From contig NZ_JHZF01000017.1 in NCBI RefSeq assembly GCF_000688295.1, forward strand, positions 62,001 through 126,000: a stretch of 64,000 bases of DNA, in the 5' to 3' direction. A program made the position numbers and the translations under genes. Source of the DNA: Pseudooceanicola nanhaiensis DSM 18065. GTDB lineage: Bacteria; Pseudomonadota; Alphaproteobacteria; Rhodobacterales; Rhodobacteraceae. Positions 1-64,000 of the stretch are shown here, one piece after another (the stretch's first letter is position 1; every line of letters starts with the position of its first letter). The notes beneath the pieces are model-generated. The model was not told the origin of the DNA. It made no database searches and saw only the letters and a list, made by a program, of their open reading frames with translations.

Positions 1-402
1 GTCGTTCCGGATCAACACCACCGTATTGACGGGCTGGCTGCCTGCTATCCCGAAGTCGCGCACGTCGAGTTCGAAATCCTTGAGCGTCACCCACCGTGTC
101 GGGATCGAGTTGCAAAGGCAGATCTCGAGCCCGTCCGGCCTGGACGAGTTGTGCATGTAGGTGGCGGCCTGGATGCCAGCGGCTCCTGGCCGCGGCTCGA
201 CCACGACGGTCGGTTCGCCCGGCAGGTATTTGGCCACGAAGGGCGCAAGCGTCCGCGCGAACAGGTCGGTGGACCCGCCGGCCGCGAAATTCTGCACGAT
301 GCGGACGGTCTTGCCCGAAAAATCGGCCTCTTGCGCGGCGGCCACATTGGGTATCGCAAATGCGGACGCCATTGCCAGCGCTGCGAAAATCTTCTGTCTC
401 AT
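1..402 (-). CDS. Tripartite tricarboxylate transporter substrate-binding protein (Bug/TctC family), 3' end beyond window
   Basis: N-terminal 134 codons of a periplasmic substrate-binding protein; the gene continues past position 1. The start ATG (402-400) is preceded by GGAGG at 408-412. The product opens with a signal peptide (MRQKIFAALAMASAFAIPNVAAA) and then the Bug-family strand GKTVRIVQNFAAGGSTD, in which the AGGSTD loop normally contacts the ligand carboxylate. Bug proteins deliver carboxylates, often aromatic acids, to TctAB permeases; no permease genes are visible, so they may lie to the left. It sits 24 bp downstream of the 204-aa unknown gene on the same strand and is probably co-transcribed with it. 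The substrate cannot be read from the sequence. Confidence 0.85.
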   Translation of the reverse strand, partial: MRQKIFAALAMASAFAIPNVAAAQEADFSGKTVRIVQNFAAGGSTDLFARTLAPFVAKYLPGEPTVVVEPRPGAAGIQAATYMHNSSRPDGLEICLCNSIPTRWVTLKDFELDVRDFGIAGSQPVNTVVLIRND

Positions 403-426
403 AATCTCCTCCCAGAGTTGGTGATG

Positions 427-1041
427 TCAGGTGGCGCTGGATCCGATGCAGCGCGTCGCCACCACCGAAGTATCGGTCATGTAGCTGCGTCTGCGCGCGA
501 AGCTCTCGACCCATCGTGGCTTGGACTGCTCGGGCGGCAGGTTGAAGAACCGCGATGCAGACCAAGCCTCGAGGTCGTCGTACCTGGCGATCAGCAGGTA
601 ACGCGTCACGCCGTTTTCGGGCGCGGTGTGCCACATGCCGACGACGTGGCACTTCGTGTCTTTTTCAAACTCGTCCCACACGGGGATCGTGTCGGCCTCG
701 AAGCTCCCGGCCTTGTCGCTTAGAACATGGAACCACCGGTTGGTGAACATCGCCCTGCTTTCCTCGAGCAGGTCGAGATCGCGCTCGGAGGCTGGCGACA
801 GCGCCTGGCGCGTGACAGACACCACGTCATTCAGCGCTTCGATCTCCTCTACCGCCGCGTCCATCCGGGCCTGGTCCTCGGCGGACAGCACGGCGAAAAC
901 GGTGTTGACGCTTGCACCGATCTGGGGCGCGAAGAGGCCGATCGCCCGTACCGCGCCGTCGGCCAGCCTCAGTTCACGCAACTGGCGTCCCACGGCGTCC
1001 CACCGGTTGGGTGCGGTCGCAACGGTCAGGTATTCCTTCAT
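427..1041 (-). CDS. Hypothetical protein, probable two-repeat ferredoxin-like (dimeric alpha/beta-barrel type) fold
   Basis: 204 residues, soluble, with no signal peptide or membrane segment. I chose the ATG at 1041 because AAGGAG (1056-1051) lies 9 nt upstream; a TTG 18 nt earlier overlaps that ribosome site. The two halves look similar in layout (MKEYLTVAT... and RWFHVL...TRYLLIARYDDLEAW...), which suggests a tandem NIPSNAP or dimeric-barrel arrangement, but I recognise no catalytic motif. It is divergent from the LysR gene and directly upstream of the Bug-type binding protein, so a role in metabolising the transported acid is plausible. The function is unknown. Confidence 0.6.
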   Translation of the reverse strand: MKEYLTVATAPNRWDAVGRQLRELRLADGAVRAIGLFAPQIGASVNTVFAVLSAEDQARMDAAVEEIEALNDVVSVTRQALSPASERDLDLLEESRAMFTNRWFHVLSDKAGSFEADTIPVWDEFEKDTKCHVVGMWHTAPENGVTRYLLIARYDDLEAWSASRFFNLPPEQSKPRWVESFARRRSYMTDTSVVATRCIGSSAT

Positions 1042-1187
1042 CTGGCAAATCTCCTTCAACTGCGCTCCGAAAGGGGCGCATTGCCGTGGTCGTTTTCGGA
1101 TTTCCTCCCATCGGGCAGCCTTCGCCGCCCGTCCACGGATAAGTTTAGACGGGGCGAGCTATAGAGATAAAATTCATAAAACCGTAA

Positions 1188-1210
1188 GCCCATCGGCAGA
1201 ACCGATGGGC
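1188..1210. promoter_or_regulatory. Inverted repeat in the divergent 204-aa gene / lysR promoter region
   Basis: GCCCATCGG (1188-1196) and CCGATGGGC (1202-1210) form perfect 9-bp arms around a 5-nt centre. The repeat ends 15 bp before the preferred lysR start and overlaps an alternative ATG at 1205. In a 184-bp divergent intergenic region it may be an operator for the LysR protein or a leader hairpin; there is no T-run to make it a terminator. Confidence 0.4.
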
Positions 1211-1225
1211 TGTGGAGTCGCTGCC

Positions 1226-2146
1226 GTGGATCGAAATCACCGGAACTTCCTCCTGGTGTCAGAGGCAGGCAGTTTTTCTGCAGCGGCCCGGTCACATGGG
1301 ATCAGCCAGTCAGCATTGTCTGAATCGGTGTCGAAGCTCGAAGATCACTACCGGGTGCAACTCTTCGATCGCGTCGCGCGTGGGGTCCTGCTGACGGAAT
1401 ACGGCCAGATCGTCCTCGAACGTGTGAAGGCGATCCGGGCCGAGTACGACAACACCGCCCGCGAGATCGAGGCGCAAAGGGAAAAGTCGCTGGCCGAACT
1501 CCGGATAAGCTGCGGCCCTCGCTGGGCCATCAACCTGATGCCTGCCTTGATCGCCAGCCTGCAAAACGAGTTCCGGGGCTTCAACGCACGCGTCGTCATG
1601 GCCCATCGGTCTCAGATCATGGAGTCCCTGCAAAAGCGTGAGACCGACGTCGGTGTCTGCGGCATCGCGAAACCGCCCCAAGACCCCGGCCTGGCATACG
1701 AGATGCTTTCAACGGTGCATTCCAACATCTTCGCAAGGGAAGGCCATCCGGTGCACGCGACCGGCTCGGCAGTCGACCTTTCGGAATGGCCCTGGACGAA
1801 CCTCCACCGAAGCCCCGTCGAGCAGCTGTTGCCCGAGGACGTGATCCTGAAGATGTCTCGAAAGCACATGGTCACGCTGACCACCGACAGCTTCACAATA
1901 GCGCTGCGCCACGCCGCACTCAGCGACAATCTGCTGATAATCCCCGAAGCCCTGGCCAACCTGGCAAAGAGTTATGGACTGAAGGCTGTCCAAGGCCACC
2001 TGCCAATCCGCGAGTTCCGAACGGCGGTGTTCTACCATCGCGCGATACAATCCCGCCCCGTGATCCGGCGACTAATCACCGTGATCCGCGACTGGGACAA
2101 CGGCGGGCAGGACGAGGCGGCACTGGCCAGAGCATTATCGCGATAA
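1226..2146 (+). CDS. LysR-family transcriptional regulator
   Basis: 306-residue regulator. The N-terminal winged helix-turn-helix (about residues 5-60, FLLVSEAGSFSAAARSHGISQSAL) is typical of LysR, followed by a linker helix and a periplasmic-binding-like effector domain. The start chosen is GTG at 1226, with GGAG (1214-1217) 8 nt upstream; it gives the normal MDRNHRNFLLV-type start. An in-frame ATG at 1205 has no ribosome site and lies inside an inverted repeat. It is divergent from the 204-aa gene and the Bug-type binding protein, the usual geometry for a LysR protein controlling its neighbour. The effector is probably the transported carboxylate. Confidence 0.88.
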   Translation: MDRNHRNFLLVSEAGSFSAAARSHGISQSALSESVSKLEDHYRVQLFDRVARGVLLTEYGQIVLERVKAIRAEYDNTAREIEAQREKSLAELRISCGPRWAINLMPALIASLQNEFRGFNARVVMAHRSQIMESLQKRETDVGVCGIAKPPQDPGLAYEMLSTVHSNIFAREGHPVHATGSAVDLSEWPWTNLHRSPVEQLLPEDVILKMSRKHMVTLTTDSFTIALRHAALSDNLLIIPEALANLAKSYGLKAVQGHLPIREFRTAVFYHRAIQSRPVIRRLITVIRDWDNGGQDEAALARALSR

Positions 2147-2398
2147 ATGCATACACCAGCGCTTGGAGGCCTGGGTATCCCGAACCGCGCGGACCGTTCC
2201 GGATGCACGACGTTCAAGGCGATCCCCGCCGCCTCGCCTGACGGGCCAAGAGTTGAGGGTCCCGAAACGACCGGACATCCGGCCGTGGCTTCCGTCACCG
2301 TCCGAAATTCGGGGAGGTGTCAAACAGAAGCGTGAGGCCGAGGACCGCGATGCTTCCTGCCCCGCCGCCACGCCGCAAGAGCACACGCGGCACCGGCC

Positions 2399-4858
2399 TC
2401 AGACCACGACCCGCGACCACGCGCCGTAGCCGTGGCGGACCGGACCACGGGGAATGCTCGCCGAGACAAGGGCGAGCCCGGCCGCAATGTCGGCCCCGCG
2501 CTGAAGCCATGTGCCCGCCATCACCAAGGCACAGACCACCAGACCGGCGCCGAGACAGACGTTCAGGAACCGCACCGGACGCGCGCTTTCTGCCAGTGCA
2601 GTCACCGCGACGGTCACCGCGAGCGCGCCGACCAGGTGATCGGCATCGGCCAGCATCCCCTCCGTACCGAGCGTCAGGCGGGTGAACATCAGCCACACCC
2701 CGATCGCCACGCTGGCGCAGAGCCCCCATGTGAGGCCGACGCCACCGCCCAGCATCTCGCCGAGAAGGGCACGCGGCGGACGCTCGAAGCTTTCCTGCCG
2801 CAGGTCGTCCGGCCCTTCGTCGGTGTCGCCCGTGAGGAGGATCCGCAGCACGGGGCGTCCGGCGCGGCGGCGGCGGGCGAGGAACTGGCAGGTGGCGATC
2901 AGCTCGTCCACCGAATAGGGAATCTGGATCAGCATTGCCGCCGCAGTCAGCAGGCAGAGCGTGCACCACGTGCCCAGCAGTATCGGCTGGATCACGATGA
3001 AGGTGATCGAAACGATACCGAGCGGCACGATCATGATGCCGAAGATCAGCACCAGCCACGGCATCGTCCGCCAGCGCCGGGCCGAGCCGACCAGCCCGAT
3101 CAGGATCTCGAGCTGGTAGGTCAGCGCGCCCAGGCCGGCGTCCGGCACGGGCCAGGCTTCGGAAACCGAGGAGGTGATGATCTCCTCGGTGCCGTTCTTC
3201 GGGTCCTCCGGGCTGCCCGGAAAGAACGGTTCCCACACCGACTCCACATGGCCCAGCTGATAGGCGGCCAGGTAGCGCGAGATGAAATAGCCGATGAACG
3301 CGAGCGCGATGATCGGCAGTCTCTGGGTCCAGTCCGAGGGCGAATAGTCCCAGCCCTTCGGGATCGTCGGGCCCGTCACGGCGGCCATCGTGCCGACCCC
3401 CGGCGCCGGCCGTGTGCAGACGGCCAGGCCGAAGATGATCGCACCCACGAGCGAGCCGTTCAGATAGGCCGCGGGGCTTTCCGTCCAGAAAACCAGTGGC
3501 GCCGTCATCACCCAGGTCGCCACCACGGCCACGCCCCAGCGGACCAGCGCCGCCCGCCACGATAGGGCGAGGAAGCTGCCGGCCATGACCAGCCCTCCCG
3601 CAACCATGTCGCTCAGCAGCATTCCGGTGTCCGCCGCATACCCAAGCAGCATCGGCGCGATCAGCAGCCATGCGCCCATCCCGATATTGAGGAAGTGGGC
3701 CCAGATGTGCGCGGCATGCGCACGGCGGAACGCCTCCTCCGCCTGTCGGCGCAGCGATTCAGGGTCGTCCCGGTCGGCGGCCGCCTCCAGCCAACGAGGC
3801 TTGGTGAGCCCGTTGGCCTCGTACCACGCTACCGGATCCTCCTTGAGCGCGCTGACCATGGCCGGCAGCGTCTCGCGCAGCGAATGACGGGGGCGCCAGC
3901 CGAGAAGCGCCTCGGCCCGGCTGATGTCGAGTTCGTAATGGTCGTCCGCCATGCGCACCATGAACGGCTTGATGAACGGTTCCTCGCCGTGGTCGAAATC
4001 GTCCGGCACGACGGGTTCGGATTTCTGCTGGAGCCATGCGCCGGCGGCCGCCAGAGGCTTCGGGACCGACAGCGTCGTCCAGTCGTCTTCGTCGTGGATC
4101 AGCCGCGCCAGTGTCTCCTGCAGCTCTCCGTATCCCATGGCTTCGGATTCGCCGACGAGGATCACCGCCTCTTCGGGCAGCTCGGCGCGGCGGTCCACGA
4201 CCCGGGCGAAGGCGTCGAGCATGTCCTCGCGATGAAGAAAGGACTGGCCCGTCGCGAGGTCTCCGGAATAGGCATGCGCCTTCGGATCGCGTTCATAGAT
4301 GCGCCGGATCTGCTCGGCCAGCGTGGGCACCGCGGTGGATTCGTCGTAGAGCCCGGCCAGGTGCAACAACACGAAGGGGATGCCGCCGTGCTCTTCGCGT
4401 ATCACCGCCTCCGTCTCGGCCTTCGACTCCGGATAGGCCCATTGAGGGTCAATCTGCGTCGTCTCCGTGATCGGCAGTCCCGGCGCGCCGGGGCGATGCA
4501 CCAGCATCGTCCCGGAATAGACGAAGCGTTCGACGGTATAGGCCGACAGGGCGTTCAGCAGGTTGCGCGTGCCCTCGACGTTGACCTTGTCGTAGAGCGG
4601 GTTTTCCTCGCCCGAGAAGTCGAAGAAGGCGGCAAGGTGGATGACCGCGGCAAACCGGCTGCCATGCGCCTCGGCCACATCCTCGAGCGCCCGCGCGACC
4701 GAGGCCGCGTCGGTGATGTCGAAGGCGAAGATCCCCTCGCCCGCCTCGAGGTCGAGCCCCACGACCTCGTAATCGGCGCCCAACCTTTCACGCAGGGCCC
4801 GGCCGATCGATCCGGCGGCTCCGGTTATAAGGACTCTCGGTTTCTCTGTCATCTCCAC
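2399..4858 (-). CDS. NAD-dependent epimerase fused to SPW and vitamin K epoxide reductase-like membrane domains
   Basis: 819 residues (GTG start; an in-frame ATG 6 nt later is the alternative and neither has a clear ribosome site). Residues 1-340 are an extended short-chain dehydrogenase/epimerase: GAAGSIGRAL NAD loop near residue 13, and Y-x3-K in YPESK. Residues about 385-490 resemble an SPW-repeat membrane unit (HIWAHFLNIGMGAWLLIAP). Residues about 515-660 match the VKOR family, with redox motif CTLC at 632-635 in a membrane helix, and the C-terminus returns to an SPW-like segment. VKOR domains reoxidise thiol oxidoreductases. The electron partner and epimerase substrate are unknown. The gene is convergent with lysR. 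Confidence 0.8.
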   Translation of the reverse strand: MEMTEKPRVLITGAAGSIGRALRERLGADYEVVGLDLEAGEGIFAFDITDAASVARALEDVAEAHGSRFAAVIHLAAFFDFSGEENPLYDKVNVEGTRNLLNALSAYTVERFVYSGTMLVHRPGAPGLPITETTQIDPQWAYPESKAETEAVIREEHGGIPFVLLHLAGLYDESTAVPTLAEQIRRIYERDPKAHAYSGDLATGQSFLHREDMLDAFARVVDRRAELPEEAVILVGESEAMGYGELQETLARLIHDEDDWTTLSVPKPLAAAGAWLQQKSEPVVPDDFDHGEEPFIKPFMVRMADDHYELDISRAEALLGWRPRHSLRETLPAMVSALKEDPVAWYEANGLTKPRWLEAAADRDDPESLRRQAEEAFRRAHAAHIWAHFLNIGMGAWLLIAPMLLGYAADTGMLLSDMVAGGLVMAGSFLALSWRAALVRWGVAVVATWVMTAPLVFWTESPAAYLNGSLVGAIIFGLAVCTRPAPGVGTMAAVTGPTIPKGWDYSPSDWTQRLPIIALAFIGYFISRYLAAYQLGHVESVWEPFFPGSPEDPKNGTEEIITSSVSEAWPVPDAGLGALTYQLEILIGLVGSARRWRTMPWLVLIFGIMIVPLGIVSITFIVIQPILLGTWCTLCLLTAAAMLIQIPYSVDELIATCQFLARRRRAGRPVLRILLTGDTDEGPDDLRQESFERPPRALLGEMLGGGVGLTWGLCASVAIGVWLMFTRLTLGTEGMLADADHLVGALAVTVAVTALAESARPVRFLNVCLGAGLVVCALVMAGTWLQRGADIAAGLALVSASIPRGPVRHGYGAWSRVVV

Positions 4859-4921
4859 CCGGCCAGTTCGTCTCTGCGGTCCCGCTCGGGCCCCGAAGCG
4901 GGGCGCGGCCCGCCGCCCGGC

Positions 4922-5470
4922 TCAGCGATCGTCGACGATGATCGTCACGTCCTCGGTGCCTGCCGTCTCCCAGGTCAGGATGTCCTCGGCCGTGAACCCC
5001 GCGCTCTCCAGGGCGCGCCTCGCGAAGATGTTCAGCCGGATCTGATCTCGGATGCCTGCGATGACCTCCGCGTTTTCGCGCAACACCTCGGTCAGGGACT
5101 GAGCGTGATAGGCATCGTTTCCCTCGAGGTCGCTGATCGGAACGACGTGCACCGACCCCTGCGAGGAAAGGTGGGAAAGTGGATCCTGCGGCATGGCGGT
5201 CTTGCTGCGCACGCTGTCGATGACCGCCTGGACGTCGTCCAGCATGTCGCGCGAGGGATAGGAGTCTTCCACATTGGTGGCCGCGTCTTCCTTGGTGTCG
5301 GCGTCCGAGCTCGCGGTCTCGGGGTCCGAAGGGGGCCGGGTGACATCTGCCGCCGGGTCCTGCGTGCCGGCCGACGCGCTCGCGCCGCTGTCCTCCTGCG
5401 TAGGCGCCGCGGCTGCTGGCGCCGCTGCAAGCATGAGAATGCCCAAAGCGCATGCTGTCGTTTTCATCAT
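4922..5470 (-). CDS. Secreted hypothetical protein
   Basis: 182 residues starting with a clear signal peptide (MMKTTACALGILMLAAAPAAAA), followed by a low-complexity acidic, Ser/Ala/Asp-rich stretch (to about residue 70) and a C-terminal domain of about 100 residues ending TEDVTIIVDDR. GGGAGG is 4-8 nt upstream of two consecutive ATG codons. It is predicted to be periplasmic or exported. It lies 63 bp upstream of the epimerase-VKOR fusion and downstream of the CAP-domain gene on the same strand, so these three may form an envelope-related unit. I recognise no family. Confidence 0.65.
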   Translation of the reverse strand: MMKTTACALGILMLAAAPAAAAPTQEDSGASASAGTQDPAADVTRPPSDPETASSDADTKEDAATNVEDSYPSRDMLDDVQAVIDSVRSKTAMPQDPLSHLSSQGSVHVVPISDLEGNDAYHAQSLTEVLRENAEVIAGIRDQIRLNIFARRALESAGFTAEDILTWETAGTEDVTIIVDDR

Positions 5471-5575
5471 TGCCTCCCGCTGGCTCTGAAATCTGGAGTT
5501 GCAAATCCAACAGGAGCTGCCGGGAAATGTTCCCGAGCGATCGGACCTCGTGTCGGAGACGAGCCGCTGCAGCGC

Positions 5576-6580
5576 TCAACGCTCGGCCGCGAGGACAAGG
5601 ATGGCCAGCTTGCGACCGCGCCCGTCCCTTCGGACAACCATCGCGTAGTGCGTCATCTGCGGATCAAACAGGTTGGCCCGGCGCGCATCCTGGTCGAGCC
5701 AGTCGTTCACGAAGGCGCGCACGTCGCCCTCCGTGATCACCTGGCCGCACCCGCCACATTCCGCCATCAGCGCCTTCAGATCCCGGAAGGCGCGCAGACT
5801 GCGTGGCATCGTGGCGAAGAGGTCCAGATCCTGCAGTCGGAAGCTGTCCAGGTCGGACGGCACCGCGTCCAGGATCGCCTCGCGCAAGGCCGAGCTGCCG
5901 GCGACGGGCGGCAGGCCGGCTTCGTGTCGCGCTGCGTTGAGCTCGTCACCCGCCAATTCCATTACGTCGCCGTCCTCGACCTCAGCGGTGCCCTTGCCGC
6001 GTGACGTCCCCGGACCGGCAAAAGTCTGAACGGCATAGATCACACCGTCACCGGACGCCGCACCGAAACCGAACCGCGCAAGCCCGCGCCGCAGGATGTT
6101 CGCACGATGCTCGGGACTGTCCATCCAGCCTTCGTGGAACTGCGAGATACGGTCCCGGTCGAGCGCACCACAATTGCGGCACATCGCGATGTTCTCGGCG
6201 ACGAGTTCCCATTCCCCGCCGCCCGCGTCGAGAAACCTCTCTCGCGGCCCGTCACCGCCCGGGGTGACATGCGAATAATATCCGCGCTCGAGCATGTCCT
6301 CGGCATGGAGCTGCGCGGCCTCGTCCAGAACGTCTCCGCCTTCGAGCGGCGGCAGACCCTCGTCCTGCCGCGAGGTGTTCACGTGTTCGAGGGCGGCGGC
6401 GCGCAGGGCGGCGATATCCTCGGCACCCGACGCCTGGCCGGACATGACGAGCAGCGCGAGGGAGAGCATTCCCGCCCAGGCCAGGACACGCCTGCGTATT
6501 ACGGTCAAAGCTTCGCCCGGCGCGATCGCCACAGCCGGCAGGTCGAGGAGGTCCGAGCTCCGCAATTCACCCCTGTTCAT
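5576..6580 (-). CDS. CAP/SCP-domain secreted protein with a degenerate second CAP copy
   Basis: 334 residues from the ATG at 6580, which has GGGAG 6 nt upstream; a longer reading from a TTG at 6631 lacks a ribosome site. A membrane or signal segment lies at about residues 30-52 (VLAWAGMLSLALLVMSG). The first CAP domain (about 55-195) has the expected HAEDM (92-96), SHVTP (103-107), EN (129-130) and SPEHRANIL (155-163) motifs. Residues 210-334 repeat the framework (LNAARHEAGLPPV, a VNDW...RRANL block, a TMVV-like last strand) but lack the HAxxM histidine, so this looks like a decayed second copy. CAP proteins are secreted; biochemical roles in bacteria are poorly defined. Confidence 0.8.
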   Translation of the reverse strand: MNRGELRSSDLLDLPAVAIAPGEALTVIRRRVLAWAGMLSLALLVMSGQASGAEDIAALRAAALEHVNTSRQDEGLPPLEGGDVLDEAAQLHAEDMLERGYYSHVTPGGDGPRERFLDAGGGEWELVAENIAMCRNCGALDRDRISQFHEGWMDSPEHRANILRRGLARFGFGAASGDGVIYAVQTFAGPGTSRGKGTAEVEDGDVMELAGDELNAARHEAGLPPVAGSSALREAILDAVPSDLDSFRLQDLDLFATMPRSLRAFRDLKALMAECGGCGQVITEGDVRAFVNDWLDQDARRANLFDPQMTHYAMVVRRDGRGRKLAILVLAAER

Positions 6581-6838
6581 CCACCGCTCCCTTGCACGTT
6601 CCGAGTCCGGGAAACGGAAACGGGCGCGCAATGTTCCCGGACTCGACGCTCACCCGGGATGGGGGCCGTCGGAATCCTGCCCCCGGGTCCCGTCGGAAGA
6701 CCGGATTAAGTCCGGCGACTGCCTGAGAAAGATTTGCCGCCCCGGACTGCGGTGCTACAACGACGTACAGGTTTTGAACCTCTTCCGCATCCGGCGGCAA
6801 TCGGCAGTTCGAGCAGAGTGCGCAGCGAGGTGAGTTCC

Positions 6839-7549
6839 TTGACGACACTTTTCCCAGGCAGCTATTGCGGCGACGCACCTTCGCCGGACCTGATCTGGCA
6901 ATCCTTCAATCTCGACCCGTATCTGCTGGCCGTTCTCGCACTCCTCGCCGTCGCGCTGCGGCGGCAGCCGCCGGCGCTGGTCGCGGTGGCCGTGCTGGCC
7001 GTCGTGTTCGTCTCGCCATTGTGCGCCATAGCAGTGGCCCTGTTTTCGGCCCGGGTGGTGCATCATGTGCTGTTGGTCGCCGTCGCGGCCCCGCTTCTGG
7101 CGGCGGCGCTTCCCGCGCCGCGCCGGGCGCGGGTCATCCCGCTGCATTTCATGCTGTCCACCGCGGTCCTTTGGGTCTGGCACCTTCCTCAGGCCTATGA
7201 CCTGGCGCTGCGCGACATCGCAGTCTACTGGATCATGCAACTTTCCCTGCTCGGATCCGCGACCCTGTTCTGGCGCGCGGTACTTGTCGGCGCAGAGGCG
7301 ATCGGCGGCGTGCTCTGGGGCCTGGCCGGCCTGATCCAAATGGGCCTGCTCGGCGCAATTCTGACCCTGGCCCCCGCCCCCCTCTACGACTCCCATGCGC
7401 AGGCGCCCTATCTCTGGGGGCTGACGCCGCTCGCGGATCAGCAACTCGGCGGCCTTCTCATGTGGGTGCCGGCCATGCTGCCCTATCTCGTCGTGATCGC
7501 CGTGCTCGCCCGGCGCGGGTGGCGGTCCGCATCCGTGGCCTCTGCATGA
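6839..7549 (+). CDS. ctaG: Cytochrome c oxidase assembly factor CtaG (caa3_CtaG family)
   Basis: Polytopic membrane protein of about 236 residues with at least six hydrophobic helices. ARVVHHVLLVAVAAPLLA and STAVLWVWHLPQAYDLAL are characteristic of the caa3-type CtaG family, which helps copper-site assembly in heme-copper oxidases and is unrelated to Cox11. The preferred start is TTG at 6839, with an AGGTGAG ribosome site just upstream; an in-frame GTG at 6830 is possible. It overlaps the next gene by ATGA and heads the oxidase cluster. Confidence 0.82.
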   Translation: MTTLFPGSYCGDAPSPDLIWQSFNLDPYLLAVLALLAVALRRQPPALVAVAVLAVVFVSPLCAIAVALFSARVVHHVLLVAVAAPLLAAALPAPRRARVIPLHFMLSTAVLWVWHLPQAYDLALRDIAVYWIMQLSLLGSATLFWRAVLVGAEAIGGVLWGLAGLIQMGLLGAILTLAPAPLYDSHAQAPYLWGLTPLADQQLGGLLMWVPAMLPYLVVIAVLARRGWRSASVASA

Positions 7550-8055
7550 CCTTCGCCACGTCACTGGTTCCGCATCTTAAGGCGCTGCATATCAGCATGC
7601 TTCTCCTCTGGTGCGGCGGGCTGTTCGCCCTGCCGCTGATGCTGGCGCGGCATGACCCGGCCATAGGTCAAAGCGACTACTCCCGCATCCGCCAGGCCAC
7701 GCACTATGCCTATACCTTCGGCATCACCCCCGCGGCCGTCCTCGCCATCGCATCGGGGACGGCCCTGATCTTCCTGCGCGACCTCTTCGTGACGTGGCTT
7801 TTCGCAAAGCTGGTCTTCGTCGCAATGCTGGTGATCTTTCACGTCTGGATCGGCTATGTCCTCGTCGCCGTGGCGGAGCGGGAAGGCGAGCATCGCGCCC
7901 CGCGCCCTGCCCTGCCGCTCATCCTCCTGACGGTCTCGATCCTGGCCGTCCTGTCACTGGTCCTCGCCAAGCCGGAACTGGGCGAGTTCCCGGTGCCCGG
8001 ATGGCTGCGCGAGCCGCGCGGTCACCCCTTGCCCTTCGACGTGCCCAGACGATGA
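7546..8055 (+). CDS. CopD/HemJ-like membrane protein
   Basis: 169 residues, four hydrophobic helices, starting at an ATG that overlaps the ctaG stop (ATGA), so translation is probably coupled. The opening PHLKALHISMLLLWCGGLFALPLML with a conserved membrane histidine, and THYAYTFGITPAAVLAIASGTALI, resemble CopD/HemJ-type proteins. In oxidase clusters such proteins are usually assigned to copper handling or heme supply. The 3' end overlaps the convergent DUF2231 gene by 34 bp. Confidence 0.65.
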   Translation: MTFATSLVPHLKALHISMLLLWCGGLFALPLMLARHDPAIGQSDYSRIRQATHYAYTFGITPAAVLAIASGTALIFLRDLFVTWLFAKLVFVAMLVIFHVWIGYVLVAVAEREGEHRAPRPALPLILLTVSILAVLSLVLAKPELGEFPVPGWLREPRGHPLPFDVPRR

Positions 8056-8537
8056 TCGAAGACCAGTTTCCCCCCATGCCATCCCGTCGCCATCACCACG
8101 AGCACGTTGAAGCCCGACAGCACGATGCCGTAGGGCAGAACCGCGGCCTCGTAGCCCTGAAGCCGGTATCCCCAGTTGGTGCCGAGCAGGGACAGCAGCA
8201 GCACCGCGATGACGAAATGCGTCCAGGCAGGCGCCCGGATGCGGATGCCCGGCACCAGCAGCAGCTCGGCCGTTCCCGTCGCGCCGGCCAGCAGACCCAA
8301 GAGGAATGCGGTGCCCGCCGCCCAAATCGCGGCACGGGCCCAGAACAATTCACCCGACCACCAGTAGAACAGGTCGGCCCCGAAGGCACAGAAGGTGAGC
8401 GCCACGGGAAACGCCACGCTCATCGCATGGAGCGGATGCCCCCAGAGACCGACGAGCGACTCCGTCTCTTCGTAGCCGGGGTGCTCCACGATCGGATCGG
8501 AAAGCGTGTCCGGTTCGTTGATCATCTTCTTGGCCAT
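8022..8537 (-). CDS. DUF2231 domain membrane protein
   Basis: 171 residues with four hydrophobic helices. GHPLHAMSVAFPVALTFCAFGADLFYW is the signature N-terminal half of DUF2231, a family often found next to cytochrome and c-type oxidase genes; its HPLH histidines could bind heme or metal. It is the only gene of the oxidase block on the minus strand, converging on the CopD-like gene and divergent from subunit II. The biochemical role of the family is not established. Confidence 0.78.
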   Translation of the reverse strand: MAKKMINEPDTLSDPIVEHPGYEETESLVGLWGHPLHAMSVAFPVALTFCAFGADLFYWWSGELFWARAAIWAAGTAFLLGLLAGATGTAELLLVPGIRIRAPAWTHFVIAVLLLSLLGTNWGYRLQGYEAAVLPYGIVLSGFNVLVVMATGWHGGKLVFDHRLGTSKGKG

Positions 8538-8615
8538 GCCCGGTCCCTACCACGCGGATGTCTCGGAGGTATAACACTCATTCTGCTTCCCGGTTGCGAG
8601 GAGAGCCTGTCCGCC

Positions 8616-9212
8616 GTGCATCCGGCCGGTCCCGCGGCGGCCACGATCGCCACGCTGTGGTGGGTGCTGCTCGCGGGCGCGACGGCGATCTTCCTCTTCG
8701 TGGCCGGGTTGATCGTCCTCGCCTGGCGGCGGGCGCCGGGAAAAAGCGATGAACGCGTCTTCGTCGTGGGTCTCGGGCTGGCCTTCCCGCTGGTGGTGCT
8801 GGCCGCGCTGCTGGCCTACGGGCTTTTCATCGGGGAACGCCTGCTGCCCCGGGCCGGTCCCGATGTGGTGACAGTGCAGGCGGAGGCGCGGCAATGGGCA
8901 TGGCGCTTCGGCTACGCCGATGCCCCGGGCCGCGTGACCGAAGGCGTGCTGCACATACCGGCGGGCCGTCCGGTCGACGTGGCGATCACCACGGCCGATG
9001 TGATCCATGCCTTCTGGGTGCCGCGGCTGGCCGGCAAGCTCGATGCCGTGCCGGGGCGGGTGAACGTGCTGAGGATCGAGGCCGGGTCCCCCGGCCGCTA
9101 CGAGGGCCTCGGGTCGGAATACAACGGCCCCGGCTACCGCGATCACCGTTTCACCGTCGTGGCGCATGACCCGGCCGGGTGGGACCGTTTTCTACAGGAC
9201 GAGACGCCTTGA
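8616..9212 (+). CDS. Heme-copper oxidase subunit II lacking the CuA ligands
   Basis: About 198 residues from the GTG at 8616. Two N-terminal membrane helices precede a cupredoxin-type domain: the aromatic QWAWRF electron-entry motif (93-98), DVIHAFWVPRL with His131, then GLGSEYNGPGYRDH (164-177). At the CuA loop the canonical Cys, Cys, His and Met are replaced by Gly166, Asn170, Tyr174 and His177, as in quinol-oxidase subunit CyoA. The frame upstream of 8616 stays open and encodes a lipobox-like LLPGC (Cys codon 8595), but no ATG, GTG or TTG precedes it nearby, so the true start is uncertain. It overlaps the subunit I-III gene by TTGA. Confidence 0.8.
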   Translation: MHPAGPAAATIATLWWVLLAGATAIFLFVAGLIVLAWRRAPGKSDERVFVVGLGLAFPLVVLAALLAYGLFIGERLLPRAGPDVVTVQAEARQWAWRFGYADAPGRVTEGVLHIPAGRPVDVAITTADVIHAFWVPRLAGKLDAVPGRVNVLRIEAGSPGRYEGLGSEYNGPGYRDHRFTVVAHDPAGWDRFLQDETP

Positions 9213-11665
9213 ACACGCTGCAACGCCATCGCGCCCTTTCGCGCATCTGGGCCTCCGACAGCGGCTGGAAGCGCTGGTTCACCACAGTGAACCACACCGA
9301 CCTCGGCCGCATGTTCCTGGCGGTGGCGGTGCTCTTCTTCATCATCGGCGGCATCCTCGCGATGCTGATCCGCGCCCAGCTGGCGAGCCCCCGGTCGGCC
9401 TTCATCGGGCCGGAGCACTACAATCAGATCTTCACGATGCACGGGACCATCATGATGTTCCTGTTCGCGATCCCCCTCTTCGAGGGGCTCGCGGTCTACC
9501 TGCTGCCCAAGTTGCTGGGCACCCGCGACCTGGCCTTCCCGCGGCTCACCGCCTTCGGCTTCTGGTGCTACGTCTTCGGCGGGTCGATGATGATCTTCTC
9601 CCTGCTGGCCGGCATGGCCCCGGACAGCGGCTGGTTCATGTACCCGCCGCTGTCCTCGACCATCGCCGCGCAGGGGATCAATTCGGACTTCTGGCTGATC
9701 GGCATCACCTTCGTCGAGATCTCCGCGATATCCGCAGCGGTGGAGATCTGCGTCACGATCCTGCGCTACCGCGCCGTCGGGATGAGCCTTTCCCGGATGC
9801 CGATCTTCGCCTGGTACGCGCTGGTGACGGCGGTGATGATCCTGACGGGCTTCCCGCCCCTGATCCTCGGCTCCATCCTGCTCGAGCTCGAGCGCGCCTT
9901 CGACATGCCGTTCTTCCAGGTGGCCGCCGGCGGTGATGCGCTGCTCTGGCAGCACCTCTTCTGGCTCTTCGGCCACCCTGAGGTCTACATCATCTTCCTG
10001 CCCGCGGCCGGCGCGATCTCGACCATCCTGCCGGTCATGGCCCGCACCCGCCTGATGGGCTACGGCTGGATCGTCGCGGCGGCCGTCTCACTGGGCGTGC
10101 TCAGCTTCGGGCTCTGGGTGCACCACATGTTCACGACAGGCATCCCCCACATGGGCCTGGCGTTCTTCTCGGCAGCCTCGACACTGGTGGCGGTGCCGAC
10201 CGCGGTGCAGCTGTTCGCATGGATCGGCACCCTCTGGCAGGGCCGCCCCGACATGCGGCTGCCGATGCTCTGGCTGCTGGCCTTCTTCGCCACATTCGTG
10301 ATCGGCGGCCTGACCGGCGTCATGGTCGCCATCGTGCCCTTCGACTGGCAGGCGCACGACACCTACTTCATCGTCGCGCACCTTCACTACGTTCTCGTCG
10401 GCGGCTTCGTCTTCCCGATGCTGGCCGCCCTCTACTACTGGTTGCCGCATTTCGTGGGGCGGAAGACCTATTTCAACCTGGGGAACACGGCCTTCTGGCT
10501 GGTCTTCACCGGTTTCCACGGGACGTTCCTGCTGCTGCACTGGGCGGGTCTGCTCGGGATGCGGCGGCGGATCGACAGTTACGCGCCCGGACAGGGATGG
10601 GAGCTCATCAACCTGTTCGCCTCGGTCAGCAGCTTCGTCATGGCCATCGGTTTCGCGCTCGTCCTCATCGACGTCGTGGTCAACGCCGCCGTGGCGGTCC
10701 GGGGGTCGCGCGATCCGTGGCACGCCGGCACGCTCGAATGGGCCATGCCGACGCCCCCCGCCCCCTACAACTTTGCCAGCATACCAACCGTCGCGTCGCG
10801 CGATCCTCTCTACGACACGCCGGACCTGCCGGTGCGGATCGCCCGCGGCGAGGGCTATCTCGGCGATTGCGCACGAGAGCGGAGGGAGACGCTGTGCGTC
10901 GACGTCGCCACCGGGGCGCCGCGCCACATCACCGTCTTCCCCGGCAACACGGCCCTTCCGGCACTGATGTCGGCGGTCACGGGACTGTTCTTCCTCGGCA
11001 TGCTGGTGAAGGCCTACTGGCTGGTGCCGCTCTCGGCCCTTGGCGTGATCTGTTGCGCGATGGTCTGGGTCTGGAGCCTGTCGCCGAAGCAGGCCGAAGG
11101 CGCGCTTCACGCCGGACACGGGCTCGCTCTGACCACCGCGGCCGAGGTCGCCGACCCGCCCGGATGGTGGGGCTCGCTGTTCCTGCTGCTGGCGGACGGG
11201 ACGTTCTTCGGATCGCTGCTTTTCGGGTATGCCTTCCTGTGGACCATCGCTCCGAACTGGCCGCCGCCGGCCTATGTGGAGGCCGGTCTCTGGCCGCTGC
11301 TGTGTCTCGGGGCCGGCGCCGTGCTGACACTGGCAGGCGCCCGGGTTGCAACCCTGTCGGGATCGGCGCTCGAAGCGACGGGCCTTCTTGCGCTCGGCGC
11401 GGGGGCGACGCTGATCCTTGCCAGAGCGCCCGACCCGACCGCGCATGCCTATGACGCCACGATCTGGGTGCTCATGGGCTACGCGCTCGTGCACGTCCTC
11501 ATCGCGCTGCTGATGACCGGGGTCCTCTCGATGCGCCGCCTGGCCAGCCATCCGGCCGTCACGACCACCGGCGCCGCCCGGATCGTGCGGCTGTGGAGCG
11601 ACTACGCCGTCGCGGTCGCGCTCATCACCTTCGCCGCCGCCGCCCTGCCCGGGGTCCTGGCATGA
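9209..11665 (+). CDS. Fused heme-copper oxidase subunit I-subunit III
   Basis: 818 residues from a TTG that overlaps the subunit II stop. Residues 1-500 are subunit I: His78 and His393 (heme a), His256/His305/His306 (CuB), HPEVY with Glu258 and cross-link Tyr260, and His391 (high-spin heme) in AHLHY. The D-channel entry Asp107 (RDLAFPRL) is present, but the Asn seven residues on is Thr114, and the K-channel lysine of the PTGIK motif is Gln334 (PTAVQ). Residues about 580-815 are a subunit III-like set of helices (PGWWGSLFLLLADGTFFG). Such I-III fusions occur in caa3-like oxidases. It probably reduces O2 at the inner membrane; electron donor uncertain. Confidence 0.88.
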   Translation: MNTLQRHRALSRIWASDSGWKRWFTTVNHTDLGRMFLAVAVLFFIIGGILAMLIRAQLASPRSAFIGPEHYNQIFTMHGTIMMFLFAIPLFEGLAVYLLPKLLGTRDLAFPRLTAFGFWCYVFGGSMMIFSLLAGMAPDSGWFMYPPLSSTIAAQGINSDFWLIGITFVEISAISAAVEICVTILRYRAVGMSLSRMPIFAWYALVTAVMILTGFPPLILGSILLELERAFDMPFFQVAAGGDALLWQHLFWLFGHPEVYIIFLPAAGAISTILPVMARTRLMGYGWIVAAAVSLGVLSFGLWVHHMFTTGIPHMGLAFFSAASTLVAVPTAVQLFAWIGTLWQGRPDMRLPMLWLLAFFATFVIGGLTGVMVAIVPFDWQAHDTYFIVAHLHYVLVGGFVFPMLAALYYWLPHFVGRKTYFNLGNTAFWLVFTGFHGTFLLLHWAGLLGMRRRIDSYAPGQGWELINLFASVSSFVMAIGFALVLIDVVVNAAVAVRGSRDPWHAGTLEWAMPTPPAPYNFASIPTVASRDPLYDTPDLPVRIARGEGYLGDCARERRETLCVDVATGAPRHITVFPGNTALPALMSAVTGLFFLGMLVKAYWLVPLSALGVICCAMVWVWSLSPKQAEGALHAGHGLALTTAAEVADPPGWWGSLFLLLADGTFFGSLLFGYAFLWTIAPNWPPPAYVEAGLWPLLCLGAGAVLTLAGARVATLSGSALEATGLLALGAGATLILARAPDPTAHAYDATIWVLMGYALVHVLIALLMTGVLSMRRLASHPAVTTTGAARIVRLWSDYAVAVALITFAAAALPGVLA

Positions 11666-12015
11666 GATCGCTCCTGCGACTGGCCCTTCCGCTGACGCTC
11701 TGGCTGGCCTGCTTCAGCGCGGTCTACGGTCTCGCCGGGCTGCTCTGTTCCAGCCGGTGGAGCCCGGTCGCGGACGACACCACGCGGCTGACCCTGCTCG
11801 CCCTCGCCGCGATGGCGGCGGTCGTCCTCCAGGCGGGGCTCGTGCTGGCCCTCCGGTCGCCGCGGTGGCAGGACCCCGACACCACGCTTCGCCGGGCAAG
11901 CCTGGTCCTTGCCGTCGCGGCCTTGGTCAGCACGATCTGGACCCTCCTGCCGCCTCTCCTGACGACGCATTCCTGCGACACCGGTGAACAGGCGCATCTG
12001 CCCGAGATCCGGTGA
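11662..12015 (+). CDS. Small membrane protein of the oxidase cluster
   Basis: 117 residues with three predicted helices (LRLALPLTLWLACFSAVYGLAG; LLALAAMAAVVLQAGLVLAL; ASLVLAVAALVSTIWTLLP). The ATG overlaps the stop of the subunit I-III gene (ATGA), implying coupled translation and a role in the same complex. It ends with a polar tail containing TTHSCDTGEQAH. I recognise no named family; it could be an accessory or subunit IV-like protein. It converges with the DUF2783 gene 15 bp away. Confidence 0.65.
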   Translation: MRSLLRLALPLTLWLACFSAVYGLAGLLCSSRWSPVADDTTRLTLLALAAMAAVVLQAGLVLALRSPRWQDPDTTLRRASLVLAVAALVSTIWTLLPPLLTTHSCDTGEQAHLPEIR

Positions 12016-12030
12016 CGGGTCGGCCGCCCC

Positions 12031-12219
12031 CTAGTCGAGGCTCGCCTTGCGCATGGCCTCGGACAGGACCTCCGGATCGCCGATGTGATTGGCCAGCAGC
12101 AGGATCAGCCGGGCGTTGAAGGCCGCGCTCTCGTCGTCGGAGAGCCCCTCGTGGCACCGGATCAGCTCGGCGTAAAAGGAATCCGGCGCGGGGATGTTGG
12201 GCGTCGTGGTCAGCTCCAT
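12031..12219 (-). CDS. DUF2783 small protein, possible coupling partner of the flavin hydroxylase
   Basis: 62 residues, acidic, helical, cytoplasmic. TTPNIPAPDSFYAELIRCHEGLSDDES and FNARLILLLANHIGD are the DUF2783 pattern. It begins 6 bp after the stop of the flavoprotein gene, the family's usual position beside class A flavin monooxygenases. By analogy with two-component 3-hydroxyphenylacetate 6-hydroxylase (MhaAB), whose second component is a very small protein, it may couple NADH oxidation to hydroxylation. This is inference. Confidence 0.75.
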   Translation of the reverse strand: MELTTTPNIPAPDSFYAELIRCHEGLSDDESAAFNARLILLLANHIGDPEVLSEAMRKASLD

Positions 12220-12225
12220 CGGCGG

Positions 12226-13854
12226 TCACTCCTTTCCGCAGGCACGGCGCAGGGCCGCGCGCAGGGCGCTCTCGTCGTAGCCGCTCCAGCGGGCGACCAC
12301 GTGCTGGTCGGGGCGGATCAGGTAGACGGCGCCTTCCGCCTCGCCCAGGTAGCGCAGGGCCAGCGCGCCCGAGGGATCGTCCGCCGCCGAAACGGCCCGC
12401 CGCGTCGCGGTCACGCCGTCCTCGGTCACGGTCTCCGGCGCCTCGGCATCGACGGTGAGGATCGTGAATCCGCCGCCCAGCCCCTTCAGCAGGAAGCCGT
12501 TTCCGAGCGGCGCATCAGGGCAGGGCGTGCCGGGACGGGACCGCGCGGGGCCGCCGGGCAGCGCATCCTCGCCGGTGAGCGACAGCCCGTCGTAGGAGCA
12601 GGGCACCGAAAGGCGCCCCGAATTGACCAGCGGCCGGGCGAATTCGTAGCGCTCCGCAAGCTCTAGGACCGCGTTGCGGAAGACATGGCTGATCTTCGAC
12701 TTGGGCGTGATGAAATCCGTCGCCCGGGTCGAATTCAGGATGTTCTCGTCCGCCCCGTGGGCGCGCTCCTCGTGGTAGCTGTCGAGCAGGCGGTCGGGCG
12801 CCTCGCCCCGGATCACCATGCCGAGCTTCCAGCCCAGGTTGTCCGCGTCCTGCATCCCCGAATTGGCGCCCCGCGCGCCGAACGGGCTGACCTGGTGCGC
12901 GGCATCGCCCGCAAAGATCACCCGGCCGTGGCGGAACGCCTTCATCCGGCGGCACTGGAAGGTGTAGATCGAGGACCAGACCAGCTCGTAATCCACCTCC
13001 GGGCCCAGCATCGCGTCAAGCCTCCGGCGGACGTTCTCCTCCTTCAGCTCTTCGGCGCGGTCGACATCCCAGCCGATCTGGAAATCGACCCGCCAGACAT
13101 CGTCCGGCTGCTTGTGCAGCAGGGTCGAGGCGCCGGCCTTGTGGGAGGGTTCGAACCAGAACCAGCGCTCGGTCGGGAAGCTTTCAGACAGCATCCTGAT
13201 GTCGGCGATCAGGAAGCTGTCCTTGAAGACCCGCCCTTCGAAATCGAGCCCCATCATCGAGCGCAGCGGCGAGCCTGCCCCGTCGCAGGCGATCAGCCAG
13301 TCGGCGAGGATCGTATAGTCCCCCTCCGGCGTGGCGACCGTCAGGATCGTGTGGTCGTCCCTGACCTCCACGGCCTCGACGCGGTTCTTGCCGCGGATCT
13401 CGATCGGCGCACCGTCGGCCTGCGCCTCGCGGACACGCTCGACGAGGAACTTCTCGAAATAGGGCTGCTGGAGGTTGATGAAGGCGGGGAAGCGGTGCCC
13501 CTCTTCCGGCAGCAGGTTGAAGTCGTAGATCTTGCGATCCTGGTAGAAGACCTTGCCGAGGTTCCAGACCACGCCCTTGTCCAGCATCGGCCCGGCGCAG
13601 CCGTATCGGTCGGCGATCTCGAGGCTGCGTTTCGCGAAGCAGATCGCGCGGGAGCCCTGGCCGATCCCCTCGTGGTCGTCCAGCACCACGACCGGAATGC
13701 CCTGCAACCCGAGATCGAGCGCCGTGGCGATACCGATGGGACCGCCGCCCACGACGACGACCGGATGGCGCACCGGCGCCGCGGCGTCCTGATCGGCGGA
13801 GCGCGCATAGGGGTACAGCCGGAAGGCCAGCCGGTATCGGTCGTCCAATGGCAT
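12226..13854 (-). CDS. FAD-dependent aromatic hydroxylase, candidate homogentisate-forming monooxygenase
   Basis: 542-residue class A flavoprotein monooxygenase. Dinucleotide fold VVVVGGGPIGIA at 32-43, the mid-protein DG/CDGAGS motif for FAD/NADH, and the second FAD motif GRVIFAGDAAHQVSPFGARGAN. A C-terminal thioredoxin-like domain follows, as in MhpA-type enzymes. It lies in the same operon as fahA and hmgA, 54 bp downstream of the MBL gene, so it probably produces homogentisate, for example from 3-hydroxyphenylacetate as MhaA does; a 4-hydroxyphenylpyruvate dioxygenase is absent from the window. Substrate assignment is inference. Confidence 0.8.
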   Translation of the reverse strand: MPLDDRYRLAFRLYPYARSADQDAAAPVRHPVVVVGGGPIGIATALDLGLQGIPVVVLDDHEGIGQGSRAICFAKRSLEIADRYGCAGPMLDKGVVWNLGKVFYQDRKIYDFNLLPEEGHRFPAFINLQQPYFEKFLVERVREAQADGAPIEIRGKNRVEAVEVRDDHTILTVATPEGDYTILADWLIACDGAGSPLRSMMGLDFEGRVFKDSFLIADIRMLSESFPTERWFWFEPSHKAGASTLLHKQPDDVWRVDFQIGWDVDRAEELKEENVRRRLDAMLGPEVDYELVWSSIYTFQCRRMKAFRHGRVIFAGDAAHQVSPFGARGANSGMQDADNLGWKLGMVIRGEAPDRLLDSYHEERAHGADENILNSTRATDFITPKSKISHVFRNAVLELAERYEFARPLVNSGRLSVPCSYDGLSLTGEDALPGGPARSRPGTPCPDAPLGNGFLLKGLGGGFTILTVDAEAPETVTEDGVTATRRAVSAADDPSGALALRYLGEAEGAVYLIRPDQHVVARWSGYDESALRAALRRACGKE

Positions 13855-13908
13855 CGTCGTCTCCTCCCGATCCGCCGCCGGGCCCCCGGAAGGGCCCGGC
13901 GCGCGGGA

Positions 13909-14859
13909 TCAGCCCTGAAGCTGGTTCCACATGTCCTTGTCGCGCGCGGCCGTCCAGACGCGCGGGGTGTCGATGCCGCGGGCCTCGTCATAGGCGCGCG
14001 CCACGTTGAACGGCAGGCAGTGTTCGTAGATCGCGTAATCGCTGAACTTCGGGTCGCATTCGGCGCGGCAGGCGTCCCAGGCTTCCTTCAGCGTGCCGCC
14101 GCGGGCCACGACCTTGGCGATCGGCTTGTAGGTCGAATTCACGAAGTCGGCCGTCGCGGCGATCGCCTTGGCGACCATCTCCTCGCCGACGAGCGCGTCC
14201 CCGCGGCCCGGCGCGATGGCCTTGGGCTCGAAGGCGGCGATGTTCATCAGCGTGTCTTCCCAGTCGGCGAAGTGCCCGTCCCCGCAATAGCAGGCCGAGT
14301 GGTATTCGACGATGTCGCCGGTGAACATGACCTCCTGGTCCGGCACCCAGATCACCGCGTCGCCGGCGGTATGGGCGCGGCCCAGCTTCATGATGTCCAC
14401 GCGGCGTTTGCCGAGGTAGACGGTCATGCTCTCGCTGAAGGTGGTGGTCGGGCGGGTCAGGCCGGGGATTTCCTCGTGCCCCTGGAAAAGGCGCGGGAAG
14501 CGGTCGAACTCGCTTTCCCAGTCCTCCTGGCCGCGCTCCTCGACCATCGCCGCGGCGACGTCGGACATGATGACCTCGCGGGCGCCGTAGGCGCTGGCGC
14601 CGAGGACGCGGACGGCGTGGTAATGGGTCATCACGAGATGCGAGATCGGCTTGTCCGTCACCTCGCGCACCTTCTCGATCACCATCCGCGCAAGGCGCGG
14701 GGTCGCCTGCGCCTCGACGATCATCACGCTCTCGTCGCCGATGATGACGCCGGTGTTGGGATCGCCCTCGGCGGTGAAGGCATAGAGCCCCTCGCCCACC
14801 TCGGTGAAGCTGATCTTCTTGTCTGCCATGTCGCCCGCGGATGCGAATGCCTTGGCCAT
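13909..14859 (-). CDS. Metallo-beta-lactamase-fold protein with altered metal site
   Basis: 316 residues with the MBL fold: THYHAVRVLG at 78-87, GRAHTAGD at 160-167 (His163) and FTGD at 179-182 (Asp182). The canonical HxHxDH is HYHAVR here, so the Asp and following His that bind the second zinc are Val83 and Arg84. The enzyme may be mononuclear or catalytically changed. ATG 14859 has AAGGA 7 nt upstream. It lies 53 bp downstream of fahA within the homogentisate operon, suggesting a hydrolase or isomerase step or detoxification in that pathway; the true reaction is unknown. Confidence 0.82.
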   Translation of the reverse strand: MAKAFASAGDMADKKISFTEVGEGLYAFTAEGDPNTGVIIGDESVMIVEAQATPRLARMVIEKVREVTDKPISHLVMTHYHAVRVLGASAYGAREVIMSDVAAAMVEERGQEDWESEFDRFPRLFQGHEEIPGLTRPTTTFSESMTVYLGKRRVDIMKLGRAHTAGDAVIWVPDQEVMFTGDIVEYHSACYCGDGHFADWEDTLMNIAAFEPKAIAPGRGDALVGEEMVAKAIAATADFVNSTYKPIAKVVARGGTLKEAWDACRAECDPKFSDYAIYEHCLPFNVARAYDEARGIDTPRVWTAARDKDMWNQLQG

Positions 14860-14912
14860 GCTGTGTCCTTCCGTTCGTTCCGCCGGGGGTCTGCCCCGGC
14901 CTCGTGCCTGTG

Positions 14913-16163
14913 TCAGCGCGCGTAGGGATCGTCGAGCGCGGCGATCACCTTGCCCGTGCAGGCCCCGAAGCCCACGCGGTAGCCGTCGCCCTGCGCCGCA
15001 CCGCGCAGGGTCAGCGTATCGCCGTCTTCCAGGAAGCTGCGCGTCTCGCCCCCGGGAAGCGTCAGCGGCTCCTGCCCCGACCAGCTGAGCTCCAGGAGCG
15101 ATCCCCTGCTGTCCTTCGCCGTCCCCGAGATCGTGCCGGAACCCAGCAGGTCACCGACCCGCATCGGGCAGCCGCTTGTCGTATGATGCGCCAGCTGCTG
15201 CGCGGCGGAGTAATAGAGCTCGCGGAAATTGGTGCGCGAGATCGTCGTCTCCGCACCGCCCTCCGGGGCCAGCGCGACCTCCAGGTCCACGTCGTAGAGC
15301 ATCGGCCCCGGTTCCCGCAGGTAGGGCAGCAGCTCCCTCTCGCGCTCGGGGGTCGCGGTGCGGAACGGCGCCAGCGCCGCCTTCGTCACGATCCAGGGGC
15401 TGATGGTCGTCGCCGTCGCCTTGGCCTGGAAGGGCCCGAGCGGCTGGTATTCCCAGGCCTGGATGTCCCGCGCGGACCAGTCGTTCAAAAGGACGTAGCC
15501 GAAGATCATGTCGTCGGCCTCCTGCACCGTCACCGGCCGGTCCGAGGCCTGCCCGATGATCGCCCCCATCTCGAGCTCGAGGTCGAAGCGCCGGCACGGC
15601 GCGAAGACCGGCAGCTCCGCGTCCGGCGCCCTCAGCTGGCCCCAGGGCCGGCGCACATCCGTCCCCGACACCACGACCGAGGACGCCCGCCCGTTGTAGC
15701 CGATCGGAATCGACAGCCAGTTCGGCGGCAGCGCGTTCTCGGGGCCGCGGAAGATCGAGCCCACGTTGAAGGCGTGATGCCGGCCGGCGTAGAAATCGGT
15801 GTATTCGGCCACGGTGATCGGCATCATCATGGTCACATCCGCCTGCGCCACCAGATGGCCCGGCAAGGGCTCCGCCCCCTCGGCCAGCAGCGCGGTCACC
15901 TGGCTGCGCAGATCGGCCCAGGCCTCGGGCCCGAGCTCCATCACATCGTTCCAGTGCGGCACGTCGAAGACGGGCGCTCCGCCAAGATCGACGAGCCCGT
16001 CGCCCTCGGCCTTGCAGAGGTCGAAGATCATGTCGCCGATCGCCACGCCGCAGCGGGGCATCGAACCCTCGCCCGCGTCGAAGACGCCGTAGGGCAGGTT
16101 GTTCAGCGGGAAGTCGGTCTGCGCGGAATTGGCGCTCTCGACCCAGCTTTTGCGAAGCGGCAT
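14913..16163 (-). CDS. fahA: Fumarylacetoacetase
   Basis: 416 residues, the normal length for FAH. It hydrolyses 4-fumarylacetoacetate to fumarate and acetoacetate, the last step of homogentisate degradation. Metal-site motifs are visible: DFYAGRHHAFNVG (substrate and metal loop), ELEMGAIIG (two Glu ligands), and NDWSARDIQAWEYQPLGPF (Asp ligand). The start at 16163 has GGAAG 5 nt upstream; an ATG six codons earlier (16181) is possible. It is 49 bp downstream of hmgA in the same operon. The intervening maleylacetoacetate isomerase gene usual in this pathway is not between them. Confidence 0.95.
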   Translation of the reverse strand: MPLRKSWVESANSAQTDFPLNNLPYGVFDAGEGSMPRCGVAIGDMIFDLCKAEGDGLVDLGGAPVFDVPHWNDVMELGPEAWADLRSQVTALLAEGAEPLPGHLVAQADVTMMMPITVAEYTDFYAGRHHAFNVGSIFRGPENALPPNWLSIPIGYNGRASSVVVSGTDVRRPWGQLRAPDAELPVFAPCRRFDLELEMGAIIGQASDRPVTVQEADDMIFGYVLLNDWSARDIQAWEYQPLGPFQAKATATTISPWIVTKAALAPFRTATPERERELLPYLREPGPMLYDVDLEVALAPEGGAETTISRTNFRELYYSAAQQLAHHTTSGCPMRVGDLLGSGTISGTAKDSRGSLLELSWSGQEPLTLPGGETRSFLEDGDTLTLRGAAQGDGYRVGFGACTGKVIAALDDPYAR

Positions 16164-16212
16164 CTGTCTTCCTTCATCCATCCTGTCCGAAAGGGCCCCT
16201 GCCCCCCGGCGC

Positions 16213-17568
16213 TCACTTCCGCCCGGGCGTGCCGTCGAACTTCTTCTCGAGGCTGTCCCAGCAGTCGATGTAATCGTCCTGCAGCGGCGCCTCCCTGCCG
16301 GCGAATTCCGTCAGCCGCTGCGGGAATCGCGTCTCGAACATGAAGGACATCGTGTTCTCCAGCTTCACCGGCCCCAGGTTCGCGTTCGACGCGCCCTCGA
16401 AGGCCTGCTTGTCCGGCCCGTGCGGCAGCATCATGTTGTGGAGCGACATGCCCCCCGGCACGAAGCCCTGCGGCTTGGCGTCGTACTGGCCGTGGATGTT
16501 GCCCATCAGTTCGGACATGATGTTCTTGTGATACCACGGCGGGCGGAAGGTGTCCTCGGCCACCATCCAGCGGTCGCGGAACAGCACGAAGTCGATGTTC
16601 GCCGTGCCCGGCACGCCCGAAGGCGCCGTCAGAACGGTGAAGATCGAGGGGTCCGGGTGATCGAAGAGGATCGCGCCGACCGGGCAATAGGTCTTCAGGT
16701 CGTACTTGTAGGGCGCGTAATTGCCGTGCCAGGCCACCACGTCCAGCGGCGACTGCGCGATCTTCGTCTCGTGGAACTCCCCGCACCACTTGATCGTCAG
16801 GGTCGAGGGCACCTCGCGGTCCTCGAAGGCCGCCACCGGCGCCTTGAAGTCGCGCGGGTTGGCCAGAGCGTTCGCCCCGATCGGGCCGCGGGCGGGCAGC
16901 TCGAACTTCTGGCCGTAATTCTCGCAGACGAACCCGCGGCACGGCCCCTCCAGCACCTCGACCCGGTAGACGAGCCCGCGCGGGATGATCGCGATCTCCT
17001 GCGGCTCCACGTCGATGATCCCGAGCTCTGTCGCGAAGCGCAGCCTGCCCTGCTGCGGCACCACCAGAAGCTCGCTGTCGGCGGAATAGAAATAACTGTC
17101 CTCCATCGACGCGGTGACGAGGTAGACATGCGCCGCCATCCCGACCTGCGTGTTCACGTCGCCCGCCGTGGTCATGGTCCGCATGCCGGAGAGCCAGGTC
17201 AGGTCGTCCCCGGTCGGCTCCACCGGATCCCAGCGGTACTGCCCCAGGCTCGTCACCCCCTCCGGCGTATGCGGCGCGGTCTTCCAGTAGGGCAGCTCGA
17301 TGCGGGTGTAGCGGGTCGAATGCTTCACGCTGGGACGGATGCGGTAGGTCCAGGTGCGTTCGGGCGGATGGGCCGTGAAGGCGGTTCCCGAAAGCTGCTC
17401 GCCATAGAGCCCGTAATTGCATTTCTGGGGAGAGTTCATGCCCTGCGGCAGTGCGCCCGGCAGCGCCTCGGTCTCGAAATCGTTGCCGAAGCCGGGCATG
17501 TAGCCCTCGTGCGTCCCCGTCGTGCCCGTGGCGCGGACCATGCCCTCCGGCAACTCGTGCTTGGTCAT
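16213..17568 (-). CDS. hmgA: Homogentisate 1,2-dioxygenase
   Basis: 451 residues. Non-heme iron enzyme that opens the homogentisate ring to maleylacetoacetate. Family signatures: [16 protein letters not shown] near the N-terminus, and toward the C-terminus [14 protein letters not shown] (iron His and Glu) and [12 protein letters not shown] (iron His). ATG at 17568 with GGAGG 7 nt upstream. First gene of the hmgA-fahA-MBL-hydroxylase-DUF2783 operon. Two near-identical 14-bp palindromes at 17627-17668 lie upstream, between it and the divergent marR, and are the likely operators. Confidence 0.97.
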
Positions 17569-17626
17569 CGTGGATCCTCCCGAATGCGGCGCCCCGCGGA
17601 TCGCGCCGGGCACCCCCGGATAGAAC

Positions 17627-17640
17627 GTTGCAGCTGCAAC
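17627..17640. promoter_or_regulatory. Candidate MarR/HmgR operator 1
   Basis: GTTGCAGCTGCAAC is a perfect 14-bp palindrome, 59 bp upstream of the hmgA start and 89 bp upstream of marR. A second copy with one altered central base lies 28 bp downstream, centre to centre. MarR proteins typically bind such palindromes and are released by an aromatic ligand, here probably homogentisate. Confidence 0.7.
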
Positions 17641-17654
17641 GGAGTCAAGCATTC

Positions 17655-17668
17655 GTTGCAACTGCAAC
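17655..17668. promoter_or_regulatory. Candidate MarR/HmgR operator 2
   Basis: GTTGCAACTGCAAC, 13 of 14 bases identical to operator 1, with perfect GTTGCA/TGCAAC arms. Together the two sites could let one regulator repress both the hmgA operon and its own gene. Confidence 0.7.
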
Positions 17669-17728
17669 AAAAATGCTTGCGCCGCTCCGCCCCGGCAAGG
17701 ATAGTCGCCGGAACGCCAAGGAGCCGCG

Positions 17729-18178
17729 ATGAGTGAGGACCCCCCTCCCCTGCCCGAGTTCGACCTGTACGGCTTCACCCCCTACAGGCTGGCCGTCGCG
17801 GCCAAGCGGACGAGCGAAGAGCTCGCCCGGCAATACCGCGCCCGGTTCGGCATCTCGATCCCGGAATGGCGCGTGCTGGTGCATCTCGCGCATTCCGGCA
17901 AGGTCTCCGTCCGGGACATCGAGGCGCGCGTCGCGATGGAGAAATACGAGGTCAGCCGCGCCGCCAAGCGCCTGCGCGAGGCCGGCCTGATCGAGAGCCG
18001 GGAGAACCCCGAGGACCGGCGCCTGGTCCTGCTGACCCTCACCCCCGCCGGGCGCGCCATGATGGCGGACCTCCTGCCGATGGCCCGCGCGCACCAGAAG
18101 GCCCTGGAGGAGCGGCTCGGCACGGCCTTCCGGCAGCTCGAGGCCGGGCTGGAAGAGCTCCTGAAGCACACCAAGTGA
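17729..18178 (+). CDS. MarR-family regulator of the homogentisate operon
   Basis: 149 residues with a winged helix-turn-helix: [44 protein letters not shown], then the wing [26 protein letters not shown] precedes the ATG by 5 nt. Divergent from hmgA with paired palindromes between them, so it is a likely repressor responding to homogentisate or a related acid (HmgR-like role). Convergent with the IclR gene 28 bp downstream. Confidence 0.88.
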
Positions 18179-18206
18179 CCGCGCTTCCGGCGCGACTGCC
18201 CGCCCC

Positions 18207-18995
18207 TCACCCCTCCCGGTGCAGCCGCACGGGCGAGGACCAGATCTCGCGCTGCAGCCCGCGCTGCACCCGCTGGAGGTCCGGCAGGAACAGCTCCGGC
18301 AGCGCCTCCGGCCCCTCGTGGATCGCCGCCATCCCCACGTTCAGCGCCGCCACCGTCTGGCCGTGCACGTTGAGCAGGGGAACCGCGAGCGAGCGCAGCC
18401 CCAGCTCCACCTCCTGGTCGATCAGCGCGTGGCCCTGCCGCCGGACCTCGTCGATCCGCGCCATGATCTCCGCGGGCTCGGTCACGCTGAACCGGGTCCG
18501 GGGCGCGAGCGCCGAACGCTCGACAACCGCCCGCGCCTCGTTCTCGGGCAGCGCCGCCAGCAGCACCCGCCCCATCGAGGTGCAATGCGCCGGCAGCCGC
18601 GACCCCGGCATCAGCCCGATCGACATCACCCGCTTCTGCGCCGCCCGCGCGATATAGACGATCTCGGTATCGTCGAGGATCGAGACCGAGCTCGACTGCC
18701 CGATCCGGTCCGACACCTGGTCGAGCCACGGCTGCACCTGGCGCGCCAGCGGCAGCGACGCCAGCGCCCCGACCCCGAGCCGCAGCGCCCGCGGCCCGAG
18801 CGAGAAGTACTTCCCGTCATATTGCGCATAGCCCATCTGGTGCAGCGTCAGCAGGCAGCGCCGCGCCGTCGCGCGATCGAATCCGGTCTCGGCCGCCACC
18901 TGCGAGACGCTCATCGCGGGCCGCTCCGCCCCGAAGAGCTCGAGCACCCGCAGCCCCTTCGCGAGCGAGGCGACGAAATCCGTATTCCTGCTCAC
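18207..18995 (-). CDS. IclR-family regulator (PcaR/PobR type)
   Basis: About 262 residues from GTG 18995; the frame stays open to 19061, so the start is approximate. N-terminal HTH (SLAKGLRVLELFGAERPAMSVSQVAAETGFDRATARRCLLTLHQMGY) and a C-terminal effector domain (GLRSLAVPLLNVHGQTVAALNVG). The sequence is of the PcaR/PcaU/PobR branch that activates protocatechuate and 4-hydroxybenzoate genes. It is divergent from pcaIJ, separated by 110 bp, and probably activates it in response to an acid such as 3-oxoadipate. Confidence 0.85.
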   Translation of the reverse strand: MSRNTDFVASLAKGLRVLELFGAERPAMSVSQVAAETGFDRATARRCLLTLHQMGYAQYDGKYFSLGPRALRLGVGALASLPLARQVQPWLDQVSDRIGQSSSVSILDDTEIVYIARAAQKRVMSIGLMPGSRLPAHCTSMGRVLLAALPENEARAVVERSALAPRTRFSVTEPAEIMARIDEVRRQGHALIDQEVELGLRSLAVPLLNVHGQTVAALNVGMAAIHEGPEALPELFLPDLQRVQRGLQREIWSSPVRLHREG

Positions 18996-19000
18996 ACTGT

Positions 19001-19026
19001 GAACATCCCCGCACACGATCCGAACA
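19001..19026. promoter_or_regulatory. Direct GAACA repeats in the iclR-pcaI divergent promoter
   Basis: GAACA occurs at 19001-19005 and 19022-19026, exactly 21 bp apart (two helical turns), inside the 110-bp divergent region. Regulators of the PcaU/PobR type are known to bind sites combining palindromic and direct-repeat elements. The repeats are short, so this is only a candidate. Confidence 0.3.
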
Positions 19027-19105
19027 AATCTCACATACCGCGCACCTCCGATGGTGTCCACGCCGTGCCCGCCCTAGTCTCCGCCCGGCATGAGAGGAGA
19101 CATCG

Positions 19106-19813
19106 ATGGACAAGACCATAGCCACCCCCGCCGCGGCGGTGGCCGACATCCCTGACGGCGCGGTCGTCATGATCGGCGGTTTCGGCGGCTCCGGCGCGCC
19201 GATCGAACTGATCCACGCGCTGATCGACCGGGCCCCGAAGAACCTCACCGTGATCAACAACAACGCGGGCAACGGGCACGTGGGCATCGCCGCGATGATC
19301 GAACAGGGGCTGGTCGCGAAGATGATCTGCTCCTTCCCGCGCTCCTCCGACCCGGTCGCCTTCACCGAGGCCTACAAGGCCGGCCGGATCGAGCTCGAGG
19401 TCGTCCCCCAGGGCACCCTCGCCGAGCGCATCCGCGCCGCGGGCGCCGGCATCCCCGCCTTCTACACCGCGACGAGCTACGGCACCGATCTCGCCGAGGG
19501 CAAGCCGGTCGAGGAATTCGACGGCAAGCACTACGTCCGCGAGCGCTGGCTCAGGGCAGATGTCGCGCTGATCAAGGCGCATCACGGCGATCCCATGGGC
19601 AACCTGACCTACCGGATGGCGGGGCGGAACTTCAATCCGGTGATGGCCATGGCCGCCGATCGGACCATCGCGCAGGTGTCGAGGATCGTCGCCCCCGGCG
19701 ACATCGACCCCGAGCACATCGTCTCCCCCGGCATCTTCGTCGATGCGGTCGTGGAGGTCCCGAACCCCGTGCAGGAGGAAATCCTGATCCGCGAAGGAGC
19801 CACCTACCCATGA
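19106..19813 (+). CDS. pcaI: 3-oxoadipate CoA-transferase subunit A
   Basis: 235 residues of the class I CoA-transferase alpha family: AVVMIGGFGGSGAPIELIHAL (oxyanion loop GGFGGSG) and NNNAGNGHVGIAAMIEQGLVAKMICSFPRSSD. Together with PcaJ it moves CoA from succinyl-CoA to 3-oxoadipate in the beta-ketoadipate pathway. GAGAGG precedes the ATG. The stop overlaps the pcaJ start (ATGA). The thiolase (pcaF) is not in the window. A related acetoacetate CoA-transferase activity, useful downstream of fahA, cannot be excluded. Confidence 0.88.
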   Translation: MDKTIATPAAAVADIPDGAVVMIGGFGGSGAPIELIHALIDRAPKNLTVINNNAGNGHVGIAAMIEQGLVAKMICSFPRSSDPVAFTEAYKAGRIELEVVPQGTLAERIRAAGAGIPAFYTATSYGTDLAEGKPVEEFDGKHYVRERWLRADVALIKAHHGDPMGNLTYRMAGRNFNPVMAMAADRTIAQVSRIVAPGDIDPEHIVSPGIFVDAVVEVPNPVQEEILIREGATYP

Positions 19814-20493
19814 GCAGCCTCGACGACATCAAGCTCACCAACGCCCAGATCGCCTGGCGCGCCGCCCAGGACATCGAGGACGGCGCCTATGTGAACCTCG
19901 GCATCGGCTTCCCCGAGATGGTCGCGCAATACACGGTCGAAGGCCGCACGCCGATCTTCCACACCGAGAACGGCGTCCTCGGCTTCGGCCCGGCGCCGGC
20001 CCCGGGCGACGAGGACTGGGACCTCATCAACGCCGGCAAGAAGGCGATCACGCTCAAACCGGGCGCGGCCTTCTTCCACCACGCCGACAGCTTCGCCATG
20101 GTGCGCGGCGGCCATCTCGACGTCGCCATCCTCGGCGCCTTCCAGGTGGCGCAGAACGGCGACCTCGCGAACTGGTCCACCGGCAAGGGCGCGATCCCGG
20201 CGGTCGGCGGCGCGATGGACCTCGTGCAGAGCGCGAAGCGCGTGGCCGTGGTCACCGACCACGTGACGAAGACGGGCGAGCCGAAGCTGGTCGACAGCTG
20301 CACCATGCCGCTGACCGGCGTGCAATGCGTCACCCGCGTCTACACCTCGCTCGCCGTGGTCGACATCGCGGAGGGCCATTTCGTCCTGCGCGAGAAGCTC
20401 CCCGCGATCTCCTTCGACGAGCTGCAGGACCTCACCGGCGCCGAGCTGAAGACCGAAGGCCCTGTCGCGGATCTCACCGTCCCCGAAACCTGA
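19810..20493 (+). CDS. pcaJ: 3-oxoadipate CoA-transferase subunit B
   Basis: 227 residues of the class I CoA-transferase beta family. YVNLGIGFPEMVA and HTENGVLGFGP carry the catalytic Glu53 (ENG) that forms the glutamyl-CoA intermediate; GGHLDVAILGAFQV and GKGAIPAVGGAMDLV are conserved core segments. Start ATG overlaps the pcaI stop, so the two subunits are translationally coupled. Followed by tandem hairpins and a convergent acyl-CoA synthetase gene. Confidence 0.9.
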   Translation: MSSLDDIKLTNAQIAWRAAQDIEDGAYVNLGIGFPEMVAQYTVEGRTPIFHTENGVLGFGPAPAPGDEDWDLINAGKKAITLKPGAAFFHHADSFAMVRGGHLDVAILGAFQVAQNGDLANWSTGKGAIPAVGGAMDLVQSAKRVAVVTDHVTKTGEPKLVDSCTMPLTGVQCVTRVYTSLAVVDIAEGHFVLREKLPAISFDELQDLTGAELKTEGPVADLTVPET

Positions 20494-20530
20494 GCCCCCG
20501 GCCTTCCTCTGGTCCATGTATCCCGGGGGA

Positions 20531-20610
20531 GTCGGGCCGAAGGCCCGACGGGGGCAGAGCCCCCTTCCCGAAAAAAATGGATCGCGTGCGCCGCGCGTTT
20601 CGCGCGGCGC
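20531..20610. terminator. Three tandem hairpins between convergent pcaJ and acyl-CoA synthetase genes
   Basis: Three perfect stems occur in 80 bp: GTCGGGCC/GGCCCGAC (20531-20549, 3-nt loop), GGGGGC/GCCCCC (20550-20564, 3-nt loop) and a 10-bp stem at 20588-20610 with loop TTT. A run of seven A (20571-20577) lies between, reading as T on the minus strand before the second hairpin. Position between convergent stops suggests bidirectional termination; it could also be a dispersed intergenic repeat. Confidence 0.6.
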
Positions 20611-20619
20611 TCCGCTGGA

Positions 20620-22719
20620 TCAGGCCTCCTCGCCCCGGGGCAGGATCAGCGCATCGAGCGCCACCGCCCCCTCCGCACTTGCCAGCAGCGGGTTGATCTC
20701 GATGCTCTCCACGCCCTCGGCATTGGCCGCCGCCAGCACCGAGACCCGGGCGATGACCTCCGCCACCGCGCGCCTGTCCACGCCCGGCCGCCCGCGCACA
20801 CCGTCGAGGATCGCGGCCCCCTTCAGCCGCGCCAGCATCCCCTCCGCCGCCTCCGCCGTCACCGGCGCCCGGGCGAGGGCCACGTCCTTCAGCACCTCGG
20901 CCAGCACGCCGCCGAGACCCACCATCACCATCGGACCCATCACCGGGTCCAGCTGGCTGCCGACGATCAGCTCGACCCCCTCCCCCGCCATCGGCGAGAC
21001 CAGAACGCCCTCGATCTCCGCCCCCGGCACCTTCGCGGGGATCTCCGCCAGCATCCGCGCCGCCTCGGCCCGGACGGCATCGGCATCGGCGAGGTTCAGC
21101 GCCACGCCGCCCACTTCCGTCTTGTGCGCGATCTGCGGCGAGACGATCTTCAGCACCACCGGGAAGCCCATCTCGGCCGCCATCTCCGCCGCCTCGTCGG
21201 CCGTCGCGGCCACGCCCTCGGGCAGCACCGGCACCCCCGCCGCGGCGAGCCGCGCCTTGGCCTCGGCCTCGCCCATGGAACGGACCGCGATCCCGGGCGC
21301 ACCGACGTCGGGCAAGGCGCCGGTGGCCACCCGGTCGAACCCCTGCGCCACCCGCGCCATCGTCGCCAGCGCCGCCACCGCGCGGGAGGGATCGGCAAAG
21401 GTCAGCACCCCCTCGCGCTCATAGGCCCCGGCCTGCTCGTCGTCGAAAAGCCCGATCAGCGCGAAGGGCTTGCCCTGCCCGGCGAGCGTCTCCAGCAGCA
21501 CCTTCCGCAGCCGCGGCCCCAGCACCGGCGAGGCGGTCCAGGAGGTGAAGAAGGCGGTGTAGCAATCGTAATCGCCCGCCCGCATCATCTCGGCCAGGTA
21601 TTCCGGTATCAGGTCGAAATCGTTCAGCGCATGGGCCGTGATGTCGACCGGGTTGCGCGGCGAGGCGAAGGGATTCCGCTCCAGGAGCTTCCCGACCGAC
21701 GCCTCCGGCATCGGCGGCACCGAGAGCCCGTGCTTCTCGGCCGCATCCGCCATCAGCACCCCGGCCCCGCCCGAGACCGTCAGGATCCCCAGCCGGTCGC
21801 CCCTGGGCAGCGGCCCGGTGGTCGCGGCGTAGAGCACGTCGAACATCTCCTCCGTCGTCTCCGCCCGCACCGCCCCGAACTGCTTGATCACCGCCTGGAA
21901 ACTCGCGTCCGACCCGGCGAGCGAGGCGGTATGCGACTGCACCGCCCTGGCGCCCACCTCCGAGGAACCGACCTTCATGATGGTCACCGGCTTGCGCAGT
22001 TCCCGCGCCCGCGCCAGCGCGCGGATCAGCGTCTCGACCCGGTTCACGCCTTCCATGTAGAGCCCGATCGCGCCGACCTCGTCCGACTCGACCATGTATT
22101 CGAGACATTCCGCCACCGAGACATCCGCCTCGTTGCCGGTGGAGACCCAGCCCGCCACCCCGAGCCGCCGCGCCTTCGCCATCGACAACAGGTGCGTGCC
22201 ATAGGCGCCGGACTGGGTGATGAGCCCGATCTTCCCCCGCGCCGGCATCCCGCCCTCGAGCCCGGTGGTGAACGTCCCGCAGGCCCCGGAGGCGGCGGAG
22301 TAGAACCCGAGGCAGTTCGGCCCCAGCATCCGGATCCCGTGGCGCTGCGCGATCTCCAGCATGTCGGCCTGCGCCGCCGCGCCCTCCGCCCCGACCTCCG
22401 AGAAGCCCGCCGAGAACACCACCACCGCCCGGACGCCCTTGCGCCCGCAGGCCTCGAGCGTCTCCGGCACCCGCGCCGAGGGCACCGCGAGAACCGCGAG
22501 GTCGACCGGACCGGGGATGCTCTCCACATCCGGGAAGGCCTTCAGCCCCTGCACCTCGTCCCGCGTCGGGTTCACCGGGTACAAGGGCCCATCGAACCCC
22601 GCCGCCTTGCAGAAATCCACCGGCCGCCCGCCGATCCGGCCGGGGTCGTTCGACGCCCCGATCACCGCGATCGAGCGCGGCGCGAAGAAGGCCCCGAGGC
22701 CCGTCACGTCATCCGTCAT
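20620..22719 (-). CDS. Acyl-CoA synthetase, NDP(ADP)-forming
   Basis: 699 residues with fused alpha and beta parts. N-terminal CoA-binding Rossmann domain (SIAVIGASNDPGRIGG, 16-31), succinyl-CoA-ligase-like domains (GLITQSGAYG; QSHTASLAGSD with probable phospho-His263), and a C-terminal ATP-grasp domain (from about 490: GFPVVLKIVSPQIAHKTEVGGV). It makes an acyl-CoA from acid, CoA and ATP, releasing ADP and Pi. ATG 22719 is preceded by GGAGGAAGC. It is 20 bp downstream of the IclR gene on the same strand, probably one transcript. Substrate unknown; aromatic or dicarboxylic acids fit the context. Confidence 0.88.
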   Translation of the reverse strand: MTDDVTGLGAFFAPRSIAVIGASNDPGRIGGRPVDFCKAAGFDGPLYPVNPTRDEVQGLKAFPDVESIPGPVDLAVLAVPSARVPETLEACGRKGVRAVVVFSAGFSEVGAEGAAAQADMLEIAQRHGIRMLGPNCLGFYSAASGACGTFTTGLEGGMPARGKIGLITQSGAYGTHLLSMAKARRLGVAGWVSTGNEADVSVAECLEYMVESDEVGAIGLYMEGVNRVETLIRALARARELRKPVTIMKVGSSEVGARAVQSHTASLAGSDASFQAVIKQFGAVRAETTEEMFDVLYAATTGPLPRGDRLGILTVSGGAGVLMADAAEKHGLSVPPMPEASVGKLLERNPFASPRNPVDITAHALNDFDLIPEYLAEMMRAGDYDCYTAFFTSWTASPVLGPRLRKVLLETLAGQGKPFALIGLFDDEQAGAYEREGVLTFADPSRAVAALATMARVAQGFDRVATGALPDVGAPGIAVRSMGEAEAKARLAAAGVPVLPEGVAATADEAAEMAAEMGFPVVLKIVSPQIAHKTEVGGVALNLADADAVRAEAARMLAEIPAKVPGAEIEGVLVSPMAGEGVELIVGSQLDPVMGPMVMVGLGGVLAEVLKDVALARAPVTAEAAEGMLARLKGAAILDGVRGRPGVDRRAVAEVIARVSVLAAANAEGVESIEINPLLASAEGAVALDALILPRGEEA

Positions 22720-22739
22720 GCTTCCTCCCTCGGGGCGCC

Positions 22740-23513
22740 TCAGACCTCCCGGCGCCCGAACACGTTCAACTCGATCAGCTGCCCCGCCTCCCGCAGGGCG
22801 CAGGCGGCCTCGCGCAGGGCCTCCGCCTCGATCTGGTCCGAGATGCTGATCGCCGACATTCCCAGCCGGGCCACGCCATCGGTGTCGCGGATCGCGACGG
22901 CCGCCATGCTCAGCCCCTTGAAGAGATGCCCGAAGTCGAAGGCATAGCCCTCGACCTTGGCACGCTGCACATCCTGCCAATAGGCCTCGAACCCAGGGTC
23001 GCGCTGCCATCGCAGGCCGGCATAGGCCTCGCGCAGGGTGGCCCGGTCGATGTCGCGCACCGCCGCCACGCAGCGCCCGATGGCCCCCGCGAGGTCGGGC
23101 AGGCGCGAACCCTGACGCATGTCGGCATGCACCACCTTCGTCGGAACCACCCGGTCCGACAGCACGATCCGCCCGGTCGGCGAAATCGTCCAGAGCGCCA
23201 CCAGCACCGAATGTTCGGCGCAGATCCGCTCCATCACGGGGCGGATCATGTCGGTCGGATTGCGCCCGAGCATCGGCGCGGCGAGCTCCAGCACGCCCAT
23301 GCCGAGGGCGTAGCCCTTGGTGTGCTCGTCGAAGGTGACGAGCCCCTCCTTCGCCAGCGTCTTCAGGATGTTGAAGGTGGTCGAGACGTTCAGCCCGCAT
23401 TCGCGCGCGACGATGGCGACGCCCTCCGGCTCGTCCGCCTGCGTGAGCCGGCGGAGGATCTTCACGGCGTTCTCGACCGCGCCGACATATTTCTGAGGTT
23501 CCGCCGCCTTCAT
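22740..23513 (-). CDS. IclR-family regulator
   Basis: 257 residues: N-terminal wHTH (VGAVENAVKILRRLTQ, LNVSTTFNILKTLAKEGLVTFDEHTKGYALG) and C-terminal IclR effector domain (FKGLSMAAVAIRDTDG). Upstream of, and probably co-transcribed with, the ADP-forming acyl-CoA synthetase, and divergent from the crotonase-TRAP-ACAD operon. A palindrome at 23537-23554 lies 24 bp upstream of its start. It most likely controls this divergent pair, perhaps jointly with the GntR protein encoded at 45.9 kb. Confidence 0.87.
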   Translation of the reverse strand: MKAAEPQKYVGAVENAVKILRRLTQADEPEGVAIVARECGLNVSTTFNILKTLAKEGLVTFDEHTKGYALGMGVLELAAPMLGRNPTDMIRPVMERICAEHSVLVALWTISPTGRIVLSDRVVPTKVVHADMRQGSRLPDLAGAIGRCVAAVRDIDRATLREAYAGLRWQRDPGFEAYWQDVQRAKVEGYAFDFGHLFKGLSMAAVAIRDTDGVARLGMSAISISDQIEAEALREAACALREAGQLIELNVFGRREV

Positions 23514-23536
23514 GGCTTTTTCTCTTGTCCGAATGT

Positions 23537-23554
23537 TATTCTTTATACAGAATA
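23537..23554. promoter_or_regulatory. Palindromic operator matching the gntR-region sites
   Basis: TATTCT-TTATAC-AGAATA, perfect 6-bp arms; its inner 14 bases (23539-23552) differ by a single base from TTCTGTATACAGAA at 45784-45797. It lies between the divergent IclR gene and the crotonase operon. Confidence 0.6.
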
Positions 23555-23686
23555 GCCACGACAGCGCAAGGCCCGAGAGCGTCGATCGCCGACGTCAGCG
23601 CCCTGCAACCCGCTGTTTCACGGGAGGAAATTCGTGTCTCGACCATCGGGCAGCCTGAAGGAATCGGCCTTGGCGGAGGCCATGGC

Positions 23687-24460
23687 ATGACCGCCGCCTG
23701 CCTGCGAACCGAGGACCGCGCGGGCGGTATCCGGCTGATCGCGATGATGGAGCCCGACCGCCGCAACGCCCTGTCCGACGCGATGCGCGGCGCCCTGCGC
23801 GACGCGCTCAGGCTGGCACATGACGACGCCGCCGTGAAGGCCATCGTGATCACCGGCTCCGGCGGCTGCTTCTGCGCCGGCGGCGACATCAAGGGGATGG
23901 GCCAGCCGGCCCCGGTGGCGCTCGAGCGGCTCGAGGTGGTGCATGACGTCATCCGGCTGATCGCGCTCGGACCGAAGCCGGTGGTCGCCGCGGTCGAGGG
24001 CGCGGCCTATGGCGGGGGCATGTCGCTCGCCGCCTGCTGCGACGTGGTGGTGGCGGCCGAGGGCGCGCGCTTCTGCGCCTCGTTCTCGCGCGTCGGCCTC
24101 GTGCCCGACATGGGCGCCATGTGGTCCCTGCCCCGCCGCATGGGTGCGGCCCGGGCGCAGCGGATGATGCTGGACGGGCGCGAGGTGAAGGGCCCCGAGG
24201 CGGTCGAGCTGGGGCTCGCCGATCTTCTGGCCGACGGCGACACGGTCGACACCGCGGTGGCGGAGGCGCAGAGGCTCGTGCCCGCCGCGCCCCTGCCCGC
24301 GGCGCACCTGCGCCCTATCATTGCACGGTATCACGGCGATCTGACCGCCGTGCTGGCGGCGGAGCGGGAGGCGCAGGCCGCGCTCTTCGCGACCCGCGAT
24401 CACGACGAGGCACGGCGCGCCTTCCTCGAGAAGCGCGCGCCGGAATTCAACGGGGCCTGA
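23687..24460 (+). CDS. Crotonase-family enoyl-CoA hydratase/isomerase
   Basis: 257 residues from ATG 23687, with GGAGG 7 nt upstream. Oxyanion-hole segments GCFCAGGDIKG and GAAYGGGMSLAACCD are present. The two catalytic Glu of classical hydratases are not: the first is Ser (GGMSLAA), and the second region reads ASFSRVGLVPDMGAMW, resembling PaaG-type isomerases, where an Asp serves. It is therefore more likely a delta-isomerase or ring-opening crotonase than a hydratase. First gene of the operon with the TAXI transporter, acyl-CoA dehydrogenase and acyl-CoA ligase. Confidence 0.85.
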   Translation: MTAACLRTEDRAGGIRLIAMMEPDRRNALSDAMRGALRDALRLAHDDAAVKAIVITGSGGCFCAGGDIKGMGQPAPVALERLEVVHDVIRLIALGPKPVVAAVEGAAYGGGMSLAACCDVVVAAEGARFCASFSRVGLVPDMGAMWSLPRRMGAARAQRMMLDGREVKGPEAVELGLADLLADGDTVDTAVAEAQRLVPAAPLPAAHLRPIIARYHGDLTAVLAAEREAQAALFATRDHDEARRAFLEKRAPEFNGA

Positions 24461-24508
24461 AAGCCCCCCGGCGCGAGGAGAGGCGCCGGACACCAAGGGA
24501 GGAAGACA

Positions 24509-25660
24509 ATGACCAGACTGAACCGCCGCCAGACGATGGCGCTCATGGGGGCTGCGGGCCTCGCACCGATGGCCCCGGCGATCCTGCGCGCGCAGGACAA
24601 GCCCGCCGGGCTGCCCGACACGATGATCTGGAGCACCTACGACGTGGGCTCCACCGGCTATGTCGAGGCGACCGCGATCGCCGACGCGATGATCAAGAAC
24701 TACGGCACCCGCGTGCGCCTGCTGCCCTCGGGCTCGGGCGTTGGCCGGATCATCCCGCTCAAGCAGGGGCAGGCCAACACCGCCTGGCTCGCCAACGAGC
24801 TCTACTTCGCCACCCGCGGCATCTTCGACTTCGCGACGCCCGAATGGGGCCCGCAGAACATGCGCACGATCTGCGGCCGCCCGGCGAGCTTCGGCATCGC
24901 CGTCACGCAGGAAAGCGGGATCGAGACCATCGAGGACCTGCGCGGCAAGCGCGTGGCCTATGCCGCGGCGAACCCCTCGGTCGCGATCAAGGTCGACACG
25001 ATGATCGGCTCCAAGGGCCTCACCCGCGACGATGTCGAGGTGATCGAGTTCCCGTCCTACGCCGACACGCTCCGCGCCCTGACGCAGGGCCAGGCCGACG
25101 CCGCCGGCGGCGCGCTGACCGCCGCCGCGCTGACCGAGCTCGAGGCCTCGCCCCGCGGCATCCGCTGGCTGTCGTTCGACCCGAACGACAAGCAGATGTG
25201 GGAGAACATGAACAAGATCGCGCCGCTCTTCTCGCCCTACCGCGAGACGATCGGCGTGGGCGTGACCGGCAAGGACCCGGTCGACGTGGTGGCCTACAAG
25301 TACCCGATGGTCACGGTCATGCACGACGCCGATCCCGAGATGACCTATGGCTTCCTGAAGGCGCTGGACGAAAGCTATCCGGGCTACAAGGACGCCGCGC
25401 CGATCATGGAGAGCTGGGGCATCAAGCAGTCGGGCACCACGCCGATGGACGCGCCCTTCCACGAAGGCGCGATCCGCTACCTGCAGGAAATCGGTCAGTG
25501 GACCGACGAGCAGCAGGCCTGGAACGACGCCGCCGTGAAGGAGATCGAGGCCCTGATCGCCGCATGGCCCGACTTCCTGTCGGAGAACAGCGGCCTCTCG
25601 GGTGACGAGCTTGCCGCCGCGTGGGATGCGAAGCGCAAGGAAATCACCGCCTCGCTCTGA
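24509..25660 (+). CDS. TAXI-family TRAP transporter solute-binding protein
   Basis: 383 residues. The twin-arginine-like signal (LNRRQTMALMGAAGLAPMAPAIL) precedes the mature protein. TGYVEATAIADAM, LLPSGSGVGRIIPLKQGQANTAWLANEL and ESGIETIEDLRGKRVAYA are the TAXI-family ligand-binding pattern. GGGAGG precedes the ATG. It captures an organic acid in the periplasm for the fused permease encoded next. A 7-bp stem at 24468-24489 precedes it and a strong stem-loop follows it, which could raise its mRNA level over the permease. Confidence 0.88.
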   Translation: MTRLNRRQTMALMGAAGLAPMAPAILRAQDKPAGLPDTMIWSTYDVGSTGYVEATAIADAMIKNYGTRVRLLPSGSGVGRIIPLKQGQANTAWLANELYFATRGIFDFATPEWGPQNMRTICGRPASFGIAVTQESGIETIEDLRGKRVAYAAANPSVAIKVDTMIGSKGLTRDDVEVIEFPSYADTLRALTQGQADAAGGALTAAALTELEASPRGIRWLSFDPNDKQMWENMNKIAPLFSPYRETIGVGVTGKDPVDVVAYKYPMVTVMHDADPEMTYGFLKALDESYPGYKDAAPIMESWGIKQSGTTPMDAPFHEGAIRYLQEIGQWTDEQQAWNDAAVKEIEALIAAWPDFLSENSGLSGDELAAAWDAKRKEITASL

Positions 25661-25701
25661 CGCGACAGGCCCCTGCCCGGGGCCGCATAACGAGTGACCG
25701 G

Positions 25702-25728
25702 CCGTCCCGTGCGCACCGCGCGGGACGG
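25702..25728 (+). promoter_or_regulatory. Stem-loop between TAXI binding-protein and permease genes
   Basis: CCGTCCCGTGCG and CGCGCGGGACGG pair as a 12-bp stem (one G-U pair) around a 3-nt loop. There is no following T-run, so it is more likely an mRNA-stabilising or attenuating element than a full terminator; it ends 26 bp before the permease ATG. Confidence 0.55.
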
Positions 25729-25754
25729 TGCTCCCGATTTTCCCGAGGCTCACG

Positions 25755-27656
25755 ATGACCGACGCAGAGTTCCGCCCCTCCGCCATGATGCGCGCCGCGC
25801 GCGTGGTGGTGATCATCCTTTCCGCCATCGGCATCGCCATCGCGATGGTGCAGACCCTGCCCATCATCTCACCGGGCCTGCGGCCGATCACCTCGGCCTA
25901 TTACTATTCGCTGCTCGGCGTCTTCCTCGCCGTCGTCTTCCTCAAGTTCCCCTCGGACCGCCAGGGCCGGGCGACCTGGCTCTGGATCGCGGACTGGATC
26001 ATGGCCGCGCTGGCGCTCGTCATCTGCCTCTACTTCGCCACCCTCGCGCGGAAGATCATGACGGCGGGGTGGTCCTTCTCGGCGCCCTTCTGGCCCACCG
26101 TCGGCGCCTCGATCCTCTTCCTGCTCTGCATCGAGGCCGTGCGCCGCAGCGCCGGCATGATCCTCGCCATCGTCTGCGCGGTCTTCGGCTTCTACCCGAT
26201 GGTCGCGGATTCCATGCCCGGCGTGCTCTGGGGCAACCAGTTCACCTGGAACGCGCTGGTCGCGGGCCATGCCCTGGGGACCGAATCGATCATCGGCATC
26301 CCGTTCCGCGTCGTGGCCGACCTGCTGATCGGCTACATCATCTTCGGCGTCGTGCTCGCCCTGCTCGGCGGTGGCGAATTCTTCATGGCGCTCGCGCTGA
26401 AGCTGCTCGGCCGCACCCGCGGCGGCCCGGCCAAGGTGGCCATCGTCGCCTCGTCGCTCTTCGGCTCGCTCTCGGGCTCGGTCGTGTCGAACATCATCAC
26501 CACCGGCACCTTCACGATCCCCTCGATGAAGAAGGCGGGCTATTCCCCGCATTACGCCTCGGCGGTCGAGGCCTGCGCCTCCACCGGCGGCACGCTGATG
26601 CCGCCGATCATGGGCGCCGCCGCCTTCCTGATGGCGACCTTCCTCGCCGTCCCCTATGGCGAGGTCATCGCGGCCGCCGTCATCCCCTCCCTGCTGTTCT
26701 ACGCCGCGCTCCTGCTGCAGGCGGATTGCTACGCCGCCCGCAACGACCTGCAGGGCGCCGATGCCGAGGACATCCCCTCCGGCCGGTCCGTCCTGCGCCA
26801 GAGCTGGATCTTCGTCGCGGCCCTCGCCGTGCTGATCTACGTGCTGCTGGTCCTGCGGCTGGAAAGCTACGCGCCCTGGTATGCCACCGGCGTGCTGATC
26901 GTCGGCGGGCTGCTCGATCCGCTCTACCGCGCCCGCGTGCTCGGCTTCGCCAGGATGATCGAGGAATCGGGCGCCGCGCTCGCCCATCTGATCGGCATCC
27001 TCGCCGGGGTCGGCCTCGTCGTCGGCGCGCTGTCGATCACCGGGGTGGGCTCGGCCTTCGCCCGCGAGCTGGTGCAATACGCGAACGGCAACGTCTACCT
27101 GCTGCTGTTCTACGGCGGCCTGACCTCCTTCGTCCTCGGCATGGGGATGACCGTCTCGGCCTGCTACGTCTTCCTCGCCATCATCCTCGCCCCCGCCCTG
27201 GTGCAGGCGGGTCTGAACCCGATGGCGAGCCACCTCTACATCCTCTACTGGGGGATGCTCTCCTACATCACCCCGCCGGTGGCGCTGGCCGCGATCACCG
27301 CCGCCTCGGTCGGCAAGGCGGACGCGATGAAGACCGGCTTCACCGCCATGCGGCTCGGGATCATCCTCTTCATCCTGCCGGTCTTCTTCGTGCTCGAACC
27401 CGCGCTCATCGGCCAGGCCGACGCGATCCACGTGGCGACGGCGGTCCTCACCGCCGGCTTCTCGGTGGCGCTCCTCTCGGCGGGGCTCTCGGGCTGGCTC
27501 TACTTCTCGGGCCGCCTCTCGATGGTCGAGCGCGTGATCGTCATCGGCGCCGCCCTCCTCGGCCTCTACCCCGAACCGATCTCCGACATCGTGGGCGTCG
27601 CGGTGGCGCTCGGCGTCTTCGCCCTGCATCGCTTTCGCGGCCCCGCCCCTGCCTGA
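25755..27656 (+). CDS. TRAP transporter fused permease (4TM-12TM, TAXI type)
   Basis: 633 residues, almost wholly hydrophobic, with about 16-18 helices. The N-terminal quarter corresponds to DctQ and the rest to DctM, fused as usual in TAXI systems. Conserved DctM-type loops include GSLSGSVVSNIITTGTFTIPSMKKAGYSPHYA-like and STGGTLMPPIMGAAAF segments. ATG 25755 has GAGG 6 nt upstream; the GTG at 25728 lies in the stem-loop. Na+-dependent importer working with the binding protein upstream. Substrate unknown, presumably the acid activated by the ligase encoded downstream. Confidence 0.9.
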   Translation: MTDAEFRPSAMMRAARVVVIILSAIGIAIAMVQTLPIISPGLRPITSAYYYSLLGVFLAVVFLKFPSDRQGRATWLWIADWIMAALALVICLYFATLARKIMTAGWSFSAPFWPTVGASILFLLCIEAVRRSAGMILAIVCAVFGFYPMVADSMPGVLWGNQFTWNALVAGHALGTESIIGIPFRVVADLLIGYIIFGVVLALLGGGEFFMALALKLLGRTRGGPAKVAIVASSLFGSLSGSVVSNIITTGTFTIPSMKKAGYSPHYASAVEACASTGGTLMPPIMGAAAFLMATFLAVPYGEVIAAAVIPSLLFYAALLLQADCYAARNDLQGADAEDIPSGRSVLRQSWIFVAALAVLIYVLLVLRLESYAPWYATGVLIVGGLLDPLYRARVLGFARMIEESGAALAHLIGILAGVGLVVGALSITGVGSAFARELVQYANGNVYLLLFYGGLTSFVLGMGMTVSACYVFLAIILAPALVQAGLNPMASHLYILYWGMLSYITPPVALAAITAASVGKADAMKTGFTAMRLGIILFILPVFFVLEPALIGQADAIHVATAVLTAGFSVALLSAGLSGWLYFSGRLSMVERVIVIGAALLGLYPEPISDIVGVAVALGVFALHRFRGPAPA

Positions 27657-27667
27657 AAGGATCCCGC

Positions 27668-28834
27668 ATGTCCGTCGATGACGACACCTTCGACCAGCTT
27701 CTCGACACCGTCACCCGCTTCACCCGAGAGCGCCTGATCCCCGCCGAGGACCGCGTGGAGGAGGAAGACGAGATCCCCGAGGAGATCGTGCAGGAGATGC
27801 GCGAGATGGGCCTCTTCGGCCTGTCGATCCCCGAGGAGATGGGCGGCATCGGCCTGACCACGCTCCAGGAATCCCGGCTGATCGAGGCGCTCTGCTACGC
27901 CTCCGTCGTCTTCCGCTCGCTGATCGGCACGAACGTCGGCATCGGCAGCCAGGGCATCGTCATGGACGGCACGCCCGAGCAGGAGGCCGAATACCTGCCG
28001 AAGCTCGCCTCGGGCGAGATGATCGCCTCCTTCGCGCTGACCGAGCCCGACATCGGCTCGGACGCCGCGCATCTGAAGACCACCGCCCGGCGCCACGGGT
28101 CGGATTTCGTGATCAACGGCACCAAGCGCTACATCACCAATGCCGTGCGCGCCGGCGTCTTCACCGTCTTCGCCCGGACCGATCCGGACCGTGACGGCGG
28201 CGATGGCGTCTCGGCCTTCCTGGTCCCCGCCGATACGCCCGGCATCACGGTCGCGAAACCCGACCGCAAGCTCGGCCAGCGCGGGACCAAGACCTCGGAC
28301 GTCATCTTCGACGACGTGCGCATCCCGGAAGAGAACATCATCGGCGGCCCGCAGAACCTCAACCGGGGTTTCCGGACCGCGATGAAGGTGCTCGACCGCG
28401 GCCGGGTGCATGTCGCCTCCATCGCCGTCGGCACGGCGCAGCGGATGCTCGACCTCGCCACCGCCTATGCGCTCGACCGGGTGCAGTTCGGCCAGCCGAT
28501 CGCGCAGCACCAGTTCGTGCAGGGGATGCTCGCCGAAAGCCAGGCCGAGCTGCTCGCCGCCCGCCACCTCGTCCGCGCCACGGCCGCCGAATACGACAGC
28601 CGCGGCCAGGCGATCCTGATGGCGTCCTCCTCGAAATTCTTCGCCTCCGAGATGGCCTTCCGGGTCGCCGACCGCGCCTTGCAGATCCACGGCGGCGCCG
28701 GCTACATGGCCGAATACCCGATCGAGCGCCTGTTCCGCGACTGCCGCCTCCTGCGCATCTACGAGGGCACCAGCCAGATCCAGCAGGTCATCATCGCCCG
28801 GCGCATGATAAAGGAATACGAAGACCGTGCCTGA
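27668..28834 (+). CDS. Acyl-CoA dehydrogenase
   Basis: 388 residues, standard ACAD length. FALTEPDIGSDAAHLKTTA is the FAD/substrate motif; GQPIAQHQFVQGMLAE and ALQIHGGAGYMAEYPIERLFRD are FAD- and core-helix motifs; Glu366 in IYEGTSQIQQ is the expected catalytic base. Oxidises an acyl-CoA to the 2-enoyl-CoA, passing electrons to ETF. AAGGA precedes the ATG. It begins 11 bp after the permease gene and ends overlapping the upstream region of the ligase gene. With the ligase and crotonase it forms a short beta-oxidation-like route for the imported acid. Confidence 0.92.
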   Translation: MSVDDDTFDQLLDTVTRFTRERLIPAEDRVEEEDEIPEEIVQEMREMGLFGLSIPEEMGGIGLTTLQESRLIEALCYASVVFRSLIGTNVGIGSQGIVMDGTPEQEAEYLPKLASGEMIASFALTEPDIGSDAAHLKTTARRHGSDFVINGTKRYITNAVRAGVFTVFARTDPDRDGGDGVSAFLVPADTPGITVAKPDRKLGQRGTKTSDVIFDDVRIPEENIIGGPQNLNRGFRTAMKVLDRGRVHVASIAVGTAQRMLDLATAYALDRVQFGQPIAQHQFVQGMLAESQAELLAARHLVRATAAEYDSRGQAILMASSSKFFASEMAFRVADRALQIHGGAGYMAEYPIERLFRDCRLLRIYEGTSQIQQVIIARRMIKEYEDRA

Positions 28835-28847
28835 CGGAAGAGAGACC

Positions 28848-30440
28848 ATGACCGGCGACCTCACCTTCGACGCCATCATCACCGCCCGGCTCGTCATGTC
28901 CTCTGCCGCCGACCCGAACCCGGTGTTCGTGACCGAGGACGGGGCGCATGTCTCTCCGGCCGCCTTCGACCGGATGGCGGGCCAGGCCGCCGCATGGCTG
29001 CGGCAGCAGGGGGTGGCGCGGGGCGACCGGATCGCGGTCTGGCTTCCGAACGTCACCGAATGGATGGCGCTCCTGTTCGGCGCGGCCCGGATCGGGGCCG
29101 TCGTCGCCGCGGTGAACACCCGCTACCGCACGGCGGAGCTGCACCACATCCTGAAGAGCTCCGGCGCGAAGCTTCTCGTCTTCGAAAGCTCGGACCGGCA
29201 CGCCGATTTCCGCGCCATGATCGACGCGCTGGACCGCTCCGACCTGCCCGACCTCACGGCGCTTGCCGCCATCGACGGTGCGCTTCCCGCGGTGCAGGGC
29301 CTGCCCGTCACCCATTGCCGCTTCGACGACCTCGATCCCCTGCCCATGGGCGAGGCGCGGGCCTCCGATCCGGTCGCGCTCTTCACCACCTCGGGCACCA
29401 CCAGCCTGCCGAAGCTCGTCCTGCACACGCAGGCAAGCCTTGCCCTTCACGCCTGGAACTGCGCCCGCGCGCACGGGTTCGACCAGCCGGGGGCCGAATT
29501 CCTCGCCGCCATGCCCTTCTGCGGCGTCTTCGGCCTGAATGCCTGCCTCGCCGCGATCGCGGGCGGCGCGCCGGTGCACCTGCTCTCGGCCTTCTCGGTC
29601 GGGCCCGCCCTCGTCATCGCGAAGGCGGCCAGGATCACCCATTTCTTCGGCTCGGACGAGATGTTCCGCCAGATGTGGGCCGCCGACGCGGACGCCCTGT
29701 CGCAGGCCCGCCTCTGCGGCTTCGCCGCCTTCACGCCCGGCCTCGGCGCCGTGCTGCGCGAGATGGCCGAGGCGGGCCTCCCCCTCGCCGGGCTCTACGG
29801 CGCGTCCGAGGTCAACGCGCTCTTCTCGATCCAGCCGCAGAGCCTTCCGGTCGAACAGCGCCTTCAGGGCGGCGGCCTGCCTTCCTCCGGCCCGCAGGTC
29901 CAGCTGCGCGTCCGCAACCCCGAGACGGGGGAGCTCTGCCCCGACGGCGAGGCCGGGGTGCTCGAGATCAGGGGCCCCACCAATTTCGCGGGCTACTTCC
30001 GCAATCCCGAGGCGACCGCCAGGGTCGTCGATGCCGAAGGCTGGTTCACCACCGGAGACGCGGCCTATCTCCGCGGCGACGGCACCTTCGTCTACCTCGC
30101 GCGGAACGGCGATTTCATCCGCCTCTCGGGTTTCCTCACCGACCCCGCCGAGATCGAGGAGGTGATCGAGCGCCACCCGAGCGTCACCAAGGCGCAGGTC
30201 GTCGGCGTCACCCACAAGGGCCAGACGCGGCCCGTCGCCTTCGTCCTGCCGGCCGAGGGAAGCTCTCCCGACCCGGCCGGGATCGTGGAGCATACGGCCG
30301 CGAACCTTGCGCATTACAAGGTCCCCGTCCTGGTCATTCCGCTCGACGCCTTCCCGACGACGGAAAGCGCCAACGGCGTCAAGATCCAGAAGGCGAAGCT
30401 CCGCACCATGGCGGAGGAAAGGCTCGCCGGGGGCGCCTGA
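28848..30440 (+). CDS. AMP-dependent acyl-CoA synthetase/ligase
   Basis: 530 residues of the ANL superfamily. Motifs: P-loop LFTTSGTTSLPKLVLHT, the A5-like LYGASEVNALFS, GWFTTGDAAYL (ribose-binding Asp) and the C-terminal core region ESANGVKIQKAKLR with the adenylation Lys. Start ATG 28848 follows GGAAGAG; a GTG at 28827 overlaps the dehydrogenase stop. It activates the imported carboxylate with ATP, releasing AMP. Last gene of the operon, converging on the CaiB-type gene 15 bp away. The chain or ring specificity cannot be inferred. Confidence 0.88.
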   Translation: MTGDLTFDAIITARLVMSSAADPNPVFVTEDGAHVSPAAFDRMAGQAAAWLRQQGVARGDRIAVWLPNVTEWMALLFGAARIGAVVAAVNTRYRTAELHHILKSSGAKLLVFESSDRHADFRAMIDALDRSDLPDLTALAAIDGALPAVQGLPVTHCRFDDLDPLPMGEARASDPVALFTTSGTTSLPKLVLHTQASLALHAWNCARAHGFDQPGAEFLAAMPFCGVFGLNACLAAIAGGAPVHLLSAFSVGPALVIAKAARITHFFGSDEMFRQMWAADADALSQARLCGFAAFTPGLGAVLREMAEAGLPLAGLYGASEVNALFSIQPQSLPVEQRLQGGGLPSSGPQVQLRVRNPETGELCPDGEAGVLEIRGPTNFAGYFRNPEATARVVDAEGWFTTGDAAYLRGDGTFVYLARNGDFIRLSGFLTDPAEIEEVIERHPSVTKAQVVGVTHKGQTRPVAFVLPAEGSSPDPAGIVEHTAANLAHYKVPVLVIPLDAFPTTESANGVKIQKAKLRTMAEERLAGGA

Positions 30441-30455
30441 CGCCCCCGGCCGCGC

Positions 30456-31649
30456 TCAGGCCATGTCCCGCGGGGCGACGCCGCTGGCGATCAGCTCCGC
30501 GATCTCCTCCTCGCCATAGCCGAATTCCTTCAGCACCTCCGCCGTGTGCTCGGCGAACCTGGGCGGCTTGCGCCGGAAGCTCGCCGGCGTGTCGGCCGGC
30601 TTCGCCGGCGCACCGAGCCCGCGGTAATCCTCCACCTCCACGACCATCTCGCGATGCGCGGTATGCGGATGGCTCAGGCTCTCGCCCACGGTCAGGATCG
30701 GACCCGCAGGCACCCCGGCCGCGATCAGCCGCTCGCCCAGCTCCGCACCATCGGTGTCGGCCATCGCCGCCTCCAGCACGACCCGCAGGTCCTCGCGGTT
30801 GATCACCCGGTCGGCGTTCGTGGCAAAGCGCGCATCCGCGGCGATCTCCGGCGCCCCGATCTCGGCGCAGAGCTTGCGGAACTGCCCGTTGTTCCCGACC
30901 GCCAGATAGACCGGCCGCGTCGCGGTGGCATAGGCCGAATAGGGCGAGATGTTCGGATGATCGTTCCCGGTCAGCTTCGGCAGCTTCCCCGACCGGAAGT
31001 AGTTCGGCGCATGCGGATGCAGCAGCTGCAGCGCGGAATCGAACAGCGCCGATTCCACGAACTGCCCCTTCCCGGTCGCCGCGCGATGCGTCAGCGCCAT
31101 CATCACCCCGATCACGGCATTCAGCCCGGTGACCATGTCCACCACCGGCAGCCCGACCCGCATCGGCCCGGTGTCCTCGTTGCCGTTGACCGACATGATC
31201 CCGCCCATGGCCTGCAGGATCGCGTCATAGCCCGGCATCGCCCCCATGGGCCCGTCCGCCCCGAACCCGCTCACCCTTGCATAGATCAGCCGGGGGAAGC
31301 GCGCGCGCAGCACCTCCTCGTAGCCCAGCCCCCACTTCTCCATCGTCCCGACCTTGAAGTTCTCGAGCAGAACGTCGGCGCCTTCGAGCATGCGCAGAAG
31401 CACCTCCCGCGCCGCCTCCTGCCTGAGGTCCAGCGCGATCGCCCGCTTGTTGCGGTTCAGCCCCTCGAAATAGGCGGCCGTCCCGTCGTGGAACGGCGGG
31501 CCCCAGCCCCGGGTCTCGTCGCCCATCGGGGGCTCGATCTTGATCACCTCCGCGCCGTGGTCGCCCAGCACCTGCCCCGCGAAGGGCCCGCCCAGCACCC
31601 GGCTGAGGTCGATCACCTTCAGCCCCGTCAATGCACCCTGTCCGCTCAT
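30456..31649 (-). CDS. CaiB/BaiF family CoA-transferase (type III)
   Basis: 397 residues. LKVIDLSRVLGGPFAGQVLGDHGAEVIKIEPP and GDETRGWGPPF are the classic N-terminal CaiB motif; DVLLENFKVGTMEKWGLGYE includes a conserved core segment and the catalytic Asp is expected in the central VDMVTGLNAVIG region. Transfers CoA between carboxylates through an aspartyl intermediate. Start ATG overlaps the stop of the upstream dehydrogenase (ATGA), so the two are coupled; likely substrates are a free acid and its downstream CoA ester. Confidence 0.9.
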   Translation of the reverse strand: MSGQGALTGLKVIDLSRVLGGPFAGQVLGDHGAEVIKIEPPMGDETRGWGPPFHDGTAAYFEGLNRNKRAIALDLRQEAAREVLLRMLEGADVLLENFKVGTMEKWGLGYEEVLRARFPRLIYARVSGFGADGPMGAMPGYDAILQAMGGIMSVNGNEDTGPMRVGLPVVDMVTGLNAVIGVMMALTHRAATGKGQFVESALFDSALQLLHPHAPNYFRSGKLPKLTGNDHPNISPYSAYATATRPVYLAVGNNGQFRKLCAEIGAPEIAADARFATNADRVINREDLRVVLEAAMADTDGAELGERLIAAGVPAGPILTVGESLSHPHTAHREMVVEVEDYRGLGAPAKPADTPASFRRKPPRFAEHTAEVLKEFGYGEEEIAELIASGVAPRDMA

Positions 31650-33358
31650 TCCGCTGCCTCCATCATCGGTTTCGCCTCGTATAGGGCCCGGTCGAGCAGA
31701 TCTCCATCCGCCTCCGTATCCCCGCCGCCCAGGGGATCGCGCGGCATCAGCTTGTGCTTCAGCACCAGCCCCGCCAGCCGCGACCGGTCGCCCGAGGCGC
31801 CCGTCATCCGCGCGTCCTCCCAGGCCATGATGACCGCCGAAGCCGCGTTGTAGACCGCCGACGCCGCCTGCCGCACCTCGCCCTCGCGCGCGCGGTCGGC
31901 GGCCACCGCCTCCATGTAGTCGCAGGCCCGCGCCAGCGCGTCGTCCAGCCCGCCGGGCAGCATGTTCCCGGCCTCCTCGGCCAGCGCCTCCAGATGCGCC
32001 CTGAGCGCCACCAGCGCCCCCTCGCGCTTCACCGCCCGGGCGACGTCGAGCGCCACGATGTTGCTCGTCCCCTCCCAGATCGAACCCAGGTGCGCATCCC
32101 GCAGCACCCGCGCGTCCGAGAATTCCTCGATGTAGCCGCAGCCGCCCCGCACCTCCATCGCGTCGCCCGCGACCTTGCGCGCGTCCCGGCAGGTCCGGAA
32201 CTTGAGCAGCGGCGTCATGATCCTGAGCACCTTCGCCGCGGCCGCGTCTCCCGCATCCGCGCGTGCCAGCACCCGCGCCGTATGGAACACCATCGAGCGC
32301 CCCTGCTCCGCCGTCACCAGCATCTTCAGAAGCTGCCGCCGCATCAGCGGCAGATCCGCCAGCCGCTTGCCGAAGGCCGTCCGGTTGCGCGCGATGAACA
32401 TCGCCTCGGCGACCGAGCGGCGCATCATCCCCGCCGAGCGCACGCCATTGGCCAGCCGCGACATGTTGATCATGTCGGTCATCTGCTTGAACCCCTGTCC
32501 CGGGTCGCCGACCAGATGCGCGACCGCCCCCTCGAGCGCGATCTCGCCCGAGGCCATGGACTTCGTCCCCATCTTCTCCTTCAGCCGCAGGATGCGATAG
32601 GCGTTGCGCGTCCCGTCCGGCAGCCGCTTCGGCAGCAGGAACAGCGACAGCGCCTTCGTCCCCTCCCCGGCCCCCTCGGGCCGCGCCAGCACCATCGCCA
32701 GGTCGGCGTCGGGGTTCGAACAGAACCACTTGTCGCCGTGAAGCCGCCAGTTGCCGTCCGCGTCCTTCCGCGCGACCGTCTCGATCGCGCCGACGTCGGA
32801 TCCGGCCATCTGCTCGGTCATGAACATCGCGCCCTGGAACAGCAGGTCCATGTCCTGGCTCGTCAGCTGGTCGAAATACTCCGCCACCAGCTCCGGGTCG
32901 CCGAACTTCACCAGCGTCCGGGTCAGCGAGTCGGTCATCGACAGCGGACAGCAGAGCCCGAACTCCGCCTGCACGAACAGATAGACCAGCGCGTATTTCG
33001 CCAGCGGCGGCAGCTTGTCGGGCCGCCCGAAGACGCCGCCGCGATGGCTCATCGCCGCCAGCCCGAACTCCCCGAAGGCGTAATACTCGAGCCGCTCATA
33101 GGCGGGATGCTTCTCGACCCGCTGGTCCTCGGCCCCGATCCGGTTGCGGATCCTCAGCTCGGGCGGGTTCTTGTCCGCCGTCAGCGCAAGCTCTTCCAGC
33201 TCGCCGCCGACCAGCCCCCCCATCCGGTCGAGATGCGGCAAGAGCGCCGCGAAGGTCTCGGCGTCGAGGTAGACCTCCAGCAGCCGCCGCATGGCCGGAT
33301 CCGCGCGGAAGGCGTTCAGCCCCGCGCTGTCGGGGATGTTGCGATGAATCTCGGGCAT
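31646..33358 (-). CDS. Large acyl-CoA dehydrogenase (AidB/FadE-like branch)
   Basis: 570 residues, longer than standard ACADs because of an extra N-terminal region (1-150) and a C-terminal helical extension. FMTEQMAGSDVGAIETVA corresponds to the substrate/FAD loop, NRTAFGKRLADLPLMRRQLLKM to the FAD-binding arginine segment, and EVRGGCGYIEEF...LGSIWEGTSNIVALDVARA to the C-terminal motif. GGAGGAATAT lies upstream of the ATG. Operon with the CaiB-type gene and downstream of the IclR gene. Probable dehydrogenation of a branched, cyclic or aromatic acyl-CoA. Confidence 0.87.
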   Translation of the reverse strand: MPEIHRNIPDSAGLNAFRADPAMRRLLEVYLDAETFAALLPHLDRMGGLVGGELEELALTADKNPPELRIRNRIGAEDQRVEKHPAYERLEYYAFGEFGLAAMSHRGGVFGRPDKLPPLAKYALVYLFVQAEFGLCCPLSMTDSLTRTLVKFGDPELVAEYFDQLTSQDMDLLFQGAMFMTEQMAGSDVGAIETVARKDADGNWRLHGDKWFCSNPDADLAMVLARPEGAGEGTKALSLFLLPKRLPDGTRNAYRILRLKEKMGTKSMASGEIALEGAVAHLVGDPGQGFKQMTDMINMSRLANGVRSAGMMRRSVAEAMFIARNRTAFGKRLADLPLMRRQLLKMLVTAEQGRSMVFHTARVLARADAGDAAAAKVLRIMTPLLKFRTCRDARKVAGDAMEVRGGCGYIEEFSDARVLRDAHLGSIWEGTSNIVALDVARAVKREGALVALRAHLEALAEEAGNMLPGGLDDALARACDYMEAVAADRAREGEVRQAASAVYNAASAVIMAWEDARMTGASGDRSRLAGLVLKHKLMPRDPLGGGDTEADGDLLDRALYEAKPMMEAAE

Positions 33359-33402
33359 ATATTCCTCCTCCCGCGCCGAGGCGCGTCAAAATCGTCTCTG
33401 AA

Positions 33403-34161
33403 TCAGGCCGTAACGGGCGCCTCCAGCGCGGCTTCGCCACATTCCTCGACCAGCGCGGCGCGGATCATCGCCCCGATCTCGGGCATCCGCGGCAGCACCC
33501 GCGGCTCCGGCCCCGCGGCGGTCACCGCGAAGACGCGGCCCCCGATGCGCACCGGCAGCGCCACCCCGCCCAGGTCCGAGGAATAGGCCGAGGCCGACAT
33601 GAACCAGCCCCGCGCCTCGGCCTCCGCGATCTGCGCGCGCACGGTGTCGGCGTCCATCGGCGTCGTCCGGTTGTATTTCACGTAGCGCACCCGCCGCAGC
33701 AGCGCGTCCCGCTCCGCCTCCGGCATCCGCGCCAGCAGCGCCTGCCCAGAGCCGGTCACATGGATCGGCAGCCGCGTCCCGGTCTGTGCCGCGTAGCGCA
33801 CCAGCTGCGGGCTTTCCCGCACCGCCAGCACGACGACGCTCAGCCCCGAGGCGCCCGCGATCCAGACCGTCTCCCCGGTCTCGTCGCCCAGCCGGTCGAT
33901 CGCGCGCAGAAGCGCGTCGGGCAGCGGCTCGGCCTCGCTCACCGCCTGCGCCATCGCCAGCCAGCGCGGCGTCGGGTAATAGGCGCCCCGGGTCCGCGGC
34001 TCGTAGAGATAGCCCTTTTCCGCCAGCGTAGAGACGATGTTGAAGGTCGAGGACCTTGGCCAGTCGAAATGCGCCATCACCTCGGCCACCGTCGCCGGCG
34101 CCTTGCGCGCGGCGAAGAACTCGAGGATCGAAAGCACGTTTTCGGCCTGTCTGACCAGCAT
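33403..34161 (-). CDS. IclR-family regulator
   Basis: 252 residues from ATG 34161 (frame open to 34206). wHTH: VRQAENVLSILEFFAARKAPATVAEVMAHFDWPRSSTFNIVSTLAEKGYL; C-terminal effector domain: GETVWIAGASGLSVVVLAV, YAAQTGTRLPIHVTGSGQALLA. It lies 44 bp upstream of the acyl-CoA dehydrogenase/CaiB pair on the same strand and probably controls it. Paired inverted elements at 34178-34213 sit immediately upstream, in the likely promoter. Confidence 0.86.
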   Translation of the reverse strand: MLVRQAENVLSILEFFAARKAPATVAEVMAHFDWPRSSTFNIVSTLAEKGYLYEPRTRGAYYPTPRWLAMAQAVSEAEPLPDALLRAIDRLGDETGETVWIAGASGLSVVVLAVRESPQLVRYAAQTGTRLPIHVTGSGQALLARMPEAERDALLRRVRYVKYNRTTPMDADTVRAQIAEAEARGWFMSASAYSSDLGGVALPVRIGGRVFAVTAAGPEPRVLPRMPEIGAMIRAALVEECGEAALEAPVTA

Positions 34162-34177
34162 GGGAGACTCGCTCAGG

Positions 34178-34213
34178 TCCAGAATGTTGGCCCCTAAAGT
34201 CCACATTTCTGGA
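34178..34213. promoter_or_regulatory. Candidate IclR operator with two inverted half-elements
   Basis: TCCAGAATGTTGG (34178-34190) and TCCACATTTCTGGA (34200-34213) are imperfect inverted copies of one another (TCCAGAA/TTCTGGA), and the second is itself roughly palindromic. They begin 17 bp upstream of the IclR start, between it and the replication initiator's stop, fitting autoregulation. Confidence 0.4.
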
Positions 34214-34246
34214 TGAGACGCAAGGTCAGCTTCCGGTCAGGCGGTC

Positions 34247-34918
34247 CTAATGCTCGATCCGGACCTCGCCGAGCGTCGGGTCGATCCGGCGGGCCAGGCT
34301 GGTCAGCCGGGTCAGGAAATGCGTCCGCACATAGGTTGCATGGAACGCCGAGGGCGCGGCGAGCACCAGCCGCCCCTGCCCCGCCTCGACCTCGCTCAGC
34401 CCGTGGAACCAGGCGCCATAGGTCACCGGATCCTCCGCATGGAGCCGGGCCTGCGCCGTGGCCCAGACCCCCTCGCCCGCCATCGGCACGGGGCCCCGCA
34501 GCGGCACGACGTTGCTCTCGGGCGCCTCCGGACGCCCGCCGACCCGCTCGACGAAATCCGGCCCGATCAGCGGCCAGGCCGGCCGCGTGTCTTCCATCAT
34601 CCGCTCGAGGTCGAGGCCGTAGACGCTCAGCCGTCCCCGCGCGCCCTTGCGCTTCTGGACCAGCCAGCCGAGGCCCCGCAGCACCGCCATCTCGCGTTTC
34701 ACCGTGCGCTCGTCGACCGACCACATCCGCGCGATCTCGCGCTGGCCGACACACAACTCGTCGCGCTGCCAGTTGTAGCGGGCGGTGATCAACGCCATGA
34801 TCCGCATCACCCGCCGCTGGACGATCTTGTCCTGCGACAGGGCAAAGGCCATCAGCGCCGAAAGAATGTCGTACTTGCGCGCGCCGGCCTGGGGGCCGAC
34901 CGCCTTGGGCTTCTGCAT
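34247..34918 (-). CDS. DnaA-like plasmid replication initiator
   Basis: 223 residues from ATG 34918, with AGGAG 7 nt upstream (frame open to 35014). Residues 15-105 are basic and include a winged-helix region (REIARMWSVDERTVKREMAVLRGLGWLVQ). Residues 151-205 (VWATAQARLHAEDPVTYGAWFHGLSEVE..RLVLAAPSAFHATYVRTHFLTRL) resemble DnaA domain I; the AAA+ ATPase of DnaA is absent. This matches the DnaA-like replicase class of Rhodobacterales plasmids, which is encoded beside parAB. It is divergent from parAB, with candidate origin repeats between. It probably binds those repeats and recruits the replication machinery. Confidence 0.78.
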   Translation of the reverse strand: MQKPKAVGPQAGARKYDILSALMAFALSQDKIVQRRVMRIMALITARYNWQRDELCVGQREIARMWSVDERTVKREMAVLRGLGWLVQKRKGARGRLSVYGLDLERMMEDTRPAWPLIGPDFVERVGGRPEAPESNVVPLRGPVPMAGEGVWATAQARLHAEDPVTYGAWFHGLSEVEAGQGRLVLAAPSAFHATYVRTHFLTRLTSLARRIDPTLGEVRIEH

Positions 34919-35093
34919 CACCGTCTCCTGCCGCCGCGTCTTCTCGGTGGAAGATGGGCCTACCTCGTTGCCGGACCGTTGGGGCCTCGGACTGTGGGTC
35001 GAGTCGTCTCTCAACGCTCTTCCTCATCTTGGTGGCATTAACGTCCGGTTTCTCGATTCTGTCAAGCGGAGGGTGCCGGAGGGGAATTCCAAA

Positions 35094-35385
35094 CCAATAC
35101 CATTTCGAAGAAAAGGGTATCCACTGGTATTGGGGGACATCCAGCCTGTCCCCCAATAGACACGAAACGTCCCCTATTCGAGACGATTTCGCTGCCGTCC
35201 TGTCCCCTATTCGGGGCCCTTGTCCCCGGCGGTCCAGGTACCGCTCGATTCGGGTCCGAGCCCTGACGAGCCTGGGAAAAACCTTCCCTGCGGGGAAGAT
35301 CGCACAGGACGCTGATGCCGGTAAACCTTTGTTTTGCGTTTTTCCGAAATCGGGCGTATTTCAGGAAGCACAAAGAATTAACGTT
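35094..35385. other. Candidate origin of replication with nested inverted repeats, iteron-like repeats and an AT-rich segment
   Basis: The 477-bp gap between the initiator and parA holds CCAATACCA (35094-35102) paired with TGGTATTGG (35125-35133), and TATTGGGGGACA (35128-35139) paired with TGTCCCCCAATA (35147-35158). GTCCCCTATTCG is repeated exactly at 35169-35180 and 35202-35213, with degenerate GTCCCC starts at 35148 and 35222, giving spacings of 21, 33 and 20 bp, near whole helical turns. A parS-like palindrome follows at 35283-35298. The stretch at about 35321-35385 is visibly AT-rich against the GC-rich background and could be the unwinding element or the parA promoter. Confidence 0.65.
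35283..35298. repeat. Candidate parS site 1
   Basis: CTTCCCTGCGGGGAAG, one base off the perfect 16-bp palindrome CTTCCCCGCGGGGAAG. Located between the origin repeats and parA, 98 bp before the parA start. Confidence 0.75.
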
Positions 35386-35395
35386 GAGGCGCAGC

Positions 35396-36691
35396 ATGTA
35401 CGACCATACCGAGCTTGCCCGGCTCCAGGCGCAATCCCTGAAGATGCAGGGCTGGATCCGGCAGCAGACCTTCAGCCCGGAGAACCGCAAGACGCTCCGC
35501 CGCTTCTCCTCCTGGGAGGTGGCCGAGCTGATCTTCCGCATCAACCAGTCCACCTTCCGCGGCCGCCTCGCCGCCGACCCCTCCCTTCCCGGCGGGGAGG
35601 TCGAGGAGGACGGCCGCCAGCGCTGGTATTCGCTCGACGAGATCAACGAGCTCCGCCGCCGGATGAAGATCAACCGCAAGAGCCTGATGCCCCCCCGCCC
35701 CGCCGGCAAGCGCGCCTTCCGGGCCGCGGTCGCCAACTTCAAGGGCGGCGCCGGCAAGTCCACCGTCGCGCTCCACCTGGCCCATGCCGCCGCGCTCGAC
35801 GGCTACCGCGTCCTGCTGGTGGATTTCGACCCGCAGGCGACGCTGTCGCACTCGATGGGGCTCACCGACGTGGCCGAGGATTACACCGTCTGGGGCATCA
35901 TGGCGCGCGACCTCATCAAGGAGACCGACCGGATGAACGCCGCCGCCACCGGCGCGGCCTCCGGGACCGCCCTGCCCCAGCGAAAGCTGCCCGCCTCGAT
36001 CCGCGACATGGGCCTCGACGAGCTGCGCCACGGCGACTTCATCAAGACCACCGCCTGGTCCACGATCGACATCATCCCCTCCTGCGCCAATGCCGCCTTC
36101 GTGGAGTTCGCCTCCGCCCAGTACCGGCACCTGAACCCCGAATGGACCTTCTTCGCCGCCGTCTCGCGCTACCTCGACGGGCTGGGCGACGACGATTACG
36201 ACCTGATCCTCTTCGACTGCCCGCCCGCGATCGGCTACCAGTCGATGAACGCGGTCTTCGCGGCCGACATGCTCTATATCCCCTCCGGCCCCGGCTACTG
36301 GGAATACGACAGCACCACCTCCTTCATCGGCCAGCTCTCCGAGGCGCTCGAGGATCTGAGCCACGGCTTCGGCGAAAGCTTCCCCGCGGGGAAGGTCGCG
36401 CTGCCGAAAAGCTTCGCCGACATCCGCTTCCTGATGACCCGCTACGAGCCCGGCAACGACCTGCACCGCGCGATGCTTGAAGCCTTCCGCAAGGTTTTTG
36501 GCGATCATGTGACGGAGCATCCGATCGAGATGACCCGCGCCGTGGAGCAATCCGGGCGGTTCCTCTCCTCGGTCTACGAGATCGACTACCGCTCGATGAC
36601 GCGGGAGACCTGGCGCCGGGCGCGCGCCTCCTTCGACCGCGCCTACGAGGAGTTCAAGGGCAACGTCATCGCCGCATGGGACAAGGTGTGA
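35396..36691 (+). CDS. parA: ParA-family partition ATPase
   Basis: 431 residues from ATG 35396, with GAGG 7 nt upstream. N-terminal DNA-binding region (about 35-95; SSWEVAELIFRINQSTFRGRL, then RWYSLDEINELRRRM) as in type Ia plasmid ParA/RepA proteins, followed by the deviant Walker motif KGGAGKST at 116-123 and VDFDPQ at 142-147; LILFDCPPAIGYQSMNA is the Walker B/switch region. It segregates the replicon together with ParB and is likely autoregulated. The coding sequence contains a perfect parS palindrome at 36379-36394, read as FPAGK (329-333). ParB follows after 10 bp. Confidence 0.93.
   Translation: MYDHTELARLQAQSLKMQGWIRQQTFSPENRKTLRRFSSWEVAELIFRINQSTFRGRLAADPSLPGGEVEEDGRQRWYSLDEINELRRRMKINRKSLMPPRPAGKRAFRAAVANFKGGAGKSTVALHLAHAAALDGYRVLLVDFDPQATLSHSMGLTDVAEDYTVWGIMARDLIKETDRMNAAATGAASGTALPQRKLPASIRDMGLDELRHGDFIKTTAWSTIDIIPSCANAAFVEFASAQYRHLNPEWTFFAAVSRYLDGLGDDDYDLILFDCPPAIGYQSMNAVFAADMLYIPSGPGYWEYDSTTSFIGQLSEALEDLSHGFGESFPAGKVALPKSFADIRFLMTRYEPGNDLHRAMLEAFRKVFGDHVTEHPIEMTRAVEQSGRFLSSVYEIDYRSMTRETWRRARASFDRAYEEFKGNVIAAWDKV
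36379..36394. repeat. Candidate parS site 2 (inside parA)
   Basis: Perfect palindrome CTTCCCCGCGGGGAAG within the parA coding sequence, encoding part of S-FPAGK. Confidence 0.75.
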
Positions 36692-36701
36692 GGGCCGGAT
36701 C

Positions 36702-37808
36702 ATGGTGAAGAAGAGACGCATGTTCGACATCGAGATGCCGGAGGAGGGGCCGCCCGAAACCTTCCCCGCGGGGAAGGTCGAAGCCCCCTCGGCCGAGCCG
36801 CGCCGCCGCGGGCCGATGGCGACCGCCATCGGCGAGACGGCCGAGAGCAGCCGCGAGCGCGCCGAGGTCGAGGCGCAAATCCGGGCCGAGAACGACGCGC
36901 TGGCGCATGAGCACGTGAAGCTGAAGCGCCTCGGGCTGGTGCTGGAGCTGGTGCCGCTGGAGGCTGTCGAGACCTCCAAGCTGATCCGCGACCGCGCCGC
37001 CGGGCCGGACATGGAGCTTGCCGGGCTCAAGGCCTCGATCACGGAGCTGGGGCTCTCGAACCCGATCCGGCTGGAGGCGCGGCCCGACGGCCGGTTCGAG
37101 CTGATCCAGGGCTTCCGCCGTCTGGCGGCCTACCGCGCCTTGCTGGAAGAGACCGGCGATGCCGAGGCCTGGGGCCGCATCCCGGCCGCCGTCAGCCAGC
37201 CGGGCGACGACCTCGACGTGCTCTACCGCCGGATGGTGGACGAGAACCTCGTGCGCAAGGACATCTCCTTCGCCGAGATGGCGCAGCTGGCGCTGGACTA
37301 CGCGGCCGATCCCGGCACGGCGATCGAGGATCCGGACAAGGCGGTGGCGGAGCTCTTCAAGTCCGCGGGCTACCAGAAGCGCAGCTATGTCCGGAGCTTC
37401 ATCAAGCTGATGGAGCGGATCGGCCCGGCGCTGCAATTCGCGCCGGACGTGCCGCGCGCGCTCGGCCTCGCCCTGGCGCAGCGGCTGGAGGAGGTCGACG
37501 GGCTCTCGGGCGTGATCCGGCGCGAGCTGGCGGAGCTCGACAACCGTTCGGTGGTGGACGAGCTCGAGGTGCTGCGGCGCCATGCCGGGATGTCGGAAGG
37601 GGCACCGGCCCCCCGGGCGCCGGCGGTGAAACCGGCGGGGGCAGGCGGCAAGGCCAAGACCTCGTTCCAGTTCGACCGGGCCGAGGGGCGCGCGAAATGC
37701 ACCGCGGCCAACGGACGGCTGGAGGTGCGGCTGGACCGGGATTTCTCGACCATCGACCGGCGGCGTCTGGAAGAGGCGGTGCGCCGGATGCTTGACCAGC
37801 TGGAGTGA
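36702..37808 (+). CDS. parB: ParB-family centromere-binding partition protein
   Basis: 368 residues. Basic N-terminus (MVKKRRMF) followed by the CTPase/ParB-N domain: LIQGFRRLAAYRAL (GFRR 137-140, equivalent to GERRxRA) and ENLVRKDISFAEMAQ (181-195, equivalent to NxxREDL). A helix-turn-helix region follows (about 215-260, KSAGYQKRSYVRSFIKLMERI), and a C-terminal dimerisation part ends RRLEEAVRRMLDQLE. It should bind the palindromes of this locus and spread or clamp on DNA. A perfect palindrome (36761-36776) lies in the coding sequence, read as FPAGK at residues 21-25, before the conserved domain. Confidence 0.92.
   Translation: MVKKRRMFDIEMPEEGPPETFPAGKVEAPSAEPRRRGPMATAIGETAESSRERAEVEAQIRAENDALAHEHVKLKRLGLVLELVPLEAVETSKLIRDRAAGPDMELAGLKASITELGLSNPIRLEARPDGRFELIQGFRRLAAYRALLEETGDAEAWGRIPAAVSQPGDDLDVLYRRMVDENLVRKDISFAEMAQLALDYAADPGTAIEDPDKAVAELFKSAGYQKRSYVRSFIKLMERIGPALQFAPDVPRALGLALAQRLEEVDGLSGVIRRELAELDNRSVVDELEVLRRHAGMSEGAPAPRAPAVKPAGAGGKAKTSFQFDRAEGRAKCTAANGRLEVRLDRDFSTIDRRRLEEAVRRMLDQLE
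36761..36776. repeat. Candidate parS site 3 (inside parB)
   Basis: Perfect palindrome CTTCCCCGCGGGGAAG in codons 20-25 of parB, encoding the same FPAGK as the copy in parA. Confidence 0.75.
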
Positions 37809-37813
37809 GCGAT

Positions 37814-37829
37814 CTTCCCCGCGGGGAAG
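37814..37829. repeat. Candidate parS site 4
   Basis: Perfect palindrome CTTCCCCGCGGGGAAG starting 6 bp after the parB stop codon. Confidence 0.8.
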
Positions 37830-37908
37830 GTTTCGGGGCCGGGGGCAGGGATGCCGCCGGCCCTTTTCCTTTGCGTCGCGGTGCGTGGGGGGGCATGGCG
37901 CGCAGGAC

Positions 37909-37924
37909 CTTCCCTGCGGGGAAG
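37909..37924. repeat. Candidate parS site 5
   Basis: CTTCCCTGCGGGGAAG, the same single-base variant as site 1, in the non-coding 188 bp between parB and parE. Confidence 0.75.
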
Positions 37925-37971
37925 GTGGACGCGGCGCCGCGGCGGCGTTGCGAGGGTGCCGTCACCGGAGC

Positions 37972-37987
37972 CTTCCCCGCGGGGAAG
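37972..37987. repeat. Candidate parS site 6
   Basis: Perfect palindrome CTTCCCCGCGGGGAAG, ending 10 bp before the parE stop codon (minus-strand gene). Sites 4, 5 and 6 are spaced 95 and 63 bp apart. Confidence 0.78.
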
Positions 37988-37996
37988 GCTCCGGCC

Positions 37997-38326
37997 TCAG
38001 CCCCGCAGTGCGCGGAGCGCGGCGATCCGGGCCGGCAGGTCGGTGCGAGCGTGCAGGAAGTCGACGAAGATCACCTCTGCCTCGGTCTCCAGGAAGACGG
38101 CGAAGTGCTCTCCGGCGCGGGTGAAGCGCAGGCCGGTGGCGGCGCCGTCGTCCAGCAGCAGGGCGCAATCCTGCGTGCTGGCGCGGCCCTCGGCGGCGGC
38201 GGTGCAGCGGGCGACAAGCTCTTCCTCGTAGAGCTCCGCCTGGACGGGGCCGAAGGTGTCGAGGGTCCAGAGCGCGATGTCGATCAGGCTGTCCTGGGCG
38301 CGGGGCGTCAGGCGCCAGGGCTTCAC
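37997..38326 (-). CDS. parE: Type II toxin, ParE/RelE superfamily
   Basis: 109 residues, typical for the family. LTPRAQDSLIDIALWTLDTFG is the N-terminal helical hairpin, GLRFTRAGEHFAVFLETEAEVIFVDFLHARTDLPARI the C-terminal beta-sheet and final helix of ParE. ParE toxins inhibit gyrase; RelE relatives cut mRNA, and the sequence fits ParE better. Overlaps the antitoxin gene stop by 4 bp, the usual antitoxin-first operon. It would kill plasmid-free cells and so stabilise the replicon. Confidence 0.85.
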   Translation of the reverse strand: MKPWRLTPRAQDSLIDIALWTLDTFGPVQAELYEEELVARCTAAAEGRASTQDCALLLDDGAATGLRFTRAGEHFAVFLETEAEVIFVDFLHARTDLPARIAALRALRG

Positions 38327-38589
38327 GGGGCGGACCGGCGGCGTCGGGCTTCGGTAAAGGCGGTGCGGATGGCCTCGGCCCCGGTGCCCTCGGCCCGTGC
38401 GCCCGAGAGCGCCTCGTCGAGGCCCGCCCGCAGGCGTTCGCGGAGGGCGAGGGTCTGGCTCTCCTCCAGCTCCAGCAGGCGCAGCCCGGCGCGGAGCGCT
38501 TCGGAGGCGTTCTGGTAGCGGCCGGTGGCCACGAGCGATTGCACCAGCGCTTCCTGTTCCGCGGTGAGGACGACGTTGCGGGTGGTCAT
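38323..38589 (-). CDS. parD: Type II antitoxin, ParD family
   Basis: 88 residues. N-terminal ribbon-helix-helix (TRNVVLTAEQEALVQSLVATGRYQNASEALRAGLRLLE) binds DNA as a dimer; the C-terminal tail (ALSGARAEGTGAEAIRTAFTEARRRR) would wrap the toxin. GGAG lies upstream of ATG 38589. A palindrome 19 bp upstream (38608-38626) is the expected autoregulatory operator. Forms a two-gene operon with parE inside the partition region. Confidence 0.87.
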   Translation of the reverse strand: MTTRNVVLTAEQEALVQSLVATGRYQNASEALRAGLRLLELEESQTLALRERLRAGLDEALSGARAEGTGAEAIRTAFTEARRRRSAP

Positions 38590-38607
38590 GGCGCGACTCC
38601 TTCGGCT

Positions 38608-38626
38608 ATTGGCAATATATGCCAAT
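38608..38626. promoter_or_regulatory. parDE operator/promoter palindrome
   Basis: ATTGGCA-atata-TGCCAAT: perfect 7-bp arms with an AT core, starting 19 bp upstream of parD. Such sites are the standard binding target of ParD ribbon-helix-helix dimers. Confidence 0.65.
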
Positions 38627-38680
38627 GACGCCGCGTGGACAAGGCCGGGCAGGGCAGGGGGCGCGCCGGGGCGGGCGGAC

Positions 38681-38696
38681 CTTCCCCGCGGGGAAG
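38681..38696. repeat. Candidate parS site 7
   Basis: Perfect palindrome CTTCCCCGCGGGGAAG, 10 bp beyond the fcs stop codon and upstream of parDE. With site 6 it brackets the toxin-antitoxin module. Confidence 0.78.
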
Positions 38697-38705
38697 GTTC
38701 CGGGG

Positions 38706-40547
38706 CTAGGCCTCGGCCTCCGCGGGCCGGATCACGCGGGCGTCGTCGGACCAGAGCCGCGCGGCCAGCGCCGCGCGGTTCCGCAGGACCGCGCGCTGGT
38801 TGATCGAGCCCTTGTCTGTCACCTCGCCCCGGTCGAACTCCAGCGGCGCGGCGAGGAAGATCATCCGCGTCACCCGGTTGGAGGAGCCGGTCGCGCGACT
38901 TGCATGGGCCGCCAGTCGTTCCGCCGCCGCCCGGCGCACCGCGGGATGGTCCAGAAGCGCCACGCCCTGCGTGCCGTCGCCCGCGATCGCGGCCAGGGCG
39001 GTCCAGTTGGGCACCACGAGCGCGCCGAGGTCCTCCTGCCCTTCGCCCGCCGCCACCACGTCGGAGGCGAGGCCGCCCAGATCGTCGGTCAGCTGCGCCC
39101 GGACCGGCCCGACGGCGACCCAGGTGCCGGAGGCGAGCTTGAAGTTCTCGGCCAGCCGCCCGTCGAAGAGCAATCCCTTCGCGGGGTCGTCGGGATCGGC
39201 GAAGCGGAAGGCGTCGCCGAAGCAGTAGAAGCCTTCCTCGTCGAAGGCCTCGGCCGTGAGCGTGTCGTTGCCCCAGTAGCCCGGCGTGATCGAGGGGGAC
39301 TTGATCCGGCCCTCGAGCTTGTCGCCCTGCGGGACCAGCTTGAAGGTCACCCCGTGGGCCGGGATGCCGAGGTTGCCCGAGGTCTTCTGCCGCTCGGTGC
39401 AGCAGAGCGCGAAGGGCCCGGTCTCGGTTGAGCCGAAGCCGGTGGTCAGCAGGACGCCGCCGGGCACCATCTCCTCGGCGACGCGGGTGAGGCGGTCCCA
39501 GACCGGCTGGGACATGCCGGCCCCGGCGTAGAAGAGCATCTGGAGGCGGCTGAAGAAGGTCTTGCGGAGTGCGGCGTCGGTCTCGAACGCCTCGAGCAGC
39601 ATCTGGAAGCCGAGCGGGACGTTGAAATACCAGGTCGGCGCCACCTCGCGCAGGTTCTCGATGGTGCGGGCGATGCCGTCCCGGGTCGGGCGGCCGTCGT
39701 CGATGTAATAGGTCCCGCCGTTGGTGTGGACCATGTTGAACACCTTGTTGCCGCTGGCCGTGTGGTTCCAGGGCGCCCAGTCGACCACGACCGGCGGGGT
39801 CTTCGTCATGAAGACGAAGCATTGCCGGATGATCTGCTGGTTCGAGACGAGCATCCCGTGGGTCTGGATCACCGCCTTGGGCGTGCCGGTGGTGCCTGAG
39901 GTGAAGAGGAACTTGGCCACCGTCTCGCCGGTGATGGCGGCATGGGCCGCCTCGGCCGCCTCGGTCGGGGGCGTCGCGAGGAGGGTGTCGAAGGGGATGA
40001 CCTTTCGGCCCGGCATCGTGCCGGTGAGGGTGGTGACGGGGATGGAGGCGTCGAAAACAGTCTCTATTGCGGGGGAAAAAGGCTCCAGCCGGTCCGCGAA
40101 GATGAGGCCGGGGTGGAGCTGGTCGGCGATGTCGCGGAGCTTGAGATAGTCTCCGCCGGTGAGCGCATAGGCCGGCGCGAGCGCGGCGGAGGGGATGCCG
40201 ACGTGCTGGGCGCCGAGGGCGATCAGGGCATGGGCGATGGAATTGCCCGAGAGAATCAGCACGGGCCGGTCCGCGGAGAGGCCGAGCCCCAGCAGGGCGG
40301 TGCCGATGGCGCGGATCCGGGCGGCGGCCTCGGCATAGGTCAGCTCGATCCAGGCGCGGTCGGGGCCGCGTTCGGCCATCCAGACGGTGTCGGGCGTGCG
40401 CGCGGCCCAGTCCATGAACGCGTCGGTGATCGCGGCGGGGCAGGGGTCGAGCGCGCCCTCCTGCCAGACGAGGATGGACCCGTCGGGCCGCGTCTCGCTG
40501 CGCACGACGGGGTCCCAGAACATCGCGTCCTGTGCGGTGGCGGTCAT
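38706..40547 (-). CDS. fcs: Feruloyl-CoA synthase-type hydroxycinnamate:CoA ligase
   Basis: 613 residues of the ANL family. Motifs: [21 protein letters not shown] (P-loop), [15 protein letters not shown] (A5), [25 protein letters not shown] (ribose Asp) and an [14 protein letters not shown] segment characteristic of feruloyl-CoA synthases. Length agrees with Fcs enzymes. It activates ferulate, coumarate or caffeate with ATP. Divergent from the crotonase-MarR-amidohydrolase-TRAP operon across 105 bp, so both are probably controlled by the MarR protein encoded at 41.4 kb. Confidence 0.87.
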
Positions 40548-40652
40548 GACTCCTCCTTCACTCCCGATCCGGCTTCACGTTGACTCGAATCGCGGATATT
40601 GTCTACGTGGAAACAGAATTGCGCCGGCCGAGAGGCGGCGAAGGGAGGACAG

Positions 40653-41438
40653 ATGAGCGGCACCGACGACCTCGTCACCTACGAGATGCGCGGCGATGTC
40701 GCGTTGCTGGGGCTCAACCGTCCCGAGAAGCGCAACGCGATCTCGGACCGCTTCGTGGAGGCGATCCACGACGCGGTGACGCGCGCGTCCTCGGAGGCGA
40801 AGGCGGGCGTCATCCACGGTCACGGCACCCATTTCTGCGCCGGGCTCGACCTGTCGGAACACAGCGAAAAGCCCTTGTTCGAGGCTGTCAAAGGCTCGCG
40901 CCGCTGGCATGCGGTGTTCGATGCGATCGAGCGGGGCACGATCCCCTTCGTTTCGGCCATCAGCGGCGCGGCGGTCGGCGGCGGCTTCGAGCTGGCGGCC
41001 GCGACGGCGATCCGGGTGGCGGAGACCAACGCCTTCTTCGCCCTGCCGGAGGGGCAGCGGGGCATCTTCGTCGGCGGCGGCGGCTCGGTGCGGATCGCGC
41101 GGCTGATCGGACCGGCCCGGATGGGGGACATGATGCTCACCGGCCGGGTGCTGGATGCGGTCACGATGGAGGCCTGGGGCGGCGTCTCCTACGTGGTCGA
41201 GACGGGCGAGGCGGTCGACAGGGCGGTCGAGCTGGCCGACCGCATGGCCGGCAATGCCGAGTTCACCAATTACGCCATTCTCAACGCCCTGCCGCGGATC
41301 GCGGACATGTCGAGCGAGGACGGGCTCTTCACCGAGAGCATGGTCGCCTCGCTCGCCACGATGACCCCGGAGGCGAAGCAGCGGCTGAAAGACTTCCTGG
41401 AGAAGCGGGCGGCCAAGGTGGAGGCGCCCGGTGGCTGA
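40653..41438 (+). CDS. Crotonase: hydroxycinnamoyl-CoA hydratase (possibly hydratase/lyase)
   Basis: 261 residues; ATG 40653 follows GGGAGG. Crotonase motifs: LNRPEKRNAIS, HFCAGLDLSEH (oxyanion hole) and GAAVGGGFELAAA. Both catalytic Glu positions are kept: Glu in GGFELA and Glu in ALPEGQRG, 20 residues apart as in classical hydratases. Next to feruloyl-CoA synthase it should hydrate hydroxycinnamoyl-CoA; whether it also cleaves to the aldehyde and acetyl-CoA cannot be told from these motifs. No vanillin dehydrogenase gene is seen in the window. Confidence 0.85.
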   Translation: MSGTDDLVTYEMRGDVALLGLNRPEKRNAISDRFVEAIHDAVTRASSEAKAGVIHGHGTHFCAGLDLSEHSEKPLFEAVKGSRRWHAVFDAIERGTIPFVSAISGAAVGGGFELAAATAIRVAETNAFFALPEGQRGIFVGGGGSVRIARLIGPARMGDMMLTGRVLDAVTMEAWGGVSYVVETGEAVDRAVELADRMAGNAEFTNYAILNALPRIADMSSEDGLFTESMVASLATMTPEAKQRLKDFLEKRAAKVEAPGG

Positions 41439-41910
41439 CATGCTGGACCGCGGCACCCATGACGGCGCGGTCCGCTTCGGGCCGCTGGCGGAATCGCTCG
41501 GCCTTCTGCTCAGGCTCTCGCAGCTGCACAGCTTCCACGATTTCTACACCGCGCTGGAACGCCACCACGTGCGGCCCGGCGAGATCTCGATCCTGATGAT
41601 GATCCGGGAGAACCCCGGCATCCGTCAGGGGGTGCTGGCGAGCGCGCTGATGATCAAGCGCGCGCACATGGCCAAGATGGCGCGACGGCTGGAGGATGCG
41701 GGTCTGATCGAGCGGAGCGTGCCCCCCGACGACCGCCGCGCGATGGAACTTCGGCTGACCGCGCAGGGAGAGCTGCGGGCCGCCGAGATGACCCCCGATC
41801 TGGAAGCGCACGAGGCGCGGAATTTCGGCGGGCTGACCCCGGAGGAGGCGGCGACGCTCAGGACGTTGCTGCGGAAATACCTGGCGCTCGACGCGCCGAA
41901 AGAGGACTGA
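41431..41910 (+). CDS. MarR-family regulator of the hydroxycinnamate cluster
   Basis: 159 residues; GTG at 41431 with GGAGG upstream, overlapping the crotonase stop by 8 bp. wHTH: ISILMMIRENPGIRQGVLASALMIKRAHMAKMARRLEDAGLIERSV, with wing DDRRAMELRLTAQGE. Position and family match CouR/FerR/FerC-type repressors that release DNA on binding hydroxycinnamoyl-CoA, so it probably represses both fcs and its own operon. Confidence 0.87.
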   Translation: MADMLDRGTHDGAVRFGPLAESLGLLLRLSQLHSFHDFYTALERHHVRPGEISILMMIRENPGIRQGVLASALMIKRAHMAKMARRLEDAGLIERSVPPDDRRAMELRLTAQGELRAAEMTPDLEAHEARNFGGLTPEEAATLRTLLRKYLALDAPKED

Positions 41911-41911
41911 C

Positions 41912-42790
41912 ATGAACATCGACGAGCTGGTTGCCATCGACATCCACACCCATGCGGAAGAGCCCTGCTGCGGCCACCGCGACGACGGCTACGACGAGTT
42001 CCAGGCCGGCATGGCGAAGTATTTCAAGAACCCGGCCGGCAAGGACGGGATGCTGCCCTCGGTCGAGCAGACGGCGGCGTATTTCCGCGAACGCAGGATC
42101 GGCGCAGTGATCTTCCCGGTCGATACCGAACGCGAGACCGGCTTCCGGCGCTATTCCAACGAGGACGTGGCGCGGATTGCCGCGGAGAACGACGATATCC
42201 TCATTCCCTTCGCCTCGATCGACCCCGCGAAGGGGAAGGCGGGCGCGCGGGAGGCGCGGCGGCTGGTGAAGGAGTTCGGCGTCAAGGGCTTCAAGTTCCA
42301 CCCGACGATGCAGGGCTTCTATCCGAACGAGCGGATGGCCTATCCGCTCTACGAGGCGATTGCCGAGGAAGGGGCGATCATGCTGTTCCACACCGGGCAG
42401 ACCGGGGTGGGATCGGGCATGCGGGGCGGCATGGGGATGCGGCTGAAGTACTCGAACCCGATCCATGTGGACGACGTGGCGGTCGATTTCCCCGACACGC
42501 CGATCATCCTGGCGCACCCCTCCTTCCCCTGGACCGAGGAGGGGCTGATGATCGCGCAGCACAAGCCCAACGTCTATATCGACATGTCCGGATGGTCGCC
42601 GAAGTACTTCCCGCCGATCTTCGTGCATTACGCGAATTCGATCCTGAAGAAGAAGATGCTCTTCGGGTCCGACTGGCCGGCGATCACGCCGGACAGGTGG
42701 CTTGCGGATTTCGAGACGCTCGATCTCCGGGAGGAGGTGAAGCCTCTGATACTCAAGGAAAATGCAGCGAGGCTTCTGAAGTTGATGTGA
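41912..42790 (+). CDS. Amidohydrolase-2 family metal-dependent hydrolase/decarboxylase
   Basis: 292 residues with the amidohydrolase-related TIM barrel: IDIHTHAEEP (HxH at the N-terminus), GVKGFKFHPTMQGF, IMLFHTGQTG, IILAHPSFPW and MLFGSDWP (catalytic Asp). It starts one base after the MarR stop. Relatives include ring-acid decarboxylases and hydrolases; in Rhodococcus hydroxycinnamate degradation an amidohydrolase-type enzyme (CouO) cleaves the beta-keto acyl-CoA, so a similar side-chain cleavage is a reasonable but unproven role. Confidence 0.82.
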   Translation: MNIDELVAIDIHTHAEEPCCGHRDDGYDEFQAGMAKYFKNPAGKDGMLPSVEQTAAYFRERRIGAVIFPVDTERETGFRRYSNEDVARIAAENDDILIPFASIDPAKGKAGAREARRLVKEFGVKGFKFHPTMQGFYPNERMAYPLYEAIAEEGAIMLFHTGQTGVGSGMRGGMGMRLKYSNPIHVDDVAVDFPDTPIILAHPSFPWTEEGLMIAQHKPNVYIDMSGWSPKYFPPIFVHYANSILKKKMLFGSDWPAITPDRWLADFETLDLREEVKPLILKENAARLLKLM

Positions 42791-42814
42791 CATGTAGTTC
42801 AGGGAGGATGGAAC

Positions 42815-43939
42815 ATGTCGGTGATGAAATGGACCGCTGCGGCGGCTGTCGGTCTGATGCTGGGGCTTCCGGCGGGGGCTGACGCGAAGGATCTCAAGAT
42901 CGCCTCGGGCGCGCCGCCGCCGCACCCCGCGACGAGCCACCTGTACAATGCGCTGGCCGAATACCTGGCGGAAGACCCGAACAAGACCTTCAACGTGATC
43001 CAGCTGGGGCCCGAGGTCGTCGGGCTCGGGGCGATGAAGGACGGGCTTCAGACCGGGCTTGTCGACATGGGCAACCTGCTGCCGCTCTACTTCCCGGCCG
43101 AGCTGCCGAACTTCGCGCTGGCGGGCGAGCTGTCGCTCTCGGGCAAGGACGCCCATGCCATGGGCGCGGCGCTGACCGAATACACGGTGAACTGCGCCGA
43201 GTGTCAGCAGGAGCTGAAGGATTTCGGGATCGTCTACCTCGGGTCCGGCTCCTCCGATCCCTACATGCTGCTGACCAAGACGCCGGTGAAGACGGCCGAG
43301 GACCTGAAGGGCCTGCGCCTGCGCTCCGGGGGCGCGCCCTATTCGCGCTTTGCCGAGAACTTCGGCGCGGTGCCGGTGTCGATCAGCGTTCTCGAGACCT
43401 TCGAGGCGATGAGCCAGGGGACGATCGACGGGACCATGGCCTCGATCGGCGACCTGCTGGCCTTCCGGCTGGTGGAGCTGGTGAAGGGCGCGACGGCGAT
43501 CCCGCTCGGCACCTACTTCTCGACCTCGAACTTCGCGACCGCGCAGGCCGCGTGGGACGACATGACGCCGGAGGAGCGCGGCATCCTGCTGGAGGCCGCG
43601 AACCGGGCCAACGCCAACTTCACGCAACGCTGGGGCTATGACTTCCCCGGGATCGCGCGCAAGGCGGCCGAGGAGGCGGGGATCGAGTTCGTCGAGGCCG
43701 ATCCGGCGCTGGTGCAGGCGGCCGCGGATTTCGCCACCGCCGACCGGGAGACGGCGGCGCAGGTCTCGCAGGAGCGGTTCGGGATGGACGACGCCTCGGA
43801 CCGGGTGGCCGAGTTCATCGCGCTGGTCGAGAAGTGGGAGGCGATCTCGGAAGAGGTCGGCCACGACCGCGACGCGATGGCCCAGAGGGTCTGGGACGAG
43901 GTCTGGTCGAAGGTCGACCTCGCGACCTACGGGCAGTGA
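42815..43939 (+). CDS. dctP: TRAP transporter solute-binding protein (DctP family)
   Basis: 374 residues with signal peptide (VMKWTAAAAVGLMLGLPAGADA). DctP features: LKIASGAPPPHPATSHLYNALAEYL, GGAPYSRFAENFGAVPVSISVLETFEAMSQGTIDGTMASIGDLLAFRL (Arg and the ligand-clamp helix). GGGAGG precedes the ATG. In the operon with fcs-linked genes, it probably binds hydroxycinnamates or related acids. Followed by a strong hairpin, then dctQ and dctM. Confidence 0.9.
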   Translation: MSVMKWTAAAAVGLMLGLPAGADAKDLKIASGAPPPHPATSHLYNALAEYLAEDPNKTFNVIQLGPEVVGLGAMKDGLQTGLVDMGNLLPLYFPAELPNFALAGELSLSGKDAHAMGAALTEYTVNCAECQQELKDFGIVYLGSGSSDPYMLLTKTPVKTAEDLKGLRLRSGGAPYSRFAENFGAVPVSISVLETFEAMSQGTIDGTMASIGDLLAFRLVELVKGATAIPLGTYFSTSNFATAQAAWDDMTPEERGILLEAANRANANFTQRWGYDFPGIARKAAEEAGIEFVEADPALVQAAADFATADRETAAQVSQERFGMDDASDRVAEFIALVEKWEAISEEVGHDRDAMAQRVWDEVWSKVDLATYGQ

Positions 43940-43946
43940 CGGGCAG

Positions 43947-43971
43947 GGGGCCGCGGGCGATCCGCGGCCCC
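43947..43971 (+). promoter_or_regulatory. Stem-loop between dctP and dctQ
   Basis: GGGGCCGCGG and CCGCGGCCCC form a perfect 10-bp stem with a 5-nt loop, starting 7 bp after the dctP stop, followed by a modest T-rich GTTTCGTT. Probably protects or partially terminates the transcript to give more binding protein than permease. Confidence 0.6.
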
Positions 43972-43989
43972 GTTTCGTTGGGGGGGTTC

Positions 43990-44484
43990 ATGCAGGCAAT
44001 GGAACGGCTGGCCGACCGGGTGTCGCAGGGCCTCGCCCTGATCGGGGCGGTCGGATTGATGGCGCTCTTGGTGCATGTCGCGGCGGAGGTGCTGGCGCGG
44101 AACCTGTTCTCGCGCCCGATCCCGGCGACCAACCAGATCGTGTCGCATTACTACATGGTGCTGATCGCCTTCCTGCCGCTCGCCTGGGTGGAGCGGCAGG
44201 GGGCGATGATCTCGGTCGAGCTGACCGAGGGGTTCATGTCGCCGCGCATGAAGCGGGTGAGCGATTTTACCGTCGCGGTGCTGGCGGTGCTGATCTATGC
44301 CGCGCTCGCCTGGGTGACATGGGCGGACGCGGTGAAGGCCTGGCGGGTCGGGAGCTTCGTCGACGTGCTGGGCCACCGGCTGGCGATCTGGCCGACGTAT
44401 TTCCTGCCGCCCCTGGGCTTCGCGCTGGCGGCGCTGGTGATGGTGATGCGGGGCATATCCGCCCTGCGGGGGGATGACGCATGA
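43990..44484 (+). CDS. dctQ: TRAP transporter small permease (DctQ)
   Basis: 164 residues, four hydrophobic helices. VAAEVLARNLFSRPIPATNQIVSHYYMVLIAFLPLAWVERQGAMISVELTEGFM follows the DctQ pattern (conserved R-N and E residues). ATG 43990 has a G-rich upstream stretch. The stop overlaps the dctM start (ATGA). Works with DctM to import the ligand of the preceding binding protein. Confidence 0.88.
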   Translation: MQAMERLADRVSQGLALIGAVGLMALLVHVAAEVLARNLFSRPIPATNQIVSHYYMVLIAFLPLAWVERQGAMISVELTEGFMSPRMKRVSDFTVAVLAVLIYAALAWVTWADAVKAWRVGSFVDVLGHRLAIWPTYFLPPLGFALAALVMVMRGISALRGDDA

Positions 44485-45782
44485 GTGTCGAGACGGGGTT
44501 CTGGGGGATCGGCGTGCTGTTCCTCCTGCTGCTCCTGCGGGTTCCGGTGGCGCTGGCGCTGATCGCGGTGAGCTTCGGCGGCGTGGCCTGGTTGCTGGGG
44601 GTGACGCCGGCGCTCGGGATCATGGCGAACACGCCCTATTCCTTCGTGGCGAGCTGGACGATGAGCGCGGTGCCGATGTTCCTGCTCATGGGCTTCGTCG
44701 CCTATCACGCGCGGCTGACGGAGGGGCTGTTCACCGCCGCCAAGGCGCTTTTGTGGCGGGTGCCGGGGGCGCTGGCGGTGTCCTCGGTCTTTGCCTGTTC
44801 GGGCTTCGCGGCGGTCTGCGGGTCGTCGCTGGCGACCTCGGCCTCGATGGGGCGGATCGCGATTCCGGAAATGGTGCGGGCGGGCTATTCGCCCTCGGTC
44901 TCGGCCGGGGCGATCGCGGCGGGGGGGACGATCGGGGCGCTCATTCCGCCGTCGATTCTGATGATCCTCTACGGGGTCTTCGCCGAGACCTCGATCACCG
45001 ACGTGTTCCTCGGCGGCGTGACGGTGGGGCTGCTGACCGCGCTCGGCTACATCCTCGTGGTCTTCGTCATCGCCGTGGCCCGCCCGGACCTCATCCCGCG
45101 CGGACGGCTGGAGGGGGCGCAGGTGCCGCTCTCGCGGGCGCTGAGGGAGGTCTGGCCGGTGGCCGTGCTGATCCTGCTGGTCTTCGGCGGGCTCTTCTCG
45201 GGCTATTTCACCGCGACCGAGGCGGGGGCGGTCGGGGCAGGGGGGGCGATCCTATGCGCCGCTCTCGTGGGGCAGCTGAACCGGGAGGTGATGAGGAAGT
45301 CGCTGCTCGAGACGCTTTCGACCACCGCGTCGCTCCTGATCATCGGCATCGGCGCGATGATGTTCACCCGGTTCCTGGGGATCACCGGGCTATCGGGCTT
45401 CATCGCGCGGACCGTGGGGGCGGCGGATATCGGCTACGTGCAGCTCATGGTGATGGTCGTCATCGTCTACCTGCTGCTCGGCATGGTGATGGAGCCCTTC
45501 GGGGCGATGCTGGTCACGCTGCCGGTCTTCCTGCCGCTCCTGAACGCGGAAGGGATCAGTCTGATCTGGTTCGGCGTGCTGGTGGTGAAGCTGCTGGAGA
45601 TCGGGATGATCACGCCGCCCGTGGGGCTGAACGTCTTCGTCATCCGGAACGTCGCGGCGGAGCATGTGACCACGGCGCAGGTCTTCCTTGGCGTGGCGCC
45701 GTTCTTCCTGGCCGATCTTCTGGTGACGGCGCTGATCATCGCCTTCCCGGGGATCGTGCTGGCGCTGCCGGGGCTCTGGTAG
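44481..45782 (+). CDS. dctM: TRAP transporter large permease (DctM)
   Basis: 433 residues, about 12-13 helices. Opening FLLLLLRVPVALALIAVSF, VFACSGFAAVCGSSLATSASMGRIAIPEMVRAGYSPSVSAGAIAAGGTIGALIPPSI is the diagnostic DctM segment, and LEIGMITPPVGLNVFVIRNVA the conserved C-terminal loop. Last gene of the hydroxycinnamate transcript; a perfect palindromic operator follows its stop by 1 bp. Confidence 0.92.
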   Translation: MSVETGFWGIGVLFLLLLLRVPVALALIAVSFGGVAWLLGVTPALGIMANTPYSFVASWTMSAVPMFLLMGFVAYHARLTEGLFTAAKALLWRVPGALAVSSVFACSGFAAVCGSSLATSASMGRIAIPEMVRAGYSPSVSAGAIAAGGTIGALIPPSILMILYGVFAETSITDVFLGGVTVGLLTALGYILVVFVIAVARPDLIPRGRLEGAQVPLSRALREVWPVAVLILLVFGGLFSGYFTATEAGAVGAGGAILCAALVGQLNREVMRKSLLETLSTTASLLIIGIGAMMFTRFLGITGLSGFIARTVGAADIGYVQLMVMVVIVYLLLGMVMEPFGAMLVTLPVFLPLLNAEGISLIWFGVLVVKLLEIGMITPPVGLNVFVIRNVAAEHVTTAQVFLGVAPFFLADLLVTALIIAFPGIVLALPGLW

Positions 45783-45783
45783 G

Positions 45784-45797
45784 TTCTGTATACAGAA
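45784..45797. promoter_or_regulatory. GntR operator 1 (TTCTGTATACAGAA)
   Basis: Perfect 14-bp palindrome (16 bp including the flanking bases would need a G/T pair). GntR/FCD regulators commonly bind short palindromes near their own promoter. Centre-to-centre distance to site 2 is about 63 bp (six helical turns). Confidence 0.7.
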
Positions 45798-45846
45798 TGG
45801 GGTGCATTTCAGGTATATGCGCCGCCGAAATCACGGATTGACCAGT

Positions 45847-45858
45847 TTCTGTATACAG
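45847..45858. promoter_or_regulatory. GntR operator 2 (TTCTGTATACAG)
   Basis: Matches the first 12 bases of operator 1 with the last two bases changed; it lies 36 bp upstream of the gntR ATG. The pair could support looping or cooperative autorepression. Confidence 0.65.
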
Positions 45859-45894
45859 CCTAGCCTTCCCCAGCGACTCATGCCGGGGGAGGAC

Positions 45895-46626
45895 ATGAAG
45901 CGACCCGAACGCAACGCCCAGTTTGCCCGCGCGCTGATGGAGCTGCGCTCTCTCGTGCTGAAGGGCACCTATCCGGGCGGCGAGCGGCTGCCCGAGACGG
46001 TGCTGGCCGAACGGCTCGGCCTGTCGCGCACGCCGCTGCGGCAGGCGATGGACCGGCTGGTCGACGAGGGGCTTCTCGAGCGGAACGAGACCGGGGGCTG
46101 CCGCGTCGCGACCTTCTCGATGGACGACATCAAGGACGCGATCGAGCTGCGCGGCGTGATGGAGGGCACCGCCGCCCGGCTGGCGGCCGAGCGGGGGACC
46201 GACCCGATGCTCGCCGCCCGCATGTCCGAGGTGCTGGAGGCGCTGGACGAGGCCGTCGCCGGAGAGCTCGACTTCAAGGCCTATGTGACCCTGAACGGGG
46301 AGTTCCACGACCTGCTCGCCCGGCTTGCAGGCTCGGCCGTGGTCGCGCGCGAGGTCGAACGGGCGAGCCGCCTGCCCGCGGCGTCTCCGACCGCGTTTCT
46401 TCAGGGACAGGTGATGATCCCCGATTTCCGGGACTCCCTGCGCCGCGCGCAGGTGCAGCACCGGGCGATCTTCGAGGCCATCGTGAACCGCGAGGGCGCC
46501 CGGGCCGAGGCGCTGGCGCGCGAACATGCGCGGCTGGCGCGCAGCAATCTTGAATACGTGATGAGCGTGGGGCCGGACCTCGTGGAGAGGGTGCCGGGCC
46601 TCGCGCTGGTCGCGGAGGACACCTGA
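45895..46626 (+). CDS. GntR-family regulator (FadR/VanR type, FCD domain)
   Basis: 243 residues from ATG 45895 (GGGGGAGG upstream). N-terminal wHTH: RLPETVLAERLGLSRTPLRQAMDRLVDEGLLERNETGGCRVATFS; C-terminal FCD helical domain: DAIELRGVMEGTAARLAAERG, NGEFHDLLARLAGS, QHRAIFEAIVNREGARAEALAREHARLARSNLE with the metal/ligand His. Upstream of ligM and a TRAP system, it is likely a repressor released by vanillate, syringate or a similar acid, and its sites also occur near 23.5 kb. Confidence 0.9.
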   Translation: MKRPERNAQFARALMELRSLVLKGTYPGGERLPETVLAERLGLSRTPLRQAMDRLVDEGLLERNETGGCRVATFSMDDIKDAIELRGVMEGTAARLAAERGTDPMLAARMSEVLEALDEAVAGELDFKAYVTLNGEFHDLLARLAGSAVVAREVERASRLPAASPTAFLQGQVMIPDFRDSLRRAQVQHRAIFEAIVNREGARAEALAREHARLARSNLEYVMSVGPDLVERVPGLALVAEDT

Positions 46627-46645
46627 GGGAGGAAAGGAAACCCAG

Positions 46646-48049
46646 ATGCCAAGTCTCAACGACGTGATGAAGGACTGGAAGAACCCGGTCGAGATGCTGC
46701 GCAATTCGCAGGCCGGGATGTATGTCTATCCGGTGGTGACGCCCGAGTTCCAGAACTGGCGGGACGAGCAGAAGGCCTGGCGCGAAACGGCCGTGCTCTT
46801 CGACCAGAGCCACCACATGGACGAGGTGATCGTCGAGGGTCCGCAGGCGACCGAGTTCCTGAGCCATCACGGCATCAACTCCTTCGCCAATTTCGACCTG
46901 AACCGCGCGAAGCACTTCGTGCCGGTCACGCCGAACGGCCACGTGATCGGCGACCACATCATCTTCCGCGAGCGCGAGGACAAGTACATCCTCGTCGGCC
47001 GCGCGCCGACCTCCAACTGGCTGATGTTCTGCGCCGCCTGGGGCAAGTGGAACGTCCGGCTGCGTCACGACCCGCGCTCGCCCTCGCGCCCCGAGGGCGA
47101 ACGGGTGATCCGCGAGCATTACCGCTACCAGATCCAGGGGCCGGACGCGCCGAAGATCTTCGAGAAGATGAACGGCGGCCCGGTGCCGGACATCAAGTTC
47201 TTCCATGTCGACTGGATCAACATCGGGTCGAAGAAGGTGCAGGCGCTGCGCCACGGCATGTCCGGCGCGCCGGGGCTCGAGGTCTGGGGGCCCTACAAGG
47301 ACAAGGATTACATCCACTCCACGATCATGCAGGCGGCGAAGGACGCGGGCGTCAGGCTGGTGCAGTGCGGCAGCCGCGCCTATTCCACGAACACGCTGGA
47401 ATCGGGCTGGATCCCCTCGCCGCTGCCGGGGATCTACACCGGCGACGGGATGCTGAACGATTACCGCGACTGGCTCGGCTCGGACATGTACGAGGCGGCG
47501 GGCGCGATCGGCGGCTCCTTCGTGTCGGACAATATCGAGGACTATTACGTCAACCCGTTCGAGCTGGGGTATGATTTCTACATCGGCTGGAAGAAGGACG
47601 ACTTCATCGGCAAGGCGGCGCTTCAGAAGATGAAGGGCGCAGAGTCCAACCGCAAGAAGGTCACCTTCGAGTGGAACCGCGAGGACGTGCTGAAGGTCAT
47701 CGCCTCGGCCTTCGAGGAGGGCACGCCCTACAAGTGGATCGACTTCCCGCAGCCGAACTATGCCTCGTCCTCCGCCGACATGGTGATGGATGGCGACAGG
47801 ATGGTCGGGATGTCGATGTTCAACGGATATTCCTACAACGAACGCTGCCTGCTGAGCCTCGGCGTCGTGGAGCAGTCGGTCAAGGTGGGCGACGTGCTGA
47901 CCCTGAAATGGGGCGAGCCGGACGACACCGCCAAGACCTCGGCCGAGAAGCACAGGCAGGCCGAGATCCGGGTGCGGGTGTCCGAGACCCCCTATGCCAG
48001 GGAGGCCCGCGAAAGCTATGCGGAGAGCTGGCGGACCAAGTCGGCCTGA
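46646..48049 (+). CDS. ligM: Tetrahydrofolate-dependent aromatic O-demethylase (LigM/DesA type)
   Basis: 467 residues of the GcvT-like aminomethyltransferase family. QSHHMDEVIVEGPQATEFL and FVSDNIEDYYVNPFELGYDFYIGWKKDDFIGKAAL are the folate-binding fold, and the C-terminus SVKVGDVLTLKWGEPDD..HRQAEIRVRVSETPYAREAR resembles LigM/DesA of lignin-degrading sphingomonads. It should move the methyl of vanillate, syringate or 3-O-methylgallate to THF, giving 5-methyl-THF. LigM versus DesA specificity is not resolvable here. Ribosome site GGAAAGGAAA upstream. In the operon after gntR. Confidence 0.85.
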   Translation: MPSLNDVMKDWKNPVEMLRNSQAGMYVYPVVTPEFQNWRDEQKAWRETAVLFDQSHHMDEVIVEGPQATEFLSHHGINSFANFDLNRAKHFVPVTPNGHVIGDHIIFREREDKYILVGRAPTSNWLMFCAAWGKWNVRLRHDPRSPSRPEGERVIREHYRYQIQGPDAPKIFEKMNGGPVPDIKFFHVDWINIGSKKVQALRHGMSGAPGLEVWGPYKDKDYIHSTIMQAAKDAGVRLVQCGSRAYSTNTLESGWIPSPLPGIYTGDGMLNDYRDWLGSDMYEAAGAIGGSFVSDNIEDYYVNPFELGYDFYIGWKKDDFIGKAALQKMKGAESNRKKVTFEWNREDVLKVIASAFEEGTPYKWIDFPQPNYASSSADMVMDGDRMVGMSMFNGYSYNERCLLSLGVVEQSVKVGDVLTLKWGEPDDTAKTSAEKHRQAEIRVRVSETPYAREARESYAESWRTKSA

Positions 48050-48063
48050 GGCACCGGGCTATA

Positions 48064-48080
48064 GCGCGAACTTATCGCGC
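48064..48080. promoter_or_regulatory. Inverted repeat between ligM and the second dctP
   Basis: GCGCGA (48064-48069) and TCGCGC (48075-48080) flank ACTTA. It lies in the 130-bp gap after ligM and could be an operator or a weak hairpin; no T-run follows. Confidence 0.35.
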
Positions 48081-48179
48081 AACCGGTGAAATGAATTGAT
48101 GTATCGGACGTGGGGTGACTATCGTCCGGCATCAGGCCCGTCCCCGATGCAGGGGCGGGCCGCCACCAGGGAGGAAAGC

Positions 48180-49157
48180 ATGAAACTCAAGCACCTGTTT
48201 GCGGGCGCCGCCGTCGCGGCCGTCTCTGCGCTGCCGCTCGGCGCGACCGAGCTGAAATTCGCCAACTTCACCCCGCCGTTCCACACCATCAACGCCAGCG
48301 TCATCGAAAAGATGAACGAGGAGCTTTCGGCGGCCACGGATGGCGCGCTGACGGTGCGCGGCTACCACGGCGGCGAGCTGGGCGCGGGCCCGGTCGAGCA
48401 ATACGTGCGCGCCGTGCAGGGCGTGGCGGATCTGGTCTGGGGCCTGCCGGGATACACCTCGTCGCAGTTCGAGAAGACGATGATCGCCGAGCTGCCGGAC
48501 GCGATCCCCCTGGACAAGCCGGGGTACGAGGCGCTCTGGGCGGCCTATGACCAGATCTCGGGTGAGTTCCCGGGGACCAAGCCGATCGCGCTCTGGGGGT
48601 CGGAGCCCAACATCTTCATCATGAAGGACGTCGAGATCCGCACGCCCGGGGATCTTCAGGGGCTGAAGGTCCGCGTCGCCGGCGCGACCGCCGCGAAGGT
48701 GGCCGAGGCGCTTGGCGCGACGCCGGTGCAGATGCCGATCAGCCAGGTCTACAACGCGCTCCAGACCGGGCTGATCGACGGCGTGATCACCGGCGCCTCG
48801 ACGCTCTCGGACTTCAAGCTCGACGAGGTGGCGAACAGCTACACGACGGGCGCGAACCTGGGCCGGCTGGTGTTCTACACCGTCATGGGGCAGGGGAGCT
48901 ATGACGCGCTGAGCGACGAGGAGAAGGCGGCGGTGGATGCCGTGGCCGGGGCCGAACTGTCGCGCAATGCCGAGGAGTCCTGGCAGGCGACGGCGGATGC
49001 CGCGCTCAAGGCCGCGAAGGAGTCGGGCGACAACACGGTGATCGAGCTGTCCGACGACGAGGCGCAGGCCTTCTCGGACGCCGTGGCCGACGTGGTGAAC
49101 GGCTATGTCTCCGAGGTCGGCGGCGAGGACACGCTAGCGGCGATGCGGGGGGAATAG
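48180..49157 (+). CDS. dctP: TRAP transporter solute-binding protein (DctP family)
   Basis: 325 residues from ATG 48180 (GGGAGG upstream) with signal peptide MKLKHLFAGAAVAAVSALPLGA. DctP motifs: VRGYHGGELGAGPVEQYVRAVQGVADLVWGLPGYTSS, LKVRVAGATAAKVAEALGATPVQMPISQVYNALQTGLIDGVITGA (conserved Arg and clamp). Lies 3' of ligM in the same direction, so likely binds methoxylated aromatic acids. Not close in sequence to the dctP at 42.8 kb. Confidence 0.9.
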   Translation: MKLKHLFAGAAVAAVSALPLGATELKFANFTPPFHTINASVIEKMNEELSAATDGALTVRGYHGGELGAGPVEQYVRAVQGVADLVWGLPGYTSSQFEKTMIAELPDAIPLDKPGYEALWAAYDQISGEFPGTKPIALWGSEPNIFIMKDVEIRTPGDLQGLKVRVAGATAAKVAEALGATPVQMPISQVYNALQTGLIDGVITGASTLSDFKLDEVANSYTTGANLGRLVFYTVMGQGSYDALSDEEKAAVDAVAGAELSRNAEESWQATADAALKAAKESGDNTVIELSDDEAQAFSDAVADVVNGYVSEVGGEDTLAAMRGE

Positions 49158-49664
49158 GTGCTTTCCACCATGCGCAAGGTTGCGGACGGGCTCATCGGCC
49201 TGTCCGCGGCCATCGGCGCGGCGGCGCTGGTGATCGAGGTGGGGGTGATCCTCGTCGACGTGATCGGGCGGGCCTTCGGGCACCCGATGTTCGGCTCGCA
49301 GGACCTCATCACCATGACGATGACGATGCTGGTCTTCGGCGGCATGGCGCTCTGCGACCGGAAGGGGGGCCATATCGCGGTGGACCTCTTCGAACGGAAA
49401 TTCCCGGGCTGGTTCAACCGCGCGGTCGACATCTTCTCGGCCCTGCTCGGCGCGGTGATCTTCGCCTTCATCGCCTGGGCGATCTGGGACAGCGCGAAGC
49501 TGAGCCAGATGCTGAACCTGTCGACCAACCTCCTGCGGCTGCCCAAGGCGTGGTTCCAGTGGGGGATCTGCGTGCTGTCGGTGGTGACCGCCTTCTCGAT
49601 GGCGCTGCGCGCGCTCGAGCTGACGCTCTCGGGCCGGGACCTGCGCGCGGAGCGGCCCGCATGA
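49158..49664 (+). CDS. dctQ: TRAP transporter small permease (DctQ)
   Basis: 168 residues, four helices. Start GTG immediately follows the dctP TAG, with GGGGGGA upstream; an ATG 12 bp later is possible. EVGVILVDVIGRAFGHPMFGSQDLITMTMTMLVFGGMALCDRKGGHIAVDLFERKF is the DctQ signature region. Stop overlaps dctM (ATGA), so the permease subunits are coupled. Confidence 0.88.
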   Translation: MLSTMRKVADGLIGLSAAIGAAALVIEVGVILVDVIGRAFGHPMFGSQDLITMTMTMLVFGGMALCDRKGGHIAVDLFERKFPGWFNRAVDIFSALLGAVIFAFIAWAIWDSAKLSQMLNLSTNLLRLPKAWFQWGICVLSVVTAFSMALRALELTLSGRDLRAERPA

Positions 49665-50965
49665 GCGCCGGTGCCGTCGGCCTCTGGGGCATCGCCGGTC
49701 TGTTCGCGCTGCTGCTGATCCGTGTGCCCGTGGCCTTCGCCATGTTCCTCGTGGGCTTCCTCGGGATCTGGCACCTGAACGGCTGGAACGCGGCCATGGG
49801 GCTCCTGGCGTCCGAGACCTTCACGCTGGCCTCGAGCCCCGAGCTTGTCATCATCCCGCTGTTCATCCTGATGGGGAACGTGGCGGGCCACACCGGGATG
49901 AGCCGGCAGCTCTATGATGCGGCCTATGCGCTGATCGGGCAGGTGCGGGGCGGCCTCGCCTCGGCCACGGTGATCGGCTGCGGCGGGTTCGCGGCGCTGT
50001 CGGGCTCTTCCGTGGCCTCGGCGCTGACGATGGGCAAGGTGAGCCTGGCCGAGATGAACCGCTTCGGCTACGACACGCGGCTCTCGACGGGCGTGGTCGC
50101 GGCGGGGGGGACGCTGGGCATCCTGATCCCGCCCTCGACCGGCTTCGTGATCTACGCGATCCTGACCGAGCAGAGCATCGGGCGGCTCTTCCTCGCGGGC
50201 GTCTTCCCGGGGCTTCTGCTGCTCACGGCCTTCGTGCTGACGATCACGATCCTCTGCTGGATCCGGCCGGAGTTCGGCCCGGCGGGGCCCGCCACCACGC
50301 TGACCGAGAAGCGGCGCGCGCTCGCCGGGGCCTTTCCGATCCTGTCGGTGATCCTGCTGACCATCGGCGGGATCTACGCCGGGTTCTTCTCTCCGGTCGA
50401 GGCGGCGGGGGTCGGCGCGGGGCTGGTGATCCTCTACGGCGTGCTCACCCGGAGGCTGGATGTCCGCGCGTTCTGGGCGGCCTGCAAGGACTCCATCGTC
50501 ACCACGGCGACGGTGATGCTGATCCTGATCGCGGCGCATCTCATCAACCCGTTTCTCGCCCTGAGCCATATCCCGACGGTGGTGGGAGAGGCGCTCGACG
50601 CGCTGAACCTCGGCGTGCTCGGGACGCTGGCGGTGATCCTGCTGGTCTACATGATCCTCGGCTGTTTCCTCGAGGGCTTCGCGATGCTGGTGCTGACGCT
50701 GCCGATCTTCTTCCCGGTGGTGATGGAGCTGGGCGTGGACCCGATCTGGTTCGGCGTGCTGGTGGTGCTGACGCTCGAGATGGGGCTGATCTCGCCCCCC
50801 GTGGGGATCAACGTCTTCATCGTGAAGTCGGTGGCCCCGGATGTGCCGCTGGGTCGGATCTTTCGCGGCGTGCTGCCGTTCTGGGCGGCGATGATGGTGA
50901 CGCTGGCGGTGCTGGTGGCCTTCCCGCAGATATCGCTGATCCTGCCGGATACGATGTTCAATTGA
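49661..50965 (+). CDS. dctM: TRAP transporter large permease (DctM)
   Basis: 434 residues, about 12 helices. LFALLLIRVPVAFAMFLVGF start, GCGGFAALSGSSVASALTMGKVSLAEMNRFGYDTRLSTGVVAAGGTLGILIPPST diagnostic loop, and LEMGLISPPVGINVFIVKSVAPD near the C-terminus. Completes the second DctPQM importer. Followed by a repeat-containing intergenic region. Confidence 0.92.
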   Translation: MSAGAVGLWGIAGLFALLLIRVPVAFAMFLVGFLGIWHLNGWNAAMGLLASETFTLASSPELVIIPLFILMGNVAGHTGMSRQLYDAAYALIGQVRGGLASATVIGCGGFAALSGSSVASALTMGKVSLAEMNRFGYDTRLSTGVVAAGGTLGILIPPSTGFVIYAILTEQSIGRLFLAGVFPGLLLLTAFVLTITILCWIRPEFGPAGPATTLTEKRRALAGAFPILSVILLTIGGIYAGFFSPVEAAGVGAGLVILYGVLTRRLDVRAFWAACKDSIVTTATVMLILIAAHLINPFLALSHIPTVVGEALDALNLGVLGTLAVILLVYMILGCFLEGFAMLVLTLPIFFPVVMELGVDPIWFGVLVVLTLEMGLISPPVGINVFIVKSVAPDVPLGRIFRGVLPFWAAMMVTLAVLVAFPQISLILPDTMFN

Positions 50966-51297
50966 GGGGTGGGGCCGGGTGAACCCCGCCCTACGGGGGC
51001 TTGCTGTGACGACCGTGACCTCCGTAGGCTGGGCTTGAGCCCGGCACGGCGCTGCGGTTGAGCGGTTGACCGAGTCCGGAATCAAGCCCGAAGGGCGCCG
51101 GACAAGCGCCGGCCCGTCCCCGCGGGCTGGCGCTTTGGTGACGTAGGCGCCGAGTGTCGGCATGGGCGCTACCACGGCCGGGATAAAGCGCGAGGCTCGG
51201 AGGGAGGGAAGCGCCATCCCACGGGCCGGCGCTTGTCCGGCTTGTGCTTGTGGCGAGGGCGGTGGTCCGGAGGGGTGAGCCGCGCTTGAGCCCGGGC
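50966..51297. repeat. Intergenic region with a long perfect inverted repeat
   Basis: 332 bp without a supported gene. Positions 51097-51117 and 51221-51241 are perfect 21-bp reverse complements separated by 103 bp. GGCTTGAGCCCG-type palindromic elements also occur near 51046-51058 and 51284-51296. The layout resembles a small mobile or dispersed repeat between convergent genes, and the hairpin could end transcription of dctM and tauE. Confidence 0.55.
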
Positions 51298-52047
51298 CTA
51301 CATCTTCCAAAGCGCCGCCGCGCCTTCCCAGACGAGGCGGATCGACAGGAGCAGGAGCGCCACCTCGATCACCGCGACATAGACCCGCTCGGGCAGCAGC
51401 TTCGTCAGGCGGTTGCCGACGAAGGTCCCGGCCACGGCCACCGCCATCAGGGTCAGCAGCACCGCGAGGTCGATATGCGCGAAGAGCCCGACCGCCCAGT
51501 AGGCCGGCACCTTCGAGAGGTTCACCACCGCGAAGGTGATCGTCGTGGTCCCGGCGAAGACCAGCTTGGGCAGTTTCTGCGGCAGCACGTAGGTCTGGAA
51601 CGGCGGGCTCCCGGAATGGGAGATGAAGCTCGTCACCCCCGTCATGATCCCCCAGAAGACACCGCGCGGCAGGTCGGCCGGGCGCGGCGGCAGGTTCCGT
51701 CCGCGGGCGAGCCAGGACCGCGCACAATAGGCCAGCCCGATCAGGCCGGTGGCGATCAGGAACGCCTCGGCCGGGAGCACCGGGGCGAGCAGGGTCGCGA
51801 TCAGCACGCCGAGCAGGCTGGCCGGGATCAGGATCGCGAGGTTCCTCGAATCGAAATCCCGCCGGAAGAGCCAGACGCCCACCATGTCGCTCACGATGAA
51901 GACCGGCAGCAGCATCGCCGCCGCCGCCAGCGGATCCATCCGGAGCGCCAGCAGCGGCACCGCGAGGGCCCCGACCGAGGCCAGCCCGCCCTTGGACATC
52001 CCCACGATGAAGGCGGCGAAGAGGACGAGGAGGCCGGGAAGCTCCAA
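51298..52047 (-). CDS. TauE/SafE family membrane permease
   Basis: 249 residues, about 7-8 helices. LVLFAAFIVGMSKGGLASVGALAVPLLAL opening and GVTSFISHSGSPPFQTYVLPQKL in the second half are family motifs. Start is TTG 52047, 8 bp downstream of the purU stop, so probably the second gene of a purU operon. Family members move sulfonates, sulfite or organic anions outward. Its link to PurU is unknown; export of formate or another small anion is possible but unproven. Confidence 0.82.
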   Translation of the reverse strand: MELPGLLVLFAAFIVGMSKGGLASVGALAVPLLALRMDPLAAAAMLLPVFIVSDMVGVWLFRRDFDSRNLAILIPASLLGVLIATLLAPVLPAEAFLIATGLIGLAYCARSWLARGRNLPPRPADLPRGVFWGIMTGVTSFISHSGSPPFQTYVLPQKLPKLVFAGTTTITFAVVNLSKVPAYWAVGLFAHIDLAVLLTLMAVAVAGTFVGNRLTKLLPERVYVAVIEVALLLLSIRLVWEGAAALWKM

Positions 52048-52055
52048 CGCCCCGG

Positions 52056-52940
52056 TCAGCCCATCCTCTCCGAGGCATAGGATCCGGGCGAGGCGGGGAA
52101 GACGACCGTGCGGTTGCCGTTCAGGAAGACGCGGCGGTGGATATGCGCGTGGATCGCGCGGGACAGCACGCGGGCCTCCACGTCACGCCCGAGCGAGACG
52201 TAGTCCGACGGGCTCTGCGCATGGGTGACGGCGACGACGTCCTGCTCGATGATCGGGCCCTCGTCGAGGTCGGCGGTCACGTAATGCGAGGTCGCCCCGA
52301 TCAGCTTCACGCCGCGCTCGTAGGCCTGCTTGTAGGGGTTCGCACCCTTGAAGCTCGGCAGGAAGGAATGGTGGATGTTGATGATCCGCCCCGACATCTT
52401 GCGGCACATCTCGTCCGAGAGGACCTGCATGTAGCGGGCGAGCACGATCAGGTCGGCCTCGGTCTCTTCCACGATCTCCATGATCTGCGCCTCGGCCTTC
52501 GGCTTGTTCTCCTTGGTGACCTTGATGCAGTGGAAGGGCAGGTCGTGGTTCACGACGACCTTCTGGTATTCCATGTGGTTCGAGATCACCGCGACGATGT
52601 CGATCGGCAGCGCCCCGATGCGCCAGCGGTAGAGCAGGTCGTTCAGGCAATGCCCGAAGCGCGAGACCATGATGATGACCTTCATCTTCACGTCGGTCCC
52701 GTGGAAGGCGAAGTCCATGTCGAAATCCCCCGCGATGCCGGCGAAGGACTCGGACAGCGCCTCGGCGGTCGCGCCGTCCTCGGAGACGAAGATCGTGCGC
52801 ATGAAGAAGCGCCCGCTCTCGGTGTCGTCGAACTGGGAGCTGTCGGTGATGTTGCAGCCGTTCTCGGCCAGGAAGGTGCCGATCGCGCCGACGATCCCTC
52901 GCGTGCTGGGACAGGAAACGGTGAGGCAAATCTGGGTCAT
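52056..52940 (-). CDS. purU: Formyltetrahydrofolate deformylase
   Basis: 294 residues. N-terminal ACT domain (LTVSCPSTRGIVGAIGTFLAENGCNIT) and formyltransferase-like domain with the catalytic triad Asn188, His190 (RIINIHHSFLP) and Asp226 (ADLDEGP). Hydrolyses 10-formyl-THF to formate and THF, balancing C1-folates. This is meaningful beside ligM, which loads C1 units onto THF, and beside the hut operon, which also yields formate. Lies upstream of the TauE-like gene. Confidence 0.95.
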   Translation of the reverse strand: MTQICLTVSCPSTRGIVGAIGTFLAENGCNITDSSQFDDTESGRFFMRTIFVSEDGATAEALSESFAGIAGDFDMDFAFHGTDVKMKVIIMVSRFGHCLNDLLYRWRIGALPIDIVAVISNHMEYQKVVVNHDLPFHCIKVTKENKPKAEAQIMEIVEETEADLIVLARYMQVLSDEMCRKMSGRIINIHHSFLPSFKGANPYKQAYERGVKLIGATSHYVTADLDEGPIIEQDVVAVTHAQSPSDYVSLGRDVEARVLSRAIHAHIHRRVFLNGNRTVVFPASPGSYASERMG

Positions 52941-53273
52941 GCGGGTGCTTTCCTTCTGCGCCGGCGGCGCGCGGGTGGAGTTATCGCACATCACTCGACC
53001 TCGCGTATCGAAGCAAGGACGGGAACGACCATTTCGGTGCCGAAACCGCTGCCGGAGGCGCTGGCGGGGAACGAAGTGTAGCGCATCGGAAAGTCGGGAA
53101 GGGAGGTGTGCGCCGGCGGATCCCCGCACCGGGCGCGGCTTGACGTGGCGGGATGCCGCCCAGCGCCGTGACGCGCCGGATTGGGGGGTGGAATCCGGGC
53201 GCGGAGTCATTAGGAAGCTCGCAAAACCGGCGCGCGAGTCGCGACCATAAAAACGAGCAGGAGCACAGGTCAC
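52941..53273. other. Divergent intergenic region purU / minC
   Basis: 333 bp with no ORF I can support. It must hold the purU and minC promoters. Several short GC-rich palindromes occur (for example around 53105-53130), but no riboswitch, tRNA or clear operator was recognised. The minC ribosome site is AGGAG about 10 nt before its GTG. Confidence 0.5.
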
Positions 53274-54020
53274 GTGCAAGACCAGGATGCCCGGAGCCGG
53301 AGCGGAGCCGCTTCGGTGACCGCGAGGCCGTTCCAGATCCGCGGCAGGTTCCTGACCGCGATCGCGATCCGCGTGGAGAGCGATCCGGCCTCTCCCGCCT
53401 TTCACGCCGCGCTCGACGAGCAGCTGAAGCAGACGCCGCAGTTCTTCGGCGACGCCCCTGTGGTGATCGACTTCGAGCGCATCCCCGAGCTCGCCGACCT
53501 GAACCGCATCCGCGACCTCGTCGCCACGCTGCGCCGCAAGGACCTGCGGGTCTTCGGCGTGCAGAACGCGAGCCCGGCCCAGGCCGAGGCGGCGCGCCAG
53601 ATCGGCCTCATTCCGATCCACACCGGCCGCGAGGCGCCGCTGCCCTCGAACCGGCAGCGCCGGGCCGAGCGGCTCGAGAAGCTGCTGCCGCCGGAGAACC
53701 GGATCATCTCGACCCCCGTGCGCTCCGGCCAGACGGTGGTGGTCGAACGCGGCGACCTGACGGTCATCGGCTCCGTCGCCTCGGGTGCGGAGCTGGTCGC
53801 GGGCGGCTCGATCCACGTCTACGGGCGGATGCGCGGCCGGGCCATGGCGGGCGTGCATGGCGACGAGAAGGCCCGCATCTTCTGCCAGAGCCTCGATGCC
53901 GAGCTTCTGGCCATCGCCGGTCTCTACCGGACCAGCGAAACCTTCGGCCCCGAGATCCTGAACCGGGGTGTGCATGTCTTCCTGGAAGACGAGAAACTAC
54001 GCGTGGAGGCGTTCGCATGA
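53274..54020 (+). CDS. minC: Septum site-determining protein MinC
   Basis: 248 residues from GTG. N-terminal inhibitory domain (FQIRGRFLTAIAIRV...FFGDAPVVIDFERIPELADL) and C-terminal beta-helix (RSGQTVVVERGDLTVIGSVASGAELVAGGSIHVYGRMRGRAMAG), which binds MinD. Blocks FtsZ assembly at the poles. The stop overlaps the minD start (ATGA). First gene of a complete minCDE operon on what looks like an extrachromosomal replicon. Confidence 0.95.
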   Translation: MQDQDARSRSGAASVTARPFQIRGRFLTAIAIRVESDPASPAFHAALDEQLKQTPQFFGDAPVVIDFERIPELADLNRIRDLVATLRRKDLRVFGVQNASPAQAEAARQIGLIPIHTGREAPLPSNRQRRAERLEKLLPPENRIISTPVRSGQTVVVERGDLTVIGSVASGAELVAGGSIHVYGRMRGRAMAGVHGDEKARIFCQSLDAELLAIAGLYRTSETFGPEILNRGVHVFLEDEKLRVEAFA

Positions 54021-54865
54021 CGACGCAATTGAAGGACACGGCGCCGCTCGGGAGGATCATCGTGATCACCTCGGGCAAGGGCGGCGTGGGCAAGACCACC
54101 TCGGCCGCGGCGATCTCTGCCGGCCTGGCCAAGCGCGGCCACAAGACGGTCGTGATCGACTTCGACGTGGGCCTGCGGAACCTCGACATGATCATGGGCT
54201 GCGAGCGCCGGGTGGTGTTCGACTTCATCAACGTGATCCAGGGCGATGCCCGGCTGAAACAGGCGCTGATCAAGGACAAGCGGCTCGAGAACCTCTTCGT
54301 GCTGCCGACCTCGCAGACCCGCGACAAGGACGCGCTGACCCAGGAGGGTGTCGAGGCCGTCCTGAACGAGCTGAAGGAAGAGTTCGACTACATCATCTGC
54401 GACAGCCCCGCCGGGATCGAGCGCGGCGCCCAGATGGCGATGTACTTCGCCGACGAGGCCGTGGTGGTGACGAACCCCGAGGTGTCCTCGGTGCGCGACA
54501 GCGACCGGGTGCTGGGGCTGCTGAGCTCCAAGACCCGCCGGGCCGAGAAGGACGGCGCGGAGCCGATCAAGGCGCAGGTCCTCCTGACCCGGCACGACAA
54601 GGGCCGGATCGAGAAGGGCGAGATGATGACCGTCGAGGACGTGCTCGAGATCCTCGCCGTGCCGCTTCTGGGCATCATCCCCGAGAGCACCGCCGTGCTG
54701 CGGGCGTCGAACATCGGCACCCCGGTCACGCTGGACGAGCCCTCGGCCGCCGGCACCGCCTATGAAAACGCGGTGGCGCGGCTCACCGGCGAAGAGGTCG
54801 AGATCAGCGTAGAGGACGACCGCCGTCCCGGATTCTTCGGGCGGCTGTTCGGGCGCACGGCATGA
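54017..54865 (+). CDS. minD: Septum site-determining ATPase MinD
   Basis: 282 residues. Deviant Walker A KGGVGKTT at 21-28, VIDFDVGLRNLDMIMG, and DYIICDSPAGIERGAQ are MinD signatures. The C-terminal amphipathic tail (PGFFGRLFGRTA) is the membrane-targeting helix. ATP-bound MinD recruits MinC to the membrane and oscillates with MinE. Overlaps both neighbours by 4 bp. Confidence 0.97.
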   Translation: MTTQLKDTAPLGRIIVITSGKGGVGKTTSAAAISAGLAKRGHKTVVIDFDVGLRNLDMIMGCERRVVFDFINVIQGDARLKQALIKDKRLENLFVLPTSQTRDKDALTQEGVEAVLNELKEEFDYIICDSPAGIERGAQMAMYFADEAVVVTNPEVSSVRDSDRVLGLLSSKTRRAEKDGAEPIKAQVLLTRHDKGRIEKGEMMTVEDVLEILAVPLLGIIPESTAVLRASNIGTPVTLDEPSAAGTAYENAVARLTGEEVEISVEDDRRPGFFGRLFGRTA

Positions 54866-55146
54866 GCTTGTTCGGTTTCACCCTCAGGCCGCGCCGGGCT
54901 GCCTCGGCAAAGACCGCAAAGGACCGGCTCCAGATCCTTCTCGCGCATGAACGGCGGGGCGGGGCGGAGACGCCCGATTACCTGCCGGCCCTGCAGCGGG
55001 ACATCATGGAGGCGATCCGCAAATACGTGAAGATCGGGGACGACGACGTGAACGTCCGGATGGACCGGCGCGACGACGTCTCGAGCCTCGAGATCAATAT
55101 CGAGCTGCCCGAGGCGGCTCCGAAGGCAAAGGCCGGGCGCGCCTGA
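54862..55146 (+). CDS. minE: Cell division topological specificity factor MinE
   Basis: 94 residues. N-terminal membrane helix (MSLFGFTLRP), the MinD-contact region AKDRLQILLAHERR, and the C-terminal topological domain (LPALQRDIMEAIRKYVKIGDDDVNVRMDRRDDVSSLEINIELPE). Stimulates MinD ATPase, confining the inhibitor to the poles. Start overlaps the minD stop. Confidence 0.95.
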   Translation: MSLFGFTLRPRRAASAKTAKDRLQILLAHERRGGAETPDYLPALQRDIMEAIRKYVKIGDDDVNVRMDRRDDVSSLEINIELPEAAPKAKAGRA

Positions 55147-55279
55147 TCAGGGCGCGCCTCCGGCGGCGAAGGTCTGCCGCCACAGGCCGGTGAACCGCCG
55201 CGCCTTGCCCTGGTCCAGCGCGCCCGGCAGCGGCGGCGAGGAAGGTCCGCGGACGATCCCCCGGCGCGCGTGCTGCCCG

Positions 55280-55981
55280 TCAGAGCCGCGTGTGCATCCG
55301 GTAGCCCGGGTGGAACACCAGCCGGACCGAGGTGATCATTCCCGCCCCCGTCCACGTGGTCCGGTCCAGCACGAAGAGCCCGGTGCCCGCGGGGCAGGAG
55401 AGCACCTCGGCCTCCGCCCCCCCCGCCGAGAGTGCCGAGAAGGTGAAATCGCCGCCCTCGAAGGGCACTTCCCGCACCAGCCATTCGTTCGGGCTGATCG
55501 CGCTGAAATCCTCCGCCAGCACCGCCGGCACCGCCTCCGGATTGATCCAGCGGTTCTCGTAGACATAGGGCGCGCCGTCGGCGGTGTGCAGCGTCCTGAG
55601 ATGCAGGAGCTTGCGCCCCGGCGCCACCTGCATCCGCGCCGCCACCTCCGCAGGCGGCACAGGCATCTCGCGCGAGAGCACCCGATGGCCGTAGGCCTGC
55701 CCCTTCGCGACGATCTCTTCCCGGATGACCGGGATCTCGAGCTGCGCCTTGCGCACCGGGTTCACCGCGACCCGCGTTCCGGCCCGCCGCCGCCGGTCGA
55801 GCAGCCCGGCCTCGGCCAGCTCCCGCAGCGCGCGGTTGACCGTGGCGCGCGCGCAGCCGAATTCGGCGGCGAGGTCGGCCTCGTGGGGGATGAACTCTCC
55901 CGGCCGCCAGACCCGCTGGGTGATGCGGCGGCGCACCTCCTCCTGCACGCCCTGCCACGTGTTGATCTCGGGGGTCGTCAA
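55280..55981 (-). CDS. hutC: Histidine utilisation repressor (GntR, HutC subfamily)
   Basis: 233 residues from TTG 55981, overlapping the hutF stop (TTGA). N-terminal wHTH: FIPHEADLAAEFGCARATVNRALRELAEAGLLDRRRRAGTRVA; C-terminal UTRA domain: RKLLHLRTLHTADGAPYVYENRWIN. HutC represses hut genes and is released by urocanate. Its likely site is the palindrome at 57363-57378. Convergent with minE. Confidence 0.9.
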   Translation of the reverse strand: MTTPEINTWQGVQEEVRRRITQRVWRPGEFIPHEADLAAEFGCARATVNRALRELAEAGLLDRRRRAGTRVAVNPVRKAQLEIPVIREEIVAKGQAYGHRVLSREMPVPPAEVAARMQVAPGRKLLHLRTLHTADGAPYVYENRWINPEAVPAVLAEDFSAISPNEWLVREVPFEGGDFTFSALSAGGAEAEVLSCPAGTGLFVLDRTTWTGAGMITSVRLVFHPGYRMHTRL

Positions 55982-57339
55982 ATCGTCTCTCCCAGCTCGC
56001 GCATGGCCGCGCGGTAGCGTGCCGCGATGCCCTCCCGCCGTATGTGGCGCCCCTCGGTCACGACATGGCGCCCGGCGGACCAGACCTCGCGCACCATCCG
56101 GTCGTCGCCCGCGAAGATCCAGGTGTCGAGCAGCGTATCGCCCCGCCGCCCCTCCATGTCCAAATGGCGCCCGTCCAGCGCCAGCAGGTCCGCCCGCAGA
56201 CGCGGCGCGATGGCCCCGGTGTCCCGCCCCGCCGAGAGCGCGCCGCCCGCCAGCGCCGCCGCATAGATCCGCCGGCCGGTCGACAGCTCGGGCGCGGCCA
56301 GCGCCGCCCGCGAGCCATCCCGCAGACGCTGGGAATATTCGAGCGTGCGCAGCTCCTCGGACAGGGCGATCCGGATGTTGCTGTCCGACCCGATCGACAG
56401 CGCCCCGCCGTTGTCCATCCACCGCACCCCGTCGAAGATCCCGTCCCCGAGGCTCGATTCGGTGATCGGGCAGAGCCCCGCAACGGCACCGGAGCGGGCC
56501 AGCCCCTCGGTCTCGTGCGGCTGCATCCGGGTGCAGTGGATGAAGGTGCAGCCCGCGTCGGGGGCCATGTGTTCGAGCACCCATTCGACCGGGCGCAGGC
56601 CCCGGGCATCGCGGACCTCCTCGACCTCGGCCACCTGTTCGGCGAGGTGCATGTGAAACGGTCCGCCAAGCGCCCGCAGCCCCGGCAGCGCCTCGGGCGC
56701 GACCGCCCGCAGGCTGTGCGGCGCGACGCCGAGCCTTGTGTCGGCGGGCAGCCCCTTCAGCGCATCGCCCGAGGCCGCGTGCAGACGGACGAAGGCGTCC
56801 GGATCCGTCCCGAACCGGTCCTGTCCGGGCCCGAGGGGCCGCCGGTCGCAGCCGCCGAACTGGTAATGCACCGGCAGGAGGGTCAGCCCGATCCCGGTCT
56901 CGGCCGCGGCCGCCGCGATCCGCCCCGCCATCTCGGCGGGGTTGGCGTAGGGCGCACCCCCGGGCTGGTGGTGGAGGTAGTGGAATTCAACGTTCGTCGC
57001 ATAGCCGGCCTCCAGCATCTCCATCTGGACGAGGCTCGCGATGGCCTCGACATGCTCCGGGGTCAGCCGGTCGAGGAAGCGGTACATCAGCCGCCGCCAG
57101 GTCCAGAAGCTGTCCGACGGATCCGGCCCGCGCCGCTCGGTCAGTCCCGCCATGGCCCGCTGGAAGGCATGGCTGTGCGCGTTGACCGGGGCGGGGAGCA
57201 GGATGTCGACCGCGTGATCGGCGCCTCCCGGCGCCCCCGTCTCGACCGAGGCGATCCCGCCCGCGTCGTCCAGCGTGACGAGGACGTTCTCGGCCCAGCC
57301 TTCGGGCAGGAGGGCCTGCGCGGCGCGGATGGTCTGCAT
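55978..57339 (-). CDS. hutF: Formimidoylglutamate deiminase
   Basis: 453 residues, amidohydrolase superfamily. Metal motifs: NAHSHAFQRAMAGLTERRG (His55, His57), FHMHLAEQ, and SIGSDSNIR (Asp). Converts N-formimidoyl-L-glutamate to N-formyl-L-glutamate and ammonia, the fourth step of the five-step histidine pathway used by Pseudomonas and Rhodobacterales. Divergent from hutIHGU and upstream of hutC. Confidence 0.94.
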   Translation of the reverse strand: MQTIRAAQALLPEGWAENVLVTLDDAGGIASVETGAPGGADHAVDILLPAPVNAHSHAFQRAMAGLTERRGPDPSDSFWTWRRLMYRFLDRLTPEHVEAIASLVQMEMLEAGYATNVEFHYLHHQPGGAPYANPAEMAGRIAAAAAETGIGLTLLPVHYQFGGCDRRPLGPGQDRFGTDPDAFVRLHAASGDALKGLPADTRLGVAPHSLRAVAPEALPGLRALGGPFHMHLAEQVAEVEEVRDARGLRPVEWVLEHMAPDAGCTFIHCTRMQPHETEGLARSGAVAGLCPITESSLGDGIFDGVRWMDNGGALSIGSDSNIRIALSEELRTLEYSQRLRDGSRAALAAPELSTGRRIYAAALAGGALSAGRDTGAIAPRLRADLLALDGRHLDMEGRRGDTLLDTWIFAGDDRMVREVWSAGRHVVTEGRHIRREGIAARYRAAMRELGETI

Positions 57340-57351
57340 GGGGAACCCCGG

Positions 57352-57380
57352 TTGACAGTTTAATATGTGCAGACATATAC
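57352..57380 (+). promoter_or_regulatory. hutI promoter with embedded HutC operator
   Basis: TTGACA (57352-57357) is separated by 17 bp from ATATAC (57375-57380), a good -35/-10 pair. ATATGT-gcag-ACATAT (57363-57378), a perfect-armed palindrome, lies between and over the -10. A repressor bound there would block RNA polymerase; HutC is the obvious candidate. The same site could also cover the divergent hutF promoter. Confidence 0.7.
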
Positions 57381-57410
57381 CGGCGAAGAACGCGCTTAAC
57401 AAGGTGAGTC

Positions 57411-58604
57411 ATGCTGCTGCACAACGCCACCCTCGCCACGATGGAACCCGGCGCGCCCTATGGGCTGGTCCGCGACGGCGCGGTGGTCATCGAGAGCGAG
57501 ACGATCCTCTGGGCCGGCGCCGCGGCGGAGCTGCCGGAGGCGCACCGGCAGCACGAGCGGCACGATCTCGGCGGCCGTCTGGTCACGCCGGGCCTGATCG
57601 ACTGCCACACCCATATCGTGCACGGCGGCGACCGCGCGCGGGAATTCGAGATGCGGCTCGAGGGCGCCTCCTACGAAGAGGTCGCGCGGGCCGGGGGCGG
57701 GATCGTCTCGACCGTGCGCGCCACGCGGGAGGCGACGGAGGAGGGGCTTCTCGCCTCGGCCCTGCCGCGCGTCGATGCGCTGATCGCGGAGGGCGTGACG
57801 GCGATCGAGGTGAAATCCGGCTACGGGCTCGACATCGAGACGGAGCTCGCGATGCTGCGCACCGCCCGCCGGATCGCGGCGGCGCGCCCGATCCGGGTCC
57901 GCACCAGCTTCCTCGGCGCCCATGCGGTGCCGCCCGAATACACGGGCCGCCCGGATGCCTATATCGACGAGGTCTGCCTGCCCGCGCTCGACGCCACCCA
58001 TGCCGAGGGTCTGGCCGACGCGGTGGACGGGTTCTGCGAGGGCATCGCCTTCACCCCCGACCAGATCGCGCGGGTCTTCGACCGGGCCCGCGCGCTCGGC
58101 CTGCCGGTGAAGCTGCATGCCGAGCAGCTTTCCAACCTCGGCGGCGCGCGGCTGGCGGCGCAGTACGGGGCGCTTTCGGCGGATCATCTCGAATACGCCG
58201 ATGCGGGCGATGCTCAGGCGATGGCCGGGGCAGGGACCGTCGCGGTGATCCTGCCCGGCGCCTTCTACACCCTGCGCGAGACGCAGCTCCCGCCGATCGA
58301 CGCCTTCCGCGCGGCCGGCGTCCCGATGGCGCTCGCCACCGACTGCAATCCCGGCTCCTCGCCGCTCTCCTCGCTCCTGCTCACGATGAACATGGGCGCG
58401 ACGCTCTTCCGCCTGACGCCCGAGGAGAGCCTCAGGGGCACCACGACCCACGCCGCCCGCGCGCTCGGGCTGACCGACGCGGGCGCGATCCGGGCGGGGC
58501 TGCGGGCCGACCTCGCCATCTGGGACGTCGCCACCCCGGCCGAGCTCGCCTATCGCATCGGCTTCAACCCGCTCTGGAAACGCATCTTCGGAGGCCGCCT
58601 GTGA
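57411..58604 (+). CDS. hutI: Imidazolonepropionase
   Basis: 397 residues. Amidohydrolase motifs: [22 protein letters not shown] (His66, His68), [40 protein letters not shown] and [10 protein letters not shown] (Asp). Hydrolyses 4-imidazolone-5-propionate to N-formimidoyl-L-glutamate. AAGG lies 5 nt upstream of the ATG. Stop overlaps the hutH start (GTGA). Confidence 0.95.
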
Positions 58605-60139
58605 CACTCACCCTGACCCCCGGCGCCGCGACCCTCGCCCAGCTCGAACGGCTCTGGCGCGAGGGGCTTGCGGCCGAGCTGGACCCCGCCGCCCGCCCCG
58701 CCATCGACGCCGCCGCCGCGATGGTGGCCGAGGCCGCCGCCGGGGAGGCCGCGATCTACGGGATCAACACCGGCTTCGGGAAACTCGCCTCGGTCCGGGT
58801 GCCGCCGAAGGAGACCGCGCAGCTTCAGCGCAACCTGATCCTGTCGCATTGCTGCGGGGTCGGGGAGGCGCTGGACGTGGCCACCACCCGGCTGATGATC
58901 GCGCTGAAGCTTTTGTCGCTGGGCCGTGGCGCCTCGGGCATCCGCTGGGAGACGGCGGCGCTGTTGCAGGGGCTGTTGGCGAAGGGCGTGACGCCGGTGG
59001 TGCCCGCGCAGGGTTCGGTCGGTGCCTCGGGCGACCTCGCGCCGCTGGCGCACATGGCGGCGACCCTGATCGGGGAGGGGGACGCCGTCTACGAGGGCGA
59101 AACGCTGCCCGCCCGCGAGGCTCTCGCGCGCGCCGGGCTCGCGCCGGTGGTGCTGGCCGCCAAGGAGGGGCTGGGCCTCATCAACGGCACCCAGTTCTCG
59201 ACCGCCTGCGCGCTGGCGGGCTGGTTCGAGGCGATGCGCAATGCCGAGAGCGCCGTCGCCGCCTCCTGCCTGTCGACGGATGCGATCATGGGCTCGACCG
59301 CGCCACTGGAGCCGGCGCTGCACGACCTGCGCGGCCATGCCGGGCAGATCGACGTCGCCCGCGCCATGCGCGCCATCATGCAGGGCAGCGCGATCCGCGA
59401 GAGCCACCGCGAGGGCGACACGCGGGTGCAGGATCCCTATTGCATCCGTTGCCAGCCGCAGGTGACCGGGGCCGCGCTGGACCTGCTGCGCTTCGCCGGC
59501 CGGACGCTGGAGGTCGAGGCCAACGCCGTCTCGGACAACCCGCTGGTGCTGGTGGCGCAAGGCAAGATCGTCTCGGGCGGGAATTTCCACGCCGAGCCCG
59601 TCGCCTTCGCCGCCGACCAGATCGCGCTGGCGATTTCCGAGATCGGCGCCATCGCGCAGCGCCGCGTGGCGCTGATGGTGGACCCGACGCTTTCGTTCGA
59701 CCTGCCGCCGTTCCTGACCCCCGAGCCGGGCCTGAACTCCGGCCTCATGATCGCCGAGGTCACGACCGCCGCGCTGATGAGCGAGAACAAGCACCTCGCG
59801 CATCCCTGCTCCACGGATTCCACGCCCACCTCCGCCAATCAGGAGGATCACGTCTCGATGGCCGCGCACGGGGCGCGGCGGCTGAAGCGGATGAACGAGA
59901 ACCTTTCGGTGATCCTGGGCGTCGAGCTGATGTGCGCCGCGCAGGGCGTCGAATTCCGCGCGCCGCTGACGACAAGCCCGATGCTGCAGGACCTGCTCGA
60001 AACCGTCCGGGCCGAGGTCGAGACCCTGCGGGAGGACCGCTACATGGCCGACGACCTGTCCCGCGCCGCGGCGCTGGTCCGGGAGGGGCGCGTCTCGGAC
60101 AGCTGCGGGATACGCGCGCTGCTGGAGGGCGCGGAATGA
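58601..60139 (+). CDS. hutH: Histidine ammonia-lyase
   Basis: 512 residues from GTG. Ala142-Ser143-Gly144 in [14 protein letters not shown] forms the MIO cofactor; Tyr53 in IYGINTGFG is the expected catalytic base; [20 protein letters not shown] is conserved near the C-terminus. Removes ammonia from histidine to give urocanate. Operon hutI-hutH-hutG-hutU with 4-bp overlaps. Confidence 0.96.
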
Positions 60140-60932
60140 CCCCCGTCGAGGTCGTCCGCGGCGACGGGCCGGTGGTGCTGGGCCTGCCCCATACGGGGAC
60201 GCATGTGCCCGAGGCGATCAGGGCCCGGCTGACGCCGCGCGGCCGCACGCTGTCGGACACCGACTGGTATGTCCACAGGCTCTACGACGGGCTTCTTCCG
60301 GGCGCGACCACGGTGCGGGCGACCTTCCACCGCTACGTGATCGACGCGAACCGGCCGCCCTCGGGCGAGAGCCTCTATCCGGGACAGAACACCACCGGGC
60401 TGATCCCGCTGACCGATTTCGACGGCCATCCGCTGTGGGAGACCGAGCCCGCGCCCGAGGACATCGGTTCGCGCCGCCGCGACTACCACGACGTCTACCA
60501 CGCCGCGCTGGCCGCCGAGCTGGAGCGCGTCCGCGCGAAGCACGGCATCGCGATCCTCTACGATTGCCACTCGATCCGGTCCGAGATCCCCTTCCTCTTC
60601 GAGGGCCGCCTGCCGGATTTCAACATCGGCACCAACTCGGGCCGGAGCTGCGCGCCCGCGATCGCCGAGGCCACCGCCCGGATCTGTTCCGAGGCCGAGG
60701 GCTATACGTCCGTCCTGAACGGCCGCTTCAAGGGCGGCTGGACGACGCGCCATTATGGCCGCCCCGCGGAGGGCCTGCACGCGATCCAGATGGAGCTCGC
60801 CCAGGACACCCACCTGATGTCCGAAAGCCCGCCCTTCGACTACGACCCGGCCGGCGCCGCGCAGCTCCGCCCGCACCTCGCCGCGATCCTGCATGCGCTC
60901 GAGGATTACGCCTTCACCCAGGGAGCCACCCG

Positions 60933-60936
<4 letters not shown>
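60136..60936 (+). CDS. hutG: N-formylglutamate deformylase
   Basis: 266 residues. [16 protein letters not shown] (metal His), [32 protein letters not shown] and [20 protein letters not shown] are HutG/FGase motifs. Hydrolyses N-formyl-L-glutamate to glutamate and formate, completing the five-step route together with HutF. Both ends overlap neighbours by 4 bp. Confidence 0.94.
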
Positions 60937-62618
<1,682 letters not shown>

Positions 62619-62831
62619 GTCGGGCAAGGAAAGGAAGGCACTGACCTGCGGCGGTCGTCGCGCAGGTCGCACTTCGCCGAGCTCTACGACCTCGAAAACG
62701 TTCCGCTGGAGATGGTCAATCCCCGGCAACACCCCCAGTATGCCGCCGCGAAGGGGCAGCCTCCGGACGAGATGGTCATGGCGATGATCGGGATCCGGGA
62801 GAGCGCGCCCCTGCCCACGGATTTCGCCTGA
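62619..62831 (+). pseudogene. Gene remnant, C-terminus of a possible sulfatase-type protein
   Basis: Directly after the hutU stop and in the same frame, 70 codons stay open to TGA 62829-62831 with no usable upstream start codon. The reading ...SHFAELYDLENVPLEMVNPRQHPQYAA... resembles the C-terminal ELYDLENDPxE segment of sulfatases. It is probably the tail of a gene whose 5' part was lost, perhaps when the hut operon was inserted. Protein expression is unlikely. Confidence 0.45.
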
Positions 62832-62843
62832 GGAGGGGCGTGC

Positions 62844-63473
62844 ATGAAACTCTACGACTACAAGATGGCGCCGAACTGCCGGCGCGTGCGATTTTTCGCG
62901 GCCGAGAAGGGCGTGTCGCTCGAGTGCGTCGACGTGGACCTGATGACCCGGGAACAGCTCGGCGATGCCTATGTCGCGGTGAACGAGCGCCGGACCGTTC
63001 CGCTGCTCGAGCTCGACGATGGCACGCGGCTCACGGAATCGGTGGCCATCTGCCGGTATCTCGAGGAGACGACGCCCGAGCCCGCGCTCTTCGGGACCGG
63101 CGCGCTCGGCAAGGCGCGGGTCGAGATGTGGCACCGGCGGGTCGAGCTCGAGGGGCTGATGGCCGTGGCCGAGGCGCTGCGCAACACCTCCGAAGGCTTC
63201 CGCGACCGCGCGATCCCGGGGCCGCAGAACTTTCCCCAGATCCCCGAACTGGCCGAGCGGGGGCAGCGTCGGCTCGATGCCTTCTACGCGATGCTCGACG
63301 CAAGGCTGGGCGAAAGCCGCTACCTCGCCGGTGAGGATTTCTCGATCGCCGACATCCTCGGCGTCGTCACGGTGGACTTTGCCAAGGCGGTCAAACGCCG
63401 GATCCCCGAGGAGGCCACCAACCTCGCCCGCTGGCATGCCGAGGTCTCGGCGCGGCCCGCCGCGAAGGCGTGA
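62844..63473 (+). CDS. Glutathione S-transferase family protein
   Basis: 209 residues. N-terminal thioredoxin-like domain (MKLYDYKMAPNCRRVRFFAAEKGVSLE, with RRTVPLLELDDGTRLTESVAICRYLEE; the TVP cis-Pro and ES glutathione contact are present) and helical C-terminal domain (FSIADILGVVTVDFAKAV). The SSCSWRV motif of zeta-class maleylacetoacetate isomerases is not present (APNCRRV instead), so it is probably not MaiA. GAGGAGG upstream of the ATG. Substrate unknown. Confidence 0.88.
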   Translation: MKLYDYKMAPNCRRVRFFAAEKGVSLECVDVDLMTREQLGDAYVAVNERRTVPLLELDDGTRLTESVAICRYLEETTPEPALFGTGALGKARVEMWHRRVELEGLMAVAEALRNTSEGFRDRAIPGPQNFPQIPELAERGQRRLDAFYAMLDARLGESRYLAGEDFSIADILGVVTVDFAKAVKRRIPEEATNLARWHAEVSARPAAKA

Positions 63474-63608
63474 TCCGGCGGCGTCCGTGACCTGAAGCTG
63501 CCCCCGGCCCTCCGGCCGGCCGGCTGGGCCCGCGGGCTTGATCGGCCCGAAACCCGGGGGCTAGGATAGCCCTTCGCCGGCCCGACCGGCGGAGGGAAGG
63601 GAGTTCCG

Positions 63609-64000
63609 ATGCCAGAGCCCCGGCGGCAGCCCTACGGCACGGCCAGGCTGGCCCTGATGGAGACGGCGGAACGGCTGTTCGCCGAACGCGGGCTGGACGG
63701 CGTGTCGCTGAACGAGATCACCGCCGCGAGCGGGCAGCGCAACGCCTCGGCGCTCAGCTACCATTTCGGGTCGCGCGAGCGGCTGATCGAATCCATCGTC
63801 GCCTGGCGCATGGCAGAGATCGACGCAGAGCGCCGCGCCATGCTGGACCGGCTGGTCGCGGAAAGACGCACCGGCGATCTGCGGGGCCTTGTCGAGGCGC
63901 GGGTAAGGCCCCTTGGCGCGACCCTCGCACCCGGAAGCCGGGCGCGGCACTACGTCCGCTTCCTCAACCAGATCTACGCCAGCCCCAACTTCGGCTTCAT
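63609..64000 (+). CDS. TetR/AcrR-family regulator, truncated at window end
   Basis: First 130 codons. N-terminal HTH: ARLALMETAERLFAERGLDGVSLNEITAASGQRNASALSYHFGSRERLIESIV, standard TetR. GGGAG 6 nt before the ATG. The ligand-binding domain continues past position 64000. Faces away from the GST gene, which it follows in the same direction after 135 bp, so its target is unclear. Confidence 0.88.
   Translation, partial: MPEPRRQPYGTARLALMETAERLFAERGLDGVSLNEITAASGQRNASALSYHFGSRERLIESIVAWRMAEIDAERRAMLDRLVAERRTGDLRGLVEARVRPLGATLAPGSRARHYVRFLNQIYASPNFGF

Follow-up and report, generated by a model that had tools for sequence, protein, structure and literature searches.

The window (the whole 64-kb stretch of DNA analysed) lies on a 143,479-bp contig, a putative plasmid, and contains parA (positions 35396–36691, + strand; 431 aa by translation) and, directly 3′ of it, parB (36702–37808, + strand; 368 aa). 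Adjoining them is a gene for a DnaA-like replicase (34247–34918, − strand) with a DnaA_N domain at its C-terminal side (Pfam, E = 7.9 × 10−6), and beyond parB are a ParE-type toxin gene (37997–38326, − strand; Pfam ParE_toxin, E = 2.2 × 10−8) and a ParD-like antitoxin gene (38323–38589, − strand; a reading frame named by eye). A DnaA_N-bearing replicase beside ParA and ParB on such a contig points to a DnaA-like plasmid, as an earlier interpretation made from the DNA alone (hereafter the sequence-only reading) had claimed.

The partition proteins have the features of a type I (Ia-like) system. ParA has an extra N-terminal part and a deviant Walker A motif, KGGAGKS, at about residues 116–122; it matches the AAA_31 profile above its cut-off and the RepA-type profile TIGR03453 with E = 1.2 × 10−61, yet below that profile's cut-off, and related solved structures include 7npd and 3ez9. 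The ParB_N match of ParB in Pfam is below cut-off, but a Foldseek search with its model recovered Noc, KorB and ParB (best E = 4.7 × 10−7; 26 chains at E ≤ 0.001, with low TM-scores on the query of 0.20–0.38), and a helix-turn-helix was read from the AF2 model (mean pLDDT 73). AF2 modelled ParA poorly (mean pLDDT 62, below 50 in the loop with the site described below), and we base no claim about that loop on the result.

Motif searches located an array of palindromes that both flanks parA–parB and extends into it. Five copies match CTTCCCCGCGGGGAAG exactly: one in parA (36379–36394, where codon analysis gives FPAGK, ParA residues 329–333), one in parB (36761–36776, again FPAGK, ParB residues 21–25), one 5 bp past the parB stop codon (37814–37829), one forming the middle of a longer, perfect palindrome of 30 bp (37972–37987 within 37965–37994) and one past the toxin–antitoxin pair (38681–38696). 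The one-mismatch variant CTTCCCTGCGGGGAAG occurs 97 bp upstream of parA (35283–35298) and between parB and the toxin–antitoxin pair (37909–37924), and a degenerate copy with two mismatches lies within parA at codons 64–68 (35585–35600). All seven copies listed by the sequence-only reading were where it had placed them, and its observation of no others in the 64-kb window held for copies with zero or one mismatch, the 35585 copy having two. It made no mention of the location of the 36379 and 35585 copies within parA or of the 36761 copy within parB. At up to three mismatches, the window contained 10 matches, as against a mean of 1.17 and a maximum of 5 in 100 shuffles. Across the whole assembly (20 contigs, 4,659,730 bases), all five exact copies (approximately 0.008 expected from base composition) and two of the three one-mismatch copies fell within this 3.4 kb, the third being at C13:574603, in line with the clustering that had been proposed.

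Conservation and co-variation of the palindromes

Comparison with related plasmids also favoured the sequence-only reading. Among 80 named relatives' loci, 79 carried the motif at two or fewer mismatches, mostly at the same four or five places, including fixed positions inside parA and parB; the exception (L119) had CTTTTCCGCGGAAAAG three times. Many relatives had a copy near −1410 relative to the start of parB, as for the 35283 site in the window, and many had a better copy at the 35585 place in parA. A relative of the replicase was present in 165 of 214 loci, and was upstream of parA and divergent in the 107 loci used in the comparison of trees. Across 390 genomes of the order, 213 had a ParB relative at E ≤ 1 × 10−20 and 39 had the exact 16-mer; the two coincided in 37 of these 39 genomes (the others being G286 and G374). 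The 16-mer occurred in 32 of the 33 genomes with a close ParB (best E ≤ 4 × 10−117) and in 7 of the 357 others (these association counts were tallied by reading tables).

Motif types changed clade by clade along with ParB. The parA-internal copy agreed in type with the remaining sites of its locus in 141 of the 145 loci that could be scored, and differed in 4; these came from a total of 194, the 49 unscored loci having no clean copy elsewhere (13), no aligned ParA site (12), no palindrome at the place (17, of which 15 belong to a distant clade) or unlike halves (7). The parA peptide varied with the DNA motif (FPAGK, VPAGT, LSADK or FSAEK). Only about 12 type changes on the tree underlie the 141 matches. 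ParB residue 224, chosen as the best among all alignment columns, was Arg in 40 of 40 GTCC-type and 0 of 50 TTCC-type sequences (three groups), and is predicted from the model to be the first residue of the recognition helix (224–243). Two clades could be read as GTCC-to-TTCC switches, with the parA copy still GTCC (L220 and L221) or eroded or not seen, and it seems that in these clades the parA site lagged behind or decayed after the switch in ParB; residue 224 was still Arg in one reverted clade (L220 and L221). As a control, another replicon of the same assembly carried CTTAACAGCTGTTAAG twice, which is the RepABC-1 palindrome as printed in PMC5613091.

The clustering, the conservation in 79 of 80 loci, the association with ParB and the clade-wise motif types support the sequence-only claim of a centromere in a Rhodobacterales DnaA-like replicon, and sequence comparison points to the array being, very probably, the parS through which a type I ParABS system segregates this 143-kb contig. 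By analogy with the ParB and ParA families, ParB dimers would bind each CTTCCCCGCGGGGAAG via the helix-turn-helix, load and then spread along the intervening DNA, with the ParA ATPase moving the resulting ParB–DNA complex. The array spans approximately 3.4 kb, from upstream of parA through parA and parB to the region after parB and around the toxin–antitoxin pair; the copy upstream of parA may additionally serve autoregulation. Over evolutionary time, a change in ParB specificity would be followed by the sites and, with them, by the parA peptide.

An origin or copy-control array bound by the DnaA-like replicase, instead of ParB, is a very unlikely alternative, although the replicase gene adjoins the array and the motif types need hardly more changes on the replicase tree (13) than on the ParA and ParB trees (12 each), so that phylogeny alone does not show whether the sites are read by ParB or by the replicase. 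However, the sites are located in and after parAB, with none in the replicase gene; an orphan ParB (L184), whose 10-kb locus yielded neither parA nor a replicase, has sites beside it; and the pDSHI02 locus, with no parA annotated and a DnaA_N gene of just 285 bp, retains the sites at parB. Motif type also tracks the residue at the start of the predicted ParB recognition helix, and palindromes of the same layout are described as RepB targets in RepABC plasmids (PMC5613091, PMC9040568).

Constraint on the intragenic copies

The parA place was a near-palindrome (0 or 1 of 7 palindrome mismatches) in 159 of 182 loci, as against 0.34% of all codon-phase windows, the site itself included. Codon choice at this place departed from usage over ParA for Gly (GGG in 144 of 156 versus 21.5%), Pro (CCC in 147 of 156 versus 49.5%) and Thr (ACA in 33 of 40 versus 13.9%), with little added by Phe (TTC in 103 of 104 versus 78.7%) and Lys (AAG in 107 of 115 versus 87.4%). 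At the parB place, Gly was GGG in 94 of 94 (versus 34%) and Pro CCC in 88 of 94 (versus 34%) in a set that includes repeats; the part of ParB around residues 21–25 was modelled with very low confidence and is presumably disordered. Matching copies are kept inside coding parts, so the centromere sequence would also dictate a few residues of ParA and ParB. As part of the centromere explanation as a whole, which we hold with high confidence, these patterns suggest that the intragenic copies are kept at the DNA level, dictating the short peptide FPAGK in both ParA and ParB. It is most improbable that FPAGK is conserved for ParA or ParB function alone, with the palindrome as a by-product: an alignment of 28 close sequences shows no variation in its F, P, G and K residues in either ParB or ParA, but the Gly and Pro codons at the sites are far from each gene's usage, the peptide turns to VPAGT, LSADK or FSAEK in step with the DNA motif, and the same motif is also present outside genes. 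The parA site, which must alter its own peptide when ParB specificity changes, would thereby provide a natural record of a switch in protein–DNA specificity.

Comparison with known systems

The founding paper of the DnaA-like plasmid type is reportedly Petersen 2011, which may print a motif; beyond it, we found no literature on parS sites of DnaA-like Rhodobacteraceae plasmids, and neither the 14- nor the 16-letter motif string occurred among the literature matches listed. DnaA-like I plasmids, named in PMC4148982 and PMC9025767, resemble the window in having a DnaA_N-bearing replicase with parA–parB, and the available portions of these two papers yielded no parS motif for them. The DnaA-like I reference pPGA1_262 has the same intragenic parA site, of type GTCCCCGCGGGGAC, and differs in motif from the second such reference, pDSM14862_b (GTCC and TTCC, respectively), so that several motif types exist inside what is called DnaA-like I. 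The DnaA-like II plasmid pDSM14862_d (so classed in PMC9025767) has the gene order of the window and a single copy of its motif, TAACCCATGGGTTA, 9 bp after parB, with none in parA. The window ParB is 49% identical to that of pPGA1_262 and 45% to that of pDSM14862_b, and is farther from that of pDSM14862_d (34%).

RepABC plasmids of the Rhodobacteraceae provide a close precedent: type-specific palindromes of 14–16 bp that have a central GC, lie near parAB-type genes and co-evolve with RepB, with the printed consensus GTTNNNNGCNNNNAAC (PMC5613091, PMC9040568). PMC9040568 also proposes that parS is selected for within coding sequences, and mentions sites at the repB 5′ end. The 16-mer of the window has the same layout as GTTNNNNGCNNNNAAC but with C for G at its ends (C...G rather than G...C), which, along with a ParA below the RepA cut-off, sets the system apart from RepABC, as do its different replicase, its GC-rich motif, its seven or more sites, compared with a few in RepABC plasmids, and its copies at fixed codons in parA as well as parB. 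Such palindromes are already known in RepABC plasmids, whereas this consensus for DnaA-like plasmids (Petersen 2011 excepted) and the presence of conserved, co-varying copies within the two genes parA and parB are new as far as the literature found shows. Outside the Rhodobacteraceae, PMC12260392 reports, with ChIP-seq and binding evidence, that parS of the Streptomyces plasmid SCP2 (ParT–parS) lies in the coding sequence of a ParB-like gene. The window shares a site inside a ParB-like gene, but has seven copies in and around parA and parB instead of the one 18-bp repeat in one gene described in the text consulted. The predicted centromere motif set for Rhodobacterales DnaA-like plasmids could serve compatibility prediction from sequence.

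Scattered copies in relatives

Copies spread evenly across the genome, which the sequence-only reading had held would count against it, are absent from the genome of the window, but a few relatives carried many copies off the par locus: 102 in G259, 89 in G174, 78 in G333, 76 in G354, 58 in G237 and 24 in G345, with seven or fewer exact copies at the par locus in each. The scattered copies were of the motif type of each genome's own plasmid-type ParB. In G259, all 64 copies among the matches listed were spread along a 2.5-Mb contig, with a sparser stretch at 1.9–2.5 Mb and no depletion, of the kind expected of a Noc-like site gap, near the presumed terminus at ~0.6 Mb, where GC skew, sampled in 20 stretches of 20 kb, suggests a turn. 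Between the sister species G259 and G333, 9 of 12 alignable distant sites were letter-perfect over 14 bases, with flanks 74–91% identical, and the ParB of G174 is an orphan adjoining photosynthesis genes. It is possible, if somewhat doubtful, that in some relatives the chromosome has taken over the plasmid ParB; a protein that originally served a plasmid centromere would then bind the chromosome in a Noc-like or regulatory role. A likeness to Noc–NBS of Bacillus, in which a ParB relative has sites scattered over the chromosome (PMC7383237, PMC4331003), may apply to some of these relatives and is absent from the window genome. The conserved scattered copies make such a change directly testable.

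Unique flanks for all scattered copies were ruled out by G237, in which 6 of 15 loci examined (L222, L223, L227, L228, L233 and L235) share a flanking repeat beside the palindrome, and some of the copies in this genome may stem from a dispersed repeat. This repeat, along with the 30-bp palindrome of the 37972 copy at the 3′ end of parE, would fit transcription terminators or REP-like dispersed hairpins clustered by accident, to which we give almost no credence for the array as a whole: copies occupy fixed codons within open reading frames, the window's own assembly has no exact copy elsewhere, and the motif follows the type of its locus, and no pairing sequence, in 141 of 145 scorable loci. 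Short flank words shared between sites in G259 and in G174 were few, and are taken as near chance.

Results and discussion

The palindromes that surround parA and parB very probably form a parS array. The sequence-only reading had placed exact copies of the 16-mer at 36379, 36761, 37814, 37972 and 38681 and a one-mismatch variant at 35283 and 37909, and a window search recovered all seven; across the full assembly (20 contigs), 5 of 5 exact and 2 of 3 one-mismatch copies lay within the same 3.4 kb, the remaining one being outside the array at C13:574603. Ten window matches were found at ≤3 mismatches (100 shuffles: mean 1.17, maximum 5). The contig with the array comprises 143,479 bases, a size compatible with a plasmid. 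Gene content bore out the proposed parAB of a DnaA-like replicon: a small replicase gene with a DnaA_N domain (34247–34918; Pfam) lies divergently upstream of parA (35396–36691; Pfam AAA_31, with the RepA partition family as best NCBIfam match, under the cut-off), followed by parB (36702–37808; Pfam ParB_N, sub-threshold only). Modelled with AF2 (mean pLDDT 73), ParB matched 26 structure chains of Noc, KorB and ParB at E ≤ 0.001 (lowest E 4.7e-07; query TM-scores 0.20–0.38). Exact sites at 36379 and 36761 lie inside parA and parB, respectively, both in the frame encoding FPAGK, and a degenerate copy lies inside parA at 35585. The array also contains a ParE-type toxin gene (Pfam) and a ParD-like gene (named by eye). 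At the 3′ end of parE, a perfect 30-bp palindrome (37965–37994) encloses one parS copy and may double as a terminator.

The motif recurred at comparable places in related plasmids, a comparison that the sequence-only reading had suggested. Among the best 80 of 291 loci from a protein search (ParB identity 60–74%), 79 carried it at ≤2 mismatches, mostly at fixed positions with respect to parB, namely 5′ of parA, at two points inside it, close to the parB start and immediately 3′ of parB; the sole exception, L119, carries CTTTTCCGCGGAAAAG three times. After 100 more loci had been added, chosen from among the listed matches and mostly with more distant ParBs, de novo detection of repeated palindromes returned chiefly TTCCCCGCGGGGAA, GTCCCCGCGGGGAC, TTACCC(GC/AT)GGGTAA, TTATCCGCGGATAA and TTTTCCGCGGAAAA, and, for a distant clade, TAACCC(GC/AT)GGGTTA (copies listed for 14 of 17 loci, in all 14 located 3′ of parB). 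Some loci yielded no palindrome in this search because their copies are imperfect. Three loci (L146, L151 and L173) have arrays of 12 to 14 copies of the GTCC motif type (≤1 mismatch) that reach past parB, many spaced about 70–100 bp apart.

Sites were also identified in typed reference plasmids: pPGA1_262 (DnaA-like I) has GTCC sites in parA, in parB and after parB; pDSM14862_b (DnaA-like I) has TTCC sites upstream of parA and in parB; and pDSM14862_d (DnaA-like II) has a single TAACCCATGGGTTA 3′ of parB. Dinoroseobacter shibae pDSHI02 (L291) retains parB and the sites, with no parA annotated adjacent, a short DnaA_N gene only, and a second replication gene near parB.

In Bacillus subtilis, the first parS lies within the parB gene. 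Here, the copies inside parA and parB were assessed for constraint at the DNA level by scoring 14 bases at 182 loci with ParA residues aligned to the window FPAGK. At this place, 159 of the 182 loci had 0 or 1 of 7 possible palindrome mismatches, a score reached by 0.34% of windows when these genes were scanned throughout in codon phase, site included. Glycine was encoded by GGG in 144 of 156 loci (ParA-wide 21.5%), proline by CCC in 147 of 156 (ParA-wide 49.5%) and, in the GTCC type, threonine by ACA in 33 of 40 (ParA-wide 13.9%), with phenylalanine and lysine codons near the usage of the genes. The parB place behaved similarly (GGG 94/94 and CCC 88/94, ParB-wide 34% each; 94 loci, redundant ones included). 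The peptides at the parA place (FPAGK/FPTGK, VPAGT, LPTGK, LSADK and FSAEK) are translations of the respective motifs. Judged from these sequences, codon choice at the parA place tracks the motif, not the gene. Selection for parS in coding sequence has been proposed for RepABC plasmids, according to the available part of PMC9040568, and a parS within the ParB-like gene parT was demonstrated for SCP2, according to that of PMC12260392.

The parA-internal copy also co-varied with the other copies of its locus. Among 194 non-redundant loci, 145 were scorable, and the type of the parA-internal copy equalled that of the other copies in 141 (92 TTCC, 36 GTCC, 9 TTAC, 3 TTAT and 1 TTTT), although these loci are not independent; the four that disagreed were L220, L221, L134 and L211 (whose copy is eroded). 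Of the 49 unscorable loci, 13 lacked a clean copy at the other places, in 12 the ParA site was not aligned, 17 (15 of them from the distant clade) had no palindrome at the parA place, and in 7 the two halves were unlike. In a ParB tree built from 131 rows, which included a third of the close ParBs and most of the rest, 12 motif-type changes were needed across all types; on 107 loci, the ParA, ParB and DnaA-like trees gave 12, 12 and 13 changes, respectively. With the distant clade taken as outgroup, in a quick tree with several weak branches, GTCC emerges within TTCC, with two reversions. After one of them, L220 and L221 kept a GTCC copy in parA; after the other, the copy is eroded in L211 and L214 and unaligned in L217 and L219. 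The best separator among all ParB columns was residue 224, at the start of the predicted recognition helix, with arginine in 40 of 40 GTCC-type ParBs versus 0 of 50 TTCC-type ones (three groups). Of the two reverted clades, that of L211 has lysine here (4/4) and that of L220 and L221 still has arginine (2/2), which counts against a one-residue rule.

Published accounts describe related systems: 14-bp palindromes define compatibility in RepABC plasmids of the family (consensus GTTNNNNGCNNNNAAC; PMC5613091, in its available part). No motif for DnaA-like plasmids appeared in the available parts of PMC3910554, PMC3910702, PMC3832669, PMC4572655, PMC6052148, PMC9044938, PMC9025767, PMC5613091 and PMC4148982, a scope outside which the type's founding paper lies. 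As far as these papers show, the motif and its conserved, co-varying copies within parA and parB are the novel part.

Across 390 genomes of the order, a ParB relative (E ≤ 1e-20) was present in 213, the exact 16-mer in 39, the GTCC 14-mer in 49 and the TTAT 14-mer in 7. In a by-eye tally of ParB and 16-mer presence, 37 of the 39 16-mer genomes had such a ParB; at best E ≤ 4e-117, the exact 16-mer occurred in 32 of 33 genomes (not G287), compared with 7 of 357 others. The two 16-mer genomes without ParB at the cut-off, G286 and G374, hold 5 and 4 exact 16-mers, isolated and widely separated (L254, L255, L258, L259, L262, L263, L266 and L267). Within the window's own assembly, three weaker ParB matches provided a same-cell control, two of which were examined: CTTAACAGCTGTTAAG lies twice near one (C19, L363, 3362 and 3408) and equals the RepABC-1 palindrome TTAACAG/CTGTTAA, printed in the available part of PMC5613091, so the approach recovers a published centromere motif. 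Near the other, GTTTCGCGCGCGAAAC occurs once (C3, L362, 5672), as a candidate site only.

Some relatives carry many scattered copies: 58 of the window 16-mer in G237 and, for the GTCC 14-mer, 102 in G259, 89 in G174, 78 in G333, 76 in G354, 28 in G181, 24 in G345 and 23 in G285. Exact copies at the par locus numbered 7 in G259 and G333, 6 in G354, 4 in G345 and 2 in G174 and G237, and were higher in G181 (10) and G285 (12). G259, G333, G354, G345, G237 and G174 have 24 to 102 own-type copies nearly all off the par locus (L222–L251, L293–L307). It is possible, if rather doubtful, that these are binding sites of a plasmid-type ParB adopted by the chromosome, with a Noc-like or regulatory role. 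In genus g81, the five genomes with a close ParB had 102, 78, 76, 24 and 3 copies, and the three without one, among them G335 with its distant ParB, had zero. Conservation was assessed for 15 of the G259 copies: 12 were alignable to G333, where 9 were perfect with flanks 74–85% identical (two of the nine only 24 bases apart) and 3 altered, whereas the flank identities would predict about 1 perfect copy in 12; 4 of 8 alignable to G354 were perfect. Inspection of 15 loci each revealed no shared flank within G259 or within G174. In G237, 6 of 15 loci share a flanking repeat, so some of its copies may have been spread by a dispersed element.

The orphan ParB gene of G174 (L184, 4289–5434, minus strand) adjoins bchO- and bchD-like genes (read by eye), with neither parA nor replicase found in the 10-kb locus. 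Counting this locus, 20 of 214 loci hold a relative of the neighbouring BchO-like protein, which fits the placement of DnaA-like I modules within the photosynthesis gene cluster described in the available part of PMC6052148.
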